Under the pieces are notes generated by a model. The model was not told the DNA's origin and did no database searches. It worked only from the letters and a program-made list of their open reading frames with translations. A stretch of DNA of 64,000 nucleotides from Clostridiales bacterium VE202-21 (GTDB lineage Bacteria > Bacillota > Clostridia > Lachnospirales > Lachnospiraceae): the NCBI GenBank assembly GCA_000509105.1, contig BAIF02000099.1:1-64000 (forward strand). Direction: 5' to 3'. Each line of letters opens with the position of its first letter. Within the stretch, counting starts at the first letter, position 1. Positions 1 to 64,000 of this stretch are shown in pieces. The position numbers were made by a program, and so were the translations under genes.

Positions 1-7
1 GAACCAT

Positions 8-180
8 CCCTTCTGGGCGCCTCTGGCTCTGTTAGATCTTCTAGTCGTCCGCTATACGGAAGTTTTAAACCGACCTTACAGGCAGGAAGCCCCGGGCCTT
101 ACAGCCCGCTTGGCTGGCTCATCCAGCCGGCAGGAAAGACCGCAATCCCCCCGTCCCGTTCCACGTCAGGCGTCCCTCCT
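8..180 (-). ncRNA. Candidate structured RNA (possibly raiA-type), strand likely minus
   Basis: This stretch has no ORF and is GC-rich with nested hairpins. Read on the minus strand, a 5' arm GGGACGCCT (near 165-173) can pair with a 3' arm AGGCGCCC (near 15-22), closing a domain of about 160 nt. Inside are GGCTGG/CCAGCC around a 5-nt loop, CGGGC/GCCCG around TGTAAG, and CCG/CGG around a 5-nt loop; CTGTAAGG occurs twice. Minus is preferred because no terminator is visible where a plus-strand RNA would end. Size and compact fold resemble the Firmicutes raiA RNA motif, but I cannot confirm the family by eye. It lies directly downstream of the EFR1 gene, so it could also be part of that gene's 3' UTR. 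Confidence 0.45.
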
Positions 181-184
181 GCTC

Positions 185-967
185 TTACAAGAATACCTCA
201 GCCGCCTTATCGTTCTGGCAGATTTTGTTCATTTTTTTGAAAGCCATTTTTGTTTTTAAGTTGCCGAGATAACGCGCCTTTTGTTTACAGATACGGATGC
301 ACTTATGGCAGGTGATGCATTTCTTTTTGTTTATCTTTTTGGGGCTCTCGGCTGATATTGCACCTGCCGGACAGGACTTGGCACAGGCGCCGCATTCGGT
401 ACAGCGGTTTACGTCTACTTTTGGATAGAGCGGGGCACGGCGGTACTTTCTGTATGGCGTATTACCGGGAACCTGGATGTTAAATTGATCGAAGGATTCT
501 TCCTTCTTGATGCGGCGGTTCAGCTGAATGCCATAGTCTGCAATGATTTTCATGTCCGCTTTGTTCGGACGGCCGAGACCGGCGGAGCGTACGATGGAAT
601 GTTCTGTGGGGAATGCGGCGGCGCCAATTACTTTGAATCCGCGGTTTTCTACTTCTGTTTTGAGCTCCAGAAGCGCATCCTCATATTCACGGCATCCATA
701 TGTAGCGACCAGTGCGGCAGGAGTGCTGTCCCCGTTCAGGCCGTCAAAGTATTCCAGGAATGTTTTCGGCACGCGGCCGCTGTATACAGGAATACCAAAT
801 AAAACAAAATCATCTTTTTTAAACTGAAGAGGCGCTCTTTTCTCTTTGTGGATTGTAAGGTCAAAGGAGACGGATTTTAGATCAATATTCCTCGCAACTT
901 CCATGATGACCTTTCGTGTTGTGCCTGTTGGACTGAAATAGACAAGCTTTAACTCATTCATTTTCAT
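185..967 (-). CDS. EFR1-type flavodoxin-ferredoxin fusion protein
   Basis: The 260-residue protein combines an N-terminal flavodoxin fold with an FMN phosphate-loop signature (SPTGTTRK, about residues 12-19) and a C-terminal 2x[4Fe-4S] ferredoxin with CTECGACAKSCP and CITCHKCIRIC. This architecture is called EFR1 in clostridia and presumably moves electrons within the cytoplasm; the partner is unknown. The first ATG has AAGGAG nine bases upstream, and a second in-frame ATG two codons on is also possible. It appears monocistronic, with the candidate structured RNA directly downstream. Family assignment is firm, physiological role is not. Confidence 0.9.
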   Translation of the reverse strand: MKMNELKLVYFSPTGTTRKVIMEVARNIDLKSVSFDLTIHKEKRAPLQFKKDDFVLFGIPVYSGRVPKTFLEYFDGLNGDSTPAALVATYGCREYEDALLELKTEVENRGFKVIGAAAFPTEHSIVRSAGLGRPNKADMKIIADYGIQLNRRIKKEESFDQFNIQVPGNTPYRKYRRAPLYPKVDVNRCTECGACAKSCPAGAISAESPKKINKKKCITCHKCIRICKQKARYLGNLKTKMAFKKMNKICQNDKAAEVFL

Positions 968-1091
968 AAATTAAGACTCCTTTATCGAAATAAGTATACC
1001 ATTAACTATATCATATAACAGCATAAAATGCACGGTTTCGAAATAAGAAATAATCACAAAAAAAGGAAATAAAAATAGCCATTAATAGCAG

Positions 1092-1120
1092 TTGTAAATT
1101 TTAGATAAATGGGGTATAAT
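1092..1120 (+). promoter_or_regulatory. Sigma-A promoter of 6S RNA
   Basis: TTGTAA at 1092-1097 and TATAAT at 1115-1120 are separated by exactly 17 bases, and the predicted start near 1127 matches the 5' end of the 6S RNA. Confidence 0.8.
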
Positions 1121-1126
1121 ACTTTT

Positions 1127-1318
1127 AAAGAAAACCTGGAATGTTCGATAACCCTGTTATTTTGAACCTACAATACTTTAAACGGGATTCTTATATTTCT
1201 GTAATATGTCAAGCCTCCGATTAGCAGTGGAAGACAGAAAAGCAGATGCGGTTGCCCACCTAGCTGCGGCTAGGAGTCAAAATACAGGACCGGCATTTTG
1301 GGGAAACTTACTAAAGAT
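1127..1318 (+). ncRNA. ssrS: 6S RNA
   Basis: The region matches the clostridial 6S RNA pattern as I recall it: a 5' part with GTTCGATAACCCT and TTTGAACCTACAATA, a central GGGATTCTTATA segment, then GCAGATGCGG, CCCACCTAGC and GCTAGGAGTCAAAA, and a 3' end with GGACCGGCATTTTGGGGAAAC closing against the 5' end. 6S RNA mimics an open promoter and binds housekeeping RNA polymerase in stationary phase. A strong promoter precedes it and an intrinsic terminator follows. The 73-codon ORF inside is a shadow. Confidence 0.85.
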
Positions 1319-1354
1319 AAAGACAGCTGTCAGCGTGCAGCTGTCTTTTTCTTT
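1317..1354 (+). terminator. Intrinsic terminator of 6S RNA
   Basis: AGACAGCTG at 1321-1329 pairs with CAGCTGTCT at 1338-1346 around an 8-nt loop and is followed by a T-rich tract. Confidence 0.85.
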
Positions 1355-1447
1355 GTCCAGCTTCATATATGGGTATGAAAGCGGTTATACTGATTCTAAT
1401 AGAAAAGAGGGTAATGCCGTGAAATAGGGGATTCAGAGCTCTTGAGC

Positions 1448-1476
1448 TTGAATAAATTCCTCCTTTATGGTATGAT
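1448..1476 (+). promoter_or_regulatory. Promoter of the YihY-family gene
   Basis: TTGAAT at 1448-1453 and TATGAT at 1471-1476 are spaced by 17 bases, with the start codon 38 bases downstream. Confidence 0.6.
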
Positions 1477-1513
1477 TTGAAAAGTTTATTAATAGGATAG
1501 GCAGGAGAACAGG

Positions 1514-2374
1514 ATGAAGGGAAGAGTGAAAAGCATTACACGAAAAATTAATAGACTGGCTTCTATATTGGGTTCACACCATACAGGGGCGTATGCGGCG
1601 CAGGCGGCATACTTTTTCGTGCTGTCTTTAATACCTATTATACTGCTGCTTCTGACAATGGTACAGTTTACTCCGGTAACACGGCAGGATGTGATGGCTG
1701 CAGTAACTCAGGTGTTTCCAACGTCTGTGGAAGGGCTGATCTCCTCCATCGTGGATCAGGTGTACCGGCAGTCCAGCACGATCATCCCAGTGACCATAAT
1801 CGTAGCTCTGTGGTCTGCAGGGAAGGGCGTGCTCGCGATGACATCGGGTATGAATCTGATTTATGAAAATACTGAGACCAGAAATTATTTTTATCTGAGG
1901 CTGCGTGCTTCCTTTTACACAGTTATATTCATACTGGCTATTGTATTGTCTCTGTCACTTTCTGTGTTCGGCAACAGTATTAGTATCATTGTATATAAGC
2001 ATATGCCGGTACTGACGACGATTATGGATTTTCTGATTCGTATCAGAACCCTGCTGACTCTGGTAGTTCTGACTCTATTCTGGGATATGGTCTATAAGTA
2101 CCTTCCGAACCGGACGAATCTGTCCAAGACAACTATGAAACAGCAGCTCCCGGGTGCGGTATTTACTTCCTGCGGATGGCTGTTAATTTCCTTTATATTT
2201 TCCGTTTATCTGGATATTTTTACCGGATTTTCCAGTATGTACGGCAGCCTTACAACAATTATACTGATCATGCTGTGGCTGTATGTCTGCATGTATGTCA
2301 TCCTGCTTGGCGGAGAACTGAATGCCCTGCTGGAAGGCCTGGAGGAGAGAAAAGGGGACAGAATGAGAAAATAA
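1514..2374 (+). CDS. YihY/BrkB-family integral membrane protein
   Basis: This 286-residue protein has the YihY (formerly RNase BN, virulence factor BrkB) layout: a conserved amphipathic N-terminus with AAQAAYFFVLSLIPIILLL, followed by about six membrane segments, the motif LWSAGKGVLAMTSGMNLIYE, and a C-terminal GGELNALLE. Its biochemical function is not established; the old RNase BN assignment is known to be wrong. AGGAG lies 8 bases before the ATG. It is expressed from its own promoter, and the pheS leader promoter starts immediately after its stop codon. Confidence 0.9.
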   Translation: MKGRVKSITRKINRLASILGSHHTGAYAAQAAYFFVLSLIPIILLLLTMVQFTPVTRQDVMAAVTQVFPTSVEGLISSIVDQVYRQSSTIIPVTIIVALWSAGKGVLAMTSGMNLIYENTETRNYFYLRLRASFYTVIFILAIVLSLSLSVFGNSISIIVYKHMPVLTTIMDFLIRIRTLLTLVVLTLFWDMVYKYLPNRTNLSKTTMKQQLPGAVFTSCGWLLISFIFSVYLDIFTGFSSMYGSLTTIILIMLWLYVCMYVILLGGELNALLEGLEERKGDRMRK

Positions 2375-2382
2375 GAAAATCC

Positions 2383-2410
2383 TTGACAATAAAAAACCTT
2401 GTGATACAAT
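2383..2410 (+). promoter_or_regulatory. Extended -10 promoter of the pheST T-box leader
   Basis: TTGACA at 2383-2388 and TACAAT at 2405-2410 are spaced 16 bases apart, and TG at 2402-2403 forms an extended -10 element. Confidence 0.75.
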
Positions 2411-2449
2411 TATAAAGTAAATCCGATATAACACAAGATATATCAGAAT

Positions 2450-2697
2450 AAAAAAAAGCGATAACCGTGTATAGTAGAGAACCATTTTCTATCAGAGAGA
2501 GAAAATCACTGGCTGCAAGTTTTCTTTAGTTCAGATGGCAATCGAAATTCCCACGATAGCTGCATTCTTGAACCAATAGTAGAGAATGCCGTATGTTGTA
2601 CGTTACACAAAGCTAAGAGCCTGCAGGAATACTGCGGGAATTAGGGTGGTACCGCGAGTGTAGAACTTCGTCCCTTTCAGGGACGGAGTTTTTTTAT
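2450..2697 (+). promoter_or_regulatory. T-box leader controlling pheST
   Basis: The leader contains the AG-rich bulge region AGAGAGAGAAAAT near 2495, the T-box core AGGGTGGTACCGCG at about 2643-2656 that base-pairs with the uncharged tRNA acceptor end, and a terminator hairpin (TCGTCCCT/AGGGACGGA) with a run of T at about 2668-2697. Uncharged tRNA-Phe should stabilise the antiterminator and switch on pheST. A Phe specifier TTC is plausible at 2548-2550 in GAAATTCCCA, but I could not fold stem I with certainty. The leader ends about 215 bases before pheS. Confidence 0.92.
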
Positions 2698-2805
2698 GAT
2701 ATAGGAAAATCCTATATCATAAAACCCTCCGGGAGGATGCACACGCCGCCATATGGTATATAGCCGCAAAGAGGCATGGCGGCGCCAAAGCCCTCCGGGC
2801 GGGAT
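2691..2805 (+). repeat. Intergenic repeat element, copy 1
   Basis: Starting in the U-tract of the T-box terminator is a 23-nt segment (2691-2713) that recurs with one mismatch at 24082-24104, also in a terminator U-tract. It contains the palindrome GATATAGGAaaaTCCTATATC, and the element ends with CCTCCGGGCGGGAT (2792-2805), matched at 24102-24115. The copy at 24 kb lacks most of the middle. It resembles a REP/MITE-like dispersed element; only two copies are visible here. Confidence 0.4.
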
Positions 2806-2912
2806 ACCCTAATGATTTTGGGATGTTTTATTAAAAAGAGATACAGGTGAAGCGCTGTCTGAGACGCAGCTTATGAGAGGCTGCTGCGTCCGCTAAGAAA
2901 GGAGAATGCCAA

Positions 2913-3932
2913 ATGAAAGAGAGATTGGAGCGAATCAAAGAAGAAGCGATTGCACAGATTCAGGCATCGGATGTTCCAGAGAAATTGAATGATGTGCGGG
3001 TTAAATTCCTTGGAAAGAAGGGGGAGCTGACCGCTGTCCTGAAGGGAATGAAAGATGTAGCGCCAGAGGACAGGCCGAAGGTAGGGCAGCTTGTGAATGA
3101 GACGAGAGCGGCGATTGAGGCCGTGCTGGAAGAGTCCAAAACAAAGATGGAACGTATTCTGAGAGAAGAGAAGCTGAAAGCGGAAGTCATTGATGTGACA
3201 CTGCCCTCTAAGAAAAATATGGTTGGCCATAGACATCCGAACACAATAGCCCTGGAAGAAGTGGAAAACATTTTCGTGGGTATGGGCTATGAGGTTGTGG
3301 AAGGCCCGGAAGTGGAATATGATCTTTACAATTTCGAGAAGCTGAATATTCCGGCTGACCATCCGGCAAAGGACGAGCAGGATACCTTCTATATCAATAA
3401 AGATATTGTGCTGCGTACCCAGACTTCTCCAGTACAGGCGCGTGTGATGGAACAGGGGAAACTGCCGATCCGCATGATTGCACCGGGCAGGGTATTCCGG
3501 TCTGATGAAGTGGATGCGACACATTCTCCGTCCTTCCACCAGGTTGAGGGGCTTGTCATTGATAAAAACATTTCCTTCGCCGATTTAAAGGGCACGCTGG
3601 AGGTATTTGCAAAAGAATTATTCGGACCGGAAACAAAGACCAAATTCCGTCCGCACCATTTCCCATTCACAGAGCCGAGCGCCGAAGTGGATGTGAGCTG
3701 CTTCAAATGCGGCGGCAAGGGATGCAGATTCTGCAAAGGCAGCGGGTGGATTGAGATTCTCGGCTGTGGGGCGGTACATCCGCATGTTCTGGAAATGTGC
3801 GGCATTGACCCGGAAGAATATTCCGGCTTTGCATTTGGCATGGGACTGGAGCGTATTGCCCTGTTAAAATATGAAATCGACGATATGAGGCTGCTGTACG
3901 AGAATGACATCCGTTTCCTGAAACAGTTCTAG
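2913..3932 (+). CDS. pheS: Phenylalanyl-tRNA synthetase alpha subunit
   Basis: PheS is the catalytic class II subunit that activates phenylalanine and charges tRNA-Phe as an (alpha-beta)2 enzyme in the cytoplasm. The 339-residue product has the N-terminal coiled coil, motif 2 ([24 protein letters not shown]) and motif 3 ([16 protein letters not shown]). A CxxC pair, [16 protein letters not shown], is typical of bacterial PheS. Length is normal. AAGGAG precedes the ATG. It is the first gene of the T-box operon, with pheT 64 bases downstream. Confidence 0.98.
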
Positions 3933-3996
3933 AACAGCCGGCGGGTATGGAAAGTATATTGGATAATATGAATAAGCAGAAAGAGAGGAAATAAGA

Positions 3997-6414
3997 TTGA
4001 ATACTTCATTATCATGGATTAAAGCGTATGTTCCTGATCTGGATGTAACTGCGCAGGAGTATACAGATGCAATGACATTGTCCGGAACAAAGGTAGAAGG
4101 CTATGAAGTGCTGGATGCGGATCTGGACAAGATTGTGATCGGACAGATCGATAAAATTGAAAGACATCCGGACGCAGATAAATTAATCGTCTGCCAGGTG
4201 AATGTAGGAAACCAAATGTTACAGATTGTTACCGGTGCGGACAATGTCCGCGAGGGGGATAAGGTTCCGATTGTGCTGGACGGCGGGCGTGTTGCCGGAG
4301 GACATGACGGTTCAAAGACTCCAGGAGGAATCAAGATTAAAAAGGGCAAACTCCGCGGTGTGGAGAGCTGCGGGATGATGTGCTCCATTGAGGAGCTGGG
4401 TTCCACGAAGGAAATGTATCCCGATGCTCCTGAAAGCGGTATCTATATTCTGCCGGAGGATGCGGAGATTGGAGCCAGTGCGGTGGAGGCATTGGGCCTC
4501 AATGATGTGGTTTTCGAGTATGAGGTGACATCAAACAGAGTGGACTGCTACAGCGTTATTGGCATTGCAAGAGAAGCTGCGGCTACATTTCGCAGGGAAT
4601 TCCATCCTCCTGTTGTAAAAGAGACAGGAAACGAAGAGGATGTCAACGATTATATTAAGGTAAGCGTGGAAAATACAGACCTTTGTCCGCGTTACTGTGC
4701 TAGGGTTGTGAAGAATATTAAAATCGGCCCATCACCGGAATGGATGCAGAGAAGGCTGGCATCTGTGGGAATCCGTCCGATCAATAATCTGGTCGATATT
4801 ACGAACTATGTAATGGAAGAGTACGGCCAGCCGATGCATGCCTATGACCTGGACACCATTTCGGGACGACAGATTGTCGTTAAGACCGCACAGGATGGGG
4901 ATAAGTTTACCACCCTTGACGGGCAGGAAAGAAAGCTGGACAAAGAAGTGCTGATGATCTGCGACGGCGAGAAAGAGATCGGCATCGCGGGAATCATGGG
5001 CGGAGAAAACTCTATGATTACAGACGATGTACAGACGATGCTGTTTGAGGCTGCCTGCTTTGACGGGGTAAATATCCGGAAGTCCAGCAAGAGAGTAGGA
5101 CTGCGTACGGATGCATCCGGCAAGTTTGAAAAGGGCCTGGACCCGAACAATGCAAAAGCTGCAATTGACCGTGCCTGCCAGCTGGTAGAAGAGATGGGCG
5201 CAGGAGAAGTAGTGGGCGGAACCGTAGACGTATACGGGAAAGTAAAAGAACCGGTCAGAGTGCCTTTTGACGCTGCGAAGATCAATGCACTGCTGGGAAC
5301 AGAGATAACTGAAGCGGAAATGCTCGGTTATTTTGAGAAAATCGGCTTGGAATATGATGCCGCAGCAAAAGAAGTGATTGCGCCGACCTTCCGCCATGAT
5401 TTGTTCTGCCTGGCAGATCTGGCAGAGGAAGTTGCCAGGTTCTACGGATATGACAATATCCCGACGACTTTGCCCAGCGGGGAAGCAACGGCAGGAAAGC
5501 TCTCCTTTAAGCTTAAGGTGGAAGAAGTGGCAAGAGATATTGCAGAGTTCTGTGGTTTCAGCCAGGGCATGAGTTATTCCTTTGAAAGCCCGAAAGTATT
5601 TGATAAATTATTGCTGCCGGCAGATTCTGTACTCAGAAATACAGTAGAGATCATGAACCCACTCGGGGAGGACTACAGTGTCATGCGCACAACATCCCTA
5701 AACGGAATGCTGACCTCGCTGGCAACAAACTACAACCGCAGAAACAAAGACGTACGTCTGTATGAATTGGGTAATATTTATCTTCCGAAACAGCTTCCCC
5801 TGACAGAACTGCCCGAGGAACGCATGCAGTTTACACTGGGAATGTACGGGAACGGTGACTTTTTCAGTATGAAGGGCGTAGTGGAAGAATTTTTTGAGAA
5901 AATCGGCATGAAACAGAAAGAAACTTACGATCCGAATGCTGGGAAGCCATATCTTCATCCCGGCCGTCAGGCAAACATTATTTACGAGGGAAGAGTCGTC
6001 GGCTATCTCGGTGAGGTACATCCGGATGTGGCCGATCATTACGGGATCGGAGAGCGTGCATATGTGGCAGTGATTGATATGCCGGAGATACTGGAGTATG
6101 CTACGTTTGACAGAAAATATAACGGAATTGCAAAGTATCCTGCGGTTACCCGGGATATTAGTATGGTGGTTCCGAAGAATATCCTGGCAGGACAGATCGA
6201 AGAAGTCATCGAGAAGAAGGGCGGTTCCTATCTGGAGCGTTACGCGCTGTTTGACTTATATGAGGGAGCCCAGATTAAACCTGGTTTCAAATCAATTGCA
6301 TATTCTATCGTGTTCCGTGCAAAGGATAAGACCCTGGAAGAATCTGATGTGGCAGCAGCCATGAAGAAGATTCTGAGCGCGCTGGAGGAGATGGGAATCG
6401 AACTGAGACAGTAA
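3997..6414 (+). CDS. pheT: Phenylalanyl-tRNA synthetase beta subunit
   Basis: The 805-residue PheT has the N-terminal tRNA-binding (EMAP-like) domain at about residues 40-150, the B3/B4 editing region that hydrolyses Tyr-tRNA-Phe, B5, a catalytic-like core, and the C-terminal anticodon-binding FDX-ACB domain (KYPAVTRDISMVV onward). Length is typical. It starts with TTG; GAGAGGAA lies about 7 bases upstream and the N-terminus NTSLSWIKAYVPDL aligns with the family start. It is co-transcribed with pheS under T-box control. Confidence 0.98.
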   Translation: MNTSLSWIKAYVPDLDVTAQEYTDAMTLSGTKVEGYEVLDADLDKIVIGQIDKIERHPDADKLIVCQVNVGNQMLQIVTGADNVREGDKVPIVLDGGRVAGGHDGSKTPGGIKIKKGKLRGVESCGMMCSIEELGSTKEMYPDAPESGIYILPEDAEIGASAVEALGLNDVVFEYEVTSNRVDCYSVIGIAREAAATFRREFHPPVVKETGNEEDVNDYIKVSVENTDLCPRYCARVVKNIKIGPSPEWMQRRLASVGIRPINNLVDITNYVMEEYGQPMHAYDLDTISGRQIVVKTAQDGDKFTTLDGQERKLDKEVLMICDGEKEIGIAGIMGGENSMITDDVQTMLFEAACFDGVNIRKSSKRVGLRTDASGKFEKGLDPNNAKAAIDRACQLVEEMGAGEVVGGTVDVYGKVKEPVRVPFDAAKINALLGTEITEAEMLGYFEKIGLEYDAAAKEVIAPTFRHDLFCLADLAEEVARFYGYDNIPTTLPSGEATAGKLSFKLKVEEVARDIAEFCGFSQGMSYSFESPKVFDKLLLPADSVLRNTVEIMNPLGEDYSVMRTTSLNGMLTSLATNYNRRNKDVRLYELGNIYLPKQLPLTELPEERMQFTLGMYGNGDFFSMKGVVEEFFEKIGMKQKETYDPNAGKPYLHPGRQANIIYEGRVVGYLGEVHPDVADHYGIGERAYVAVIDMPEILEYATFDRKYNGIAKYPAVTRDISMVVPKNILAGQIEEVIEKKGGSYLERYALFDLYEGAQIKPGFKSIAYSIVFRAKDKTLEESDVAAAMKKILSALEEMGIELRQ

Positions 6415-6536
6415 GGTGTGTTAAATCATCCATGTGCCCGGCTGAGTGTCCCGCCTGACGGGGCTTTCAGACGGGCGCAGTGAATTTAAAACACATTTTG
6501 TACTTTCTATATATTTATAGAAGAAAGGCAGATCAT

Positions 6537-7543
6537 ATGAAAAAGAAAAATCATACTGCGGAGATTATTGTTGCAGTTGTTGTGGCTGCAATCCTGATTG
6601 TGGCAGTCTTTGCCAGGCTTGTGGTGAGAACTTTATTTCATACGGCGGGTCCTTCTGCGCAGGAATCCTCGGAGTGGGTATTGACAGGAGGGAATATGTC
6701 AATCACGCTCCCAACAGAGCCGTATGTGGGGATTGTCAGTGTCTACGGCACAATCGAACCGCAGGCCAGGACCGGTATGTTCGACCAGCCGCAGAGCTAC
6801 CAGCATCAGGCATTGATGGACTATATCGACGCCATGATGTATGACCCTAATAACAGCGGAATTCTGCTGGATGTGGATTCACCGGGGGGAACCACCTACG
6901 AAGGTGTGGAACTCTATGACAAGATTGCAGAATATAAAGACACAACGGGACGGCCGGTATGGACATACATGAACCATTACGGCGCTCCGCCGCTTATTAT
7001 ATTGCCGCGCCCTCGGACTGGATTGGTGCGAATAAAGGAACCCTGACGGGTTCCATCGGGGTGATTATGTCCGGCTACGATCTGTCCGGTTTGTATGAGA
7101 AGCTAGGGATCAAGTATTACAGTGTGACAACCGGGGACAACAAAGACATGAGCAGTCCCGACGAGGAACAGCTGAAAATTTACCGGGATATTATTGAGGA
7201 AGAATATGACCGATTTGTTGGCGCGGTGGCCCAGGGCAGGGGAATGCCCGAAAAAGCGGTCAGAGAACTGGCTGACGGACGCCCCTATTCCGCACAGCAG
7301 GCCCTGGATAACGGCCTGATCGATGAGATCACCACATTTGAGGATCTGGCTGTGGAAATGCAGTATGAGGTTGGAAACACTACATTTTACCAGCCGGATA
7401 TGAAAGAGCCGGCGCTGGCCTCTTTTTTTGGCAGGGCGGAAGAGATCCTGCCAAAATCGGATATGCAGGTGTTGAGCAGTCTGACAGAAAAATACGGGAG
7501 CGGCGTCTTGATGTCCTATGCAGGGCAGACGGTTCCCGAATAG
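6537..7543 (+). pseudogene. sppA: SppA-type signal peptide peptidase, frameshifted
   Basis: An S49-family membrane peptidase split over two frames. The first part (6537 to about 6986) carries an N-terminal membrane anchor and GILLDVDSPGGTTYEGVELY; the second (from about 6986) continues YIAAPSDWIGANKG and TLTGSIGVIM to the stop at 7543. One base is missing at about 6985-6987: GCT|TCC reads GCTCC, and restoring a T gives GASAAYYIA, where S is the expected catalytic serine. SppA degrades cleaved signal peptides in the membrane with a Ser-Lys dyad. The ATG at 6537 has AGAAAGG upstream; the longer GTG start at 6480 is unlikely. As written the product is truncated and inactive; a consensus error is equally possible. 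Confidence 0.85.
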
Positions 7544-7562
7544 CAGAAAGAAGGATTTAAAG

Positions 7563-8588
7563 TTGAAAACAAGTGATTTTTATTATGAACTGCCGCAGGA
7601 GCTGATCGCACAGGACCCGCTGGAGGACAGATCCGGTTCCAGACTTCTGGTTTTGGATAAAGAGACCGGAGAGACGAAACACCGGCATTTCAAAGACATA
7701 ATCGAATACCTGAACCCAGGGGACTGTCTGGTGATCAATGACACCAAAGTGATACCAGCCAGACTGATCGGCTCCAAAGTAGGCACGGATGCAAAGATAG
7801 AGGTACTGCTGCTGAAACGGAAAGAAAATGATGTGTGGGAGACCCTGGTGAAACCGGGCAGAAAGGCAAAACCGGGAACGAAAATCAGTTTCGGGGATGG
7901 TATCCTGGTGGGTGAAGTGGTGGATGTAGTGGACGAGGGAAACCGGCTGATACATTTTGAGTATAAAGGTATCTTTGAGGAAATACTGGACCGGCTGGGA
8001 CAGATGCCGCTTCCGCCTTATATTACACATCAGCTGCAGGATAAGGAGCGGTATAATACGGTATATGCCGTGCATGAAGGCTCTGCTGCTGCGCCTACGG
8101 CCGGGCTGCATTTTACCCCGCAGCTTCTGGAGGATATCGGAAAAAAGGGCGTGGATATTGCCAGAGTAACACTCCATGTGGGGCTGGGGACTTTCCGGCC
8201 TGTAAAGGTGGAGGAAGTTACAGATCATCATATGCATTCGGAGTTCTATCTCATCGATGAAGATGCTGCGGATAAGATCAACCGTGCAAAGGAACAGAAA
8301 AAACGCGTGATCTGCGTTGGGACGACCAGCTGCAGAACCATAGAGTCTGCGGCAGGGGAGGATGGAAGGCTGAAGGCGTGCAGCGGCTGGACGGAAATCT
8401 TTATTTATCCGGGGTATCAGTTTAAGGTGCTGGATGGACTGATCACGAATTTTCACCTGCCGGAATCTACTTTGATTATGCTGGTGTCTGCACTGGCGGG
8501 CAGGGAGCATGTGCTGGCGGCTTATGAGGAGGCGGTCAGGGAAGGGTACAGATTTTTTAGTTTTGGCGATGCAATGTACGTGATGTGA
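7563..8588 (+). CDS. queA: S-adenosylmethionine:tRNA ribosyltransferase-isomerase
   Basis: QueA transfers the ribosyl moiety of SAM to 7-aminomethyl-7-deazaguanine in tRNA, giving epoxyqueuosine in the queuosine pathway. Family hallmarks are the N-terminus [39 protein letters not shown] and [19 protein letters not shown]. The start is TTG at 7563, because it restores the conserved N-terminus and has AAGAAGG 8 bases upstream; the longer ATG at 7518 would overlap the preceding gene. Length (341 residues) is normal. Confidence 0.96.
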
Positions 8589-8797
8589 GAAAAAATAAGC
8601 AGGTAATAATCCGAATCTACAATAAATTTTCATATCCTTCTGTGACAGTCTGTCTTCCAGAAAATGTTCGGATTGAGGTGGATGCTGACTATTATTTAAC
8701 CTATGTGATGGAAAAAATGAAAGATTTTAGTTCATTTCCGAAAAAAGAAGAATTGTTGGAGCTACTTCCGTGGTCGTCAAGTCTCCCGGATAATTAA
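8585..8797 (+). CDS. Hypothetical 70-residue protein
   Basis: A short ORF begins with GTG overlapping the queA stop by four bases (GTGA), an arrangement typical of translational coupling, and ends 32 bases before a terminator. The product is acidic toward its C-terminus ([22 protein letters not shown]) with no recognisable domain, signal or membrane segment. No clear ribosome site is visible. The coupling and the downstream terminator favour a real gene, but it may be noncoding. Confidence 0.4.
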
Positions 8798-8828
8798 CGC
8801 AGTAATCAGAAATGGCAAAAGCTGAATT

Positions 8829-8862
8829 TCCCCCCGTAAGATCAATACTGGGGGATTTTTCA
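8829..8862 (+). terminator. Intrinsic terminator after queA
   Basis: CCCCC and GGGGG flank a loop of about 14 nt and are followed by ATTTTT. About 240 bases of AT-rich DNA follow before the sugar-transport gene, with a possible weak promoter (TTGACA at 8973-8978, TATTTG at 8995-9000). Confidence 0.7.
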
Positions 8863-9097
8863 TTTTGTTAAGATATGGGTTATTGACCTACTTACAAATA
8901 AAGTCACACATCTTATAAATTGTTTTTATTGTTTTATGGGCAATGGAAATATTAGTATTAAAAATGGAAAAATTGACACATGAAAGAGAAATCTTATTTG
9001 AGACAGAATATGTACATTTTTAATTGCGGATTTATCCATGTAAATAATCGCTGGTGAAGTGTTAAGATGTGTATATCAAAAAAAGGAGGATACAGAA

Positions 9098-10435
9098 ATG
9101 AAAAGGAAAAAAGTCATTGCTCTATTCGCTGTTTTAATAATGGCAATAGGAGCTCTCGGCGGATGTAACGGCCAGGAGAAACCCGACCAAAACAAACAAG
9201 AATCTAAAGTGGAAACTGATACTAAAACAGGGGACAAGCCATATGATGGCGTGAAACTAACGATGCAGGTGGAGAATGGTCTGGAACCCGCAGGATATGA
9301 GGCGGTGATAGAGCTCGCAAAGGAAAAACTGGGGATAGAAGTAGTGGTGGAAACACGTTCCAGCGGAGATGAAGGGAACAACATTGTTAAAACACGGCTG
9401 GCATCGGGAGATATGGCAGATATTTGTGTATACTCTTCAGGCGCGATGCTGGCAGCATTAAATCCGGCAGAATACTTTATTGATATGACGGATTCTGAGG
9501 CTGCTTCGACATTAGATGATAACTTCATTCAGGCGGCCAGTGTGGATGACGTGCTTTATGGCGTTCCATTGTCAAGCAGCTCTTTTGGAGGAGTCATGTA
9601 TAACAAAGGCATCTATGAGAAATATGACCTTCAAATCCCCGTGACCTGGGATGAGTTCATGGAAAATTGTGATACGATAAAAGAAGCAGGAGATACAGCG
9701 CTTATAGGCTCTTTCGGAGAAAACTGGACATCACAGGTTCCGTTTCTGGTAGATAATTATGAACTTCTTCAGGAAGAACCTGATTTCCCGGAAAAATTCA
9801 CACAGGGAACAGTTAAATATGCAGATTCAAAGGCCGGAGTTAGAAGCTGGGAAAAGCTTTCCGAATTGACCCCTTATTATAACGAGGACTATCTGGCAAC
9901 AAATTATAACGATGCCTGCGATATGCTGGTAAATGGAGAGGGAGCACATTACATCATGACAAGTGCGGCGCTTCGCAATATCTATACTTTGTATGGAGAT
10001 CAGGTAAATGATATTGGCTTTTTTGCTTATCCAGGTGATGAGGAAGATAAAACAGGTGTGACTATATTTACAGCAGCGGCTCTCTATGGAAATAAGGATA
10101 GTGAAAACGTCGATGCAGTAAAAGCATTTATGGAGTGGTGGTTATCAGACGAAGCAATCGATGCCTATGTTTCAAAAGTTCTTCCTGACGGCCCATTCCA
10201 TAATGGTTATCAACTGCCGGAAGATGCGTTTGATGCGGTTAAAGATTCCCAAAAATATGTAGAAGAAGGACGGGCAGTGTTGGCTATGGAAGCATTATCG
10301 CCTGTGAAGGGAGCAAACTGTCCTGCACTCTGCCAGGAGCTCGGATCAGGACAATCAACACCGGAAGAGACCGCAAAAGCATATGATGAAGATTGTAAGA
10401 AGCAGGCAGTGCAGCTTGGATTAGACTGGAAATAA
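9098..10435 (+). CDS. Carbohydrate ABC transporter substrate-binding lipoprotein
   Basis: This CUT1-family (SBP_bac_1) lipoprotein captures a sugar outside the cell and delivers it to the two permeases encoded next. It has a lipoprotein signal peptide MKRKKVIALFAVLIMAIGALGGC with the lipid-modified cysteine near residue 23, an acidic linker, and a SBP_bac_1 fold (LASGDMADICVYSSG, PVTWDEFMENCDTIKEAG). The ATG at 9098 is chosen because GGAGG lies 8 bases upstream and a signal peptide follows directly. Ligand is unknown; the downstream GH106-like enzyme suggests a plant or host glycan oligosaccharide. Confidence 0.93.
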   Translation: MKRKKVIALFAVLIMAIGALGGCNGQEKPDQNKQESKVETDTKTGDKPYDGVKLTMQVENGLEPAGYEAVIELAKEKLGIEVVVETRSSGDEGNNIVKTRLASGDMADICVYSSGAMLAALNPAEYFIDMTDSEAASTLDDNFIQAASVDDVLYGVPLSSSSFGGVMYNKGIYEKYDLQIPVTWDEFMENCDTIKEAGDTALIGSFGENWTSQVPFLVDNYELLQEEPDFPEKFTQGTVKYADSKAGVRSWEKLSELTPYYNEDYLATNYNDACDMLVNGEGAHYIMTSAALRNIYTLYGDQVNDIGFFAYPGDEEDKTGVTIFTAAALYGNKDSENVDAVKAFMEWWLSDEAIDAYVSKVLPDGPFHNGYQLPEDAFDAVKDSQKYVEEGRAVLAMEALSPVKGANCPALCQELGSGQSTPEETAKAYDEDCKKQAVQLGLDWK

Positions 10436-10473
10436 ACAGAAGAATAGAAAAACAGACAAAATAGGGCGGGAAT

Positions 10474-11331
10474 ATGAACAAGAAAAAAATATATTCACTT
10501 TGGTTTTTGGTACCTGCATTGACAATCTTTCTGGTTTTTTTCATTATTCCCATGGTAATCTCTCTTTTTTTTAGTTTGACGGTGTGGGATTTTGAGAAAT
10601 TCACCTTCGTAGGGCTGGATAATTTTAAGATGTTCTTTTCAGAGCGGACATTGAATATTGGTATTATAAACACATTGATCTACGCGGTTTTGACATCAGG
10701 CTTAAAGGTTGTGCTGGCTTTTTTAATAGCAGTTTTTCTGACAAGTGCAATTCGGACAAAAAATATAATCCGGTTAATGGTTTTCTTCCCAAATCTGGTA
10801 AGTACTATTGCTGTAGGGATAACATTTACAGCATTTATGCATCCTACGAAGGGGGTTTTCAATAAATTTATTGAATTTCTTGGAGGCACCGGAATTGACT
10901 GGCTGGGAAATGCGGATCTGGCGTTATACTCGGTGATTGGGACAGATGTATGGAAGGGACTGTCGATTGCCACTATGATATATATAGCAGGGATTTCTTC
11001 AATTGATAAAACATATTATGAAGCGGCAGCTATAGACGGGGCAAATGGATGGCAGAAAATCAGACTCATTACACTGCCGCTTTGCAGGCCTGCTATGAAT
11101 TCTGTTATTATATTATCTTTCATTGGAGGACTGAGATGTTTTGACTTAATCTGGACAATGACAGGCGGGGGACCGGGATTTTCAACAGATGTAATGGCTT
11201 CTATTGTGTATAAACAGTATGCTTCCGGTTTTTATGGCCTGTCTACGGCCGGGAACGTGATCATGTTCATTTTAATTGCTATTTTGGCATTCCCATTGCA
11301 AAGATTTTTGCAGAGAAGGGAGGTGGAATAG
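10474..11331 (+). CDS. Sugar ABC transporter permease, MalF/UgpA type
   Basis: A 285-residue inner-membrane permease with six predicted membrane segments and the EAA loop YYEAAAIDGANGWQKIRLITLPLCRP that docks with the ATPase. It pairs with the next permease to form the translocation channel for the sugar bound by the preceding lipoprotein. GGGCGGG lies before the ATG, 38 bases after the binding-protein gene. No ATPase gene is present in this operon, so it presumably shares a multitask ATPase such as MsmK, as CUT1 systems often do. Confidence 0.93.
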   Translation: MNKKKIYSLWFLVPALTIFLVFFIIPMVISLFFSLTVWDFEKFTFVGLDNFKMFFSERTLNIGIINTLIYAVLTSGLKVVLAFLIAVFLTSAIRTKNIIRLMVFFPNLVSTIAVGITFTAFMHPTKGVFNKFIEFLGGTGIDWLGNADLALYSVIGTDVWKGLSIATMIYIAGISSIDKTYYEAAAIDGANGWQKIRLITLPLCRPAMNSVIILSFIGGLRCFDLIWTMTGGGPGFSTDVMASIVYKQYASGFYGLSTAGNVIMFILIAILAFPLQRFLQRREVE

Positions 11332-11332
11332 T

Positions 11333-12163
11333 GTGAAGCGTAAAAAAAGGATCCTGCTTTTTGGTGACATTGTGGGAATGGCGGCGGCTGTTATTGTATT
11401 TGTATTTCCATTTTTATTTATGTTAGTTAATTCTCTGAAAGACAGGAGAGAGGCAAATTTACTTAGTATGGCACTTCCTGTGAAACCTTTATGGAGCAAT
11501 TATAAGGAAGTTTTCGAGTCAAATAATTACATCATTCTGACAGCATTTAAAAACAGTTTATTACTGACGGTATTTTCCTTATGCGGACTTGTTTTCGTAT
11601 GTTCCATGGCCGGATATGTTCTTCAGAGAAGGCGGGGACGCACCATGTCTTTTGTAAACTTTATTATCATGACGGGACTAATGATTCCACCGGCAATTCT
11701 GCCAACGATCTGGATCATGCAGGGACTGCATATATATAAAACCTTATTTGGAATGATTTTGATTGAGATTGCCCTGCAGATTCCATTTGATATTATGATT
11801 TACCGTGGCTTTATGAGTTCCATTCCGGTCGAATTGGAGGAGGCGGGCTACATAGATGGGTGCAGTAAAATCAGATTATTCAGTTCCATCATTTTTCCGC
11901 TGTTAAAACCGGCAACGGCTACGATCATTATTCTGAATGCGGTTACCATATTTAATGACTTTACAAATCCACTCTATTTTCTGCCAGGGAATGAGAATAC
12001 TACAATTCAGCTGACACTGTACAATTTTAAGGGTCAGTATGCCAGTTCCTATAATCTGTTATTTGCAGATGTTATATTGATTACCATTCCAATGCTAATC
12101 TTGTTTTTAATCTTTAATAAGCGGATTGTGGACGGCATGGTAGCCGGATCAGTGAAAGGTTAA
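11333..12163 (+). CDS. Sugar ABC transporter permease, MalG/UgpE type
   Basis: The partner permease has about 276 residues, six membrane segments and the EAA loop VELEEAGYIDGCSKIRLFSSIIFPLLKP. The start is GTG at 11333: GGGAGGTGG is 6-7 bases upstream, it begins one base after the previous stop, and MKRKKRILL gives a normal N-terminus. The longer ATG at 11276 would overlap the upstream gene by 56 bases. It closes the transporter operon. Confidence 0.93.
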   Translation: MKRKKRILLFGDIVGMAAAVIVFVFPFLFMLVNSLKDRREANLLSMALPVKPLWSNYKEVFESNNYIILTAFKNSLLLTVFSLCGLVFVCSMAGYVLQRRRGRTMSFVNFIIMTGLMIPPAILPTIWIMQGLHIYKTLFGMILIEIALQIPFDIMIYRGFMSSIPVELEEAGYIDGCSKIRLFSSIIFPLLKPATATIIILNAVTIFNDFTNPLYFLPGNENTTIQLTLYNFKGQYASSYNLLFADVILITIPMLILFLIFNKRIVDGMVAGSVKG

Positions 12164-12214
12164 ACGGGCTGCGGAATAAGGCTGAACATCGTGTAGTATA
12201 ACCGGAAAAGAATA

Positions 12215-12223
12215 TGTTATAAT
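12215..12223 (+). promoter_or_regulatory. Extended -10 promoter of the two-component pair
   Basis: TGTTATAAT at 12215-12223 is a perfect extended -10 element; the -35 is weak. The start codon of the kinase is 26 bases downstream, so kinase and regulator can be made independently of the transporter. Confidence 0.55.
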
Positions 12224-12248
12224 GGGCAGTAGAATAAAGGAGAGACGG

Positions 12249-14054
12249 ATGAAATTTCAGAAAAAAATATTTTTAGTCTATGCGCTTTTTGGAATTGTAT
12301 CCGCAGTTGCAACAGGCAGCATTTATTATTCCATGAGTAAGTCCCATTTTATACAGCAGGAATGCATGAGCCTCAGCAGCACGGCTAAACAATTAAATCA
12401 GCAGTATGTAGAATTGCTGCGGTCGATGGAAGACGTTAGCCATTATCTTTTAAGTGACAGTGATACCCTATCAGCGATACTGATGCTGGCGCATCTGGAA
12501 AAAACGCCTCAAAACAGTAATTACATACAAGAAGGTAAAAAGAAGATCCAGACAATGATGAGTACGGACTATCTGAATCAAAAATTTTACAGAGTCATTT
12601 ACTATAATAAACATGGCGACGTAATAGCCAGTAATAATTGGGGAAGCCGGGAAATTAAGCCCGGTCTGGATATCAGCCAGCTTGACGCATACAAGAATAT
12701 GGGTGAAAACCGGGGTGAATTATATATACAGGGGCTTCACGAGGATCCCTGGGGAAAAGCAAAACAAGTGCAGGTGTTTTCAGGGATTGTAAAAATCCAG
12801 GGACAGGACATAGGGTTTATTGAAGTGCAGAAAACAGAGGCAGATCTGGAACAGATATTCCAGGTTTCAGACAAAACGGTAAATATCTGCCTGCTGCAGG
12901 AAAACGGTAATATTTTATTTCAATCAGGAAATGAAGACAAAGCATTTTATAAGCAGTTTACAAAGGAGAAACAGATCACTCCCGGCAGCTACGAGTCGGT
13001 GAATGGTACGAAGATACTTGCGGCAGGAATATATAATAAAGAATTGGGTGCAAGAATAATTGTAACAGAAGATGTTAAAATTCTGGCCGAAAAAATGGAA
13101 GGTATCTATATTATTACTGCACTTATGATAGCTATTATTTTGTGCTTTTCGTTCTTTTATATTATTTTTACGTCCAAAAAGCTTACAAAGCCAATAGAGC
13201 AGCTCCGTATATTTGTAAGAAATGCACATCTGGAAAAAGCAGAGAATATTCCGGCAGCAGAGAACGAATTCAAGGAACTGAGCCAGATATATAAAGAAAT
13301 GAAAGAACAATTAAATCAATCCATAATCCGCGAGGCACGGTTATCAACGCTGCAGCTGCAGGCGCAGCTGGATGTTTTACAGGCACAGGTAAATCCGCAC
13401 TTTTTATATAACGTTTTGAATATAATTTCAAACCGCGGGATTCAGGACGATGACGAGGTCATTTGTGATATTTGCGATGATTTAGCCGGAATGCTCCGGT
13501 ATACCACGAATACAAATGAAAGATATGCGGATATCATCAGCGAAAAAAATTATCTTCAAAAATACTTTTCATTATTAAAGTATCGATATGAGCATAAGCT
13601 CTCCTATCAGATCGAGATTGATGACAGGATATCACAGCAGATGCTTCCTAAGATGATTCTGCAGCAGTTTGTGGAAAACAGCGTTTCCCATGGGTTTGAA
13701 AACAGCACTGAAGTGATGCGCATCTGCGTTGAGGGCTGGGAAGAAAATGATTTCTGGTATGTAAGGATCAGAGATAATGGAGACGGCTTTCATCAGGATG
13801 TTTTGAGCGCATTGAAAGAAAAGATGGAGAATGTGCAGAAGGCATTAAGCGTCAACAGACAGTATATCGAATTAAAAATAGGCGGAATGGGTCTTGTCAA
13901 TACTTATGCGAGACTATATCTGTTATATGCAGAAAAAACCGTTTTTAAGCTGGGAAATTGGAAAAAGGGGGCAGAAGTTTTAATTGGGGGTCCCAGGAAC
14001 CATATACAGAAAGAGGGAGATCCCGAACAAGGGAGGCAGAGATGTACCGAGTAA
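12249..14054 (+). CDS. YesM-type sensor histidine kinase
   Basis: The protein of about 601 residues has an N-terminal membrane segment, an extracellular sensing region of about 260 residues, a second membrane segment (IYIITALMIAIILCFSFFYI), a HAMP linker, a His_kinase (PF06580) domain with LQAQVNPHFLYNVLNIIS containing the phosphoacceptor His, and a HATPase_c with LQQFVENSVSHGF and GGMGLVNTYARL. It should phosphorylate the AraC-type regulator whose start overlaps its end by 13 bases. ATG 12249 follows AAAGGAGAGA. Such pairs usually control adjacent glycan-uptake operons. Confidence 0.93.
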   Translation: MKFQKKIFLVYALFGIVSAVATGSIYYSMSKSHFIQQECMSLSSTAKQLNQQYVELLRSMEDVSHYLLSDSDTLSAILMLAHLEKTPQNSNYIQEGKKKIQTMMSTDYLNQKFYRVIYYNKHGDVIASNNWGSREIKPGLDISQLDAYKNMGENRGELYIQGLHEDPWGKAKQVQVFSGIVKIQGQDIGFIEVQKTEADLEQIFQVSDKTVNICLLQENGNILFQSGNEDKAFYKQFTKEKQITPGSYESVNGTKILAAGIYNKELGARIIVTEDVKILAEKMEGIYIITALMIAIILCFSFFYIIFTSKKLTKPIEQLRIFVRNAHLEKAENIPAAENEFKELSQIYKEMKEQLNQSIIREARLSTLQLQAQLDVLQAQVNPHFLYNVLNIISNRGIQDDDEVICDICDDLAGMLRYTTNTNERYADIISEKNYLQKYFSLLKYRYEHKLSYQIEIDDRISQQMLPKMILQQFVENSVSHGFENSTEVMRICVEGWEENDFWYVRIRDNGDGFHQDVLSALKEKMENVQKALSVNRQYIELKIGGMGLVNTYARLYLLYAEKTVFKLGNWKKGAEVLIGGPRNHIQKEGDPEQGRQRCTE

Positions 14055-15571
14055 TTGTAACAGAAGACGAACCCGCGGCACTTCGCCATATTTGTACTTT
14101 GATCGAACTAAAATGTCCGGAATTTGAGGTTGTCGGAACGGCGGATAATGGGCAGGGCGCTCTGGACCTGCTGGAAAATACAGACACCGATGTGCTGATT
14201 ACCGATGTAAAGATGCCGATTATGGATGGTGTAACTCTGGCACGAAAAGTAAAAGACAGGTATCCGCAGATCATGACTTTGATTATCAGCGGCTATCAGG
14301 AGTTTGAATATGCAAGAGCGGCGATTCAGACCGGGGTATGTGACTATATATTAAAGCCGGTCAGGCCATCCGCTTTTCAGGCCAGTATGCGGGTTATGCA
14401 GGGCTGTCTGGATGAATTGTATTATAGTAAACGGAATAAAATCCTGCGGGAGATGTGCATGGGAAAGACCGACATGGAAAATCAAAAGGATTTTTACCGT
14501 ATTTTTTCAAAAGAAGAGTATTATGCAGCACTTTTGCGGAAAAATGGTCTTCCACGCAGATTTGTGAATTCAAAAGAAACAGAAATATTTTCAGTAAAAG
14601 ATGAGCAGATGGCCGTATATGGAAGGGACGAAAGGGAAGCACTTTATTTACTTCCAAAGGATTTTCTTTTTTCCGGAAGCTTCTTTCGGCTGATGACTCA
14701 TATGGCAGAAAAAGAGAAAAGAACAGCCGACTATTATACCCTGGTACTGATGGAAGATCCGCTGAACCCCAAAGAACTACCGGATGCAGTAAGAAGGCTG
14801 TATCAGACGCTGGATGCCTCCCTGGTAATTGGAAAAGATCAGGTTGTGCCTGTGAATGATAAACAGGAAAGAAAACAACAAAAACAGGGATATAATAGTG
14901 GGCTGGAGAGAATGAATATACTTGTGAAAGAAGGAAACCGGAGGCAGATACGCGAGGAAGTTAAAGGCTGTTTTGCAAAATGGGAGCAGGAGGAACGAAC
15001 TCAGTTATGGGTTGAAGAAAAGGTGAGAGAGTTGTTCGGTTTGTTTCGCAGACGAAATATGCTATGGGAATCTGTAGACACGTATGAATACTTTTTAGAT
15101 GAAGCCTTTTATTTTGCATCGGATATGCAGGAGCTTTCAGACAATATTCTTCAGATTTTCAGCGAGAACTTCGAGGAAGAGGCCAGAAGAATAAAAATTG
15201 ACACGCCGGAATTTTTCGAAAAGATTTTAAAATATATGAAAGAAAATTTAACGGATTCGCTTTCTCCGCAAAGCATCAGCCATGTCTTTGGAATCTCCCA
15301 GACATATCTGAGCCGTTTATTCCGCAAGTATTGTGAGCAGAGCTTTAACAGAGTTCTGAATTCTTTCCGTATTGAAAAAGCAAAGGAAATTATGTCCGAC
15401 AATCCGGAGCTGTTTATCAAAGATGCAGCTGCAATGGTTGGGTTTTCTGATCAGTTTTACTTTAGCAGAATCTTCCGCACTGTTACGGGAATCAGCCCGT
15501 CAGAGTACATAGAAAAAGCAGTGCAGGATAAAAACAGTTTAAACAAGGGGGAGAATGATGCTATATCCTAA
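14042..15571 (+). CDS. YesN-type response regulator with AraC HTH
   Basis: The 509-residue protein has an N-terminal receiver (MYRVIVTEDEPAA; phospho-acceptor D in DVLITDVKMPIMDG; conserved K in YILKPVRPS), a variable middle, and a C-terminal AraC DNA-binding domain with SQTYLSRLFRKYCEQSFNRVLN and DQFYFSRIFRTVTGISPSEY. The ATG at 14042 is preceded by AAGGGAGG. It probably activates the sugar transporter and the GH106-like gene, which overlaps its end by 17 bases. Confidence 0.94.
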   Translation: MYRVIVTEDEPAALRHICTLIELKCPEFEVVGTADNGQGALDLLENTDTDVLITDVKMPIMDGVTLARKVKDRYPQIMTLIISGYQEFEYARAAIQTGVCDYILKPVRPSAFQASMRVMQGCLDELYYSKRNKILREMCMGKTDMENQKDFYRIFSKEEYYAALLRKNGLPRRFVNSKETEIFSVKDEQMAVYGRDEREALYLLPKDFLFSGSFFRLMTHMAEKEKRTADYYTLVLMEDPLNPKELPDAVRRLYQTLDASLVIGKDQVVPVNDKQERKQQKQGYNSGLERMNILVKEGNRRQIREEVKGCFAKWEQEERTQLWVEEKVRELFGLFRRRNMLWESVDTYEYFLDEAFYFASDMQELSDNILQIFSENFEEEARRIKIDTPEFFEKILKYMKENLTDSLSPQSISHVFGISQTYLSRLFRKYCEQSFNRVLNSFRIEKAKEIMSDNPELFIKDAAAMVGFSDQFYFSRIFRTVTGISPSEYIEKAVQDKNSLNKGENDAIS

Positions 15572-18500
15572 AAATGAATTTCCTTTTCAGGAAGCGCAGT
15601 TCCAGAATCCGGACAGTGAATACAGAGGTACGCCCTTCTGGGCATGGAACTGCTATATGACGAAAGAAAAAATCAGCATGATGATAGATACCTTAAAGAC
15701 AATGGGGATGGGCGGCGGGCATATTCACTGCCGCACAGGACTTGACAATCCCTATATGGGAGAGGAATTCCTTGATCTGGTTGAGGATTCTAATAAAAAA
15801 TTAAAAAAAGAAAAGATGCTGACCTGGTTATATGATGAGGATCGCTGGCCTTCTGGATCGGGAGGCGGAATGGTGACTAAAAATGAAAAATACCGCATCC
15901 GTTTTCTGGTATTTTCTCCCTGCCGTCTGGAGAAAAATCAGACCGGAAGTAAAGTTACCTCTACAGGTCAGGCTGTCAGAAGCGATAAGCGCAGGCTCTT
16001 ATCCCGCTATGAAGTACTGATCAGGGATGGATGGCTTATAGATTATCACAGACTGTCAGAGGCAGAAGTACCACAGAGCGGCTATGATGAATGGTTTGCA
16101 TATTTAGAAATCTCCGGGGAGAATCCATGGTTTAATAACCAGGCATATGTTAATACACTGGATAAAAAGGCTATACAATGTTTTATTGAAGTTACACATG
16201 AAAAGTATAAGGAAAAACTGGGCGCTGAATTTGGAAAGTCTATTCCTGCTATCTTTACAGATGAACCGCAGTTTTGCCATAAAACAAGGTTATGTTATGC
16301 TGAAGATAAAACGGAAGTCATAATTCCTTACACAGATGATTTTGACGAGACGTTTACGGAAGCGTATGGGCATGATTTTCTGTCTTATCTGCCGGAATTA
16401 TTTTGGGAAAAAGGTGAAAACTGTGTTTCTGAAATCCGTTATCAGTATCATGATCATGTCTGTGAACGGTTTGTATCGGCTTTTGCAGACACACTGGGGA
16501 ACTGGTGCAGACAAAACGGGTTAATGCTGACAGGACATATGATGGATGAGCCTACTCTTGAATCACAGACAGCAGCACTGGGAGAAGCCATGAGGTCATA
16601 CAGAGCATTTCAGCTCCCGGGAATAGATATGCTTTGTGACAGGCGGGAGTTATCAACTGCCAAACAGGCCCAGAGTGCAGCCCGCCAGTTTGGCTGTCCG
16701 GGTGTGTTAAGTGAAATGTATGGTGTAACAAACTGGGATTTTGACTTTCGGGGACATAAACTGCAGGGAGACTGGCAGGCGGCCCTGGGTGTAACCGTGC
16801 GTGTCCATCATTTAACATGGACTTCTATGGGAGGCGAAGCAAAGCGGGATTATCCGGCGGCCATTGGTTACCAGTCACCTTGGTACAGAGAGTATTATTA
16901 TGTGGAAGATTATTTTGCAAGAATCAATACACTACTGACAAGGGGAAAGGCTGTCGTAAAGATCGGTGTGATCCATCCCATTGAATCGTATTGGCTTTAC
17001 TGGGGATGTGAGGAAAAAACAAGTGGAATACGAAAGGAGATGGAGCAGAATTTTGAAAAAGTGATAGAGTGGCTGCTCTATGGTTTTCTGGATTTTGACT
17101 TTATCTGTGAATCGCTATTACCAAACCAAAACAGCATAGAACAAATAAACGGCGAAATATTCCCGGTGGGAGACATGAGGTATGAGGCAATTCTGGTACC
17201 GAATTGTGAGACATTGAGAACTACTACGTTCAAGCGTCTGAAAGCATTTTACAAAAAGGGTGGCAGCGTTTTATTCACAGGAAACACTCCGAAGTATCTG
17301 GATGGAAAATATTCAAAAGAAATGGAGGATTTTGTAAAAGTATGTGAATACGTTCCATTTACGCGCACTAAGCTTTTAAATAAATTAGAGAATAGAAGAG
17401 TGTTAGATGTAAAAAATGAAAATGGCATGAGAGCGGATAATTTGATTTATCAGATGCGGGAGGACAATGAAGAAAAAATAATTTTCCTTGCACATGTAAA
17501 CAAAATGGAAAATCCGGATGTACCAGTGCGTGAAAATAATACCATTACAATACAAGGAGTATACAGGGTTATATGTTATAATCCCCTGGATGGCACAAAA
17601 ACAGAATTAGCATTAGAGTATTATGATGGGAAAACGATCATCCGAAAAGAAATGTATAATCATGACAGCCTTCTGCTCCGTCTTTGTCCTGCAGAAGCTG
17701 TGGAATATCAAAAAAAATTGATGCCGGTGATACCGGAAAGGGAAAAAACGGAAGCTCTGAAACGAATAGAAATTCCAGAAAAAGTGCCGGTTGTTTTATC
17801 GGAACCGAATGTACTGGTGTTCGATCAGGCGGAGTATATTTTCGACCAGGGACCATGGCAGAAAAAAGAAGAAATACTGCGTATCGACAATAAGTTCCGG
17901 AAGGTTCTGGGTTACCCCCTTCGTATGGAAGCCTTTGCACAGCCTTGGCTGGATCAGGATGCAGAACCGCTGAAACACTGGTTGTTTTTGAGGTTTAAGT
18001 TTTTATCAATGGCAGATATAGCGGGAGCAAAACTGGCCTTGGAGAATCGGGAGGCAGAAGTTTGGCTCAATGGAAGCATGGTTCAGAGCAGGGTGAATGG
18101 ATGGTATGTGGACCAGGACATCATATGCAGGGAATTAGGTATAATCAGCCGGGGTGAAAACGAACTGATCGTAAAAATCCCTTATAGGAAAAAGGAAAAT
18201 ATTGAGGCGATGTTTCTGCTAGGGGATTTTGGAGTACAAACTGCTGGCGCGGAATCAATCCTGACAGCGCCTGTAAGAAAACTGGCATATGCGGATATAA
18301 CTCGTCAGGGACTTCCGTTTTATGGCGGGAACATACAATACCATATACCATTTCAATTGGAGAAAAGACAGAAAATCCTTGTTGAGGTATCCAGATTCAG
18401 AGCGCCTCTTTTAAAAGTTCAAATTGACGAAGGCAGGAAACAGGCAGTCGCCTATGCGCCATATCAAGTGAAGACGGAGATTGAGGAAGGGGAGCATGTA

Positions 18501-18680
18501 CTGAAGCTCACTGTTTTTGGAAATCGTATAAATACCTTTGGTACGCTTCATAATTGCAATGAAACGGAGCGATGGTATGGTCCAAATGCATGGAGAACGG
18601 AAGGAACGTGCTGGGCCTGCGAATATCAGTTAGAACCGTCCGGAATCTTAAAGGCGCCTCTTTTATACGTGTGTGATTAA
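15555..18680 (+). CDS. GH106-like glycoside hydrolase (putative alpha-L-rhamnosidase)
   Basis: The 1041-residue protein opens with GTPFWAWNCYMTKEKI and then GGGHIHCRTGLDNPYMGEEF and WLYDEDRWPSGSGGG, the hallmark N-terminal region of the GH106 alpha-L-rhamnosidase-related family. Later blocks include IFTDEPQF, HMMDEPTLESQ and SEMYGVTNW, with acidic residues that may be catalytic, and a C-terminal beta-sandwich with EVWLNGSMV. No signal peptide is seen, so it should act inside on imported oligosaccharides, which fits the upstream transporter. AAGGGGG precedes tandem ATGs. Rhamnose specificity is inferred from the family only. Confidence 0.8.
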   Translation: MMLYPKNEFPFQEAQFQNPDSEYRGTPFWAWNCYMTKEKISMMIDTLKTMGMGGGHIHCRTGLDNPYMGEEFLDLVEDSNKKLKKEKMLTWLYDEDRWPSGSGGGMVTKNEKYRIRFLVFSPCRLEKNQTGSKVTSTGQAVRSDKRRLLSRYEVLIRDGWLIDYHRLSEAEVPQSGYDEWFAYLEISGENPWFNNQAYVNTLDKKAIQCFIEVTHEKYKEKLGAEFGKSIPAIFTDEPQFCHKTRLCYAEDKTEVIIPYTDDFDETFTEAYGHDFLSYLPELFWEKGENCVSEIRYQYHDHVCERFVSAFADTLGNWCRQNGLMLTGHMMDEPTLESQTAALGEAMRSYRAFQLPGIDMLCDRRELSTAKQAQSAARQFGCPGVLSEMYGVTNWDFDFRGHKLQGDWQAALGVTVRVHHLTWTSMGGEAKRDYPAAIGYQSPWYREYYYVEDYFARINTLLTRGKAVVKIGVIHPIESYWLYWGCEEKTSGIRKEMEQNFEKVIEWLLYGFLDFDFICESLLPNQNSIEQINGEIFPVGDMRYEAILVPNCETLRTTTFKRLKAFYKKGGSVLFTGNTPKYLDGKYSKEMEDFVKVCEYVPFTRTKLLNKLENRRVLDVKNENGMRADNLIYQMREDNEEKIIFLAHVNKMENPDVPVRENNTITIQGVYRVICYNPLDGTKTELALEYYDGKTIIRKEMYNHDSLLLRLCPAEAVEYQKKLMPVIPEREKTEALKRIEIPEKVPVVLSEPNVLVFDQAEYIFDQGPWQKKEEILRIDNKFRKVLGYPLRMEAFAQPWLDQDAEPLKHWLFLRFKFLSMADIAGAKLALENREAEVWLNGSMVQSRVNGWYVDQDIICRELGIISRGENELIVKIPYRKKENIEAMFLLGDFGVQTAGAESILTAPVRKLAYADITRQGLPFYGGNIQYHIPFQLEKRQKILVEVSRFRAPLLKVQIDEGRKQAVAYAPYQVKTEIEEGEHVLKLTVFGNRINTFGTLHNCNETERWYGPNAWRTEGTCWACEYQLEPSGILKAPLLYVCD

Positions 18681-18771
18681 AAAGAAGAATGATCAGAAAT
18701 GATATGAAATTCACAAAATAAGCGTCCCATGACTCCGGATCTAATATCCATAAATAGCAGGAGGTACTACA

Positions 18772-19132
18772 TTGTTACTCAAGCTGGAACAAGACACAAC
18801 CCAGAAAGAAATCGAGGTTTCCATAAAATATCCGAAAATGAACCAGGATGTAACGAGGCTCATTTCGCTGATCCGGTCAGCAGACACCCAAATCAGATGC
18901 ACCGCTGACGGGAATGAGAAGCTGCTCAATGCCTCAGATATTTACTACCTCGAAAGTGTGGATAAGCATACTTTTGTTACTGTGAAAACGGGGTTTACCG
19001 TACAGACATCCGCCTGTATTAATTATTAGAAATTCTGGCCCCGGTTGGGTTTGTTCAGATTAGTAAATCATGCGTTCTAAATATCCATGTGCTGGATTTT
19101 GTACGGCCTCTGTTAAACAGCCGTACAGGCTG
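18772..19132 (+). pseudogene. LytTR-type regulator, frameshifted remnant
   Basis: A TTG start behind AGGAGG opens an 85-codon ORF whose C-terminus (ADGNEKLLNASDIYYLESVDKHTFVTV) is the first half of a LytTR DNA-binding domain. It stops at 19029, and the next frame continues with LEILAPVGFVQISKSCVLNIHV, the second half of LytTR. Restoring one T near 19020 joins them. The tail past about 19130 is also missing. LytTR genes of this type normally precede a DUF3021 gene, as here. Confidence 0.75.
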
Positions 19133-19134
19133 GA

Positions 19135-19347
19135 TATCCAAAATCCGTTTTTGGAATTATGCTGGATGTTAGTTATCCCTTGTTTGTGACACTTTTATTG
19201 GGCGCCGTATTCCATTGGTATCGGAGTATTCCTGTATGGGTATTAGTCGTTATGGTTTTCGTGATTTATCTGGTTGGCTATCTTACAGATCTCTACCGGA
19301 CAAAAGAAGAGGTCAGAATGAATAGGAAAGTGCCAAAAGGACTATAA
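19135..19347 (+). pseudogene. DUF3021 membrane protein, C-terminal remnant
   Basis: Only about 60 codons remain, encoding two membrane segments (LFVTLLLGAVFHWY and VWVLVVMVFVIYLVGYLTD) ending in TDLYRTKEEVRMN, which looks like the last part of a DUF3021 protein. The first two membrane segments expected of the family are absent. It follows the LytTR remnant in the usual gene order. Confidence 0.6.
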
Positions 19348-19382
19348 AAAACCGAATCCAGAAACGGCAATGAAACATATAC

Positions 19383-20017
19383 TTGGACACAATTATGAAA
19401 GCGGAGAATCTGACGAAAGATTTTGGAAAAGAGCATGTGATAAAAGGAATTACCCTCACAATCCATGAAAATACATTCACCGCCATCCTGGGCCCCAGCG
19501 GTTCCGGGAAAAGCACCCTGTTAAATATTCTTTCCGGGCTGATAAAGCCAACAGGCGGAAGCGTAAGGTGCGGAGATGCCGTCATTACGGACTATACTGA
19601 AAAACAGCTTGCCGGATGGAAGCGCAGGGATGTTGGAAATGTCTTTCAGGACTATCTGCTATTGGATAACCTGACGGTGCAAGAAAATATAAAAATTGGT
19701 ATAAGCCCCCAAAAGCCTTCCCTTTCCTTTGACCGCCTGGTGTCCAGTTGGAAGATTTGCTGCATAAGTTTCCTGCTGAGCTCTCCGGGGGACAGCAGCA
19801 GAGAACCTCTATCGCGCGGGCTGTGATCAAAAGCCCGCGGCTCCTTTTCTGTGACGAGGCAACAGGTTCCCTTGATGAGGAGAACAGCAAAATTATGGTG
19901 GAACTTTCGCATAATCTGCAGACGACTTTTGGCATGACCATTCTCTTCACGACGCATAATCCGCAGATTGCCAGGACGGCCGACCGGGTTATTACGATGA
20001 AAAATGGCATCGTATAA
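19383..20017 (+). pseudogene. ABC transporter ATPase, frameshifted
   Basis: The first frame carries Walker A (GPSGSGKSTLLN) and the Q-loop (NVFQDYLLLDNLTV); the second carries the signature (ELSGGQQQRTSIARA), Walker B (LLFCDEATGSLDEEN) and the H-loop (TILFTTHNPQIA). One G is missing near 19738-19741: CTGGGTGTCC reads CTGGTGTCC, and restoring it gives GVQLEDLLHKFPAELSGG. This belongs to the LolD/MacB-like class that partners FtsX-type permeases. The TTG at 19383 or ATG at 19395 could start it. Confidence 0.8.
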
Positions 20018-20074
20018 AGTGATGTGCTGAATGAACATCCAATAGCAGCCAGAAACATGGTATGGGGGTAAGAT

Positions 20075-20896
20075 ATGGGTCTATTATATAAACAGCTGGC
20101 GAAACAAGTCGGGCAGAATAAAGTCTTTATCCTATTTCTCTTTCTATTGACCGGCCTTACATCACTTTCCTTTTTCTTTGTCATGTTCTCCGTAGACGGG
20201 AATATGGCAATACAAAAACGAAGCACTTCCGGAAGATGCACTGCCGTATCTTTTCTGTGATTCTGTCATAGGGACCGGCGGACATGAGATCAAAAAAAGT
20301 GTTCGCGGGATTGCTGAAAACGCACAGTTAAAAACGATCTATGTGAATGCATCCGCATTGTCGGAGGTTATTAAGGCGCCCGAGGGAGCTACAATGGAGT
20401 ATGGAGCATGAGCCCGGTGTCAGAAGATGGTACGGCAATCAGCAAAGAACAGGTGAAGCAGATGCTTCAGCGGGATGCTACCTCCAATAAAACGAGTGCA
20501 GTCATAAACCAGGTGATTGGCGCGATTATAGGATGTATACTGCTGTTCCTTGCGCTGTATCTCAATTTCCAGGACAATCAGAGGGATATGTCCATCTTAA
20601 GTCTTTTGGGATACAGTCAGAAGGAAATCCGAAAAATGCAGGTTTATGTTTACCGTCCCATTGTGTGGGCTGCTTTTATGATAACGCTTATTCCAGGCAT
20701 TTTGACTGCGAGAGCTGTTCAGAAAGCATTGTCGATTGCAATTCAGGACTATATGCCTTTTGGGATTCATGTAAACGCAATACTGCTGCTGTTTGTCTTC
20801 CTGAATGTAATCTATCAGATGGTTGAAATCGTATTTTCAATAGGGATATCACGGGTTTGTAGAAAGAGGAACCTGAATGAGAACTCTGCATTATGA
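20075..20896 (+). pseudogene. FtsX-like ABC permease, internally deleted and frameshifted
   Basis: An intact N-terminus (MGLLYKQLAKQVGQNKVFILFLFLLTGLTSL, first membrane segment) breaks at about 20220-20260. The C-terminal part resumes at about 20408 with ISKEQVKQML and three membrane segments, including LSLLGYSQKEIRKMQVYVYRP, typical of the FtsX domain. Most of the extracellular middle is missing. It was the permease partner of the preceding ATPase; both are dead as written. Confidence 0.75.
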
Positions 20897-20975
20897 TGAA
20901 AAGGGGGGCGTCGTGAAGGCAGCCCCTCTCTTGTATTCATCGTGTCATATTATACAAGAAAAAACAAATCCTACA

Positions 20976-20984
20976 TGTTATAAT
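20976..20984 (+). promoter_or_regulatory. Extended -10 promoter of the AraC regulator
   Basis: TGTTATAAT at 20976-20984 is a consensus extended -10 element, 34 bases before the start codon at 21018. Confidence 0.55.
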
Positions 20985-21017
20985 CATCTAATCCAATATT
21001 TAGGAGGTAAACAAAAC

Positions 21018-21896
21018 ATGATCAAAAAGCAGGAGCAGCGTCATATCTACTATGACCGTGATCTGGGAATAGAGGCATATCAGTTAAGCGGGATCGTACA
21101 AAAGTTTCCGAATCATTTTCATGAATTTTACGTAATTGGCTTTATTGAGGGCGGAAAGCGCCACCTTTGGTGCAAGGGACAGGAGTACGATTTGAGCGCG
21201 GGAGACCTGGTCTTATTTAATCCGAGGGACAACCATTATTGTGCCCCCGTAGGCGGGGAACTGTTAGATTACCGCGCTGTGAATATCAACGCCGATGTCA
21301 TGACAGGCATTGTCAAAGAAATTACCGGAAAGGAGTACACGCCATATTTTACCCGGAATGTCATTATCCAAAGCGAAATTGCCCCATCCGTAGCAGATGT
21401 GTATGATGCAATCCTTATGGATTCGCCAAAGCTTAAGAAGGAAGAAGCCCTCTTTTATCTGATAGAACAGATTCTGCAGGAGTATGCGGTTCCGCTTGAA
21501 AAGGTTGGAGATACAGAACCTGATAAGCAGACGAAAATGCTTTGCAGTTACATGGAACAGCACCTGGCTGAAAATATTACACTGGACGATCTGGCTTCCA
21601 TGATTGGAGCGGGAAAATCGTATCTGCTGCGTTCTTTCGCGAAACAAGTAGGTGTATCCCCCTACCGGTATCTGCAGACGATCCGGATAGAGAGGGCAAA
21701 GAGGCTGCTGGAGCAGGGGATTGTGCCAATAGACGTTGCGGGGATGACTGGATTTACCGACCAAAGCCATTTTACCAATTATTTTAAAGAATTTATTGGG
21801 TTGACGCCAAAGCAGTATCAGCGGATTTTTACCGATACGCCGGCATTTGAATCAGGAGAAGGTAAAGGAGAAAAAAGATATGGAACAGAACTCTAA
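21018..21896 (+). CDS. AraC-family transcriptional regulator with cupin sensor
   Basis: The 292-residue regulator has an N-terminal AraC-binding cupin (HFHEFYVIGFIEGGKRH, DLVLFNPRDNHYC) and a C-terminal double HTH (SYLLRSFAKQVGVSPYRYLQTIRIERAK and DQSHFTNYFKEFIGLTPKQYQ). The ATG at 21018 follows TAGGAGGTAA and gives a normal N-terminus; the longer ATG at 20877 lies in the FtsX remnant. Its stop overlaps the DUF2000 gene by 17 bases, so the two are coupled. The target is unknown. Confidence 0.93.
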   Translation: MIKKQEQRHIYYDRDLGIEAYQLSGIVQKFPNHFHEFYVIGFIEGGKRHLWCKGQEYDLSAGDLVLFNPRDNHYCAPVGGELLDYRAVNINADVMTGIVKEITGKEYTPYFTRNVIIQSEIAPSVADVYDAILMDSPKLKKEEALFYLIEQILQEYAVPLEKVGDTEPDKQTKMLCSYMEQHLAENITLDDLASMIGAGKSYLLRSFAKQVGVSPYRYLQTIRIERAKRLLEQGIVPIDVAGMTGFTDQSHFTNYFKEFIGLTPKQYQRIFTDTPAFESGEGKGEKRYGTEL

Positions 21897-22302
21897 TAAA
21901 TGTGTGATGGTGATTGATGAGGCTCTGCCCCTCGGCGTTATAGCAAATACTGCCGGTATCATGGGGATTACTCTTGGAAAGCATATTCCGGAAACAATTG
22001 GACCGGTAGTTACGGATAAAAGCGGCAGTTCTCATTTGGGGATCATTCAGATACCGGTTCCGGTCCTGAAAGCGGATAAAGAGAAAATCAAAAAGTTACG
22101 GGAACGACTTTTTGAACCGGAATTTGAAGGCCTGACCGTGGTGGATTTTTCCGATGTGGCGCAGAGCTGCAATGTGTATGAAGATTATATTCAAAAAGCG
22201 GCCTCTGTGGAAGAGACTGATTTTAACTATTATGGGATTGGGATTTGTGGAGAGAAAAAACTGGTCAGTAAATTAACGGGGAATCTTCCTCTGCTGCGAT
22301 AG
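21880..22302 (+). CDS. DUF2000 family protein
   Basis: The 140-residue cytosolic protein matches DUF2000, a family with a peptidyl-tRNA hydrolase-like fold: CVMVIDEALPLGVIANTAGIMGITLGK at the N-terminus and DYIQKAASVEETDFNYYGIGICGEKKLVSKLTGNLPLLR at the end. Its function is unknown. The ATG at 21880 has AAAGGAG upstream and overlaps the end of the AraC gene. DUF2000 genes are often found next to AraC regulators. Confidence 0.85.
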   Translation: MEQNSNKCVMVIDEALPLGVIANTAGIMGITLGKHIPETIGPVVTDKSGSSHLGIIQIPVPVLKADKEKIKKLRERLFEPEFEGLTVVDFSDVAQSCNVYEDYIQKAASVEETDFNYYGIGICGEKKLVSKLTGNLPLLR

Positions 22303-22394
22303 AATCATGTTGTCCAATCATTTAAATTCTTGCTTAACTGTGTTAAAATATGCCAGAATGTCTGAAAATTTCCTCTGAGAATCTAAAATGCGGC

Positions 22395-22423
22395 TTTACA
22401 ACATTAAAGCATAGGTGTATTAT
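22395..22423 (+). promoter_or_regulatory. Promoter of the peptide-type ABC operon
   Basis: TTTACA at 22395-22400 and TATTAT at 22418-22423 are spaced by 17 bases, 72 bases before the binding-protein start. Confidence 0.65.
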
Positions 22424-22494
22424 ATTACTATGTAAAAATGAACAGGTTCATACTCTTTGAGATGCACACTGTTCGATCAAAAGGAGGAAAATTC

Positions 22495-24036
22495 ATGAAA
22501 AAGGCAGCAGCGGTAGTGATGACAGTCATGCTGTGCATCGGGATGCTTTCCGGCTGTGGAGGAGGCGGCGAAGACAAATCCGCTTCGAAGTCAACGGGCG
22601 GCGATGCAGCAAAGGACACATTGAATGTCATTGTAGGGGATGATGCAAATCAGTTTAGTCCTTATGTGACGAATTCTTATTCGGATATTATGTCGGTTTA
22701 TCAGATTTATGAGCGTCTGGTATATATGAAGGAGGGGGAGCCTGTCCCAGGACTTGCCGAATCATGGGATGTCAGCGATGACAAGAAGACGATAACCTTC
22801 CACCTGCGCGAGGGTGCAAAGTTCCATAATGGAGAGACATGTACGAGTGAAGACGTTATTTACAGCTTTGAGATGAATTCAGAAAAATCTCCTTCCAATT
22901 CCTTTAAACCTAAGATTGAGTCATGGACTGCGGTAGATGACAATACGGTAGAATTAAAGTTGAAATATCCTTGTGAAAGTATTTTCTCAAGCCTGAGTTC
23001 ACCGGGACTTGGGATTGTCTGCAAGTCTTACGTAGAGGAAAAGGGCGATGATGCCTTTATCGAGCCGGTAGGTACCGGAGCATATAAGTTAAAAGAGTGG
23101 GTAAAAGGAAGCAAGATCAGTTTCGAAGCCTTCGAAGATTATAATGGCAAGAAGGCAGGAATTAAAAATCTCAATTTCAATATCATTACGGATTCCGCAA
23201 CGGCCCTTGTGGCATTGGAAAATGGTGATAATGATTTTATGATCAACGCCTCAGCAGCGGATTTACCGTTGATTGAAAAGAACGAGGAATTAGTGCTTCA
23301 GAGTGCACCATCGCATAGTACCGCATCGTTGGTATTGAATGTCCGCAATGGCGTTCTTGAAAACGAGAAACTCAGACAAGCGATTGCCTGCGCAATTGAC
23401 AGAGAAGCCATTAATACATCCGCATTTGAAGGTACCGGTACAATAGCTACCGGGTCTTATGAAGATTTCCTGTACTATGACGGGAAAGACTATACATATC
23501 CGCTTGATTTGGACAAGGCAAAAGAGCTTATGAAAGAAGCAGGATATCCGGATGGCGGTGTTTCCTTTACAATCAAAACATCCGATACCTATGGCGATGT
23601 TGTTCCGCAGATTATTATGGATAATCTGAATCAGATCGGAATAGAGGTCAAGATTGAGACGCTGGAAATGGGGGCGCATTCTCAGGACTGGCTGAACGGG
23701 AACTTCGAGGCTATCTACCAGAGTGGTTCCGAGATCACGCCGGACTTAAGCGAGGGACTTTACAACAGTTATTATTGGCCGGATAATACATGGAGTGCAT
23801 CCTCACCGGACAGCGATATTTATAATGAAAGACTGGATGCAATCCGTTATGAAGTAGATTCAGATAAGAAAACTGAAGAGACTTGCTCTCTTTTAAAGGA
23901 TATTATGGCATCGGCAAATGAGATTCCATTGGTAACGTTGACATCTAATATCGTTTACCGTCAGGGTCTGCAGGATACATATATTGATCCAAACGGAATG
24001 TTCTATTGCTTCAAGGATTTCAGATGGGGTGAATAA
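22495..24036 (+). CDS. ABC transporter substrate-binding lipoprotein, SBP family 5
   Basis: A 513-residue extracytoplasmic binding protein of the peptide/nickel/opine class (SBP_bac_5). It has a lipoprotein signal peptide ending in MLSGC at about residue 21, then a glycine-rich linker and the family blocks IYERLVYMKEGEPVPGLAESWDVSDDKKTITFHLREGAKFHNGE and VGTGAYKLKEW. The ATG at 22495 is chosen because AAGGAGG lies 8 bases upstream and a signal peptide follows. A terminator separates it from the permeases. The ligand is not predictable. Confidence 0.93.
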   Translation: MKKAAAVVMTVMLCIGMLSGCGGGGEDKSASKSTGGDAAKDTLNVIVGDDANQFSPYVTNSYSDIMSVYQIYERLVYMKEGEPVPGLAESWDVSDDKKTITFHLREGAKFHNGETCTSEDVIYSFEMNSEKSPSNSFKPKIESWTAVDDNTVELKLKYPCESIFSSLSSPGLGIVCKSYVEEKGDDAFIEPVGTGAYKLKEWVKGSKISFEAFEDYNGKKAGIKNLNFNIITDSATALVALENGDNDFMINASAADLPLIEKNEELVLQSAPSHSTASLVLNVRNGVLENEKLRQAIACAIDREAINTSAFEGTGTIATGSYEDFLYYDGKDYTYPLDLDKAKELMKEAGYPDGGVSFTIKTSDTYGDVVPQIIMDNLNQIGIEVKIETLEMGAHSQDWLNGNFEAIYQSGSEITPDLSEGLYNSYYWPDNTWSASSPDSDIYNERLDAIRYEVDSDKKTEETCSLLKDIMASANEIPLVTLTSNIVYRQGLQDTYIDPNGMFYCFKDFRWGE

Positions 24037-24053
24037 GAACGGGTTGAAAGTTG

Positions 24054-24090
24054 AGAAGGCGGCCCTGCGAGGCAGCCTTCTTTTTTATGA
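24054..24090 (+). terminator. Intercistronic terminator after the binding-protein gene
   Basis: GAAGGC and GCCTTC enclose a partly paired GC-rich loop and are followed by six T. It lies inside the operon and probably yields excess binding-protein mRNA over permease mRNA. Confidence 0.65.
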
Positions 24091-24115
24091 TATAGGAAAT
24101 TCCTCTGGGCGGGAT
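24082..24115 (+). repeat. Intergenic repeat element, copy 2 (shortened)
   Basis: Bases 24082-24104 match 2691-2713 with one mismatch, and 24102-24115 match 2792-2805 with one mismatch. As in copy 1, the element begins in a terminator U-tract. The remaining 150 bases before the permease hold only GC-rich inverted repeats. Confidence 0.4.
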
Positions 24116-24269
24116 GTGCACTGCGGCGTAAGAGGCAGATGTCGCGATGCGGCCGCCGAAGGCGCGAGCTTCGCAAACGAAACTCTATTTTAATATGAAA
24201 TCCGTGGAATCCAAATCCGCCTTAAGGGCTATAAGGATACACTATTTTAGAAATGTGGGGAGAAACAGC

Positions 24270-25202
24270 ATGAAAAAATATATTATTAAAAGATGTCTTT
24301 TGGTGATCCCGATTACGCTGGGAGTCACATTTATCGTATTTTTTATATTATCTCTGACACCGGGTGATCCGGGAAGATTAATTCTAGGTATGAATGCTAC
24401 GGCGGAAGAAGTCGCTAAGCTCAACCATCAGCTGGGCGTGGACCAGAGTTTTTTCGTCCGGTTTTTCAATTTTATAGGGGGCGCGCTTCATGGCGACTTT
24501 GGGATTTCCTATAATTCACAGAGGCCGGTTATCACGGAGATTGTAGCTACATTTCCGCATTCTTTAAGGCTGGCAGTGTGGGGAACCATTATTGCATATC
24601 TGATCGGAATACCGATCGGGATTTATTCTGCGGTCAGACAGTACTCGGCAGTTGACGTGGGAAGTACTGTGGTTGCGATGTTTTTTGCGGCGGTGCCGCA
24701 GTTCTGGCTTGCGCTTATGATGATTCTTCTGTTTTCTTTGCAGCTGCACATGCTTCCGCCCAGCGGAATCGATACCTGGCGGAATTTCGTCATGCCCATC
24801 GCTGTTATTGCACTGCCTCAGGCCGCAATTACCTCCAGGCTGACCAGAACCTCCATGCTGGAAACAATTCAGCAGGACTACATCCGGACCGCGAGGGCCA
24901 AGGGCCTGCCGGAGTGGAAGGTGATCTGGAAACATGCATTTAAGAATGCGCTGCTTCCGATCTTAGTGACATTGATTACTACCTTTGGTTTGTCTCTTGG
25001 CGGACTCGTGTTAATTGAGAATGTATTTTCAGTACCTGGGATTGGCAATCTGATTTTGACAGGCATCAGGCAGAAAGATGTCCCTGTTGTTATGGCGGCC
25101 ACTATTTTCCTGGCATTGATATACTGTATGCTTGTATTGCTGGCTGATATTATTATGGCTTATATTGACCCAAGAATTCGCAATGTATATCTTAGAAAAT
25201 AG
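24270..25202 (+). CDS. Peptide-type ABC permease, DppB family
   Basis: The 310-residue permease has the DppB N-terminal segment (KKYIIKRCLLVIPITLGVTFIVFFILSLTPGDPG), six membrane segments and the EAA region YIRTARAKGLPEWKVIWKHAFKNALLP. It forms the channel together with the following DppC. The ATG at 24270 follows GGGGAG and gives the family N-terminus; the upstream extension from 24147 lies in repeat DNA. Confidence 0.94.
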   Translation: MKKYIIKRCLLVIPITLGVTFIVFFILSLTPGDPGRLILGMNATAEEVAKLNHQLGVDQSFFVRFFNFIGGALHGDFGISYNSQRPVITEIVATFPHSLRLAVWGTIIAYLIGIPIGIYSAVRQYSAVDVGSTVVAMFFAAVPQFWLALMMILLFSLQLHMLPPSGIDTWRNFVMPIAVIALPQAAITSRLTRTSMLETIQQDYIRTARAKGLPEWKVIWKHAFKNALLPILVTLITTFGLSLGGLVLIENVFSVPGIGNLILTGIRQKDVPVVMAATIFLALIYCMLVLLADIIMAYIDPRIRNVYLRK

Positions 25203-25219
25203 AGGAGGCGGGGAAAACG

Positions 25220-26092
25220 ATGGAGATTCAGCAAAAATGGAAACGTAAGACGGACCGCTTTTTAGACGTCTGGCGTTGTCTGCGCAGAAATAAGGCGGCC
25301 ATGACCGGATTGATTGTGATACTGATCTTTGTGCTTCTGGCAGTCTTTGCAGGCGTAATCTGCGATTATGATATGGTTATTAAACAGGATACCGTGAACC
25401 GGCTTCAGGCTCCGAGCGGAGAACACTGGCTGGGAACGGATCATCTGGGAAGAGATATTTTCGCGCGCATGATCTATGGGGCAAGGGTGTCAATAGGGGT
25501 AGGATTTCTGGTTGTGATTATTTCCGCAGCACTAGGCGGATTTATAGGTTCCCTGTCAGCCCTGCTCGGCGGGAAACTGGATAATTTAATCATGAGGGTG
25601 GTGGATATTTTTACGTGTATCCCTTCCATGCTGATGACATTGGCTATGGTAGCGGCGTTAGGACCCGGACTCCGTAATCTGGTGGTGGCGCTTTGCATCA
25701 ACACGACAGTCGGATTTACAAGAGTGGTGCGTGCAGCGGTGCTGTCCATTGTAAACCAGGATTATATCAGTGCGGCAAAGGCGTCCGGATTCAGTACATG
25801 GAAGATTGCAGTCAGGCATGTGATGCCCAATGCGATGGGAATTATCATCGTGGAGGGAGCCATGACAGTGGCCGGGACAATTCTTTCAATTGCAGGCCTG
25901 AGCTTTCTGGGACTTGGCATACAGCCGCCGTCACCGGAATGGGGAGCCATGCTGAATGAAGGGCGCGCCTATATGAGAACGTTTCCTTACATGATCGTAT
26001 TTCCTGGAATCGCAATCATTCTGTCGGCATTGGCTATGAACTTGCTGGGTGATGGACTGAGAGACGCGCTGGATCCGAGATCCAAACGGTAA
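25220..26092 (+). CDS. Peptide-type ABC permease, DppC family
   Basis: The 290-residue DppC-type permease has the N-terminal cytoplasmic segment (FLDVWRCLRRNKAAMTGLIVI), WLGTDHLGRDIFARMIYGARVS, and the EAA loop YISAAKASGFSTWKIAVRHVMPNAMG. AGGAGGCGGGG precedes the ATG, 17 bases after DppB. The pair imports the solute captured by the SBP family 5 lipoprotein. Confidence 0.94.
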   Translation: MEIQQKWKRKTDRFLDVWRCLRRNKAAMTGLIVILIFVLLAVFAGVICDYDMVIKQDTVNRLQAPSGEHWLGTDHLGRDIFARMIYGARVSIGVGFLVVIISAALGGFIGSLSALLGGKLDNLIMRVVDIFTCIPSMLMTLAMVAALGPGLRNLVVALCINTTVGFTRVVRAAVLSIVNQDYISAAKASGFSTWKIAVRHVMPNAMGIIIVEGAMTVAGTILSIAGLSFLGLGIQPPSPEWGAMLNEGRAYMRTFPYMIVFPGIAIILSALAMNLLGDGLRDALDPRSKR

Positions 26093-26104
26093 AAGGAGCA
26101 AAAA

Positions 26105-26689
26105 ATGCCAAAAATGACTTTTTTTAATCTTGCAGATGAAAAGCGGGAAATATTTCTAAAAGCGGCAGTGGAGGAATTCTCCACGCATTCCTATCATGAT
26201 GCAAATGTCAGGGAGATTGTGAGAAAGGCGAATATCTCAATCGGATCATTTTACTGCTATTTTGATTCAAAGACAGAGTTGTTTGTTTATATTACAGATT
26301 ATATGTTTCAGAAGTTTTTAGAACAGCAGGAGGCATTGGGAAAACAACTGAACCGGGATGTGAAGACGGAAGAAATTCTGGAAATGGAGCCGCTTCAGAA
26401 GGCCTTTTGGGAGCAGTTTGAAAAGTGCTCCCTGGATAAGCGGAAACATTATTATCTGAGAACAAATAACAACCAGCTTTTTGAACGGTTTTTGGGAGAA
26501 GTAGAAGAGTATGGGACAAAGACGGAATATACGGAACGGGAAAAACGGATGGTGGCCTTTGTGATGAATTCACTGCAATATATACTGGATGAATTTGCGG
26601 AGGCCGATGGAACTGACCGTGTAGTCGATGAAGAGTTATTGTTATTAAAAAAAATGCTGAAGACTGGATATCAGAATTTGGAGCGATAA
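26105..26689 (+). CDS. TetR/AcrR-family regulator
   Basis: The 194-residue repressor-type protein has an N-terminal TetR helix-turn-helix (KREIFLKAAVEEFSTHSYHDANVREIVRKANISIGSFYCYFDSKTELF) and an unassigned ligand-binding C-terminal part. It sits between the permease and ATPase genes of one transport operon, 12 bases after DppC and 2 bases before the next start, so it is probably autoregulatory for the operon. AAAAGGAG precedes the ATG. Confidence 0.92.
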   Translation: MPKMTFFNLADEKREIFLKAAVEEFSTHSYHDANVREIVRKANISIGSFYCYFDSKTELFVYITDYMFQKFLEQQEALGKQLNRDVKTEEILEMEPLQKAFWEQFEKCSLDKRKHYYLRTNNNQLFERFLGEVEEYGTKTEYTEREKRMVAFVMNSLQYILDEFAEADGTDRVVDEELLLLKKMLKTGYQNLER

Positions 26690-26691
26690 GT

Positions 26692-27602
26692 ATGAAGGAT
26701 GGAAATAAGCAGAAATATAAAGAATACTATAAGAAAAAAAAGAGAAAAAATGTGCCGGAATCAGAATATTTGACGACCATGAACTCACAGGAGAATATTC
26801 TGGAGATTGAACAGTTGTGTACCTGCTTTTATACTGATCGCGGAACCGTAAGAGCAGTGAACGGAGTGACGTTGGATATCCCGGCGGGAAAGACAATGAT
26901 ATTTCCATGATTTTTCAGGAACCGATGACCAGCCTGAATCCGGTCTATACAATAGGAGACCAGATGGAAGAATGCGTACGCACCCATCAGCCAGGTATCT
27001 CCAAGAAGGAAGCAAAAGTGAAAATTCTGGAGATTCTGAAGAGAGTAGGCATCACAAGAGAAAATGTTTATGATAATTATCCTCATGAATTATCCGGAGG
27101 GATGCGCCAGCGTGTGATCATTGCAATGGCGTTGATTGGGAATCCACAGCTGATTATCGCAGATGAGCCGACGACAGCGCTTGATGTTACGATCCAGGCG
27201 CAGATCCTGGATCTTCTGCGGGAACTGAAACAAGAGATCAGCGCTTCGATCATGCTGATTACGCATGATCTGGGCGTGGTGGCTGAGATGGCAGACTTTG
27301 TGGTTGTCATGTACGCAGGAAGGATTGTAGAATCGGGGACAGCGAGCGAAATATTCCATCATCCCAAACATCCTTACACGGTTGGGCTGCTGCGGTCAAG
27401 GCCCGTGCTGAACGAGGAGACAGAAGAGCTCTATGCCATACCGGGAAGCGTCCCGAATCCGCTGGAACTGCCGCCCGGATGTTATTTCCAGAATCGCTGC
27501 TACAATTGTCAGGAGCGTTGCCGGGAGTCATATCCGGACGTAGTAAAATTAAGTGAGACACACCTGGTCAGCTGTTTTGACAGCGGAGAATCGGCCGGTT
27601 AG
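26692..27602 (+). pseudogene. DppD-type ABC ATPase with Walker A region deleted
   Basis: The N-terminal part reads LEIEQLCTCFYTDRGTVRAVNGVTLDIPAGKT and then, out of frame, NDISMIFQEPMTSLNPVYTIGDQ. The 50-60 residues that should lie between, including the Walker A P-loop, are missing at about 26896. The rest is intact: [41 protein letters not shown] and the oligopeptide-type C-terminus with CYNCQERC. The start may be ATG 26692 (unusual Lys-rich leader) or ATG 26779. Without a P-loop this subunit cannot bind ATP normally; a small in-frame fragment from 26907 could still be translated. Confidence 0.85.
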
Positions 27603-27614
27603 GAGGGATAAGGT

Positions 27615-28586
27615 ATGAGCAATACGGTATTGGAAGTCAATCACTTGAAAACGTATTACACAATGAAAAAAGGGGTATTTGGCAAAAGCGCAGGGCTTGT
27701 GAAAGCAGTGGATGATGTCAGCTTTACAATAGAAAAAGGAAAGACTTTTGGCCTGGTGGGAGAATCAGGCTGTGGCAAGACGACAATCGGCAAAACAATC
27801 CTGCGCTTGACGGAACCGACGGCGGGAGAAGCAAAACTGTTTGGCAGGGATCTGTTTTTATTGGATCAGAAAGAGTTAAAGAAGATGCGCACAAAGATCC
27901 AGATGATTTTCCAGGATCCATATTCCTCGCTGGATCCCAGGATGAATGTGTTTGAATTGATTGGGGAAGCGGTAAGGGAACATCACCTGGTACCTGGCAA
28001 TGAACTGCGCAGTTATGTTGAGGAGACTATGGAAAAATGCGGCCTTTCCCGGGAATATATTGAACGCTTTCCTCATGAATTTTCAGGCGGGCAGAGACAG
28101 CGTATCTGCGTTGCAAGGGCGCTGGCGCTGAATCCGGATCTTATTATATGTGATGAACCGGTATCTGCACTGGATGTTTCAATCCAGGCGCAGGTCATTA
28201 ATCTCATGAAGAAGCTGCAAAGGGAGCAGCAGCTTTCATATTTGTTTATTTCACACGACCTGTCAGTGGTAGAACATATTTCGGACGAGGTAGGGGTGAT
28301 GTACCTTGGTTCTATGGTAGAGGTTGCGCCTAAGAAAGAATTATTTAGGAATCCCCTGCATCCATATACAAAGGCGCTTTTGAGCGCTGTACCGAGGCCG
28401 GATCCTGACCGTAAAGGAGGCAGGATCATACTGGAAGGAGATGTTCCGTCAGCCGATCAGCCGCCATCAGGCTGTAAATTCCATACAAGATGCAGACATT
28501 GTATGGACATCTGCAGAGAGCAGGCGCCGGCTTGGAAGGACTGCGGGGGCGGACATAAAGCAGCCTGCCACCTGCTAGAACCCTGA
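27615..28586 (+). CDS. DppF-type ABC ATPase
   Basis: The 323-residue ATPase is complete: Walker A GESGCGKTTIGKTILRL, Q-loop MIFQDPYSSLDPR, signature FSGGQRQRICVARAL, Walker B LIICDEPVSALDV, H-loop FISHDLSVVEH, and the oligopeptide-type C-terminal motif GCKFHTRCRHCMDICREQAP. AGGAGGG lies upstream of the ATG, 12 bases after the DppD remnant. Because DppD is broken here, transport would need DppF to act as a homodimer or with another ATPase. Confidence 0.94.
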   Translation: MSNTVLEVNHLKTYYTMKKGVFGKSAGLVKAVDDVSFTIEKGKTFGLVGESGCGKTTIGKTILRLTEPTAGEAKLFGRDLFLLDQKELKKMRTKIQMIFQDPYSSLDPRMNVFELIGEAVREHHLVPGNELRSYVEETMEKCGLSREYIERFPHEFSGGQRQRICVARALALNPDLIICDEPVSALDVSIQAQVINLMKKLQREQQLSYLFISHDLSVVEHISDEVGVMYLGSMVEVAPKKELFRNPLHPYTKALLSAVPRPDPDRKGGRIILEGDVPSADQPPSGCKFHTRCRHCMDICREQAPAWKDCGGGHKAACHLLEP

Positions 28587-28646
28587 AGAAATGAAAAATC
28601 GAAACAATCAATAGAAAGACAGAGGATCTTGGTCTTTCATTATAGA

Positions 28647-28690
28647 TAAAACCCACATAAGCATGGCCGGATACGCTTTTGTGGGTTTTT
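28647..28690 (+). terminator. Intrinsic terminator of the peptide-type ABC operon
   Basis: AAAACCCACA and TGTGGGTTTT pair with additional AAGC/GCTT pairing around a 12-nt loop, and the descending arm runs into a T tract. Confidence 0.85.
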
Positions 28691-28754
28691 AATGACTTCA
28701 AATCCAGCCAGTGCCTGAGGCTTTGACACCGTCTTCCTATTCGTTGACGTTCTA

Positions 28755-28783
28755 TTGATATTTTAGGCTGTTTTTGCTATACT
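28755..28783 (+). promoter_or_regulatory. Promoter of the hybrid-kinase cluster
   Basis: TTGATA at 28755-28760 and TATACT at 28778-28783 are spaced by 17 bases, with TG at 28775-28776 giving an extended -10. Confidence 0.7.
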
Positions 28784-28933
28784 ACTAAATATAGATATAT
28801 AAATTAGGATGCGGAAAAGCTGAATTCATACCGTTACCTCTTGGCACTCTGCCTGAGATCTGTAATGATTGAAATGACGGTCTGCAGCATCTCACATGAT
28901 CAGGCAATTTGGAGAAATAAGGGGTACAAGGAT

Positions 28934-31732
28934 ATGGAAATATGTAAAAGATCTCAGGGCAAATCTAGGAAGCGGATTGCTGCGATTTTGATGACGGTAC
29001 TTCTGACAATCATGTTTTGTATTCCGGTAAAGTCTGCAGAAAAGACTCCTCGCGTACTTCGGGTGGCCTTTCCCCAAGTAAAGGGAATGAGTGAGAATTC
29101 GGAGGATGGAACCCGTCACGGCCTGGTGGTTGATTACCTCAACGAAATCGCAAAATATACGAACTGGGAGTACGAGTACATTGATGTTGACAGCAGTGAT
29201 GAACTGCTGGAGCGCTTTGATCATGGCGAATTCGACCTGATGGGCGGCAGCTATTACATGCCTGGCTTAGAGGAGCATTATGCCTATCCGGATTACAATA
29301 TGGGGTACGGCAGATCTGCCCTTCTGGCCCGCAGGGACGACGGGAGCATCCGGACTAATGATCTGGAGAGCATGAATGGCAAAGTCATCGGTGTCTATGT
29401 TAATGCACAGGAATCTATCCGCCGTTTGAAAGAATTTTTGTCCACTAACAATCTGAACTGCCGCTTAAAGGAATATTCCTATGATCAGTTATCGGCGGCG
29501 GGGAATCTTTATACATATTTGGCTGAAGGAGAGGTAGATCTGTTGTTGGGCAATTTTACTGAGCGCGGCACAGATTTCCGTATTGTGGCGTCCTATGATT
29601 CCCAGCCATACTATATTGTTACCACACCAGGAAACCAGGAGGTTCTGGATGGGTTAAATATGTCACTGGCGCTAATCAGCGCATCGAATCCTAATTTTGG
29701 CACGGAACGATTTAATGCAAATTTTACGAATCTAACGGCGGATATCCTGCTTGACGAAGACGAGCTGTCTTATGTTAAGGAGAAGAAAGTGGTAACAGTG
29801 GCTGTACCGGAGGGCTGGCACCCTCTATTCTGTAAGACCTCGGCAGAAAACGCACATGAAGGAGTGGTTCCTGATATTCTGCAGGAGATCGAAGGTTATA
29901 GCGGTCTTACATTCACCTATGTGTACGCCCAGAGTTATCTGGAAGCTATCCAGATGGTGAAGGAGAGACGGGCAGATATGTTAGGTTTTTACCTTGATTC
30001 GGAAGAAAATGCGGCTGAACAGGGATTGGCAATTTCAGCCCCCTATGCCAGCTTAAACAACATTATTGTACGCAACAAGGCATCGAACTATCCAGACGAT
30101 GATCTGGTAGGCGGCATTGTTGAGGGGCGGCAGCTCCCCAAAAGTATACCCGTGTCGGAAGTCAGAACCTATTCTGACATAGAAGAGGCCCTTGCTGCGG
30201 TTGACCGGAGCGAAATCGATTTTTGCTATGGGCTTTCCAACCGCATCGAGCAGGAAATTCAGCGGAGCTATTTCAATAAGGTAGTTCCGGTGACCCTGGT
30301 CAATGATAACAGCAGTGTGGATTTTGCGCTGGCGCGTCCAGTGGATCCTACGCTTCTTACTATACTGAACAAGGCCATCAACAGTCTTGATGCTGATGAA
30401 AAGGATGATCTCCTCAACCGAAACATGGTTTCCATTGGCACCAATCAGTTTTCACTGGTTAATTTTGTTTATGCCAACCCGTTTTTGTTTGCGGCGGTAC
30501 TGGGGGGAATCCTTTTGTTCATCGTAGCTGCGGTGGTTCTGATCTTCCGTTCCCGTATGAAGGCGGCTGCGATGCGGAGCAATTTGGAAAAGGCGGAGGC
30601 GTCCAGCCGTGCCAAAGGTGAATTTCTTTCACGCATGAGCCATGAGATCCGCACCCCAATGAATGCGGTAGTGGGGCTGGCAGATCTGACTAGTATGATG
30701 GAGGGGGTCCCTGATGGTGCACGTAAAAACCTGTCTAAGCTTCGTACCTCCTCACAGTATATGCTCAGCCTTATCAACGATATATTGGACATGAGCCGCA
30801 TCGAGAACGGCATGCTTTCCATTGCACGCGAACCCTTTTACCTGGAGCAGATGCTTCACGACCTGCAGAGCATGATGGCTGGCGAGGCTGAACGTTACAG
30901 GCTTTCCTTTTCCTTAGAAACAGAGATCTCCCACAGCAGTCTAATGGGAGATGCCGTGCGGTTGCGCCAGGTACTGGTAAATCTTCTTTCCAATGCTTTT
31001 AAGTTCACCCCGGCAGGCGGCAGGGTTATGCTTCGTACGATCGAAACAGAAACCGGTGGACAGGAGGCTGTATTTACCTTCCGAGTAATAGATAATGGTA
31101 CGGGTATCCGTCCGGAGGATCAAGAGCGGATTTTTAAATCCTTTGAACAACTCGGCAGCAATACATCGAGAAGTCAGGGCACTGGGCTGGGGCTGGCGAT
31201 CAGCAGCAATATCGTCCGATTGATGGGCGGGGAGCTGCAGGTTAACAGCCAGTTAGGGAAGGGGAGTGAATTCTACTTTACAGTTACGCTTCCAATCTGT
31301 GAGAGGAAAACAGAGGAGGAAGATAAGCAGGAAGGCCAAATACTGGCAGGGACCCATATCCTGATGGCTGAAGACAATGACCTGAACGCGGAGATCGCAG
31401 AAGATTTGCTGAAAATGCAGGGAGCCGTCGTATGCCGGGTGCAAAACGGTGTGCTGGCGGTAGAACGGTTTAAAGAAAGTGAACCAGGGGAGTTCCAGGC
31501 TATACTGATGGATGTGCAGATGCCGGAAATGAACGGACTGGACGCCACACGGGCTATCCGAGCCCTCCGTCGCCAGGACGCTGACTCTATCCCGATTGTG
31601 GCTATGACTGCAAATACCTTCCAGGAAGATGTTGATGCAGCAAGAGAGTCAGGAATGAACGATTTTCTTGCAAAGCCTCTGGATGTGAACCGCCTGTTTC
31701 ATGTTTTGCATACTCTAATATACGGAAAATAG
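28934..31732 (+). CDS. EvgS-like hybrid histidine kinase with two SBP sensor domains
   Basis: The protein of about 932 residues has a signal peptide (KRIAAILMTVLLTIMFCIPVKSAE), two tandem family-3 solute-binding domains outside the cell (about 40-275 and 295-500), a membrane segment near 514-535, HisKA with SRMSHEIRTPMNAVVG (His near 568), HATPase_c (LVNLLSNAFKF, DNGTG, GTGLGLAIS) and a C-terminal receiver (D in LMDVQMPEMNG near 858). It should bind an amino-acid-like ligand and feed a phosphorelay. The ATG at 28934 follows AAGG and starts the signal peptide; the longer TTG-type start at 28841 is unlikely. Confidence 0.93.
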   Translation: MEICKRSQGKSRKRIAAILMTVLLTIMFCIPVKSAEKTPRVLRVAFPQVKGMSENSEDGTRHGLVVDYLNEIAKYTNWEYEYIDVDSSDELLERFDHGEFDLMGGSYYMPGLEEHYAYPDYNMGYGRSALLARRDDGSIRTNDLESMNGKVIGVYVNAQESIRRLKEFLSTNNLNCRLKEYSYDQLSAAGNLYTYLAEGEVDLLLGNFTERGTDFRIVASYDSQPYYIVTTPGNQEVLDGLNMSLALISASNPNFGTERFNANFTNLTADILLDEDELSYVKEKKVVTVAVPEGWHPLFCKTSAENAHEGVVPDILQEIEGYSGLTFTYVYAQSYLEAIQMVKERRADMLGFYLDSEENAAEQGLAISAPYASLNNIIVRNKASNYPDDDLVGGIVEGRQLPKSIPVSEVRTYSDIEEALAAVDRSEIDFCYGLSNRIEQEIQRSYFNKVVPVTLVNDNSSVDFALARPVDPTLLTILNKAINSLDADEKDDLLNRNMVSIGTNQFSLVNFVYANPFLFAAVLGGILLFIVAAVVLIFRSRMKAAAMRSNLEKAEASSRAKGEFLSRMSHEIRTPMNAVVGLADLTSMMEGVPDGARKNLSKLRTSSQYMLSLINDILDMSRIENGMLSIAREPFYLEQMLHDLQSMMAGEAERYRLSFSLETEISHSSLMGDAVRLRQVLVNLLSNAFKFTPAGGRVMLRTIETETGGQEAVFTFRVIDNGTGIRPEDQERIFKSFEQLGSNTSRSQGTGLGLAISSNIVRLMGGELQVNSQLGKGSEFYFTVTLPICERKTEEEDKQEGQILAGTHILMAEDNDLNAEIAEDLLKMQGAVVCRVQNGVLAVERFKESEPGEFQAILMDVQMPEMNGLDATRAIRALRRQDADSIPIVAMTANTFQEDVDAARESGMNDFLAKPLDVNRLFHVLHTLIYGK

Positions 31733-31812
31733 AAATACCTGCAAATATACGAAGAGTAGGAGCACTTGCAATAGACATTGTAAGAATAACTTTTTACAGA
31801 AGGATGGAAATT

Positions 31813-33543
31813 ATGTTTTCAAAGAAAAAAATTCTAGTTGTGGAAGACAATGAACTGAACAGAGAGCTGCTTTGCCAGATTCTTTCTTCGGAATATGATG
31901 TTCTGGAGGCCGAGAACGGGCAGGCAGCTTTAGATATTTTAAAGCAATACGGGGAAGTAATTTCACTGATTCTTCTGGATATTGTTATGCCGGTGATGGA
32001 CGGTTACACATTTCTCTCTATTATGAAAGCGGAACCGGCATTCTGCGCTATCCCTGTCATCGTAGCGACCCAGAACGACGGAGAGTCCGACGAGGTGGCG
32101 GCATTGTCCCACGGCGCCGCTGACTTTGTTGCCAAGCCCTACAAACCTCAGATTATCCTGCACAGGGTAGCCAACATCATCAATCTGCGGGAGACGGCGG
32201 CCATGATTAACGTGATTCAGTATGACAGGCTGACGGGGCTGTACAGCAAAGAATTTTTTTATCAGATGGTAAAAGATATACTTCTAAGAAATCCGGATAT
32301 AGAATATGATATTGTCTGTTCCGATATCGAAAATTTTAAACTGATCAATGCTGTGTTCGGTGTACCGACCGGAGACCGCCTGCTCTGTGCGGTGGCAGAC
32401 ATGTACAGCCGGAAAACGGCGGACAGAGGCATCTGCGGCCGTCTGAATTCAGACCGGTTCGCTTGTCTGCTGGAAAAACGTACAGACTATACGGATGAGA
32501 TGTTTATGGAAGCAATTGAGCAGGTGAATGAAGAGGCGGATATTAGGAATATTACGATGAAATGGGGCGTTTATACGATCGTTGACCGAACCATCTCCGT
32601 GGAACAGATGTGTGACAGGGCGCTGTTGGCGGCCAGCAGTATTAAAGGCCAATACGGTAAATATTTTGCGGAATATGATGATATGCTCCGCAATATGATA
32701 CTGAAGAAACAGGCGGTTACAGACTGTATGGAGTCTGCACTGGAGCAGCAGCAGTTCCAGGTATATTTCCAGCCTAAGTACCGGATATCGGATGAAAAGC
32801 TGGCCGGAGCAGAGGCGCTGGTGAGGTGGAAGCATCCGGAATGGGGGCTTCAGTCACCGGCTGAGTTTATTCCCCTTTTCGAGCAGAACGGATTTATTAC
32901 AAAGCTGGATCAGTTTGTGTGGGACAAGGTATGCAGCAGCATGAAAGAATGGGATCTGGAGGGGCTGCCGCGGGTCTCAGTTTCTGTTAATGTATCCCGG
33001 GCCGATATATACAATGCAGACCTGTCCGAGATTCTCAGGGAAACGGTTAAAAATTATCAGCTCCCAGCCTCCCGGCTGCATCTGGAGATTACGGAAAGCG
33101 CCTATACAGAGAATCCGAAACAGATCATAGATACGGTCAGCCGTTTGCGGGATATGGGATTTGTTATTGAAATGGACGATTTTGGCAGCGGATATTCCTC
33201 GCTGAATATGTTAAATGAAATGCCGATTGATATCTTAAAGCTGGATATGAAGTTTATCCGGAGCGAGACCGCCAAGCCTAACAGCCAGGGGATTCTGCGC
33301 TTTATCATTGATCTGGCCCGCTGGATGCACCTGGATGTAGTGGCAGAAGGGGTGGAGACCGGGGAACAGCTCGAGCGGCTCCGCCAGATAGGTTGTGACT
33401 ACGTGCAGGGATATTATTTTGCAAAACCGATGCCCTGCGAAGAATTCAAAGCTCTTTTGAGAGAATGCAGCAGCGCTGATATATTATATAACAATACTGC
33501 ATTTAGCGGAAAGAGAGAGGACAAGTATGGCAATTACAATTGA
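31813..33543 (+). CDS. Receiver-GGDEF-EAL protein (putative c-di-GMP phosphodiesterase)
   Basis: About 576 residues: a receiver (KKILVVEDNELN, D in LILLDIVMPVMDG near 55, K in FVAKPYKPQ), a GGDEF domain whose active loop is degenerate (GRLNSDRFA replaces the GGDEF consensus), and an EAL domain with intact catalytic motifs EALVRWKHP, SVNVSR, LEITESAY, DDFGSGYSS, LKLD, EGVET and QGYYFAKP. It should hydrolyse c-di-GMP under phosphorylation control; cyclase activity is not expected. The ATG at 31813 has AAGG at correct spacing, whereas the ATG at 31804 is too close to it. Its end overlaps the next kinase by 17 bases. Confidence 0.93.
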   Translation: MFSKKKILVVEDNELNRELLCQILSSEYDVLEAENGQAALDILKQYGEVISLILLDIVMPVMDGYTFLSIMKAEPAFCAIPVIVATQNDGESDEVAALSHGAADFVAKPYKPQIILHRVANIINLRETAAMINVIQYDRLTGLYSKEFFYQMVKDILLRNPDIEYDIVCSDIENFKLINAVFGVPTGDRLLCAVADMYSRKTADRGICGRLNSDRFACLLEKRTDYTDEMFMEAIEQVNEEADIRNITMKWGVYTIVDRTISVEQMCDRALLAASSIKGQYGKYFAEYDDMLRNMILKKQAVTDCMESALEQQQFQVYFQPKYRISDEKLAGAEALVRWKHPEWGLQSPAEFIPLFEQNGFITKLDQFVWDKVCSSMKEWDLEGLPRVSVSVNVSRADIYNADLSEILRETVKNYQLPASRLHLEITESAYTENPKQIIDTVSRLRDMGFVIEMDDFGSGYSSLNMLNEMPIDILKLDMKFIRSETAKPNSQGILRFIIDLARWMHLDVVAEGVETGEQLERLRQIGCDYVQGYYFAKPMPCEEFKALLRECSSADILYNNTAFSGKREDKYGNYN

Positions 33544-36500
33544 TGAACGGCAGACGGTGCAGCTTTTCTGCAGAGCATGGTTTCAGGAGCGGAATCTGGA
33601 AAAAACGCTTTCTTTTTTAGCGGAGGATATAAAATTTGTCGGTACCGGAATCGGGGAAACAGCCCAGGGAAAGGAAATGATGACGGAGTATCTGAGGCAG
33701 GACATAAGTGAGATTCCGGAACCTTTTCATATGGATTTTTCGGTCATTCATGAGCAGTATCTGGCGGCCGGCATCTTTTCGCAGGCTGCGGACCTGACTC
33801 TGATCAATTCCATGTATATGTGGCACCTCCGGTTTTTCTTTACTTTAAAATGTACGGGCGGGAAGTGGCAGATCTTCTGTTTCCACGCGGCGGAACCGGG
33901 AAGCAGCCAGCAGGACGGAGAGCATTATCCGCAGACTCTCGTCGTGGAAAATGTAATGAAACAGCGCAATGATCTGCTGAATGAGTCCATCGCCGGAGGG
34001 ATGATGGGCGGTTATATAGAACCCGGCTTTCCTTTTTATTTTATTAACCGCAGGATGCTGGAATATCTGGGTTATGGGGAGGAAGCCGAATTCGTAAAAG
34101 ATATCGGGGGCCTGATCACGAACTGCATGCATCCGGACGACAGGCAGAGGATAGACGAGGAAGTAGAGCAGCAGCTAGCCTGTAGAGGAGAATATGTGGT
34201 TGAATACCGTATGAAGCGGAAAGACGGTTCCTATATATGGGTACATGATATAGGACGGCAGATGAAAGACGAGAATGGCAGGCCAGCCATTACCTCCGTT
34301 TGTATTGATATTACGGCACGGAAAAAGGCACAGGACGAAGTGATGCATATATACAATAATGTGCCCGGTGCGGTATTTCGATGCAGGTATGATACATGTT
34401 TTTCGATTATAGACGCAAACGATGGTTTTTTTGAATTTTTAAATTATACCAGAAAAGAATTTGAAGCTATAGGAAACCGTTTTTTCTCGGTGATCCATCC
34501 GGAGGATGTGGATGCCTTGAGGGGAAAGCTGGGGGCCGGACTGGCGGACGGGAATACGATCAACAATGACAACCGGGTGATATGCAAAGGCGGGGAAGTA
34601 AAGTGGGTTTCTCTGAAGGCACAAATGCTCAAGGAAGAAACCGGGGAACAGTATTTTTACTGCGTTTTTGTTGACATCACGGAGGAAAAGCAGCTGCAGA
34701 GCCGTGTGCGGGAGCTTTACGAGAAAGAACTGGAGTATTTTGCCGAACTCTCCTCTTCGGAAGGGAGTACGCAGGGGAGATTTAATATTTCTAAGAATGT
34801 ATTGGAAAATTACATGACAGATCCCAACGCGGCGATATCCCATGTCGGCGCCACGTATCAGGAGAGTATTTTCAATCTGGCAGCCTCTGCTGTTGAAGCG
34901 CCAGACCGGGAACAGATACTCAGCGTGCTGGACAGGGAGAAGGTTCTGGAAGACTATTCTGCCGGCAATGTTGACTACCATTTTGAATATTTGCGCCGCC
35001 GCAGCGATAAAAGTTTGTTCTGGGCAAGCACCAATTTCCGCTCCTATCTGAATCCGGAGACGGGAGATGTCATTGTCTTTTTCTATACATTTGATATAAC
35101 GGAGCAAAAGCTCAAAGAACAGCTGCTTCATAAGATTGCGTCTCTGGATTATGATGTCATTGTGGAGATTGATATCAGAAAAGATATATTCAGGGGGCTC
35201 ACCTTTGAAAGCAGCGGTATGGGGCCAGCCTGGCAGGAATTGCATTTTCAGGAGAAGATCCGGAGAACCGCCGGAAGTTTTATGGATGAGGCGGCAGCAC
35301 AGGAATATTTGAAGCAGCTGGATTATGACTACATGCAGGACATGCTCGGGCAGCAGGAAGCTTACACTTTTAGTCTGGAGATGAGTGATAGGGACGGCGG
35401 TATCAGAACGAAAAGATTCCAGGTCTTCTATATCAATAAAGAGCTTGGGCGGGTATGCCTTGCCCGCACAGATGTCACAGATGTGGTGCGAAAGGAACAA
35501 AAACAGAAGGAGGAACTTGCAGCGGCGCTGGTTGCAGCAGAACAGGCAAATGCAGCCAAATCGGATTTCCTGTCCAGGATGAGCCATGAGATCCGTACGC
35601 CTATGAACGCAATCATCGGGATGAGTGCAATCGCCGCACAGTCGATCGGAGATGATGAACAGGTGGAAGACTGCATATCAAAGATCGGTATTTCATCCAG
35701 ATTTCTGTTGTCACTGATTAACGACATATTGGATATGAGCAGAATTGAAAGCGGCAAGATGCTTTTGAAGAATGAAAAGATTCCTACAGAGGAATTTATC
35801 AACGGAATCAATTCAATCTGCTATGGCCAGGCGGCGGCCAAGAATGTGGAATACGAGTGTATTGTTGATCCGGTGTTAGATGATTATTATATCGGGGATG
35901 CGATGAAGCTGCAGCAGGTGCTGATTAATATTTTAAGCAATGCCATTAAGTTTACCAGAGAGGGCGGAAGGGTCACTTTTTCCGTAGAACAGAGGCAAAG
36001 GACAAAGAACGACGTTGTAGTGCGATTCATAGTTAATGATACGGGAGTGGGAATGAGCGAAGAATTCCTTCCCCATATATTTGAGCCGTTTTCACAGGAA
36101 TCAACCGGAACCACTGCACTATATGGGGGAACCGGGCTGGGCCTGGCAATCTCTAAGAATATAGTGGACATGATGGACGGCAGGATCACGGTGCGTTCAA
36201 TTAAGGAGATCGGCACAGAGTTTATGGTCGATGTGAAGCTTGGCATCAGTGAGGAGGAGAAGCAAAGGCATAATCAAAGGAAGCAGGATTATAATTTTTC
36301 TCATTTAAAAACCCTTGTGGTGGATGATGATGTGGCTGTGTGCGAGGGTGCCGTTGCCACACTCAAAGAGATCGGGATTAAGGCGGAATGGGTAGACAGC
36401 GGGCGGAAAGCTGTCGACAGGGTGGAGATATTATGGGCAGAGGGCCGGTATTACGATATGATTCTGATAGACTGGAAGATGCCGGGAATGGACGGTATAG

Positions 36501-37138
36501 AAACTGCCCGGCGGATACGCCGTATTGTAGGGCCAGAAGTGACCATTATTATTATGACCGCTTATGATTGGATTGCCATTGAGCATGAGGCGAAGCTTGC
36601 AGGCGTCAACCTTCTGATGAGTAAGCCCATGTTCAAGTCTTCCCTGGTCTCTGCATTTACCAGGGCCCTCGGGAAAAAAGAAGAAGAGGCAAGGCAGACG
36701 GTAGATGCCGATTATGATTTTGCCGGAAAACGTGTTCTTCTTGTAGAAGACAATGCAATCAATACAGAGGTGGCGGTTATGCTGCTGGAAAGCCGTAATT
36801 TTGCTGTTGATACGGCGGAAAACGGGCTGCGCGCCCTGGAAAAGTTCAGCAAATCGGAAGAAGGGTATTACAATGCCATCCTCATGGATATCAGGATGCC
36901 GCTGATGGATGGACTGACAGCGGCCACAAATATCAGGCATCTCAGCAATAAGGATGCAAAGTTCGTGCCGATTATTGCGATGACCGCCAACGCTTTTGAT
37001 GATGACATCGAGAAAAGCAAAGCGGCAGGAATGAATGCTCATCTGGCAAAGCCCATCGAACCAAAACGGCTGTACCAGATATTATATGACTTTATTCAGG
37101 AGAGGGAGAATGCACAGGACTCTCAGGACTGTGGGTAG
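33527..37138 (+). CDS. Hybrid histidine kinase: NTF2-like, PAS repeats, HisKA, HATPase, two receivers
   Basis: The 1203-residue cytosolic kinase starts with a SnoaL/NTF2-like domain (about 1-125), followed by PAS domains (about 150-265, 275-385 and 420-530), HisKA with SRMSHEIRTPMNAIIG (His near 688), HATPase_c (LINILSNAIKF, DTGVGM, GGTGLGLAIS) and two receivers (about 925-1045, D in LIDWKMPGMDG; about 1067-1190, D in LMDIRMPLMDG). No membrane segment is seen. It overlaps the EAL gene by 17 bases and is followed by an Hpt gene, so these genes probably form one phosphorelay. Confidence 0.92.
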   Translation: MAITIDERQTVQLFCRAWFQERNLEKTLSFLAEDIKFVGTGIGETAQGKEMMTEYLRQDISEIPEPFHMDFSVIHEQYLAAGIFSQAADLTLINSMYMWHLRFFFTLKCTGGKWQIFCFHAAEPGSSQQDGEHYPQTLVVENVMKQRNDLLNESIAGGMMGGYIEPGFPFYFINRRMLEYLGYGEEAEFVKDIGGLITNCMHPDDRQRIDEEVEQQLACRGEYVVEYRMKRKDGSYIWVHDIGRQMKDENGRPAITSVCIDITARKKAQDEVMHIYNNVPGAVFRCRYDTCFSIIDANDGFFEFLNYTRKEFEAIGNRFFSVIHPEDVDALRGKLGAGLADGNTINNDNRVICKGGEVKWVSLKAQMLKEETGEQYFYCVFVDITEEKQLQSRVRELYEKELEYFAELSSSEGSTQGRFNISKNVLENYMTDPNAAISHVGATYQESIFNLAASAVEAPDREQILSVLDREKVLEDYSAGNVDYHFEYLRRRSDKSLFWASTNFRSYLNPETGDVIVFFYTFDITEQKLKEQLLHKIASLDYDVIVEIDIRKDIFRGLTFESSGMGPAWQELHFQEKIRRTAGSFMDEAAAQEYLKQLDYDYMQDMLGQQEAYTFSLEMSDRDGGIRTKRFQVFYINKELGRVCLARTDVTDVVRKEQKQKEELAAALVAAEQANAAKSDFLSRMSHEIRTPMNAIIGMSAIAAQSIGDDEQVEDCISKIGISSRFLLSLINDILDMSRIESGKMLLKNEKIPTEEFINGINSICYGQAAAKNVEYECIVDPVLDDYYIGDAMKLQQVLINILSNAIKFTREGGRVTFSVEQRQRTKNDVVVRFIVNDTGVGMSEEFLPHIFEPFSQESTGTTALYGGTGLGLAISKNIVDMMDGRITVRSIKEIGTEFMVDVKLGISEEEKQRHNQRKQDYNFSHLKTLVVDDDVAVCEGAVATLKEIGIKAEWVDSGRKAVDRVEILWAEGRYYDMILIDWKMPGMDGIETARRIRRIVGPEVTIIIMTAYDWIAIEHEAKLAGVNLLMSKPMFKSSLVSAFTRALGKKEEEARQTVDADYDFAGKRVLLVEDNAINTEVAVMLLESRNFAVDTAENGLRALEKFSKSEEGYYNAILMDIRMPLMDGLTAATNIRHLSNKDAKFVPIIAMTANAFDDDIEKSKAAGMNAHLAKPIEPKRLYQILYDFIQERENAQDSQDCG

Positions 37139-37186
37139 CGATACAAATATAGCAGGCAGTATTGGAATCAGAAAGGAGGCATGGGG

Positions 37187-37561
37187 ATGATGAGCGGATT
37201 TAAAGAGATATTCGAGGCCTATGGAGGAGACTATGGGATCACTATGGCACGTTTTATCAATAATGAAGAGATGTACATGAAGTTTCTTGACAAGTTTTTT
37301 GAGGATGATAGTATCAGCAGATTACATACCGCGCTGGAGGGCAATGACCTAAAAGGCGCGTTTGAGGCGGCACACACGCTGAAAGGTGTTGCAGGGAATA
37401 TGGGGCTGACCCCGCTGTTCGATAAGGTATGCGCTATCGTAGAACCTCTCCGCATCTGCAAGGAAGAGGCAGCGTATGCTGATTTATATCAGGAAATTAA
37501 AAGCGAATTCGAAAGGGCGGATGAGCTGCGGGGGGCCCTGAAAAGGGCAGTGCAGCCATGA
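37187..37561 (+). CDS. Hpt-domain phosphotransfer protein
   Basis: A 124-residue single-domain Hpt protein with the phosphoacceptor motif AHTLKGVAGNMGL. It should shuttle phosphate between the receivers of the flanking hybrid kinases and the EAL-containing response regulator. AAAGGAGG lies 7 bases before the ATG at 37187; an ATG at 37181 is also possible but too close. Its stop overlaps the next kinase start (ATGA). Confidence 0.93.
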   Translation: MMSGFKEIFEAYGGDYGITMARFINNEEMYMKFLDKFFEDDSISRLHTALEGNDLKGAFEAAHTLKGVAGNMGLTPLFDKVCAIVEPLRICKEEAAYADLYQEIKSEFERADELRGALKRAVQP

Positions 37562-40500
37562 CCAGTGATACTCCTCTTGCTCTGCGGCTGGTGGATATTA
37601 TCAATGCGATCCCGGGCGGAGTTGCCATCTATAAGGTATCGGACAGATTCGAGACAGTCTATTTTTCAGACGGCGTGCCTGAGTTGTCAGGCTATACGGT
37701 AGACGAATACTATGAATTGAGCAAGGGCGATGCGGCAGAACTTATCTACAGGGAAGACACCGGCATGGTGGTCCAAAAGGCAGAACAGGTTATTCGTACT
37801 CACGAGACGGCAGAATTTGAATTCCGCAAACAGCACCGTGACGGGCATATAGTCTGGGTGCGGGTCCAGGTAAAATGGAGCGGGGAAGAGGACGGGTGTC
37901 CTCTGCTGTTGTGCGTGTTCCATAATATTTCTGAGCTGAAAGAGGCCCAGCTGGAGATGCAGCACCTGATTAACTCGATTCCCGGGGGGATTGCCAGTTA
38001 TCGCGTGGAGAATCACCGTTTTATTCCTACATTTTTCTCTGACGGTGTTATGGCCCTGTCGGGGCATACGAGGGCGGAGTACGAAGCACTGATCGGGGAT
38101 AATGCGCTGAATATTGTATACGGGCAGGACAGGGAACGGGTGATGGAAGCGGCAGAGGCCGCTTTGTCCAGCGGAGAGGTTCTGGATGTTTCCTACCGGA
38201 TGCGCCATAAGGATGGCGGCCTGGTCTGGATTCATCTCAATGGCAGGCGCATGGGGCCGCTCTCGGAAAATACCAGGTTCTATGCGGTATTTACCGGTAT
38301 GTCTTTGGAGACCCGGCTGTTTCAGAGTATTGCCAACGAAATGGCTGACAGCATTTATATCATTGCAAAGGAGAGTTATGACCTTTTATATGTGAATGAA
38401 CCGGAACAAGACGGTCTGACTAACCGTGACTGTGTGGGAAGAAAATGCTATGAAGCAATCTATGGAAATCACGCTCCCTGTGATTTCTGCGGTCTGACAA
38501 AATATGAGGCGGACGGGCGGGAGCATGAGATGAAGATCAGCGGGCAGAACCGTTTTTTCAGCACGCGTTTCCGTGAGACTGATTGGAATGGTATACCGGC
38601 ATATGTGAAATATGTCCGTGATATAACCGAAGAAGTGAGAACACGCAGGGAAAAAGAACGGTTGGAACAGTATTTTCAGACGGTTGTTAAGAATCTGCCG
38701 GGGGGAATTGCAGTAGTTAAACTTTGCGAGGACGGCAGCATGGTACCTGAATTCGTGTCGGAAGGTTTTGCTGAGCTGACGGGCATGTCCCAGGAAGAAA
38801 TATCAGAACTGTACAGTGCGGATGCTATGGCCGGCGTGAACGCCCAGGATCTGGAGCGGGTGAACGCTCGGCTTACGGAATTCATTGAAAGCGGGGCAAG
38901 CCAGTGTGAACTGGTGTACCGGCTGAAACGGGGAGACGGCAGCTACGTTTGGGTCAAGAATAACCTTTCTCTGATTGAAATGGAGAGCGGCGAAAGAAAG
39001 TTCTACGCAGTCTATCACGATATCAGCGGAGAGATCGCCGAGAAGGAGCAGCTCCGGCAGCAGTATAAAGAGATGATTATGCAGCATTACCGGACGCCGG
39101 ATCCGAATGCACTGATTATCGGGCACTGTAATATAACCCAGAACCAGATTCTGGAGATTATCGACCATACAGATTCGGATCTGCTGAAGACATTCAGTGC
39201 AGAACGGGAAAAGTTTTTTGCCGGTATTTCGAGCCTCGTGACGGACGAAAAAGAGCGGCAGATCTTTTTAGAAACCTTCTTGAACGAGCCCACGCTGAGA
39301 GCATTTGGCAGAAATGATACGGAGCAGACACTTCATTGTTTTATTAAACTTCCTAAAGAGGAAAAGGGACGTCATGTCAAGTTTAAAGTGAACCTGGTAG
39401 AGACTCCGGATACAGGCGATGTCACCGGGATTCTGACGGTAACAGACATTACGGACGAGACAGTCACAAACCGGATTCTGCATCAGCTTTCTGTGACCAG
39501 CTACGATTTTGTGATTGACCTAGATCTGATAAACGATACTTATAAGCTCCTGGCATATAATAAGAATTCGGACAGGCTGCCGGATACTTTCGGAAGCCAT
39601 TCAAAAAGAATCCGTTTCATGGCAGAAGAGGTTGTCGTGCCGAAAGACCGCGAACAGTATTGGGGATCGCTGGAGGCAGGAGAACTGATGAAACGCCTGT
39701 CGGAAAAGGGGTCCTACACCTTTGCATTTTCCATTGCGGATGAGCAGGGCGATATACGTACAAAGAATATGACGGTCTCTGCCATTGATCTGCGAATCGG
39801 AAGAGCCTGCCTGGTGCGCTCCGATATTACAGAATCCCTGCGCGAGCAGCAGGGGCTGCTCAATATGATTGCCTATACTTTTGAGCTTGCCTGCTTTATA
39901 AATATGAATTCCACATCCCTGACAATGTATACGCGTGAGACGGTACTCAAGAACTTAGCGCCTTATTATCTGGAGAAATACGAGGACGCGGTGAAAGAGT
40001 TTGCCCTCCACTTTGGAACGGCAGAAGACAGGGAAGAAATTTCCAGGCAGTTCTGTGTGGAAACGATGTTGGAAAGGCTGGGAGAAAAACCGGAGGGATA
40101 TGATTTTGTATTTCCTTATGAAGAGGGAGAGGAAGTGCTGTATAAGCAGATCAATGTCCTGTGGGGCGACGAGAATCACCGGACAATCTGTATGGTACGG
40201 GCAGACGTAACAGATATGCTGGCGGCAGAGCGCCAGACAAAACGGACGCTGGAGAAGGCACTTGTACTTGCCGAGGAGGCAAACCAGGCGAAGAGCGAAT
40301 TCCTCTCGGCCATGAGTCATGATATCCGGACTCCGATGAATGCGATCATGGGGATGACTACTCTGGCATGTGCACATATTGACGACCGGGACAAAGTATC
40401 GGACTGCCTGAAAAAGATATCAATATCATCCAGGCATTTACTGAGCCTGATCAATGATGTCCTGGATATGAGCAAGATTGAGCGGTCCCAGATTGCCCTT

Positions 40501-41445
40501 GGAAGAATGAAAATCTATCTGCCAAAACTGATGGATGAACTGGCAGCGATCATAGAGCCCCAGGCGAAGGCGGCAGGAATCCAGTTTCATATGCAGGCTG
40601 AGGGCATAAGAAACTTCGGGTTTTATGGCGATATGCTGCGCCTGAATCAGATCTTTATTAATATTCTGAGTAATGCGATTAAATTTACTCCGGAAGGCGG
40701 TTCGGTTGTATTTCTGGCGGAAGAACTGTCTTCTGTACGTGGGGATGGTTATGTCCGGTACTGCTTTACAATTGGAGATACAGGCGTGGGGATGAAGAAG
40801 GAGTTTTTGGAACATATTTTTGAGCCGTTTTCCCGCAGCAGCAATACTTCATGTGTCGAAGGAACCGGGCTGGGGCTGAGTATCACAAGGGGGCTGGTGG
40901 ATCTGATGGGCGGAGTCATAACCGTGGAGAGCAAAGAGCACCAGGGAACTGTATTTCAGGTCACTCTGGAATGTGAAAAGGCGGGGGAACCGGACAGAGC
41001 AGCTGTGAATCCTGACGATGGGGGAGAAAGAAAAGAACATACTGCTTTCCTTGCAGGCCGCCGTTTTTTGATAGCCGAAGATAATGCAATCAATGCGGAG
41101 ATCCTCCGTGAGCTCCTGGAAATGTATGGGGCCAGTTCCCTTGTAAAAACGGATGGGCTGCAGACGGTAAAAGAATTTGCGGACAACAGGCCGGGTGCCT
41201 ATGATGCAATTCTCATGGATATACAGATGCCGGAGATGAACGGATATGAGGCAACCCGCGCAATCAGGCGGATGAACAGGCAGGATGCGGCGGATATACC
41301 GATTATCGCTATGACTGCCAATGCGTTTGCCGAGGATATCCAGGCCTCAATGGATGCCGGAATGACGGCGCATGTTGCAAAACCAATTGATGTAAGCGTG
41401 CTGCAGTCAACGCTTTGCAGAGTATTGGGAATCGAATACAAATAA
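37558..41445 (+). CDS. Multi-PAS hybrid histidine kinase with receiver
   Basis: The 1295-residue cytosolic protein carries at least three clear PAS modules in the first 500 residues (repeated LINSIPGGIASY- and GFAELTGMSQEEISELY-like blocks), further PAS-like regions to about 890, HisKA with SAMSHDIRTPMNAIMG (His near 920), HATPase_c (FINILSNAIKF, DTGVGM, GTGLGLSIT) and one receiver (IAEDNAINAE, D in LMDIQMPEMNG near 1220). It is translationally coupled to the Hpt gene. The repeated openings IINAIPGG, LINSIPGG and VKNLPGG suggest internal PAS duplication. Signal is unknown. Confidence 0.92.
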   Translation: MTSDTPLALRLVDIINAIPGGVAIYKVSDRFETVYFSDGVPELSGYTVDEYYELSKGDAAELIYREDTGMVVQKAEQVIRTHETAEFEFRKQHRDGHIVWVRVQVKWSGEEDGCPLLLCVFHNISELKEAQLEMQHLINSIPGGIASYRVENHRFIPTFFSDGVMALSGHTRAEYEALIGDNALNIVYGQDRERVMEAAEAALSSGEVLDVSYRMRHKDGGLVWIHLNGRRMGPLSENTRFYAVFTGMSLETRLFQSIANEMADSIYIIAKESYDLLYVNEPEQDGLTNRDCVGRKCYEAIYGNHAPCDFCGLTKYEADGREHEMKISGQNRFFSTRFRETDWNGIPAYVKYVRDITEEVRTRREKERLEQYFQTVVKNLPGGIAVVKLCEDGSMVPEFVSEGFAELTGMSQEEISELYSADAMAGVNAQDLERVNARLTEFIESGASQCELVYRLKRGDGSYVWVKNNLSLIEMESGERKFYAVYHDISGEIAEKEQLRQQYKEMIMQHYRTPDPNALIIGHCNITQNQILEIIDHTDSDLLKTFSAEREKFFAGISSLVTDEKERQIFLETFLNEPTLRAFGRNDTEQTLHCFIKLPKEEKGRHVKFKVNLVETPDTGDVTGILTVTDITDETVTNRILHQLSVTSYDFVIDLDLINDTYKLLAYNKNSDRLPDTFGSHSKRIRFMAEEVVVPKDREQYWGSLEAGELMKRLSEKGSYTFAFSIADEQGDIRTKNMTVSAIDLRIGRACLVRSDITESLREQQGLLNMIAYTFELACFINMNSTSLTMYTRETVLKNLAPYYLEKYEDAVKEFALHFGTAEDREEISRQFCVETMLERLGEKPEGYDFVFPYEEGEEVLYKQINVLWGDENHRTICMVRADVTDMLAAERQTKRTLEKALVLAEEANQAKSEFLSAMSHDIRTPMNAIMGMTTLACAHIDDRDKVSDCLKKISISSRHLLSLINDVLDMSKIERSQIALGRMKIYLPKLMDELAAIIEPQAKAAGIQFHMQAEGIRNFGFYGDMLRLNQIFINILSNAIKFTPEGGSVVFLAEELSSVRGDGYVRYCFTIGDTGVGMKKEFLEHIFEPFSRSSNTSCVEGTGLGLSITRGLVDLMGGVITVESKEHQGTVFQVTLECEKAGEPDRAAVNPDDGGERKEHTAFLAGRRFLIAEDNAINAEILRELLEMYGASSLVKTDGLQTVKEFADNRPGAYDAILMDIQMPEMNGYEATRAIRRMNRQDAADIPIIAMTANAFAEDIQASMDAGMTAHVAKPIDVSVLQSTLCRVLGIEYK

Positions 41446-41476
41446 GACAGTCGTGGGATGCCCTTTGGGCATAAAT

Positions 41477-41517
41477 AAAAAATCACCCTCATATGTTATT
41501 ACATAGGGGGTGATTTT
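41477..41517 (+). promoter_or_regulatory. Hairpin covering the ribosome site of the LysM-GH18 gene
   Basis: Bases 41479-41490 pair with 41506-41517 (AAAATCACCC with GGGTGATTTT plus a G-T and a G-C pair), and TATG/CATA extends the stem inside. The right arm contains the GGGGG ribosome site and ends one base before the GTG start. It may work as a terminator for the kinase operon and as a translational lock on the next gene. Confidence 0.55.
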
Positions 41518-42633
41518 GTGATTTATGTTGTGAAACAGGGAGACACATTGCTTTCCATTTCAGCACAGACGGGTGTGCCCGTCTGGAAAATGGTATATGA
41601 CAATCAGCTGGCGAGCCAGGATCAGCTGGTGATCGGGCAGGCACTCCTTATCCTGCAGCCGGAAGAGTCTGCGAGTATGCGTGGAGATATGTTAGTCACG
41701 GGATATGCATATCCATTTGTGGAGCCGTATATTTTGGAACAGGCGTTCCCGGCCCTGAATGAATTATTGGTCTTTTCATATGGTTTTACATTTGAGGGAG
41801 AACTTGTGCCGCCTCCGCAGGACGATCTCTGGATGATTGAGGCAGCCTGGGAGGCCGGTATTGAACCGCTGCTGGTACTGACACCGTTCTCAGGAGGGGC
41901 TTTTAATAACCAGCTGGTGAAAGTGCTGGTGGAAAATGAAGTGATCCAGCAGAGGGTAATCGACAACCTGCTGTCCACCGTACAGGACAGGGGGTATTCA
42001 GGAGTGGATATTGATTTTGAGTATATCCTTCCGGAAAATAGGATTGCATATGCGGAGTTTGTTGGCAGAGTGCGGGAAGTTATGAATGCACAGGGATATA
42101 AGACATCTGTTGCGCTGGCACCCAAGACTTCCACCGGTCAGCCGGGCCTTTTATATGAGGGAATGGACTATGCACTTCTGGGCGCGAATGCGGACAATGT
42201 TTTTCTAATGACATATGAGTGGGGCTATACATACGGACCGCCTATGGCTGTGGCGCCTTTGAATAAGGTGCGCCAGGTGGTGGAGTATGCACTGACACAG
42301 ATACCAAAGGAAAAGATACTGATGGGGATTCCCAACTATGCCTATGACTGGGCGCTGCCCTATGAAAGAGGGATCACCAAGGCAAGGCTGATCGGCAATG
42401 TGGAGGCTGTGCACATTGCAGCAGAAAACGGGGTATCGATACAATACGATGATCTTGCACAAAGCCCTCACTTTAACTATACAAGGAACGGGATTGCACA
42501 TGAAGTCTGGTTTGAGGATGTGAGGAGCATAGAGGCAAAGCTGAATCTGGCGAGAGAATATGAACTGCTGGGGGTGGGGTACTGGAATCTGATGCGGCCG
42601 TTTCGGGCGAATTGGCTGCTGTTGGAAAAATAA
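41518..42633 (+). CDS. LysM-GH18 spore peptidoglycan glycosidase (SleL/YaaH type)
   Basis: The 371-residue protein has one N-terminal LysM domain (YVVKQGDTLLSISAQTGVP, residues 3-47) and a GH18 domain with the catalytic DxDxE motif in GYSGVDIDFEYILPEN and the downstream MTYEWGYTYGPP. This is the architecture of SleL/YaaH, N-acetylglucosaminidases that act on spore cortex. No signal peptide is seen, which is normal for forespore- or mother-cell-assembled proteins. GTG start with GGGGG upstream inside a hairpin. It is the best evidence in the window for sporulation. Confidence 0.92.
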   Translation: MIYVVKQGDTLLSISAQTGVPVWKMVYDNQLASQDQLVIGQALLILQPEESASMRGDMLVTGYAYPFVEPYILEQAFPALNELLVFSYGFTFEGELVPPPQDDLWMIEAAWEAGIEPLLVLTPFSGGAFNNQLVKVLVENEVIQQRVIDNLLSTVQDRGYSGVDIDFEYILPENRIAYAEFVGRVREVMNAQGYKTSVALAPKTSTGQPGLLYEGMDYALLGANADNVFLMTYEWGYTYGPPMAVAPLNKVRQVVEYALTQIPKEKILMGIPNYAYDWALPYERGITKARLIGNVEAVHIAAENGVSIQYDDLAQSPHFNYTRNGIAHEVWFEDVRSIEAKLNLAREYELLGVGYWNLMRPFRANWLLLEK

Positions 42634-42652
42634 GGAATAATCAGCACGAATA

Positions 42653-42697
42653 AATAAGCCAACCCTGTTTTCTGACCGGAGCGGGCTGGCTTATTCT
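42653..42697. terminator. Bidirectional terminator between convergent genes
   Basis: AATAAGCCAACCC and GGGCTGGCTTATT form a 12-13 bp stem around a 16-nt loop with T-rich flanks. It separates the GH18 gene from the converging activase gene. Confidence 0.75.
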
Positions 42698-42793
42698 TAC
42701 TTTATAGGCTAACAAGGAAAATTCGTATACTGTCCATTACATCTCATATCCTTTCCCTGCTAAACCCTGCAGATAAAACAGTGGCAGAGAAGT

Positions 42794-43753
42794 TTAGAAG
42801 GGAGTATCACTGCCGACATAACAGGTTAATCCTGCCGTCTGAAACTGTACTTGAATACGATGCAGAATATCTTCAGAGCAGCCAGTCATATCGCGGCAGT
42901 CATATATACGGCCAAGCTGCTCATATTTGGAGGCCCCCAAACGGTGGAATGGTAAAATATTAACCTCTTTCGTTCCGATCTCTTTTATATAAGCAATCGT
43001 TTTTACAATATTAACTTCATCAGAATTATAACCATCAATGATAGGTATCCGTACGATATGGCGAAGTTTACCCTTGTGGCCAAGCTCGGCAATTTTTGCT
43101 ATGTTTTCAAGAATCAACTCGTTGCCAACCCCAGTAGCATCCTTGTGCCTTTCGGTATCCATATGTTTTATGTCGGTAAATGCCCAGTCTACATTTTCAT
43201 AAATCTGCTCAAGATGGGGCCAAGGCGCAAAGCTGCAGGATTCAGTTGCGGTATTGATATAACGCTCATGGCAGCGGCGCAAAAGCTCAGCAGCAAACTT
43301 ATACTGCACGGCAACCTCGCCGCCTCCTAAAGTCACGCCGCCTCCCGGTCCCCAAAAACGGCTTTCCCGTTCTATTCTGTGCATAATCTCATCAATCGTG
43401 TATACTTTACCGGCCGTTTTTAGCGCTTCATGATAACAATTTTCAGAACATTCAATTGTATCACAGCTGTCACATTTATTACGGTCAAATGAGACATGCT
43501 CCCCCTTTTGCTTTGGCAGGGAAATCGCATTATGCGGGCAGATATTCCTGCCTACACAACCGTAGCAGTTAACGCAATTACTAACACGATACATTAGCTG
43601 AGGCTGCAGCTGCTGGCTCTCAGGATTACAGCACCAGTAACATTTTAACGGACAGCCTTTAAAAAATATTAATGTCCGGCCTCCAGGACCATCATGCACC
43701 GAGAAACCCTGGATATCAAAAATGACAGCCTCGTTATTTGAATTGAGTTTCAT
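42794..43753 (-). CDS. Glycyl-radical enzyme activating enzyme (HpdA-like radical SAM)
   Basis: A 319-residue radical SAM protein that should install the glycyl radical on the large decarboxylase subunit. It has GRTLIFFKGCPLKCYWCCNPE with the CxxxCxxC SAM cluster, two further ferredoxin-type clusters (CVNCYGCVGRNICPHNAI; CDSCDTIECSENCYHEAL), the GGGVTLGGGEV block and DIKHMD. The two extra clusters and the length match HpdA, the 4-hydroxyphenylacetate decarboxylase activase, better than PflA. AAGGAA lies 11 bases before the ATG. It is 44 bases downstream of the PucR gene and likely co-transcribed with it. Confidence 0.9.
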   Translation of the reverse strand: MKLNSNNEAVIFDIQGFSVHDGPGGRTLIFFKGCPLKCYWCCNPESQQLQPQLMYRVSNCVNCYGCVGRNICPHNAISLPKQKGEHVSFDRNKCDSCDTIECSENCYHEALKTAGKVYTIDEIMHRIERESRFWGPGGGVTLGGGEVAVQYKFAAELLRRCHERYINTATESCSFAPWPHLEQIYENVDWAFTDIKHMDTERHKDATGVGNELILENIAKIAELGHKGKLRHIVRIPIIDGYNSDEVNIVKTIAYIKEIGTKEVNILPFHRLGASKYEQLGRIYDCRDMTGCSEDILHRIQVQFQTAGLTCYVGSDTPF

Positions 43754-43797
43754 TTTCTAAACGATTCCTTCCCGAACGGAGACCATGCAGAACAATA

Positions 43798-45471
43798 TCA
43801 CTTTAGATAACGATCAATGCTTAAGGCTAACCAAATGCTGCACCGACCGTCTTGGGTGGAAAGATCTACTGACAACCGTTCTTGTATTTGTTTAATGCGG
43901 TATTTTACTGTGTTAACGTGCAGATAAAGTGCACGGCTTGTTTCTATATAACTACAATTTTTATCCAGATATGTACTAAGTGTACTTACCAACTCTTCCG
44001 CATCTTTGTCATTATATAATTTGCCAAGCACCGTTTGGCTATAACGCAGTGCAGCCTCATCTTTACGCAGGATAGAATTCAGCAGAGCATAATGCCCAAG
44101 TTCATCGTAACACATCACGTTTTCTTTCAGACCAAACCTGCGGATACAACGCACAACATCAAGCGCTTCCAAACAGCTTTCACGGTAAGAGTGGATTCCC
44201 TTGCCTATGCATCCAATCCCCATCACAACATCCATTTTCATTCTTCCGCCAGTTAATGATTCCCAAATTGACATACCAATTTGTTTCATGTCCCGAATCC
44301 CCTTAGATCCAGTATCAACAAATACTACAAGGAATCCGTAATAGCCGCCCAGAATAACCTTGAAATTCTTCTGCGCAATGAAACTCTGTATGCTGTGAAT
44401 TGCATACTCTGTGAAATAATGATATTTAGACCAGTTTTTACTGTTTAGCTGCTCCTTCTGTGCTTTGCTGATCGGACTTATGACGATTGCTGACATATTC
44501 TTCTGTTCATCGAAGCCCATCATTTGAGCAAAATAGCTGACAACTTCTTTTTGATAATTTTCCGCCAAAAGAGCCTGTAAAAATACTTCTCCGGTATGCC
44601 ATGCAGTACTGTCAATATAGCTTTGATGATGATAAATTGTCAAAGCCAGAATATCAAGGCACCGCTCGACAAGCTGACGGTTCTCGGATGTTATTGCCCC
44701 CTCATATTCACAAATGCTGAAATAACCTATGACATTTTCTTTGAATATTATTGGCCATGTTTCCTGCCAAATCGTTCTATTATCCATGACCACTTGAGTG
44801 CGGATGGATGACTCGCCAACAATATGATCTACTATCACCTGCAGATTTTCTTCCCGTCGGCGGGCAAGCAAGGCTTCGGCAGCTCCTGCTGATTGATTGT
44901 CGCAACACGTCACATAACGCCACTCATGATCCTCGATTAAAACCGGATTGTTCAAATAACCTGCAAATATTCGTGATATATCAACGATGGATGCCCCATT
45001 AACCACGGCATCATGTAGATTAGAAAGAGCTGTTAAACTGCGATTCTTACCTTGCTCTTCCGCCTCCATAACAACTCTTAAAACGCATTGCGTTACATCA
45101 TTCTGCGTATCTCCCGGGGGCAGTTCAATGATGGGAAAATCATTTTCATTGCCTAACTGCAGCAGAGGCGCCGGAATTTCTTTTAAATACCGCTTCGTTT
45201 TAATAGCAAGGCAGCTGGCGCCGTGATCTATTAAATTTTTTGTCCATTCGCACAAGGCCTCAACGGATAATTGATTCTCACTGTGTTCATCCATAAAAGA
45301 TGCAACACTATGTACAAAATCTCCGCCCTTTAAATAAAAGGCGATATCGAGAATTTCTGCCACTGTCACCGCCTTCACTTCACGGTCTAAGCCTGCCTCT
45401 CCGGCTAATACAAGGGCTCCTTGCAACTCTGGTTCTTCTAAGACTAATTTTACAGTTACTTTTGGTGGCAT
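43798..45471 (-). CDS. PucR-family transcriptional regulator
   Basis: The protein of about 557 residues has an N-terminal PucR sensor domain (VKLVLEEPELQGALVLAGEAGLDREVKAVTVAEILD), a middle GAF/GGDEF-like CdaR region, and a C-terminal HTH_30 (TYLDKNCSYIETSRALYLHVNTVKYRIKQIQERL). Such proteins are usually activators responding to small catabolic substrates. The ATG at 45471 has AGAGGAAG upstream; the upstream extension to 45774 is not protein-like. It lies between the hpdC-like and hpdA-like genes, so it probably controls this locus. A possible TATAAT -10 is at 45587-45592 on the minus strand. Confidence 0.9.
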   Translation of the reverse strand: MPPKVTVKLVLEEPELQGALVLAGEAGLDREVKAVTVAEILDIAFYLKGGDFVHSVASFMDEHSENQLSVEALCEWTKNLIDHGASCLAIKTKRYLKEIPAPLLQLGNENDFPIIELPPGDTQNDVTQCVLRVVMEAEEQGKNRSLTALSNLHDAVVNGASIVDISRIFAGYLNNPVLIEDHEWRYVTCCDNQSAGAAEALLARRREENLQVIVDHIVGESSIRTQVVMDNRTIWQETWPIIFKENVIGYFSICEYEGAITSENRQLVERCLDILALTIYHHQSYIDSTAWHTGEVFLQALLAENYQKEVVSYFAQMMGFDEQKNMSAIVISPISKAQKEQLNSKNWSKYHYFTEYAIHSIQSFIAQKNFKVILGGYYGFLVVFVDTGSKGIRDMKQIGMSIWESLTGGRMKMDVVMGIGCIGKGIHSYRESCLEALDVVRCIRRFGLKENVMCYDELGHYALLNSILRKDEAALRYSQTVLGKLYNDKDAEELVSTLSTYLDKNCSYIETSRALYLHVNTVKYRIKQIQERLSVDLSTQDGRCSIWLALSIDRYLK

Positions 45472-45727
45472 AATACTTCCTCTTTCTGATATAATAATGT
45501 ACTCAAAATAAACCGACAATCCAGTACACGGTCTCATGGACTGCCTGTTGATTATTTTTGTTACAACGTACCGATATATATAAGATATTATATCATTATT
45601 TAAAGAAAACGGAAGTAAGAAAAAATAAATGCCTTTATTAACTTGATTTTTTTCTTCTTGGAAAAGTACCCCATGAAAATCGTTTTTGGCAAGAGGGCCT
45701 GCTGCTGCGTAACTGATGTTTCCGTAC

Positions 45728-45752
45728 GGACTGTGCAGGGAATGCACAGTCC
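45728..45752 (-). repeat. Perfect 10-bp inverted repeat in the hpdC-pucR gap
   Basis: GGACTGTGCA (45728-45737) and TGCACAGTCC (45743-45752) flank a 5-nt loop, extended by GTAC on both sides with small bulges. There is no T tract, so it is a weak terminator candidate, a processing site or an operator. Confidence 0.45.
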
Positions 45753-45782
45753 TGTACCGAACAGTTAGAAACATATACTTTG

Positions 45783-45830
45783 TTCTGCAGCTTTGCTGCA
45801 GATCCGCCCGTCAGGGCATGAATTACGGGG
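45783..45830 (-). repeat. 48-bp dispersed repeat, copy A
   Basis: On the minus strand this 48-bp segment matches 51500-51547 (plus strand) at 41 of 48 positions. Both contain a CTGCNGC...GCNGCAG hairpin in which one base pair changes A-T to T-A between copies, keeping the stem. It lies 18 bases after the hpdC-like stop codon, on the same strand. Confidence 0.6.
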
Positions 45831-45848
45831 TGCCCTTTGGGTATACCA

Positions 45849-46097
45849 TTATTCTGCAGGAGTAAAATCCTCGCAGCCGCCGAGATCCGGGTAAACCATA
45901 TCGCCGTCGCATGTGCCGAGATTGGGATCTTTCTCAGATACGATATATTTGCTGCAATATTTGCACTTATTAGCACGTAAAAATTTTTTACAAACAGGAG
46001 CGTCGATAGAAACTGTTTCCTTGCTGATTATGCATACACCGTTAAACACATCGCGGGCAGACAGATTGGCGCAATCCTTACATTTATCACACATCAT
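45849..46097 (-). CDS. Glycyl-radical decarboxylase small subunit (HpdC-like iron-sulfur protein)
   Basis: An 82-residue protein with nine cysteines in two groups: C6-x2-C9-x12-C22-x13-C36 and C45-x2-C48-x14-C63-x11-C75, plus C3. This matches the two [4Fe-4S] modules of HpdC, the small subunit required by 4-hydroxyphenylacetate decarboxylase. In HpdC, as I recall, the first ligand of one cluster is a histidine; here that position appears to be cysteine. The start is ATG 46097 (or 46094) because AAGGAGG lies 5-8 bases upstream; the longer ATG at 46136 falls inside the large-subunit gene. It begins 11 bases after the large subunit. Confidence 0.88.
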   Translation of the reverse strand: MMCDKCKDCANLSARDVFNGVCIISKETVSIDAPVCKKFLRANKCKYCSKYIVSEKDPNLGTCDGDMVYPDLGGCEDFTPAE

Positions 46098-46107
46098 ATT
46101 ATCCTCC

Positions 46108-48752
46108 TTAAACTTCTTCATATTCTGTACGGGCAATCAGTTCATCCTGAATAGGTTTGGAAACTTCGCACCAATACTGCGTGAACCCTGCCACACGGAC
46201 AAGCAGATCACGATAATTATTTGGATTGTCCTGCGCATCTTTAAGCATACGGGAATCAACAACATTGAACTGGATATGGAAGCCGCCGTTATCCATAAAG
46301 GAACGAATCATATCGAGCATCTTAGCGGAACCCATATTGCCCTTAATTGATGCAGGATGCAGCTTCATGTTCAGCTGAGTATTCTTGAAATTTGTATGGT
46401 CGATTACAGTTGCAGAACTAAGTACAGCGTAAGGTCCATTCTGGTCGGTGCCGGGGTAAGGTGACTGGCCGCCGTCTGCCAGAGTAACGCCTGCGAGCCG
46501 GCCGTCTGCAGAAGCGATATCAGCCTGGCCAAGCGGTCCGTGGGTACCTACAGACAGCATGGATGCACACCACTTGTTTCCGAATACATCGGTAATCTCT
46601 TCCACGGATTCCAGGAAGCAGTCCGCTACCTGGACATAGATATCGTCAACGTAAGCGTCATCATTACCGAATTTAGGTGCGCGCATACACAAAGCGTGTA
46701 TTCTTTCCCAGTCAGGGTTAGAAACATCCTTAGTCTGCTCCATCATGGAGAAGTTGCCCGTATCCAGTGCACTGATAAATCCGAAGTTGTTAAGTAAGAC
46801 ATCCTTAAGCTCATCAAGTGTAAATGCACGGTCGTCAAACACATTCTTCTTTATAGAGGCAAGAGAGTTTGCTGTGTTAACCTGACCGGTAATCCATGTT
46901 GTGAAGCAGCGGTTGTAACGAGAACCCGCATGGTCAATATCGGCTCCCTTTTCAATGCAGTCAGCAGACAGTGCAGAGAAAAATAACGGCTGGTCAAGCT
47001 CAAACGTTGCAGATACCTTCATATTATAAGTTTCTTCAAAAATCTGGATCACCTTTTTGAAATATGCCTTAAAGGTGTCCATAAGTTCATCAAATGTTTC
47101 GTATTTTTTGCCGGTTGCCGGAAATACACGGACATTTGTTCTGGGATCTACACCATCAAAAAGTACCAGTTCAAGAACCTTTGGAACATTAATGAAATTG
47201 ATTCCTGAAGAACTGTATGAACCTGCGCCAATCTTGTTGTCATATACAGCGCCGGGCTGGATCTCAAGGCAGCCGCCTATACTCCATGCTCTTGCATCTT
47301 CAAGAGTAATCCCTTCACATGAATGGTTCTTCATACAGTATTCAATGCCGACGCGGTTGCTTACCCAGCAGGCATACCACAACCGGTCTTGTTGCATTCA
47401 ATCCCCTTTTGCAGGAAAGTATTGGACAGCCTGCCGTCATAAATAATCGACAGAGTTGGAGAAACAGTAGGGCAATTAATTGCGGCCTGGATGAATAAGT
47501 ATTCCAGTTCGTTTTCGGCGCTGGAGCCATCAGGCTTGACACCGCCGAGACAGATGTTGTTAAATGTGTTACCTGCAAGTATACCAGTGGTACCTGCACA
47601 GGTTGCAATCTCAAGTTCCGTGTATTTAACGCGCATACATTCGAGAACCTCAAGAGTCTGCTCTCTGGTGATTCTGCCGTTATCAATATCCTCTTTCCAG
47701 TAGGGATAGAGAACCTGGCCAAGGCGTCCGGGAGAAAATCCAGAGCCCTGCATTTCGTTGTAAACCTCAAGCTGGCAGGTCCAGTGGAGCTGAAGGGCTT
47801 CCATAAAATCGCGGGGCGGATTCGATGAAATCCACTCAAGGCGCGCTGCCATGGCTTCGAAAACGGCCTTCTGTTCTGCGTCCTTTTCAAGAGAAGCAAG
47901 ACGGGTTGCTTCAGCGGCATACTTGCGAACCCAAATCTGTACGCCTTCGATTGCATAAATTGTAGCCTGCCAGTAAGCAACTTTATCTACTGCAGTACCA
48001 TCGCCCACATTAGCAGCAATCAGCTCTTTACAGCGGTCAATCATACCCTGGAAGCCTTTTTCAAATACGATCTGGTAGTTTGTGACACTGCGTCCGTGAC
48101 GGTTGCCGTACTCCATATCGGCAGCCATAAGGACAGCATTCTTGAAATTGACAAGGGTATCATACTCGGGATGCAGGGTACCCCACTTCCAACATGTATC
48201 CTCGGCAGACTTGTTCTGCCAGTAACGGCAAATTTCTATTAAAGCCGCATGTTCTTCAACGCGCATACCATAACGACGTGCCATAGAGAGAACCTCCGGA
48301 GTGCTTTCAGAAACGACGCCGCCGCCGGTTGCAAGTATCGTAATTTCTTCAAGAGCCTTATTTGAAGCCTTCTTGCTGTCTTTCTTTGCACGCTCTTCAT
48401 CGCTCAGAGGAAACTCGTTTGCTGTCCACGGAGTAATACTGGCGCCACGGACATACTTATTACGGCTCATAACTAATATTTCATCAGGGCGGATTGCTGC
48501 CTCAAGGTGGGAGAATGCACTCTTCATTGCAAGTCCGCGGCGGACCAGCGGATGCTGCCCCTCTTCTTTCATCCAGGTTCTTGTGTACCAGTAAGGGAAC
48601 GTTGTGTCAAGAGAAATCTTTGCATCATAAAATTCCTGCAATAATTTTCTCGCACGGGGACATGCACTCTTTTTTACCTCACGGTCCTCTACTTCCTCAG
48701 GGGGTGTGCCACAGGTGAAACATAAGTACTGGTCATTTGTTGTTGCTTCCAT
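46108..48752 (-). pseudogene. HpdB-like arylacetate decarboxylase, glycyl-radical large subunit (one frameshift)
   Basis: Two ORFs together encode about 880 residues that align end to end with 4-hydroxyphenylacetate decarboxylase (HpdB): FPYWYTRTW near the N-terminus, GGCLEIQPG with the thiyl Cys and catalytic Glu, and the glycyl-radical C-terminus RVAGFTQYWCEVSKPIQDE. The break is a single missing base at about 47365-47368: GCT|TGG reads GCTGG, and restoring it gives GMPAWVSNRVGIEY. Against the C. difficile sequence as I recall it, the carboxylate-binding Ser is kept, but the Phe, His and Glu that sense the ring hydroxyl correspond to Ala, Asn and Trp. The enzyme probably converts a different arylacetate to its methylarene. 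AAGGAGG precedes the ATG. Disruption may be real or a consensus error. Confidence 0.88.
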
Positions 48753-48918
48753 AAATACTCTTCCTCCTTTATAAATCTTTTTGATTATGGTGTGTTTGTG
48801 TTAAAATTGCACAACATACATTAACTTATCTACGTAAAAGTATACAATATATCAACACTAAACTATATATCTGTCAGCAACAAAATTAACCGTACTTTTT
48901 TGTTACTAAAAGAATTCA

Positions 48919-48948
48919 TTATCTATTCAGTGTGCACTCAATAGATAA
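48919..48948. promoter_or_regulatory. 30-bp imperfect palindrome, candidate operator
   Basis: The segment reads the same on both strands at 26 of 30 positions, with outer arms TTATCTATT and AATAGATAA. It sits in the AT-rich 335-bp gap between the divergent hpdB-like and radical SAM genes, 167 bp from the hpdB-like start. PucR is the obvious candidate ligand. A tentative minus-strand promoter (TTGATA, 17 bp, TAGATA) lies between it and the hpdB-like gene. Confidence 0.5.
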
Positions 48949-49087
48949 CTTCTAAGAATAAGTACGCATGATAGAATATTGAGTATTTTAAAACACCTTA
49001 AAAAAATCACAATTTAGCTATAGAAATTGCAAGAAATAAAAGAAAAGAAATCTTACTATGAATTCAGAACAGATAGGAGGCATAGTG

Positions 49088-50083
49088 ATGATTTCTTTTT
49101 CTAATCATGTCGACGGGCTTGAAGCAATCTTCAGGAAAGTTGATGAGAATCAGGATTTGACAAAGGACGATGCAGTAAAACTTCTTAGTATAGACAGTCA
49201 TTCTTCGGAGTTTTATGCATTACTGGCTAAGGCGAATGAACTCTCCAGAAGAGAGTATGGAAGAAAGGGATATGTATTTGCACAGATTGGGCTCAATAGT
49301 GCGCCATGTACCGGGAATTGCAAGTTCTGTTCCCTTGCCAGGGATAGTTTTGTAGTAGAGGATAAAACAGAAAAGCCGTTGGAAGACATACTTGCAGAAG
49401 CCTCCAGGGCAGTGGAGGAGAAGGCGGACGCCCTGTTTCTTATGACCACGGCGGATTACGGGGTTGAGAGATTTCTGGAGGTTTCCGGAGAAGTGAAAAA
49501 ACTGCTGACACCGGAGATGATGTTTATTGCCAATATTGGTGACTTTGGACTGGAAACGGCAAAGCGGCTCAAGGAAGTGGGATACACAGGCGTTTACCAT
49601 ATTGTCAGAATGAACGAGGGACAGGATACGGATCTTCCAAAGGAGCAGAGAATTGCGACTCTGGATGCCATTAAAGCAGCGGGCCTGGAGTTGATCTACT
49701 GTGTAGAGCCGATCGGACCGGAACATACATACGAACAGATTGCAGATGAAATGCTGCGCGCCAGAGAATACAGTGTAAATGTTATGGCCTGTATGAAACG
49801 GGTAGGCGTGCCGGGTACTCCTCTTTTTGATAAAGGAGAGATTACAGATCTGGAACTGGCCAAGATTGTCGCTGCGGCAAGGCTGGTAACCAGGCCCAAA
49901 CAGTCTATGAATGTCCATGAGCCGAAGCAGATGGCGCTGCTCGCGGGCGTAAACCAGCTGTATGCGGAGATCGGGATTAACCCAAGGGACTGCAGCGTTG
50001 AAACCGGGACAAACCGGGGCTGTTCCATACCCGAAGTCAGGGCAATGCTTGCACAGGCAGACTATGATACATGTGGATCATGA
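49088..50083 (+). CDS. BioB-like radical SAM protein of a corrinoid gene cluster
   Basis: The 331-residue protein carries the radical SAM motif in APCTGNCKFCSLARDS (CxxxCxxC), then ALFLMTTADYG, IANIGDFG and a C-terminal region with RPKQSMNVHEPKQMALLAGVN and TGTNRGCSIPEVRAML. The overall pattern is BioB/HydE/PylB-like, but biotin genes are absent nearby. The start is ATG 49088 because TAGGAGG lies 7 bases upstream; ATG 49058 is less likely. The next gene, a UroD/MtaA-type methyltransferase, begins 47 bases on. The reaction is unknown; the context suggests a role linked to corrinoid methyl transfer. Confidence 0.85.
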   Translation: MISFSNHVDGLEAIFRKVDENQDLTKDDAVKLLSIDSHSSEFYALLAKANELSRREYGRKGYVFAQIGLNSAPCTGNCKFCSLARDSFVVEDKTEKPLEDILAEASRAVEEKADALFLMTTADYGVERFLEVSGEVKKLLTPEMMFIANIGDFGLETAKRLKEVGYTGVYHIVRMNEGQDTDLPKEQRIATLDAIKAAGLELIYCVEPIGPEHTYEQIADEMLRAREYSVNVMACMKRVGVPGTPLFDKGEITDLELAKIVAAARLVTRPKQSMNVHEPKQMALLAGVNQLYAEIGINPRDCSVETGTNRGCSIPEVRAMLAQADYDTCGS

Positions 50084-50129
50084 AAGTTTTTAAGATAAAA
50101 TATTGCAAAAAAGAAAGTGAGGAAGCAAA

Positions 50130-51494
50130 ATGAACCAGAAAGAAATTCTTATCAAAACACTGCACCACGGGGAGACAGACCAGGTGGCATGGGTACCATT
50201 TGCAGGCGTGCATGCGGGCAGCCTTCTGGGCTATACAGCTACGGAAGTGCTCCAGGACGGGGACAAACTGTTTGAATCTCTGATGGAAGTGAATAAGTTG
50301 TATAAACCGGCGGGACAGCCAGTTATCTTTGACCTGCAGGTTGAGGCGGAATGCCTGGGATGTAATCTGGTGTGGGCGGACGACGCTCCGCCGTCTGTAG
50401 CCAGCCATCCGATGGAAGGAGAAGAGGAGCTGGAGACACCCTGCTACTGCACCATTCCGACAAAAGAATCCGGTCGTATTCCTATGATCATGGACGTTAT
50501 GAAGCGTATGAAAGAAGCGGTCGGTGATACAACTGCATTATACGGCCTGATCTGCGGACCTTTTACACTGGCAACACATCTGCGCGGCAATGACATTTTC
50601 ATGGATATGTACGACGATGAGGATGCCGTGATTGAATTCCTGGAATACTGTGATGCGATTGCTATGAAGATGGCCGAATATTATATAGAAGCAGGTATGG
50701 ATGTGATCGCAGTAGTAGACCCGCTGATTTCCCAGATTTCTTCTGATCATTTTGAGATGTTCATGAGCGCACCGTTCAAGAAGCTGTTTGACCATATCAG
50801 AGAACTGGGCGCACTGTCTTCCTTCTTTGTATGCGGCGATGCGACAAGGAACATCGAGGTAATGTGCCAGACAGGCCCTGATTCCATCTCTATCGATGAG
50901 AACGTGGACCTGCTTGCAGCAAAGGCGATCACGGATAAGTACAACGTGGCGCTTGGCGGAAATATCCCGCTGACAACGGTCATGCTGCACGGTACACAGC
51001 AGGATAATATGAAGTTCGTGATCGACCTTCTGGATAATATGCCGAACAAGAAAAACTTCATCCTTGCTCCGGGCTGTGATATGCCGTATGCTGTTCCTGT
51101 TGAGAACACAATCGGTGTAGTACAGGCAATCCATGAGCCGGACTCCGTAAGAGAAATCCTGAAAAACTATGTGGCTGCAGACGAGGATATTGAAGTGGAA
51201 CTGCCGGATTACGAGCATTTGGAGAAACCGCTTGTGGAAGTATTTACACTGGATTCCGCAACATGTGCGGCATGTACGTATATGATGGGCGCTGCCAATG
51301 AGGCAAAGGAGACATTCGGTGACGCAATTGATATGATCGAGTATAAGTTTACGATCAAGGAGAACATTGCACGCTGCAAGAAAATGGGAGTTCCGAACCT
51401 TCCGTCTATGTATATTAACGGTGAATTAAAATTTCGTTCTCTTGTACCTGCGAAAGAAGAATTGGAGGCAGCAATCAAGGCTGTTATGCCCTAA
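50130..51494 (+). CDS. UroD/MtaA-type methyltransferase fused to a thioredoxin-like domain
   Basis: 454 residues. Positions 1 to about 345 form a uroporphyrinogen-decarboxylase-fold domain as in MtaA/MtbA/CmuA (HHGETDQVAWVPFAGVHAG, GLICGPFTLATHLRG, VDPLISQISSDHFEMF). MtaA-type enzymes bind Zn through H-x-C and a distal Cys; here the first motif reads FFVCGDA with no His, and the distal motif is APGCDMP. Residues 370-454 form a thioredoxin/glutaredoxin-like domain with CAAC (about 379-382) and a cis-Pro motif VPNLPSMYING. AAAGAAAGTGAGG precedes the ATG. It likely moves a methyl group to or from the corrinoid protein encoded downstream. Confidence 0.85.
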   Translation: MNQKEILIKTLHHGETDQVAWVPFAGVHAGSLLGYTATEVLQDGDKLFESLMEVNKLYKPAGQPVIFDLQVEAECLGCNLVWADDAPPSVASHPMEGEEELETPCYCTIPTKESGRIPMIMDVMKRMKEAVGDTTALYGLICGPFTLATHLRGNDIFMDMYDDEDAVIEFLEYCDAIAMKMAEYYIEAGMDVIAVVDPLISQISSDHFEMFMSAPFKKLFDHIRELGALSSFFVCGDATRNIEVMCQTGPDSISIDENVDLLAAKAITDKYNVALGGNIPLTTVMLHGTQQDNMKFVIDLLDNMPNKKNFILAPGCDMPYAVPVENTIGVVQAIHEPDSVREILKNYVAADEDIEVELPDYEHLEKPLVEVFTLDSATCAACTYMMGAANEAKETFGDAIDMIEYKFTIKENIARCKKMGVPNLPSMYINGELKFRSLVPAKEELEAAIKAVMP

Positions 51495-51499
51495 GGTCA

Positions 51500-51547
51500 C
51501 ACCGTAATTCAGGCCCTAACGGGCGGGTCTGCTGCTAAGCAGCAGAA
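51500..51547 (+). repeat. 48-bp dispersed repeat, copy B
   Basis: Matches copy A at 45783-45830 in reverse orientation with 41 of 48 identities. It begins 6 bases after the methyltransferase stop codon and carries the same hairpin with a compensatory base-pair change. Its end lies at the ATG just upstream of the CobW-like start. Confidence 0.6.
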
Positions 51548-51561
51548 TGAGGTATGAAATA

Positions 51562-52482
51562 ATGAGTAAACTGTATTTAATTACCGGCTTCTTAGGAGCC
51601 GGTAAAACTACTTTTTTAAAAAATTTTATAAATGAATTGTCAGACTACCGGCTGCATTTGATTATCAATGAATTTGGAAAAGAAGGCGTGGACGGGGAGC
51701 TTCTTAGAGAACTGGGAACGGCGCTGGATGAGATCAACAACGGTTCCATATTCTGTTCATGCAGGCTGGATAAATTCGAGGAAGTGCTTGAAAAAGCCCT
51801 TTCGGAAAAACCGGACATAATAATTGTGGAGGCTTCCGGCCTCTCCAATCCTATGAATGTCAGAAAAATCCTGCATCAGGAAGGCAAATTCTCAGATGTG
51901 GAATACATGGGAAGCATCTGCCTGGTTGATGCGAGACAGTTTCAGAAGGTTTATGAGACGGCAGTCGTGGTAAAGAAGCAGCTGGCGGTCAGTGATCTTG
52001 TGCTGGTCAATAAAACGGATCTGGCATCCAAAGAACAGATTGAGGAAATAAAGGGCATTATCAGAAAACACCGCCCGGAGGTTCCTGTACATACGACCAC
52101 CTTCGGCCGGATCGAAAGCGGCTGGCTGAATCCTGCCGCTCCTCCGGATAACCAGCCGGAAGAGCCTGTGATACAGAGCGCGGATATTACCTTGAAAAAA
52201 TACCTGCTCCGTTTGAATCCGGGATTGGAACTGAAAAAACTTCAGAAATTCATTGAAATGTTTCTGGATGATACTTACCGTGTCAAAGGATTTGTTGAAG
52301 TGCAGGGGGAGATTTATCTTGTGAACTGCGTGGGCAGTATCTACCAGGCTGAAAGGTTTGAAGGGAAGCCGGAACACGTCAATGATCTGGTGATTCTCTC
52401 AGGAAATGGCCTGCCCGTTAAAAAGTCTTTGAAAAAAGCGATGGCGTGGTATCCCGAGATTGCCGCGGAACTGAAAAAGTAA
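51562..52482 (+). CDS. CobW/P47K-family GTPase (metallochaperone-like)
   Basis: The 306-residue G3E GTPase has the P-loop GFLGAGKTTFLKNF (residues 8-21), the metal-binding cysteine motif FCSC in place of the usual CxCC, VEASGLSNP, NKTD, and a C-terminal CobW_C domain (VKGFVEVQGEIYLVNCVG). Such proteins deliver metals (Zn, Co) or cofactors to target enzymes. Between the methyltransferase and corrinoid protein genes it may load Zn or corrinoid. ATG 51562 follows GAGGT; the ATG at 51547 is in the repeat. Confidence 0.88.
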   Translation: MSKLYLITGFLGAGKTTFLKNFINELSDYRLHLIINEFGKEGVDGELLRELGTALDEINNGSIFCSCRLDKFEEVLEKALSEKPDIIIVEASGLSNPMNVRKILHQEGKFSDVEYMGSICLVDARQFQKVYETAVVVKKQLAVSDLVLVNKTDLASKEQIEEIKGIIRKHRPEVPVHTTTFGRIESGWLNPAAPPDNQPEEPVIQSADITLKKYLLRLNPGLELKKLQKFIEMFLDDTYRVKGFVEVQGEIYLVNCVGSIYQAERFEGKPEHVNDLVILSGNGLPVKKSLKKAMAWYPEIAAELKK

Positions 52483-52599
52483 ACAAAAAAAGAGATATTT
52501 GTACAAAGAGTTCCAAAAAAATTACTAAAAACAGAGCAGCAGATATTGTAAAATGATAACTAAAGCAGACACGCTTAATGAATGATGGAGGTATGTAAA

Positions 52600-53238
52600 A
52601 TGTCAAAGATTCAGGAAATTTCAGAATTCCTTCAAAAAGGAAGGGCAAAGAACGTAAAGGCACTGGTACAGGAGGCTCTGGATGAGGGGCTCGATCCAAA
52701 AGAGATTCTGAATGAAGGTCTTTTATCAGGAATGATGATCATTGGTGCAAAGTTTAAGAACAACGAAGTATTTGTACCGGAAGTTCTGGTAGCTGCAAGA
52801 GCTATGAATGCAGGTCTTACAGTCCTGGAGCCAAAACTGGTTGAGGTAGGTAATGAGCCGGTTGGAAAAGCTGTAATCGGAACAGTACAGGGAGACCTTC
52901 ATGATATCGGCAAGAACCTTGTCGTAATGATGCTTAAAGGAGCTGGATTTGAGATCCATGACATCGGTGTAGATGTGGAACCGGCTGTATTTATCGACAA
53001 GGCTGAAGAAGTAGGCGCGGACGTGATCTGTATGTCAGCTCTTCTTACAACAACAATGCCGAAGATGCAGGACTGCATTGACCAGCTGAACGAAAAGGGA
53101 CTTCGCGACAAGTATATCGTTATGGTCGGCGGCGCTCCGGTTAATGACAGCTTTGCAGAGCAGATTGGAGCAGACTACTATACACCAGATGCAGCAACAG
53201 CAGCAGAAGTTGCGAAGAAAGCAGTTTTGGAGAAATAA
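52600..53238 (+). CDS. Corrinoid (B12-binding) methyl-carrier protein
   Basis: The 212-residue protein has the helical cap domain (VQEALDEGLDPKEILNEGLLSGMMIIGAKFKNNEVFVPEVL) and the Rossmann B12-binding domain with the base-off His motif GDLHDIGKNLV, plus MSALLTTTM and GADYYTPDA. It is of the MtbC/MtaC class that carries the methyl group between substrate- and acceptor-side methyltransferases. GGAGGT lies 8 bases before ATG 52600. The substrate-side methyltransferase expected next to it is absent. Confidence 0.94.
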   Translation: MSKIQEISEFLQKGRAKNVKALVQEALDEGLDPKEILNEGLLSGMMIIGAKFKNNEVFVPEVLVAARAMNAGLTVLEPKLVEVGNEPVGKAVIGTVQGDLHDIGKNLVVMMLKGAGFEIHDIGVDVEPAVFIDKAEEVGADVICMSALLTTTMPKMQDCIDQLNEKGLRDKYIVMVGGAPVNDSFAEQIGADYYTPDAATAAEVAKKAVLEK

Positions 53239-53254
53239 GAGCCCTTTGGGAAAG

Positions 53255-53425
53255 TGCGGATTATAGTGACAAAGAGCATCGAATGAAGGAAACCGGTGTA
53301 AATCCGGTGCAGGCTTACCCCTACTGTAAACGTGGACGAAGAATAACAGCCATTGTCCGTCAGGATGAGAAGGCATTCCTAGGATGAAACGTGAGCCAGG
53401 ATACTTACATATCCCTATGGACCTG
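53255..53425 (+). promoter_or_regulatory. Cobalamin riboswitch upstream of the corrinoid activase
   Basis: Core elements are present: GGAAACCGGTGTAAATCCGG, GCAGGC, CCCCTACTGTAA, and the B12 box GTGAGCCAGGATAC near 53390-53403. A terminator candidate follows at 53478-53512. Adenosylcobalamin or related corrinoids should repress the downstream activase gene. Confidence 0.92.
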
Positions 53426-53475
53426 TTTTGGGTGGGAAACAGGATTCCGTTTGAATTATATAAAGTGTGTCAGCA

Positions 53476-53512
53476 GCAAACTCTTTTTACAAGGAGTTTT
53501 TCTTTTTATACT
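53476..53512 (+). terminator. Riboswitch expression-platform terminator
   Basis: AAACTC and GAGTTT flank a short loop and are followed by TTCTTTTT. The hairpin lies between the cobalamin aptamer and the activase start at 53626. Confidence 0.65.
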
Positions 53513-53625
53513 GGAAAATGAATGAAATACTGATACCTGCCCGGGGTTTTGGGCAAGTACGGATATGGTTGTCAAAACTGCGGGGGCAGAGCTTAGACTT
53601 CCGTTAGTTGAGAGAGGATAAGAAC

Positions 53626-55806
53626 ATGAAAATAACGGAATTTAATATAGAGATATGCAGAGAAAATGTATTTTCCCTGATAGACTGTTATGAAGACAGC
53701 GCTACCTACGATGATGTAATGGAAGAATATGAGGAAATGCTTCCGGAAGCATATAAAAAAATAGAGCCAATCGCACTGCTGGAATTCGGTGATGTGGAGG
53801 GATTTGAGCTCAGTCGGTATGGAGAGGGAATCCATCAGGCGCTCTACTGTGTCACTTCGGTGGGCGGTCAGCTGAGCCAGTGGTCCACACAGCTGTTCAA
53901 TGAGGGGGATTATCTGGGCGGTATGCTGGCGGATGCCATTGCGGATGACTATCTTTTCCAGATGGACCATCAGCTTCAGCCCTATATTATCGCCATGTGC
54001 AGGGAGAAAAAATGTGGAGTTTCCCGCCGCCTGGAGGCGCCCCAGGATATTCCGATGGAGGCCCAGAAAAAGGCGCTGGAGGTGACCGCAAGAGAAAACA
54101 GTGCAGGGATCCGTGTACTGGACAGCTGTATGTATGACCCGGTCAAGACGACCTGTCAGGTTTACCTGACTACGGATCATTCGGACATGTTCCGTATCCA
54201 TCATAATTGTGCAAGTTGCCCTAATGTCGGCTGCAGCCTTAGAAATGTCTCGGATTACACAATCACGCTTCATGACGGAGGCGACATCAGAGTACTGGAG
54301 GGCAGAAAGGGACATTCGCTGATGGAACTTCTCCAGGAACAGGGAATCTTCCTGCCGGCAGTCTGTGCGGGCAGGGGAACCTGCGGTAAATGCGGAATAC
54401 AGGTCCTTGAAGGGGACATTGCGCCTTCAGAGCAGGACAGGAAGTTCTTCAGCGGGGAGCAGCTGCAGGAGGGATACCGTCTGGCATGTAAGGCCTATCC
54501 TGAGGATGACTGCGTGATCGCTGTCGGGCTGCATAAGGAAGAAGAATTCGCGGTTCTGGCGGATGAGGAGCAGACAGCGGGAAAAGCGGCGAAAAGCAGT
54601 GCAAAGACCGGCCGCCGGTATGGAATCGCCGTGGACATCGGAACGACGACGATCGCCATGCAGCTGGTCAACATGGAGACACAGGAAGCGGAAGACGTTT
54701 TCACTACAATCAACAGGCAGAGGGCGTATGGTGCGGATGTAATCAGCAGAATTGAGGCCTCCAACGGCGGGAAAAGAGAAGCCCTGAGAAAAAGTATCCA
54801 GACTGACCTGATGCAGGGAATTGAGAGCCTGACAGAAAATGGGAAGATCCGGGTGGAGAAGATGATAATCGGAGCCAATACGACTATGGTACACCTGCTG
54901 ATGGGGTACTCCTGTAAAACACTGGGCGTATTTCCTTTCACCCCAGTTAACATTGACACCATACATACAACTTACAAAGAACTGTTTGAGCAGGAAGACA
55001 GGGACTTTGAGGTAGTGATTTTCCCTGGAATTTCTACTTATGTGGGCGGCGATATTGTGGCAGGCCTGTATTCTCTGGATTTTGATAAGAGAGAAAAGGT
55101 GTCTGTCCTGGTGGATCTGGGTACCAATGGGGAGATGGCGATTGGCAATAAGGACAGGATATTGACGACTTCAACGGCAGCGGGCCCTGCATTCGAGGGC
55201 GGCAATATTACCTTTGGCACGGGAAGCGTGCCGGGAGCAATCTGCAAAGTCGAACTGAAGGACGGCCATGCAGTTACCGGGACGATCCAGGATGCCAAAC
55301 CTGTCGGCATCTGCGGCACCGGGGTGATCGATATGGTATATGAGCTGGTAAAGGCGGAGCTTGTGGATGAGACTGGGCTAATGGAGGAAGATTATTTCGA
55401 CGACGGCTTTCCGCTTGCTGTCAGCAGCGATGGGACGGGGATCTCATTTTTCCAGAAGGATGTAAGGGAAATACAGCTTGCCAAGTCCGCAGTACGTGCC
55501 GGGCTTGAGACATTGATCCTGAACTTCGGCGCATCTTATGATGATATTGGGGCTATTTATATTGCAGGAGGCTTTGGATATAAGATGGATATCGTAAAAG
55601 CCGTGGGAATCGGGCTGCTTCCGGAAGAATGCCAAGATAAGATTGAGGCGGTAGGAAACAGCTGCCTGAAAGGAACCCGGACATACCTGTTAAGCAGCGA
55701 CTGCACAGAGCGCGTGCAGCGTATTCTGGAGAGTTCATCGGAAGTACAGCTCTCCAACGATAAACATTTTAATGAATTTTATATGGACTATATGTATTTT
55801 GAATAG
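53626..55806 (+). CDS. Corrinoid reductive activase (RACo/DUF4445) with MetH-activation-like N-terminus
   Basis: 726 residues in three parts. Residues 1 to about 210 resemble the B12-dependent methionine synthase activation domain (ALYCVTSVGGQLSQWS, ADAIADDYLFQMDHQLQ, RLEAPQDIPM, CASCPNVGCSLRN). Residues 220-305 are a [2Fe-2S] ferredoxin (CAGRGTCGKCGIQV and a later Cys in YRLACKAYP). Residues 330-726 are an ASKHA ATPase domain (GIAVDIGTTTIAMQLV, DLGTNGEM, IAGGFGYKMD). RACo proteins use ATP to reduce inactive Co(II) corrinoid to Co(I). GAGAGGA precedes ATG 53626. A cobalamin riboswitch controls it. Confidence 0.92.
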   Translation: MKITEFNIEICRENVFSLIDCYEDSATYDDVMEEYEEMLPEAYKKIEPIALLEFGDVEGFELSRYGEGIHQALYCVTSVGGQLSQWSTQLFNEGDYLGGMLADAIADDYLFQMDHQLQPYIIAMCREKKCGVSRRLEAPQDIPMEAQKKALEVTARENSAGIRVLDSCMYDPVKTTCQVYLTTDHSDMFRIHHNCASCPNVGCSLRNVSDYTITLHDGGDIRVLEGRKGHSLMELLQEQGIFLPAVCAGRGTCGKCGIQVLEGDIAPSEQDRKFFSGEQLQEGYRLACKAYPEDDCVIAVGLHKEEEFAVLADEEQTAGKAAKSSAKTGRRYGIAVDIGTTTIAMQLVNMETQEAEDVFTTINRQRAYGADVISRIEASNGGKREALRKSIQTDLMQGIESLTENGKIRVEKMIIGANTTMVHLLMGYSCKTLGVFPFTPVNIDTIHTTYKELFEQEDRDFEVVIFPGISTYVGGDIVAGLYSLDFDKREKVSVLVDLGTNGEMAIGNKDRILTTSTAAGPAFEGGNITFGTGSVPGAICKVELKDGHAVTGTIQDAKPVGICGTGVIDMVYELVKAELVDETGLMEEDYFDDGFPLAVSSDGTGISFFQKDVREIQLAKSAVRAGLETLILNFGASYDDIGAIYIAGGFGYKMDIVKAVGIGLLPEECQDKIEAVGNSCLKGTRTYLLSSDCTERVQRILESSSEVQLSNDKHFNEFYMDYMYFE

Positions 55807-55883
55807 GCGCAGTGATTTTTGTTTACGCAAAGCATGAACATCCTCCGGGCTGCTGCATATACTGAGCAGAGGAGGATGATGAT

Positions 55884-56360
55884 ATGGTTGATAAATTAAA
55901 CGGAATGCCGGAAGCTTCTGCAAAGATAAAAGGATCGGATAAATACCCAGAGATCCATGGAATGGTTTATTTCTATGAAGTATACGGAGGGACGATCGTG
56001 TTGGCTGAGGTATACGGGCTGCCGGATGAAAATGCGCCGGACATGAGCAGATTTTTTGCCTTCCACATTCATGAAGGGAAACAATGTTCCGGGAATGCTG
56101 AGGAGCCTTTCGCAGATGCCGATGGGCATTTTAATCCCGAACATACGGATCACCCGGAACATGCCGGTGATCTGCCGCCTCTGCTGTCTACACACGGTGC
56201 AGCCTGCAGTGCGGTATATACCGGGAGATTTTACCCGGATGATGTGGTCGGCAGAACAGTGGTCATCCATATGAACCCGGATGATTTTAAGACACAGCCG
56301 TCAGGAGACAGCGGCGAAATGATTGCCTGCGGCGAGATCCATGAATGGGTGGGGGAATGA
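55884..56360 (+). CDS. Cu/Zn superoxide dismutase-like protein, no signal peptide
   Basis: The 158-residue protein keeps the metal ligands of Cu/Zn SOD: HIH in FAFHIHEGKQC, DGHFNP, the His/Asp zinc loop DHPEHAGDLPP, and VVIHMNPDD, as well as the disulfide cysteines (KQC and ACGEI). The active-site Arg before the second Cys (normally GxRxACG) is replaced by Met in SGEMIACGEI. No signal peptide is present, so it should be cytosolic, unlike most bacterial SodC. GAGGAGG precedes the ATG. It may be a superoxide-handling or metal-binding homologue; full SOD activity is uncertain. Confidence 0.85.
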   Translation: MVDKLNGMPEASAKIKGSDKYPEIHGMVYFYEVYGGTIVLAEVYGLPDENAPDMSRFFAFHIHEGKQCSGNAEEPFADADGHFNPEHTDHPEHAGDLPPLLSTHGAACSAVYTGRFYPDDVVGRTVVIHMNPDDFKTQPSGDSGEMIACGEIHEWVGE

Positions 56361-56439
56361 GTTAGAAGGGGGCGCTCCATGTCAGTGATGCTGGGAAGAC
56401 ATAGGGGCTGTATATGCCGCTGCGATTTGTACCCGTACT

Positions 56440-56520
56440 GCTGACTGCTTCAAAAAACTGTTGCCGGATATGTGGGTATGGAGCACACATATCCGGCAAC
56501 GGTTTTTTGGAGCAGTCAGC
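56440..56520. terminator. Long bidirectional terminator
   Basis: Two 35-nt arms (56440-56474 and 56486-56520) pair completely, with two G-T pairs on one strand, around an 11-nt loop. AAAAAA and TTTTTT tracts inside the stem serve both directions between the converging SOD-like and GGDEF genes. Confidence 0.85.
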
Positions 56521-56664
56521 GTATTCATACGCATGCGCTCCTTTATTAAGTGCTTGCTGAGATCATTCTTTGGGCAGGGTTTGGACTATGCAGTTGTTTT
56601 TTCCGGAGGATTTGGCATCGTACAGGCATTTGTCGGCTAGGGTGTATGCGGTTTGGAAGCTGAT

Positions 56665-57672
56665 TCACCGTCCTTTGACCAGGAGTGCGCCTATGCTGCA
56701 GGTAGCCTGGACTCCGTGGTTCTGCATGATCTGCTGGAGAGTGCGCTGCAAGGCGGTGCACCTCTTTTTCAGGGACTCTATTGAATCATGGTAGTTTGTG
56801 AGTAGTATCATGAATTCATCTCCGCCGACACGGCCGATGATATCTGATGCGTGGAATGTTTTGTGGAGTAATTTTCCGGTCTCTTCCAGAAGACGGTCTC
56901 CGGCGGAGTGGCCGATGGTATCATTGATCTTTTTGAAGTCGTCCAGATCTAGAAAGAGCAGGGCGCAATACACGGGGGCGTTTGTATTCAGATACTGGGA
57001 AATTGCATTTTCACAGGACTTTTTGTTTAGAATGCCAGTGAGGGAATCCAGCATGCTCAGGCGTTTGTAACGGCTGCGTATGTCGTGGTCATCGGCGCGG
57101 AGTTTCAGGATTACGTGGGCGACTGCCAGCGAAAAGATAAAGGAAACGACAGAATTAAAGATGTCGTTTTCTGCCATCAGCGGATTTTTTATCTGTAAGA
57201 CTGCAACGGCGTATACGACCTCGACCAGAAACATGACCGTGAACATCTGACGGAAACGGAGAATGAACAGCGCTGGAAACGCAATATATAAAAGCGGTAG
57301 GAAAGAGCTGGGAGCATCCGGGTAAGGAAAGACATCTATAGAAATAACAAAAGCAAACAGCGTGATTTCGAAAGCCAGGCAGATGCCGGTTATCACGCGC
57401 TTGTCTCTGCGGCCTGTCTTTGCGTAAACTGTAGAGATGATGAAAAAGGCCAGTGCCGCCGGGAGAAAAAGAAAATGCTGTAATGTGATTGTCCAGCCTT
57501 TAATGATAAACGGGGTTATTATGTAAAATAAGACAAGGAGAAGGACATTGAGCAGACTGGAAACCTGAAGCAGGATCAGATTTTTCTTTGCGATTTCATT
57601 TTCCGCACTTTTAAAATAGGTTTCTTTTAGGTCTAAGTCTTTCCGAATAAATCCAATTAGATTAAAAAACAT
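56665..57672 (-). CDS. Membrane GGDEF protein, C-terminus cut by an in-frame stop
   Basis: The 335-residue product has about six N-terminal membrane segments (7TM-like sensor region, residues 35-190) and a GGDEF domain with DSLTGILNKK, LFLDLDDFKKINDTIGH and the active RVGGDEFMILL. The ORF ends at TGA (56665-56667) after SIGALLVKGR, yet the same frame continues past it with ISFQTAYTLADKCLYDAKSSGKNN to a second stop at 56563, which is exactly the missing end of a GGDEF domain. The stop is probably a nonsense mutation (CGA or GGA to TGA). The shortened cyclase lacks the last helix and may be unstable. Confidence 0.85.
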   Translation of the reverse strand: MFFNLIGFIRKDLDLKETYFKSAENEIAKKNLILLQVSSLLNVLLLVLFYIITPFIIKGWTITLQHFLFLPAALAFFIISTVYAKTGRRDKRVITGICLAFEITLFAFVISIDVFPYPDAPSSFLPLLYIAFPALFILRFRQMFTVMFLVEVVYAVAVLQIKNPLMAENDIFNSVVSFIFSLAVAHVILKLRADDHDIRSRYKRLSMLDSLTGILNKKSCENAISQYLNTNAPVYCALLFLDLDDFKKINDTIGHSAGDRLLEETGKLLHKTFHASDIIGRVGGDEFMILLTNYHDSIESLKKRCTALQRTLQQIMQNHGVQATCSIGALLVKGR

Positions 57673-57840
57673 ATAAAAGCTCCCTTATGTTTGTGGTTTC
57701 AATTTGCTATGTGATATATTATACTGTGAAAGAGGTTTAAACACAACCGGAATATTTCCAGGATATGCCAGTTGTTGTACTTAAAATAAAATCTAAGTAT
57801 CAGACATAAATAGGCTGCGGAAAAGGGGAGGAAAAGGAAT

Positions 57841-58647
57841 ATGGAGAACGGAAGAATGAGTATTCTGCTGTTTGCGGGAACATCAGAAGGAAGAATGCTG
57901 GCTGAATTTTTAGGCACGCTGTCTGCGCCAGCCTTCGTCAGTACGGCTACAGAGTACGGAATGGAATGCGTGGAAGGAATTCAAAATATCCGGGTCATAA
58001 CGGGCCGGATGGATCAAGAGGCTATCTGCGGATTTATCAGGGAGAATCAGATCAGGCTTGTGATCGATGCCACTCATCCCTTTGCGCGCCTGGCCACGGA
58101 GAATATTCAAAATGCCTGTAAGGGGAGCGGCGCCGGTTATATCCGCTGTCTGCGGGACGAAAGCGGGACAGGCGGCGCAGGATCTTACCGCAATATGGTA
58201 ATTGTAAATTCCGTGGCAGAAGCAGTAGAGTATCTCAAAACACGGGAAGGCCGGATATTCATTTCCACCGGGAGCAAAGAATTAAGGCTGTACACAGCGA
58301 TCGACCATTACAAAGAACGCTGTTTTGCCAGGGTTCTTTCGACAAAAGAGTCCGTGGAAGAGAGCGTGGAGCTTGGATTCAAGGGCTCCCATCTCATCGC
58401 CATGCAGGGACCCTTTTCGAAAGAATTAAATACTGCCATGCTGAAATACACAGGAGCAGACTATTTTGTGACAAAGGAATCAGGCAAAGCGGGGGGGTTT
58501 GAGGAAAAACTGGAGGCTGCCAGAGAGACAGGGGTAACGCTTGTAGTGATTGGAAGGCCTGCAGAAACAGGGTACAGTGTGGAAGAAATAAAGGGTTATA
58601 TTCAGAATATTCTGAATACGGAGGGCAAAGGGGTCAGACCCCTCTGA
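57841..58647 (+). CDS. cbiJ: Precorrin-6A reductase
   Basis: CbiJ/CobK reduces (cobalt-)precorrin-6A to -6B with NADPH in corrin ring synthesis. The 268-residue protein has the N-terminal LLFAGTSEGRMLAEFL, DATHPFARLATENI, RIFISTGSKEL, and IAMQGPFSKELNTAM and YFVTKESGKAGGFEEKLEAA near the C-terminus. GGGGAGGAAAAGG precedes the ATG. The last codons (EGKGVRPL) and the stop lie within a perfect 24-bp palindrome, so the native C-terminus was probably altered by insertion of that element. Confidence 0.94.
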   Translation: MENGRMSILLFAGTSEGRMLAEFLGTLSAPAFVSTATEYGMECVEGIQNIRVITGRMDQEAICGFIRENQIRLVIDATHPFARLATENIQNACKGSGAGYIRCLRDESGTGGAGSYRNMVIVNSVAEAVEYLKTREGRIFISTGSKELRLYTAIDHYKERCFARVLSTKESVEESVELGFKGSHLIAMQGPFSKELNTAMLKYTGADYFVTKESGKAGGFEEKLEAARETGVTLVVIGRPAETGYSVEEIKGYIQNILNTEGKGVRPL

Positions 58648-58672
58648 AGAGGGGTCTGACCCCTTTGCCCTC
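58621..58672. repeat. Perfect 24-bp palindrome with TGAA loop at the cbiJ 3' end
   Basis: Bases 58621-58644 and 58649-58672 are exact reverse complements around TGAA, and each arm contains a further GGGGTCAGACCCC palindrome. The loop supplies the TGA stop of cbiJ. There is no T tract, so it looks more like an inserted REP-like element than a plain terminator. Confidence 0.75.
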
Positions 58673-58753
58673 GTTCTTAAAAAATTACATAAACAAAAGA
58701 AAAAAGTACAAACGGAAGAACGGAAAATCATATACAATGATAGATAGTGAAAA

Positions 58754-58782
58754 TTGCATAATCAGACAATTTATGATAAAAT
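58754..58782 (+). promoter_or_regulatory. Promoter of cobO
   Basis: TTGCAT at 58754-58759 and TAAAAT at 58777-58782 are spaced by 17 bases, with TG at 58774-58775 forming an extended -10. Confidence 0.65.
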
Positions 58783-58809
58783 AAGAGGGATTTTGGATGA
58801 GGTGGGCGC

Positions 58810-59337
58810 ATGAAAAACGGGCTGATACATATTTACTGTGGAGATGGAAAGGGGAAGACGACTGCCGCAACAGGGCTTGCTGTCAGAGCGGCCGGAAGCG
58901 GTATGAAGGTTCTTTTTTCGCGTTTTCTGAAGAACGAGGACTCCGGAGAGCTCAAGATTCTGGATGCCGTGGAGGGAATTACGGTACTCCATATGGACAA
59001 ATCATTTGGATTCTTCAACACGCTGTCCGAAGCGGAGAAAGCGGAGGCTCAGGAGACTTATGCACGGCTGTGGGATACGGTTTGTGAAAAAGCAGTATCC
59101 GGAGAGTATGATATGCTTGTGGTCGACGAGTTTATGGCAGCCTATCATTATGGCCTCATTGATCACACAAAGTCGCTGGCCTTTTTGGAAAAGAAACCTA
59201 AGGAACTGGAGGTCGTTCTGACCGGACGAAATCCGGACGAAAAGCTGATCGGGCTTGCGGATTATGTTTCCGAGATCCGAAAAATCAAACATCCCTTTGA
59301 CCGGGAGATCCGGGCAAGACGGGGGATCGAGTATTAG
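58810..59337 (+). CDS. cobO: Cob(I)alamin adenosyltransferase (CobO/BtuR type)
   Basis: CobO adds the 5'-deoxyadenosyl group from ATP to Co(I) corrinoids. The 175-residue protein has the P-loop YCGDGKGKTTAATGLAVRAAG at the N-terminus, LVVDEFMAAYHYGLI and VVLTGRNPDEKLIGLADYVSEI, followed by the typical C-terminal KIKHPFDREIRARRGIEY. Length is normal. GAGGTGG lies before the ATG. Its own promoter precedes it, so it is uncoupled from cbiJ. Confidence 0.95.
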   Translation: MKNGLIHIYCGDGKGKTTAATGLAVRAAGSGMKVLFSRFLKNEDSGELKILDAVEGITVLHMDKSFGFFNTLSEAEKAEAQETYARLWDTVCEKAVSGEYDMLVVDEFMAAYHYGLIDHTKSLAFLEKKPKELEVVLTGRNPDEKLIGLADYVSEIRKIKHPFDREIRARRGIEY

Positions 59338-59374
59338 GGGGAGATACCTCCGATAAAAAGCAGCCAAAAGGGTA

Positions 59375-59394
59375 ATGTTACCCTTTCGGTATAT
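59375..59394 (+). terminator. Inverted repeat after cobO, weak terminator candidate
   Basis: AAAGGGTAA and TTACCCTTT flank a two-base centre in a 9-bp perfect inverted repeat. Only TTT follows, so termination strength is uncertain. Confidence 0.4.
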
Positions 59395-59439
59395 AATTCA
59401 GGTCTGGCATACAATTTAAAAGTAAGCTGTCCAAGTGGA

Positions 59440-59595
59440 GTATAGTATCTGCAGCGGACGGCCGCAGGGGAAGCAGGTGGAAATCCTGCACAATACCCGT
59501 TGCTGTAAAGGTGGAATGGTATCCATGATGTCACTGTGAGAATTTTCATGGGAAGGCGGAATACCGTGTTGATGCCTGAGTCAGAAAACCCGCTT
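59440..59595 (+). promoter_or_regulatory. Cobalamin riboswitch upstream of cbiMNQO
   Basis: Core elements are GGGGAAGCAGGTGGAAATCC, GCACAATACCCGTTGCTGTAA and the B12 box GCCTGAGTCAGAAAACCCGC at 59574-59593. It lies 120 bases before cbiM and should shut down cobalt uptake and corrin synthesis when cobalamin is plentiful. ORFs crossing it are not genes. Confidence 0.93.
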
Positions 59596-59715
59596 TTAAA
59601 TGGATCTGAATGGTTACGGGGATATGACCGGGTGTTATGCCGCAGATCTCATACGATTTTGTGGTATACCTGGGGGTATTTCAAGACAACATATCACAAA
59701 AAAGGAGAGAGAAAT

Positions 59716-60465
59716 ATGTCAAAAAAAGAAAAATTCTTACTCAAGGCAGCCATCGCGTTTGCGCTGATGTTTGCCGTCACACCGGCTGTGAATGCAATGC
59801 ACATTATGGAGGGGTATCTTCCGGTTAAATACTGTATTGCCTGGGGCGTTATCTGTGTTCCATTCCTGGTTGCCGGCCTGATTTCCCTGAAAAAAAGATT
59901 AAAAGAAAACAGAAAGACCATCACATTGATTGCAATGGCGGGGGCGTTTATTTTTGTGATTTCTTCCCTGAAAATCCCGTCCGTGACGGGAAGCTGTTCC
60001 CATATGACGGGCACAGGGCTGGGGGCAATCCTGTTTGGCCCGGCGGCAGTCAGCGTACTGGGAATCATCGTGCTTTTGTTCCAGGCGATTCTGCTGGCAC
60101 ACGGCGGATTGACAACACTGGGGGCAAACACATTTTCCATGGCGATAGCGGGACCGCTTCTGTCGTTTGGAATCTTTCAGCTCTGTAAAAAAATGAATGT
60201 GAACCGAAAAGTATCCGTTTTTCTGGCGGCTTTTCTGGGCGATATCTTTACATACTGTGTGACCAGCATCCAGCTTGCACTCGCTTACCCATCCGAGGCC
60301 GGCGGTGTTGCGGCATCTGCTGTTAAATTCCTGGGTGTATTTGCACCGACCCAGCTTCCGCTGGCAGTCATCGAAGGCATCCTTACGGTTATCATTGTCA
60401 TCGGCCTGGAATCATATGCAAAACCGGAACTCAAGGCAATTGGATTTTTAAAGGAGGCAAAATAG
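59716..60465 (+). CDS. cbiM: Cobalt ECF transporter S component CbiM
   Basis: CbiM is the substrate-binding membrane subunit of the cobalt ECF transporter. The 249-residue protein has an N-terminal signal-like segment ending in VNA, then MHIMEGYLP, whose His residues bind Co(II) after processing, and [34 protein letters not shown] and further membrane segments. ATG 59716 has AAAGGAGAGA upstream. It heads the riboswitch-controlled cbiMNQO-cbiK-cbiD operon. Confidence 0.96.
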
Positions 60466-60466
60466 G

Positions 60467-60778
60467 ATGAGTAAAAATACAAAAACAGTCATTATTCTTC
60501 TGATCGCAGCTGTATTAATTGCAATTGTGCCCCTGTTCGCGAAGAAAGGCGCTGAGTTCGGCGGCTCTGATGACGCGGGGAGCGTTATGATAGAAGAGAT
60601 TCAGGGGGAATACACCCCATGGTTTACACCGGTGCTGGAGACTGCGCTGGGCGGCGAACTGCCTGGCGAGGTAGAAAGCTTGATTTTTTGTATCCAGACA
60701 GGGATCGGGGTTGGCATCATCGCTTTTGTGATGGGACGATTCGTAGAAAGAAAAAAATGGCAGAAAAAGATGGAATAA
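60467..60778 (+). CDS. cbiN: Cobalt transporter accessory protein CbiN
   Basis: CbiN is a small membrane protein with two membrane segments (TVIILLIAAVLIAIVPLF and FCIQTGIGVGIIAFVMGRF) and an extracytoplasmic loop containing FGGSDDAGSVMIEEIQGEY and PWFTPV. At 103 residues its length is typical. It couples cobalt loading of CbiM. Its ATG lies one base after the cbiM stop, and AAGGAGG lies in the cbiM end. Confidence 0.95.
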   Translation: MSKNTKTVIILLIAAVLIAIVPLFAKKGAEFGGSDDAGSVMIEEIQGEYTPWFTPVLETALGGELPGEVESLIFCIQTGIGVGIIAFVMGRFVERKKWQKKME

Positions 60779-60809
60779 AGAGGAATAAGATTCCGGGAAG
60801 GAGGGCGGC

Positions 60810-61583
60810 ATGATTGTAGTAGATAAGCTCTGTTATCGCTCCAGATTAAGATATGTAAATGCGGCTGAAAAGTTTGCATTTTCCATGATAACTCTGCTGT
60901 TCTGTGTAGTCAGCCGCTCACTCATCGTTGCAGGCGTGGCGTTTGCAGTCAATACATACCTGACCGTGAAAAAAGGACGCATAGCGGCGGGGCAATACGC
61001 AAAGCTGCTGGCGGTGCCTTTTACATTCCTGATATTGAGTACACTTGCGATTATAGTCAATATCTCAAAAGTCCCACTGGATGCTTATGCAATTCCAGTG
61101 GGCAGCTTTTTTATCACAGGGAGTTTTCATTCCCTTCTATTCGGGATACAGCTGATTGCGACAGCCATGGCGAGTGTGTCCTGCCTGTACTTTTTATCTC
61201 TCAATACGACAATGACAGATATTCTGGACGTGCTGGCAAAACTGCACTGCCCCGAGATATTGACGGAACTCATGCTTCTGATCTACCGGTTCATCTTTGT
61301 GCTCATGGAGACTGCTTCCGCCATGATGGTGTCACAGAAGTCCAGGCTGGGCAACAAAGATCTGCGAACATCGGTGAGTTCCTTCGGAAAGATGGGGGCG
61401 GGCCTGCTGCTCCGCGCATTTAAGAGATCCAATGCATTGTATGACGCCATGGAATCCAGGTGCTACGACGGCAGGATCAGAGTACTTGCGGAACATCATC
61501 CGGCCAGAAAAAAGGAGGTCGCTGCAATCACAGTGTTTGAAGTGATCCTGCTTGCATTGACAATATGGAGGAGATTCTTATGA
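60810..61583 (+). CDS. cbiQ: Cobalt ECF transporter T component CbiQ
   Basis: CbiQ is the transmembrane scaffold that joins CbiM to the ATPase. The 257-residue protein has five to six membrane segments and the coupling motifs SCLYFLSLNTTMTDI and the conserved AMESRCYDGRIR near the C-terminus. AAGGAGGG lies before the ATG. Its stop overlaps the cbiO start by four bases (ATGA). Confidence 0.94.
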   Translation: MIVVDKLCYRSRLRYVNAAEKFAFSMITLLFCVVSRSLIVAGVAFAVNTYLTVKKGRIAAGQYAKLLAVPFTFLILSTLAIIVNISKVPLDAYAIPVGSFFITGSFHSLLFGIQLIATAMASVSCLYFLSLNTTMTDILDVLAKLHCPEILTELMLLIYRFIFVLMETASAMMVSQKSRLGNKDLRTSVSSFGKMGAGLLLRAFKRSNALYDAMESRCYDGRIRVLAEHHPARKKEVAAITVFEVILLALTIWRRFL

Positions 61584-62440
61584 ATACAGAGGAAAAGGAT
61601 GTCATAATAGAGGCGAGAGATGTCCACTACGCATATGAAGAAGGAGGCCCGCACTCCCTAAACGGCGTGAGCCTGAAAATAAAAAGGGGGAAAAAGGTGG
61701 CATTCATGGGTGCAAACGGCTGCGGAAAGTCCACTTTTTTTCTATGCTGCAATGGGATATATAAGCCGGATGAGGGAATGGTTCTATTTGAAGGGAAGCC
61801 GGTGGATTACTCCAAAAAGGGATTGCTGGATCTTAGAAGCAGGGTCGGCATTGTCTTTCAGGATCCGGATAATCAGCTGTTTTCGGCAAGCGTGTACCAG
61901 GAGATTTCCTTTGGAATCCTGAACATGGGTGTAGCGGAAGAGAAAGCAAGACAGGAAGTGGACCAGGTGATCGGCCATCTTGAGATAACGCCCTTCCGGG
62001 ACCGCCCGGCCCATGCCCTGAGCGGAGGACAGAAAAAGCAGGTTTCCATCGCCGACATCCTGGTGATGCATCCGGAAGTCATCATACTGGACGAACCGGC
62101 GGCCGCGCTGGACGCAAAACATACAAAGATCGTCAATCAGATCGTAGATGGGCTGGCGGAAGAAGGAATTACGATACTGATGGCTACGCACGATATCGAT
62201 TACGCACTGTCCTGGGCTGATGAGATCGTGCTGATGCATGAGGGAAGAGTACTGCGGCATGCGGATCCCGTCACAGTGTGTACGGATCAGGAGGCGCTGG
62301 CCATGACCAACCAGGAAGAACCCGCCGTATTAAAGCTGTTTGCACGGCTCCAGAAAAAAGGGATACTGGGAGGCGGACTGAAGCCGCCTGTGAATATAAG
62401 AGAACTGGAATATTATATAGAGGCCTCCTCCAAGGCATAA
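61580..62440 (+). CDS. cbiO: Cobalt ECF transporter ATPase CbiO
   Basis: The 286-residue ATPase powers the CbiMNQ cobalt transporter. It has Walker A GANGCGKSTFFLC, Q-loop VFQDPDNQLFSASV (the usual CbiO motif), signature LSGGQKKQVSIADIL, Walker B VIILDEPAAALDAK and H-loop ATHDIDYALSWAD. The ATG at 61580 overlaps the cbiQ stop and has GGAGGAG upstream; the ATG at 61565 lies inside cbiQ. Confidence 0.95.
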   Translation: MNTEEKDVIIEARDVHYAYEEGGPHSLNGVSLKIKRGKKVAFMGANGCGKSTFFLCCNGIYKPDEGMVLFEGKPVDYSKKGLLDLRSRVGIVFQDPDNQLFSASVYQEISFGILNMGVAEEKARQEVDQVIGHLEITPFRDRPAHALSGGQKKQVSIADILVMHPEVIILDEPAAALDAKHTKIVNQIVDGLAEEGITILMATHDIDYALSWADEIVLMHEGRVLRHADPVTVCTDQEALAMTNQEEPAVLKLFARLQKKGILGGGLKPPVNIRELEYYIEASSKA

Positions 62441-62490
62441 GAGGCGGTGAAGGCCGATATCAGAAATTAATAGGAAAGAGAGAGCAGAAA

Positions 62491-63273
62491 ATGGATAAGA
62501 TAACAGGAAAGAAGGCCATACTTGTCGTGAGTTTTGGGACGAGCCATCTGGACACTCTGGAGAAAAACATAACGGCGATTGAAAAGCAGATCGGAGAGTC
62601 ATTTCCGGACTATAGAATCTATCGCGCATTTACCAGCAAAATGATTAAGAACAAACTGCAGAAAAAGGAAAATTTATTCGTAGCGAATGTCAAAGAAGCC
62701 ATGGAACAGATGGCAGAGGACGGAATCGAGCAGGTTATTGTACAGCCGACCCATATTATCAACGGGATAGAGAACGACAGAATGCTCAGGGACGTGATGG
62801 ATTACACAGACAGATTCCGCAGGATACGCGTGGGAAATCCGCTTCTTACCAGTGTGGATGACTATAAGAAATCCATTCATGCCATGATGGCGGAGGTTAC
62901 CCTGGAGGAGGGCGAGGCACTGATCCTGATGGGGCACGGCACAGACCATCATGCGAATTCAGCATACCCGACCCTGGAGTATACCTTCCACTCACTTGGC
63001 TACAATCAGGTGCTGGTGGGCACGGTAGAAGGTTTTCCAGATCTGAGGAACGTCATGACGAAACTGGAAATCTCCGGAATCCGCAAGGTAACGCTGATGC
63101 CGTTTATGGTGGTGGCAGGTGACCATGCGAAGAACGATATGGCGGGGGAAGACGATTCCTGGAAGGCAGAACTGGAGGACGCCGGCTATGAAGTGAAGGC
63201 ACTGATCCGGGGGCTGGGCGAGATGAAGGGAATCCGCAATATCTTTGTTGAACATATTGAAGCCGCTATGTAA
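62491..63273 (+). CDS. cbiK: Sirohydrochlorin cobaltochelatase
   Basis: CbiK inserts Co(II) into sirohydrochlorin, the entry step of the anaerobic (early cobalt) cobalamin route. The 260-residue class II chelatase has AILVVSFGTSHLDTLEKNI, the catalytic His in LMGHGTDHHANSAYPTLEY, GTVEGFPDL, and the second metal-binding His in MPFMVVAGDHAKNDMAGED. AAAGAGAGAG lies upstream of the ATG. It follows cbiO by 50 bases. Confidence 0.95.
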   Translation: MDKITGKKAILVVSFGTSHLDTLEKNITAIEKQIGESFPDYRIYRAFTSKMIKNKLQKKENLFVANVKEAMEQMAEDGIEQVIVQPTHIINGIENDRMLRDVMDYTDRFRRIRVGNPLLTSVDDYKKSIHAMMAEVTLEEGEALILMGHGTDHHANSAYPTLEYTFHSLGYNQVLVGTVEGFPDLRNVMTKLEISGIRKVTLMPFMVVAGDHAKNDMAGEDDSWKAELEDAGYEVKALIRGLGEMKGIRNIFVEHIEAAM

Positions 63274-63292
63274 CAGAGAGAGGAGAAAGACC

Positions 63293-64000
63293 ATGGAAAA
63301 ACAGCTGCCAAAAGGCAGGACGCAGGCAGAGACAGTATGGAAAAACCAAAAGCAGCTGCGCTCGGGCTATACCACCGGCAGCTGTGCGGCAGCGGCAGCC
63401 AAAGCCGCCGCGTACATGCTCCTTTCAAAAGAAGTCATCACACAGGTATCCCTGTTGACTCCGAAAGGCATCACATTGTATCTGGACATCGAGCAGATAG
63501 ACATTGGCCCGGACCGGGTCCGCTGTGCTGTCCAGAAGGACAGCGGGGACGATCCGGATATTACGGATGGTATCTATATTTATGCAGAAGTGAAAAAGAC
63601 CGCGGATGGATCCCTTTGCCTGGATGGGGGAGAAGGGGTCGGAAGAGTCACAAAGAAAGGGCTTCAGCAGGAGATCGGAGAGGCCGCAATCAACAGAGTT
63701 CCCAGGCAGATGATTTTGGGAGCGGTCGAGGAGCAAAGGGAGAGGTTCGGCTACAGCAAAGGGCTGGAGATTGTAATCACGATTCCCGAGGGCAGAAAAC
63801 TGGCTTCGAAGACATTTAACCCCAGATTGGGGATCGAAGGCGGCATCTCAGTGCTCGGCACAAGCGGGATTGTAGAGCCGATGAGTGAAAAGGCCCTCAC
63901 GGATACGATTTTTCTGGAAATGAAAGTATTGAAGGAGAATGGACATGACTGGTGTTATGTGGTGCCAGGCAATTATGGGAGCGATTTTCTGACAGAGTCT
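63293..64000 (+). CDS. cbiD: Cobalt-precorrin-5B C1-methyltransferase, cut by window end
   Basis: CbiD methylates C1 of cobalt-precorrin-5B in the anaerobic pathway. The visible 236 residues include RSGYTTGSCAAAAAKAA near the N-terminus, AVQKDSGDDPDITDG, GGEGVGRVTKKGL, INRVPRQMI and ISVLGTSGIVEPMSEKAL, all CbiD hallmarks. GAGAGGAG precedes the ATG. The C-terminal part lies beyond the window. Further cbi genes probably follow. Confidence 0.95.
   Translation, partial: MEKQLPKGRTQAETVWKNQKQLRSGYTTGSCAAAAAKAAAYMLLSKEVITQVSLLTPKGITLYLDIEQIDIGPDRVRCAVQKDSGDDPDITDGIYIYAEVKKTADGSLCLDGGEGVGRVTKKGLQQEIGEAAINRVPRQMILGAVEEQRERFGYSKGLEIVITIPEGRKLASKTFNPRLGIEGGISVLGTSGIVEPMSEKALTDTIFLEMKVLKENGHDWCYVVPGNYGSDFLTES

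Follow-up and report, generated by a model that had tools for sequence, protein, structure and literature searches.

The locus described here raises the question of how a corrinoid methyl-transfer cluster works when it carries no substrate-specific methyltransferase (MtxB) of the familiar kind. Corrinoid methyltransferases decide the fate of methylated sulfur, selenium, oxygen and nitrogen compounds in gut and sediment anaerobes, and the substrate is known for few members of the URO-D type. The cluster occupies positions 49088-55806 of the stretch of 64,000 nucleotides that was analysed (the window), and its six elements, identified with Pfam, NCBIfam and RF00174, are collinear on the plus strand. 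They are a BioB/HydE/PylB-like radical SAM protein of 331 aa (49088..50083; Pfam Radical_SAM, with a CX3CX2C cluster motif), a URO-D/MtaA-type methyltransferase fused to a thioredoxin-like domain and called MtaA-Trx here (50130..51494; URO-D, Thioredoxin_3), a CobW/COG0523 GTPase (51559..52482; cobW and CobW_C), an MtgC/MtbC-like methyltransferase corrinoid protein (52597..53238; B12-binding_2 and B12-binding, NCBIfam TIGR02370), a cobalamin riboswitch (53235..53426; RF00174, 70.1 bits, E 3e-15) lying between the corrinoid protein and activase genes, and a RACo/RACE-type reductive activase of corrinoid proteins (53626..55806; Fer2, Raco_middle, RACo_C_ter). This is the order given in the original prediction, all elements of which are present and were correctly identified.

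The genome from which the window comes is Lachnospiraceae-like, with 5.3 Mb in 143 contigs, and is 96.8% complete. Co-occurrence was counted over 397 Lachnospiraceae genomes, and gene neighbourhoods were counted within 8 kb on either side of 75 fusion homologues, 67 of which had enough sequence for a downstream CobW gene to be scored. The arrangement of the window genes is beyond chance, with CobW at 47 of the 67 loci and the radical SAM protein and the fusion together in 8 genomes, against 0.44 expected. The cluster is genuine: an accessory, conserved system for corrinoid methyl transfer that contains an undescribed thioredoxin-fused methyltransferase.

On the minus strand at 42794-48752 the window carries a glycyl radical decarboxylase set (large subunit, small subunit, regulator and activase), the large subunit of which resembles 4-hydroxyphenylacetate/indoleacetate decarboxylase. 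An interruption of the reading frame at about 47390, within the region of the active site, divides that subunit into two open reading frames; the interruption is either real or an assembly error. Directly 3' of the corrinoid activase gene, at 55884-56360, is a Cu/Zn superoxide dismutase-like gene, in a genome of strict-anaerobe type.

The thioredoxin-fused methyltransferase and its GTPase

MtaA-Trx is the most distinctive part of the cluster. Its methyltransferase domain (about 50142-51137, Pfam URO-D E 2e-46) is followed by the thioredoxin-like domain (about 51225-51491), for which the Thioredoxin_3 match has an E of 4e-5, just under the cut-off. The predicted model has a pLDDT of 93 and a pTM of 0.89, and the closest solved structure to it is MtbA 4ay7; by fold and sequence together, the closest characterised relative is the methylcobamide:CoM methyltransferase MtbA. 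The match to TIGR01463, the MtaA/CmuA subfamily model, reaches 153.5 bits against a curated cut-off of 235.4. The nearest named relative of the window fusion is from Faecalicatena orotica, at 90% identity. The family spans Bacillota, Chloroflexota, Spirochaetota and a few other groups, and is carried by 16 of the 397 Lachnospiraceae genomes. In the nearest literature found, ie the mlp, Cdm and COG0523 papers, with subscription literature outside the search, such a thioredoxin fusion is not described.

The metal site of the family differs from the usual one in a sharply defined way. In place of HxCG...GC, all 72 aligned sequences carry FVCG and PGCD. Cysteines C235 and C316 are both conserved, one sequence having a gap at C316, and the zinc-site histidine is a phenylalanine in every member, so that MtaA-Trx might not be a zinc methyltransferase. 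A second histidine, H150, is invariant in the 72 sequences, and the four HxCG...GC enzymes of the same genome have a different residue there; judged from the alignment, it may stand in for the lost ligand. In the thioredoxin-like domain, both cysteines of the CAAC motif (379-382) are likewise invariant.

The product of the adjoining gene is a P-loop GTPase with a CobW_C domain, as in the COG0523 family, and in the 48 sequences compared a GSIFCxC motif is conserved at the place of the CXCC metal-binding motif of that family. A recognisable CobW gene starts within 700 nt 3' of the fusion gene in the 47 loci counted above, and further loci have one farther downstream. The family is coherent in its fusion, its partner GTPase and its active-site change, and predictions that can be put to the test follow from it for metal use, coupling to thiols and the methyl acceptor.

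Absence of MtxB and a second URO-D enzyme

The original prediction stated that MtxB is missing, and this held for the three families searched. No relative of MTTB (PF06253), MtaB (PF12176) or MtmB (PF05369) was found near the cluster or elsewhere in the 96.8% complete genome. An MtxB-type gene lies within 8 kb of the fusion in only five of the 75 loci (three MtmB, one MTTB, one MtaB). The sole matches to PF00809 (Pterin_bind) are dihydropteroate synthase and a 798-aa MetH-like protein which also has a corrinoid domain, and the genome therefore appears to have no separate H4folate:corrinoid methyltransferase of the MtrH/MtvA/CdmA kind.

The premise behind the prediction, that an MtxB of the MtaB, MtbB, MtgB or MttB type is indispensable to known systems, is not supported. 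In mlp gene clusters, which have neither MtxB nor an H4folate methyltransferase, UroD-superfamily enzymes are found on the substrate side (PMC10418091), and URO-D-type enzymes likewise act on the substrate side in the Cdm, Odm, Vdm and Cmu systems (PMC13222342). The absence of MtxB is thus not anomalous, and the idea that a corrinoid cluster without it is incomplete is corrected. The suggestion that the URO-D protein itself might act on the substrate side makes chemical sense, and there is precedent for it. As to the claim of an undescribed route, the thioredoxin fusion is indeed undescribed, while the precedents for URO-D-type enzymes argue against a wholly new system.

The substrate-side partner is probably supplied by other URO-D-superfamily methyltransferases. 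There are 43 matches to the URO-D family above the curated cut-off in the window genome, and some few of these could be fragments of a single gene. Among the best 30 of the 43, the fusion aside, four show HxCG...GC, the site of the thiol type. One of the four, encoded on contig C42 (locus L244, 8404-9411), has the motif HNCG...GCD, ie a His-Cys-Cys site. Directly adjoining it is a PocR regulator, an orthologue of the PocR/AraC protein usually found with this corrinoid protein; it is 84% identical to the one that accompanies the corrinoid protein at another locus (L192). At 18 loci sampled from genomes free of the fusion, the corrinoid protein usually lies with a PocR/AraC regulator and an activase. 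A URO-D enzyme stands beside it at 8 of these; in all seven whose motif was read the site is HNCG...GCD, and the C42 enzyme is 54-75% identical to the URO-D enzymes beside the corrinoid protein in relatives. The C42 enzyme is most likely the second methyltransferase of the window system, a partnership which we infer, as its gene and the window operon sit on different contigs.

The 43 URO-D matches compare with two free-standing corrinoid proteins found, in addition to MetH, which represents an unusual expansion. Several of the URO-D genes adjoin AraC-type regulators.

The reading we favour, and to which about half of our confidence is given, is that of a thiol/selenol corrinoid methyl-transfer system in which all methyltransferases are of the URO-D type, a cousin of the mlp gene clusters. 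From their sequences, two or more thiol-type URO-D methyltransferases, MtaA-Trx and the C42 enzyme, plausibly share the corrinoid protein. RACo would bring the corrinoid to the Co(I) state. One URO-D enzyme would then load it with the methyl group of a methylated sulfur or selenium compound, and the other would pass this group on from the corrinoid to a thiol. CobW would supply the site in MtaA-Trx with zinc or some other metal. Through its CAAC thiols, the thioredoxin domain probably acts on the substrate, reducing or presenting a thiol at a metal site without the usual histidine.

The direction in which MtaA-Trx would work is hinted at by a few relatives in which it adjoins MtmB, MTTB or MtaB, and which somewhat favour an acceptor-side (MtxA-like) role. 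In one genome (G050, locus L166 on contig 7) MtaA-Trx and CobW are divergent from, and adjoin, a pyrrolysine-type MtmB gene with an in-frame TAG; its corrinoid protein, an activase, PylB, PylC and PylD are encoded at the same locus. Relatives of MtmB, MtaB or MTTB neighbour five other homologues of the fusion. MtbA of methanogens has a similar position, and by this analogy the acceptor-side role would be slightly favoured, short of proof.

A tentative extension, to which we give about a quarter of our confidence, is that MtaA-Trx represents a new mechanistic class of corrinoid methyltransferase. Methyl transfer would be coupled to the thioredoxin dithiols at a site with Phe for His and with His150, served by a dedicated CobW of altered motif and, in some lineages, by the BioB-like radical SAM protein, and one-carbon units would follow a path separate from the H4folate and CoM schemes. 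To our knowledge, CoM is not expected in these bacteria.

The corrinoid protein scores 209.6 bits against TIGR02370, slightly under the cut-off of 215.3. The activase has the 2Fe-2S ferredoxin, RACo middle and RACo C-terminal domains of the RACo/RACE type, and its NCBIfam match to AcsV, of 320 bits, is under the cut-off. At its N terminus the activase has an additional domain, about 200 aa long, which is rich in cysteine and, by eye only, resembles a methionine-synthase-activation domain. Riboswitch control of the activase was considered as a conserved feature and rejected. No cobalamin riboswitch was seen 5' of RACo in the relatives scanned, so its placement is apparently a local arrangement of the window.

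The distribution of the corrinoid protein bears on two other explanations. MtaA-Trx alone might serve as both donor- and acceptor-side enzyme, as MtsA does for dimethyl sulfide, in which case the operon would be complete except for its regulation and the C42 enzyme would serve another substrate. That one URO-D protein can demethylate a substrate is known for MtsA and CmuA (PMC10418091, PMC13222342 and, in part, general knowledge), and there are operons (eg L035, L056, L058 and L064) in which fusion, CobW, corrinoid protein and activase occur with no other recognised URO-D gene nearby. We regard this as rather unlikely, since in relatives the corrinoid protein has a different URO-D partner and since the fusion often has no corrinoid protein nearby. 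Close orthologues of the corrinoid protein (at least 77% identity) occur in 33 of the 397 Lachnospiraceae genomes, of which only 11 carry MtaA-Trx.

The other explanation takes MtaA-Trx and CobW as an independent thiol- or metal-handling unit, eg for alkyl-cobalamin dealkylation or metalloid handling, which in the window lies beside corrinoid genes by chance. It is consistent with the loss of the zinc histidine throughout the family, and with a corrinoid protein within 8 kb of the fusion at only 28 of the 75 loci. Among 41 fusion loci with full flanks, 10 have only CobW from the set of genes tested and 8 have none of the set. Many Chloroflexota and Spirochaetota loci consist of fusion and CobW without a nearby corrinoid protein, which counts against the thiol/selenol reading. 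Against independence are the 16 of 16 fusion-carrying Lachnospiraceae genomes with a non-MetH relative of the corrinoid protein, the joint occurrence of the fusion and a close corrinoid orthologue in 11 genomes where 1.3 were expected, and the loci at which MtmB, MtaB or MTTB adjoins the fusion. We consider a chance association of this sort improbable.

The radical SAM protein and clues to the substrate

The predicted model of the radical SAM protein has a pLDDT of 90, and the closest folds among the matches listed are BioB (Z 34.7), HydE (33.4) and PylB (31.3). It shares their fold class and the CX3CX2C motif, of which C74, C78 and C81 are invariant among 21 sequences. Identity to these nearest solved structures is only about 20%, and the NCBIfam cut-offs are widely missed: 57 bits against 225 for bioB (TIGR00433), 33 against 348 for PylB, and no match to HydE at E 0.001. 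The protein also has conserved residues of its own (RxxEGxDT, EPIGPEH, NPRD) that are unlike those of the three enzymes.

Co-occurrence with the fusion gave a divided result. Of the 11 genomes positive for the radical SAM protein, 8 carry the fusion, a figure far above chance in which kinship is corrected only by a genus-level repeat, yet about half of the Lachnospiraceae genomes with the fusion do not have the protein. In relatives the gene orders include radical SAM-fusion-CobW, fusion-CobW-radical SAM and corrinoid-fusion-CobW-radical SAM-DUF2284-activase, and the linkage changed at least seven times on the tree. From the co-occurrence and the adjacency in several gene orders, the protein is probably linked in function to the fusion, and it is most likely an accessory enzyme which makes or modifies the substrate or the acceptor. 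An undescribed one-carbon route in which it acts on the substrate side, the original suggestion, is very unlikely in spite of this association: half of the sampled fusion-carrying genomes lack it, Pfam finds no B12-binding domain in it, its BioB/HydE/PylB-type fold gives no sign of methyl transfer to cobalt, and its distant relatives adjoin an NMT1/SsuA-like ABC transporter gene instead.

Those distant relatives (28-34% identity; L181, L182 and L211) stand beside genes for NMT1/SsuA-like substrate-binding proteins.

No gene beside the window cluster or at the loci of its relatives names the substrate. A class II aldolase occurs at L034 and, among the other members, only at L056, where it lies elsewhere; an NMT1/SsuA-like ABC transporter is near L041 and L042; a hydantoinase-like gene is beside the C42 enzyme and at L204; and an aquaporin and a second CobW are found at L037, L045 and L051. 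The selD gene is above its cut-off in 9 of 16 fusion-carrying genomes, which is not clearly over the background quoted for clostridia, and the link of the cluster to selenium is weak.

Comparison with known systems

Co-localisation of COG0523 subfamily 13 with corrinoid-dependent methyltransferases was reported in 2009 (Haas et al., PMC2770081), and the pairing of CobW with such enzymes is therefore not new as such. The window gene resembles that subfamily in its neighbourhood, ie a CobW-family GTPase gene beside corrinoid- and zinc-dependent methyltransferases, and differs in having GSIFCxC for CXCC.

With MtaA, MtbA and MtsA of methanogens, MtaA-Trx shares the fold and the two metal-site cysteines, and CobW-type genes have been reported beside mtaA, mtaB and mtaC. 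It differs from them in the phenylalanine at the histidine ligand and in the fused thioredoxin domain. The classical MtxB-MtxC-MtxA arrangement has an MtxB of its own, and in the window genome none of the MTTB, MtaB or MtmB type was found.

The nearest likeness is to the type I mlp clusters (Kountz and Balskus, PMC10418091), the hosts of which are likewise anaerobes, mostly Firmicutes. Both have URO-D-type (SCMT-like) methyltransferases, a corrinoid protein and a Ram/RACE-type activase, and neither has MtxB (looked for here as MTTB, MtaB and MtmB) or an H4folate methyltransferase. Of the two candidate methyltransferases, the C42 enzyme has the His-Cys-Cys site of the mlp type and the fusion does not. 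By analogy, the system would work in the mlp manner, which is a likeness and not proven membership. The window locus has a single URO-D gene in place of the mlp2/mlp3 pair, its methyltransferase has a fused thioredoxin domain and no zinc histidine, and CobW and the radical SAM protein are added.
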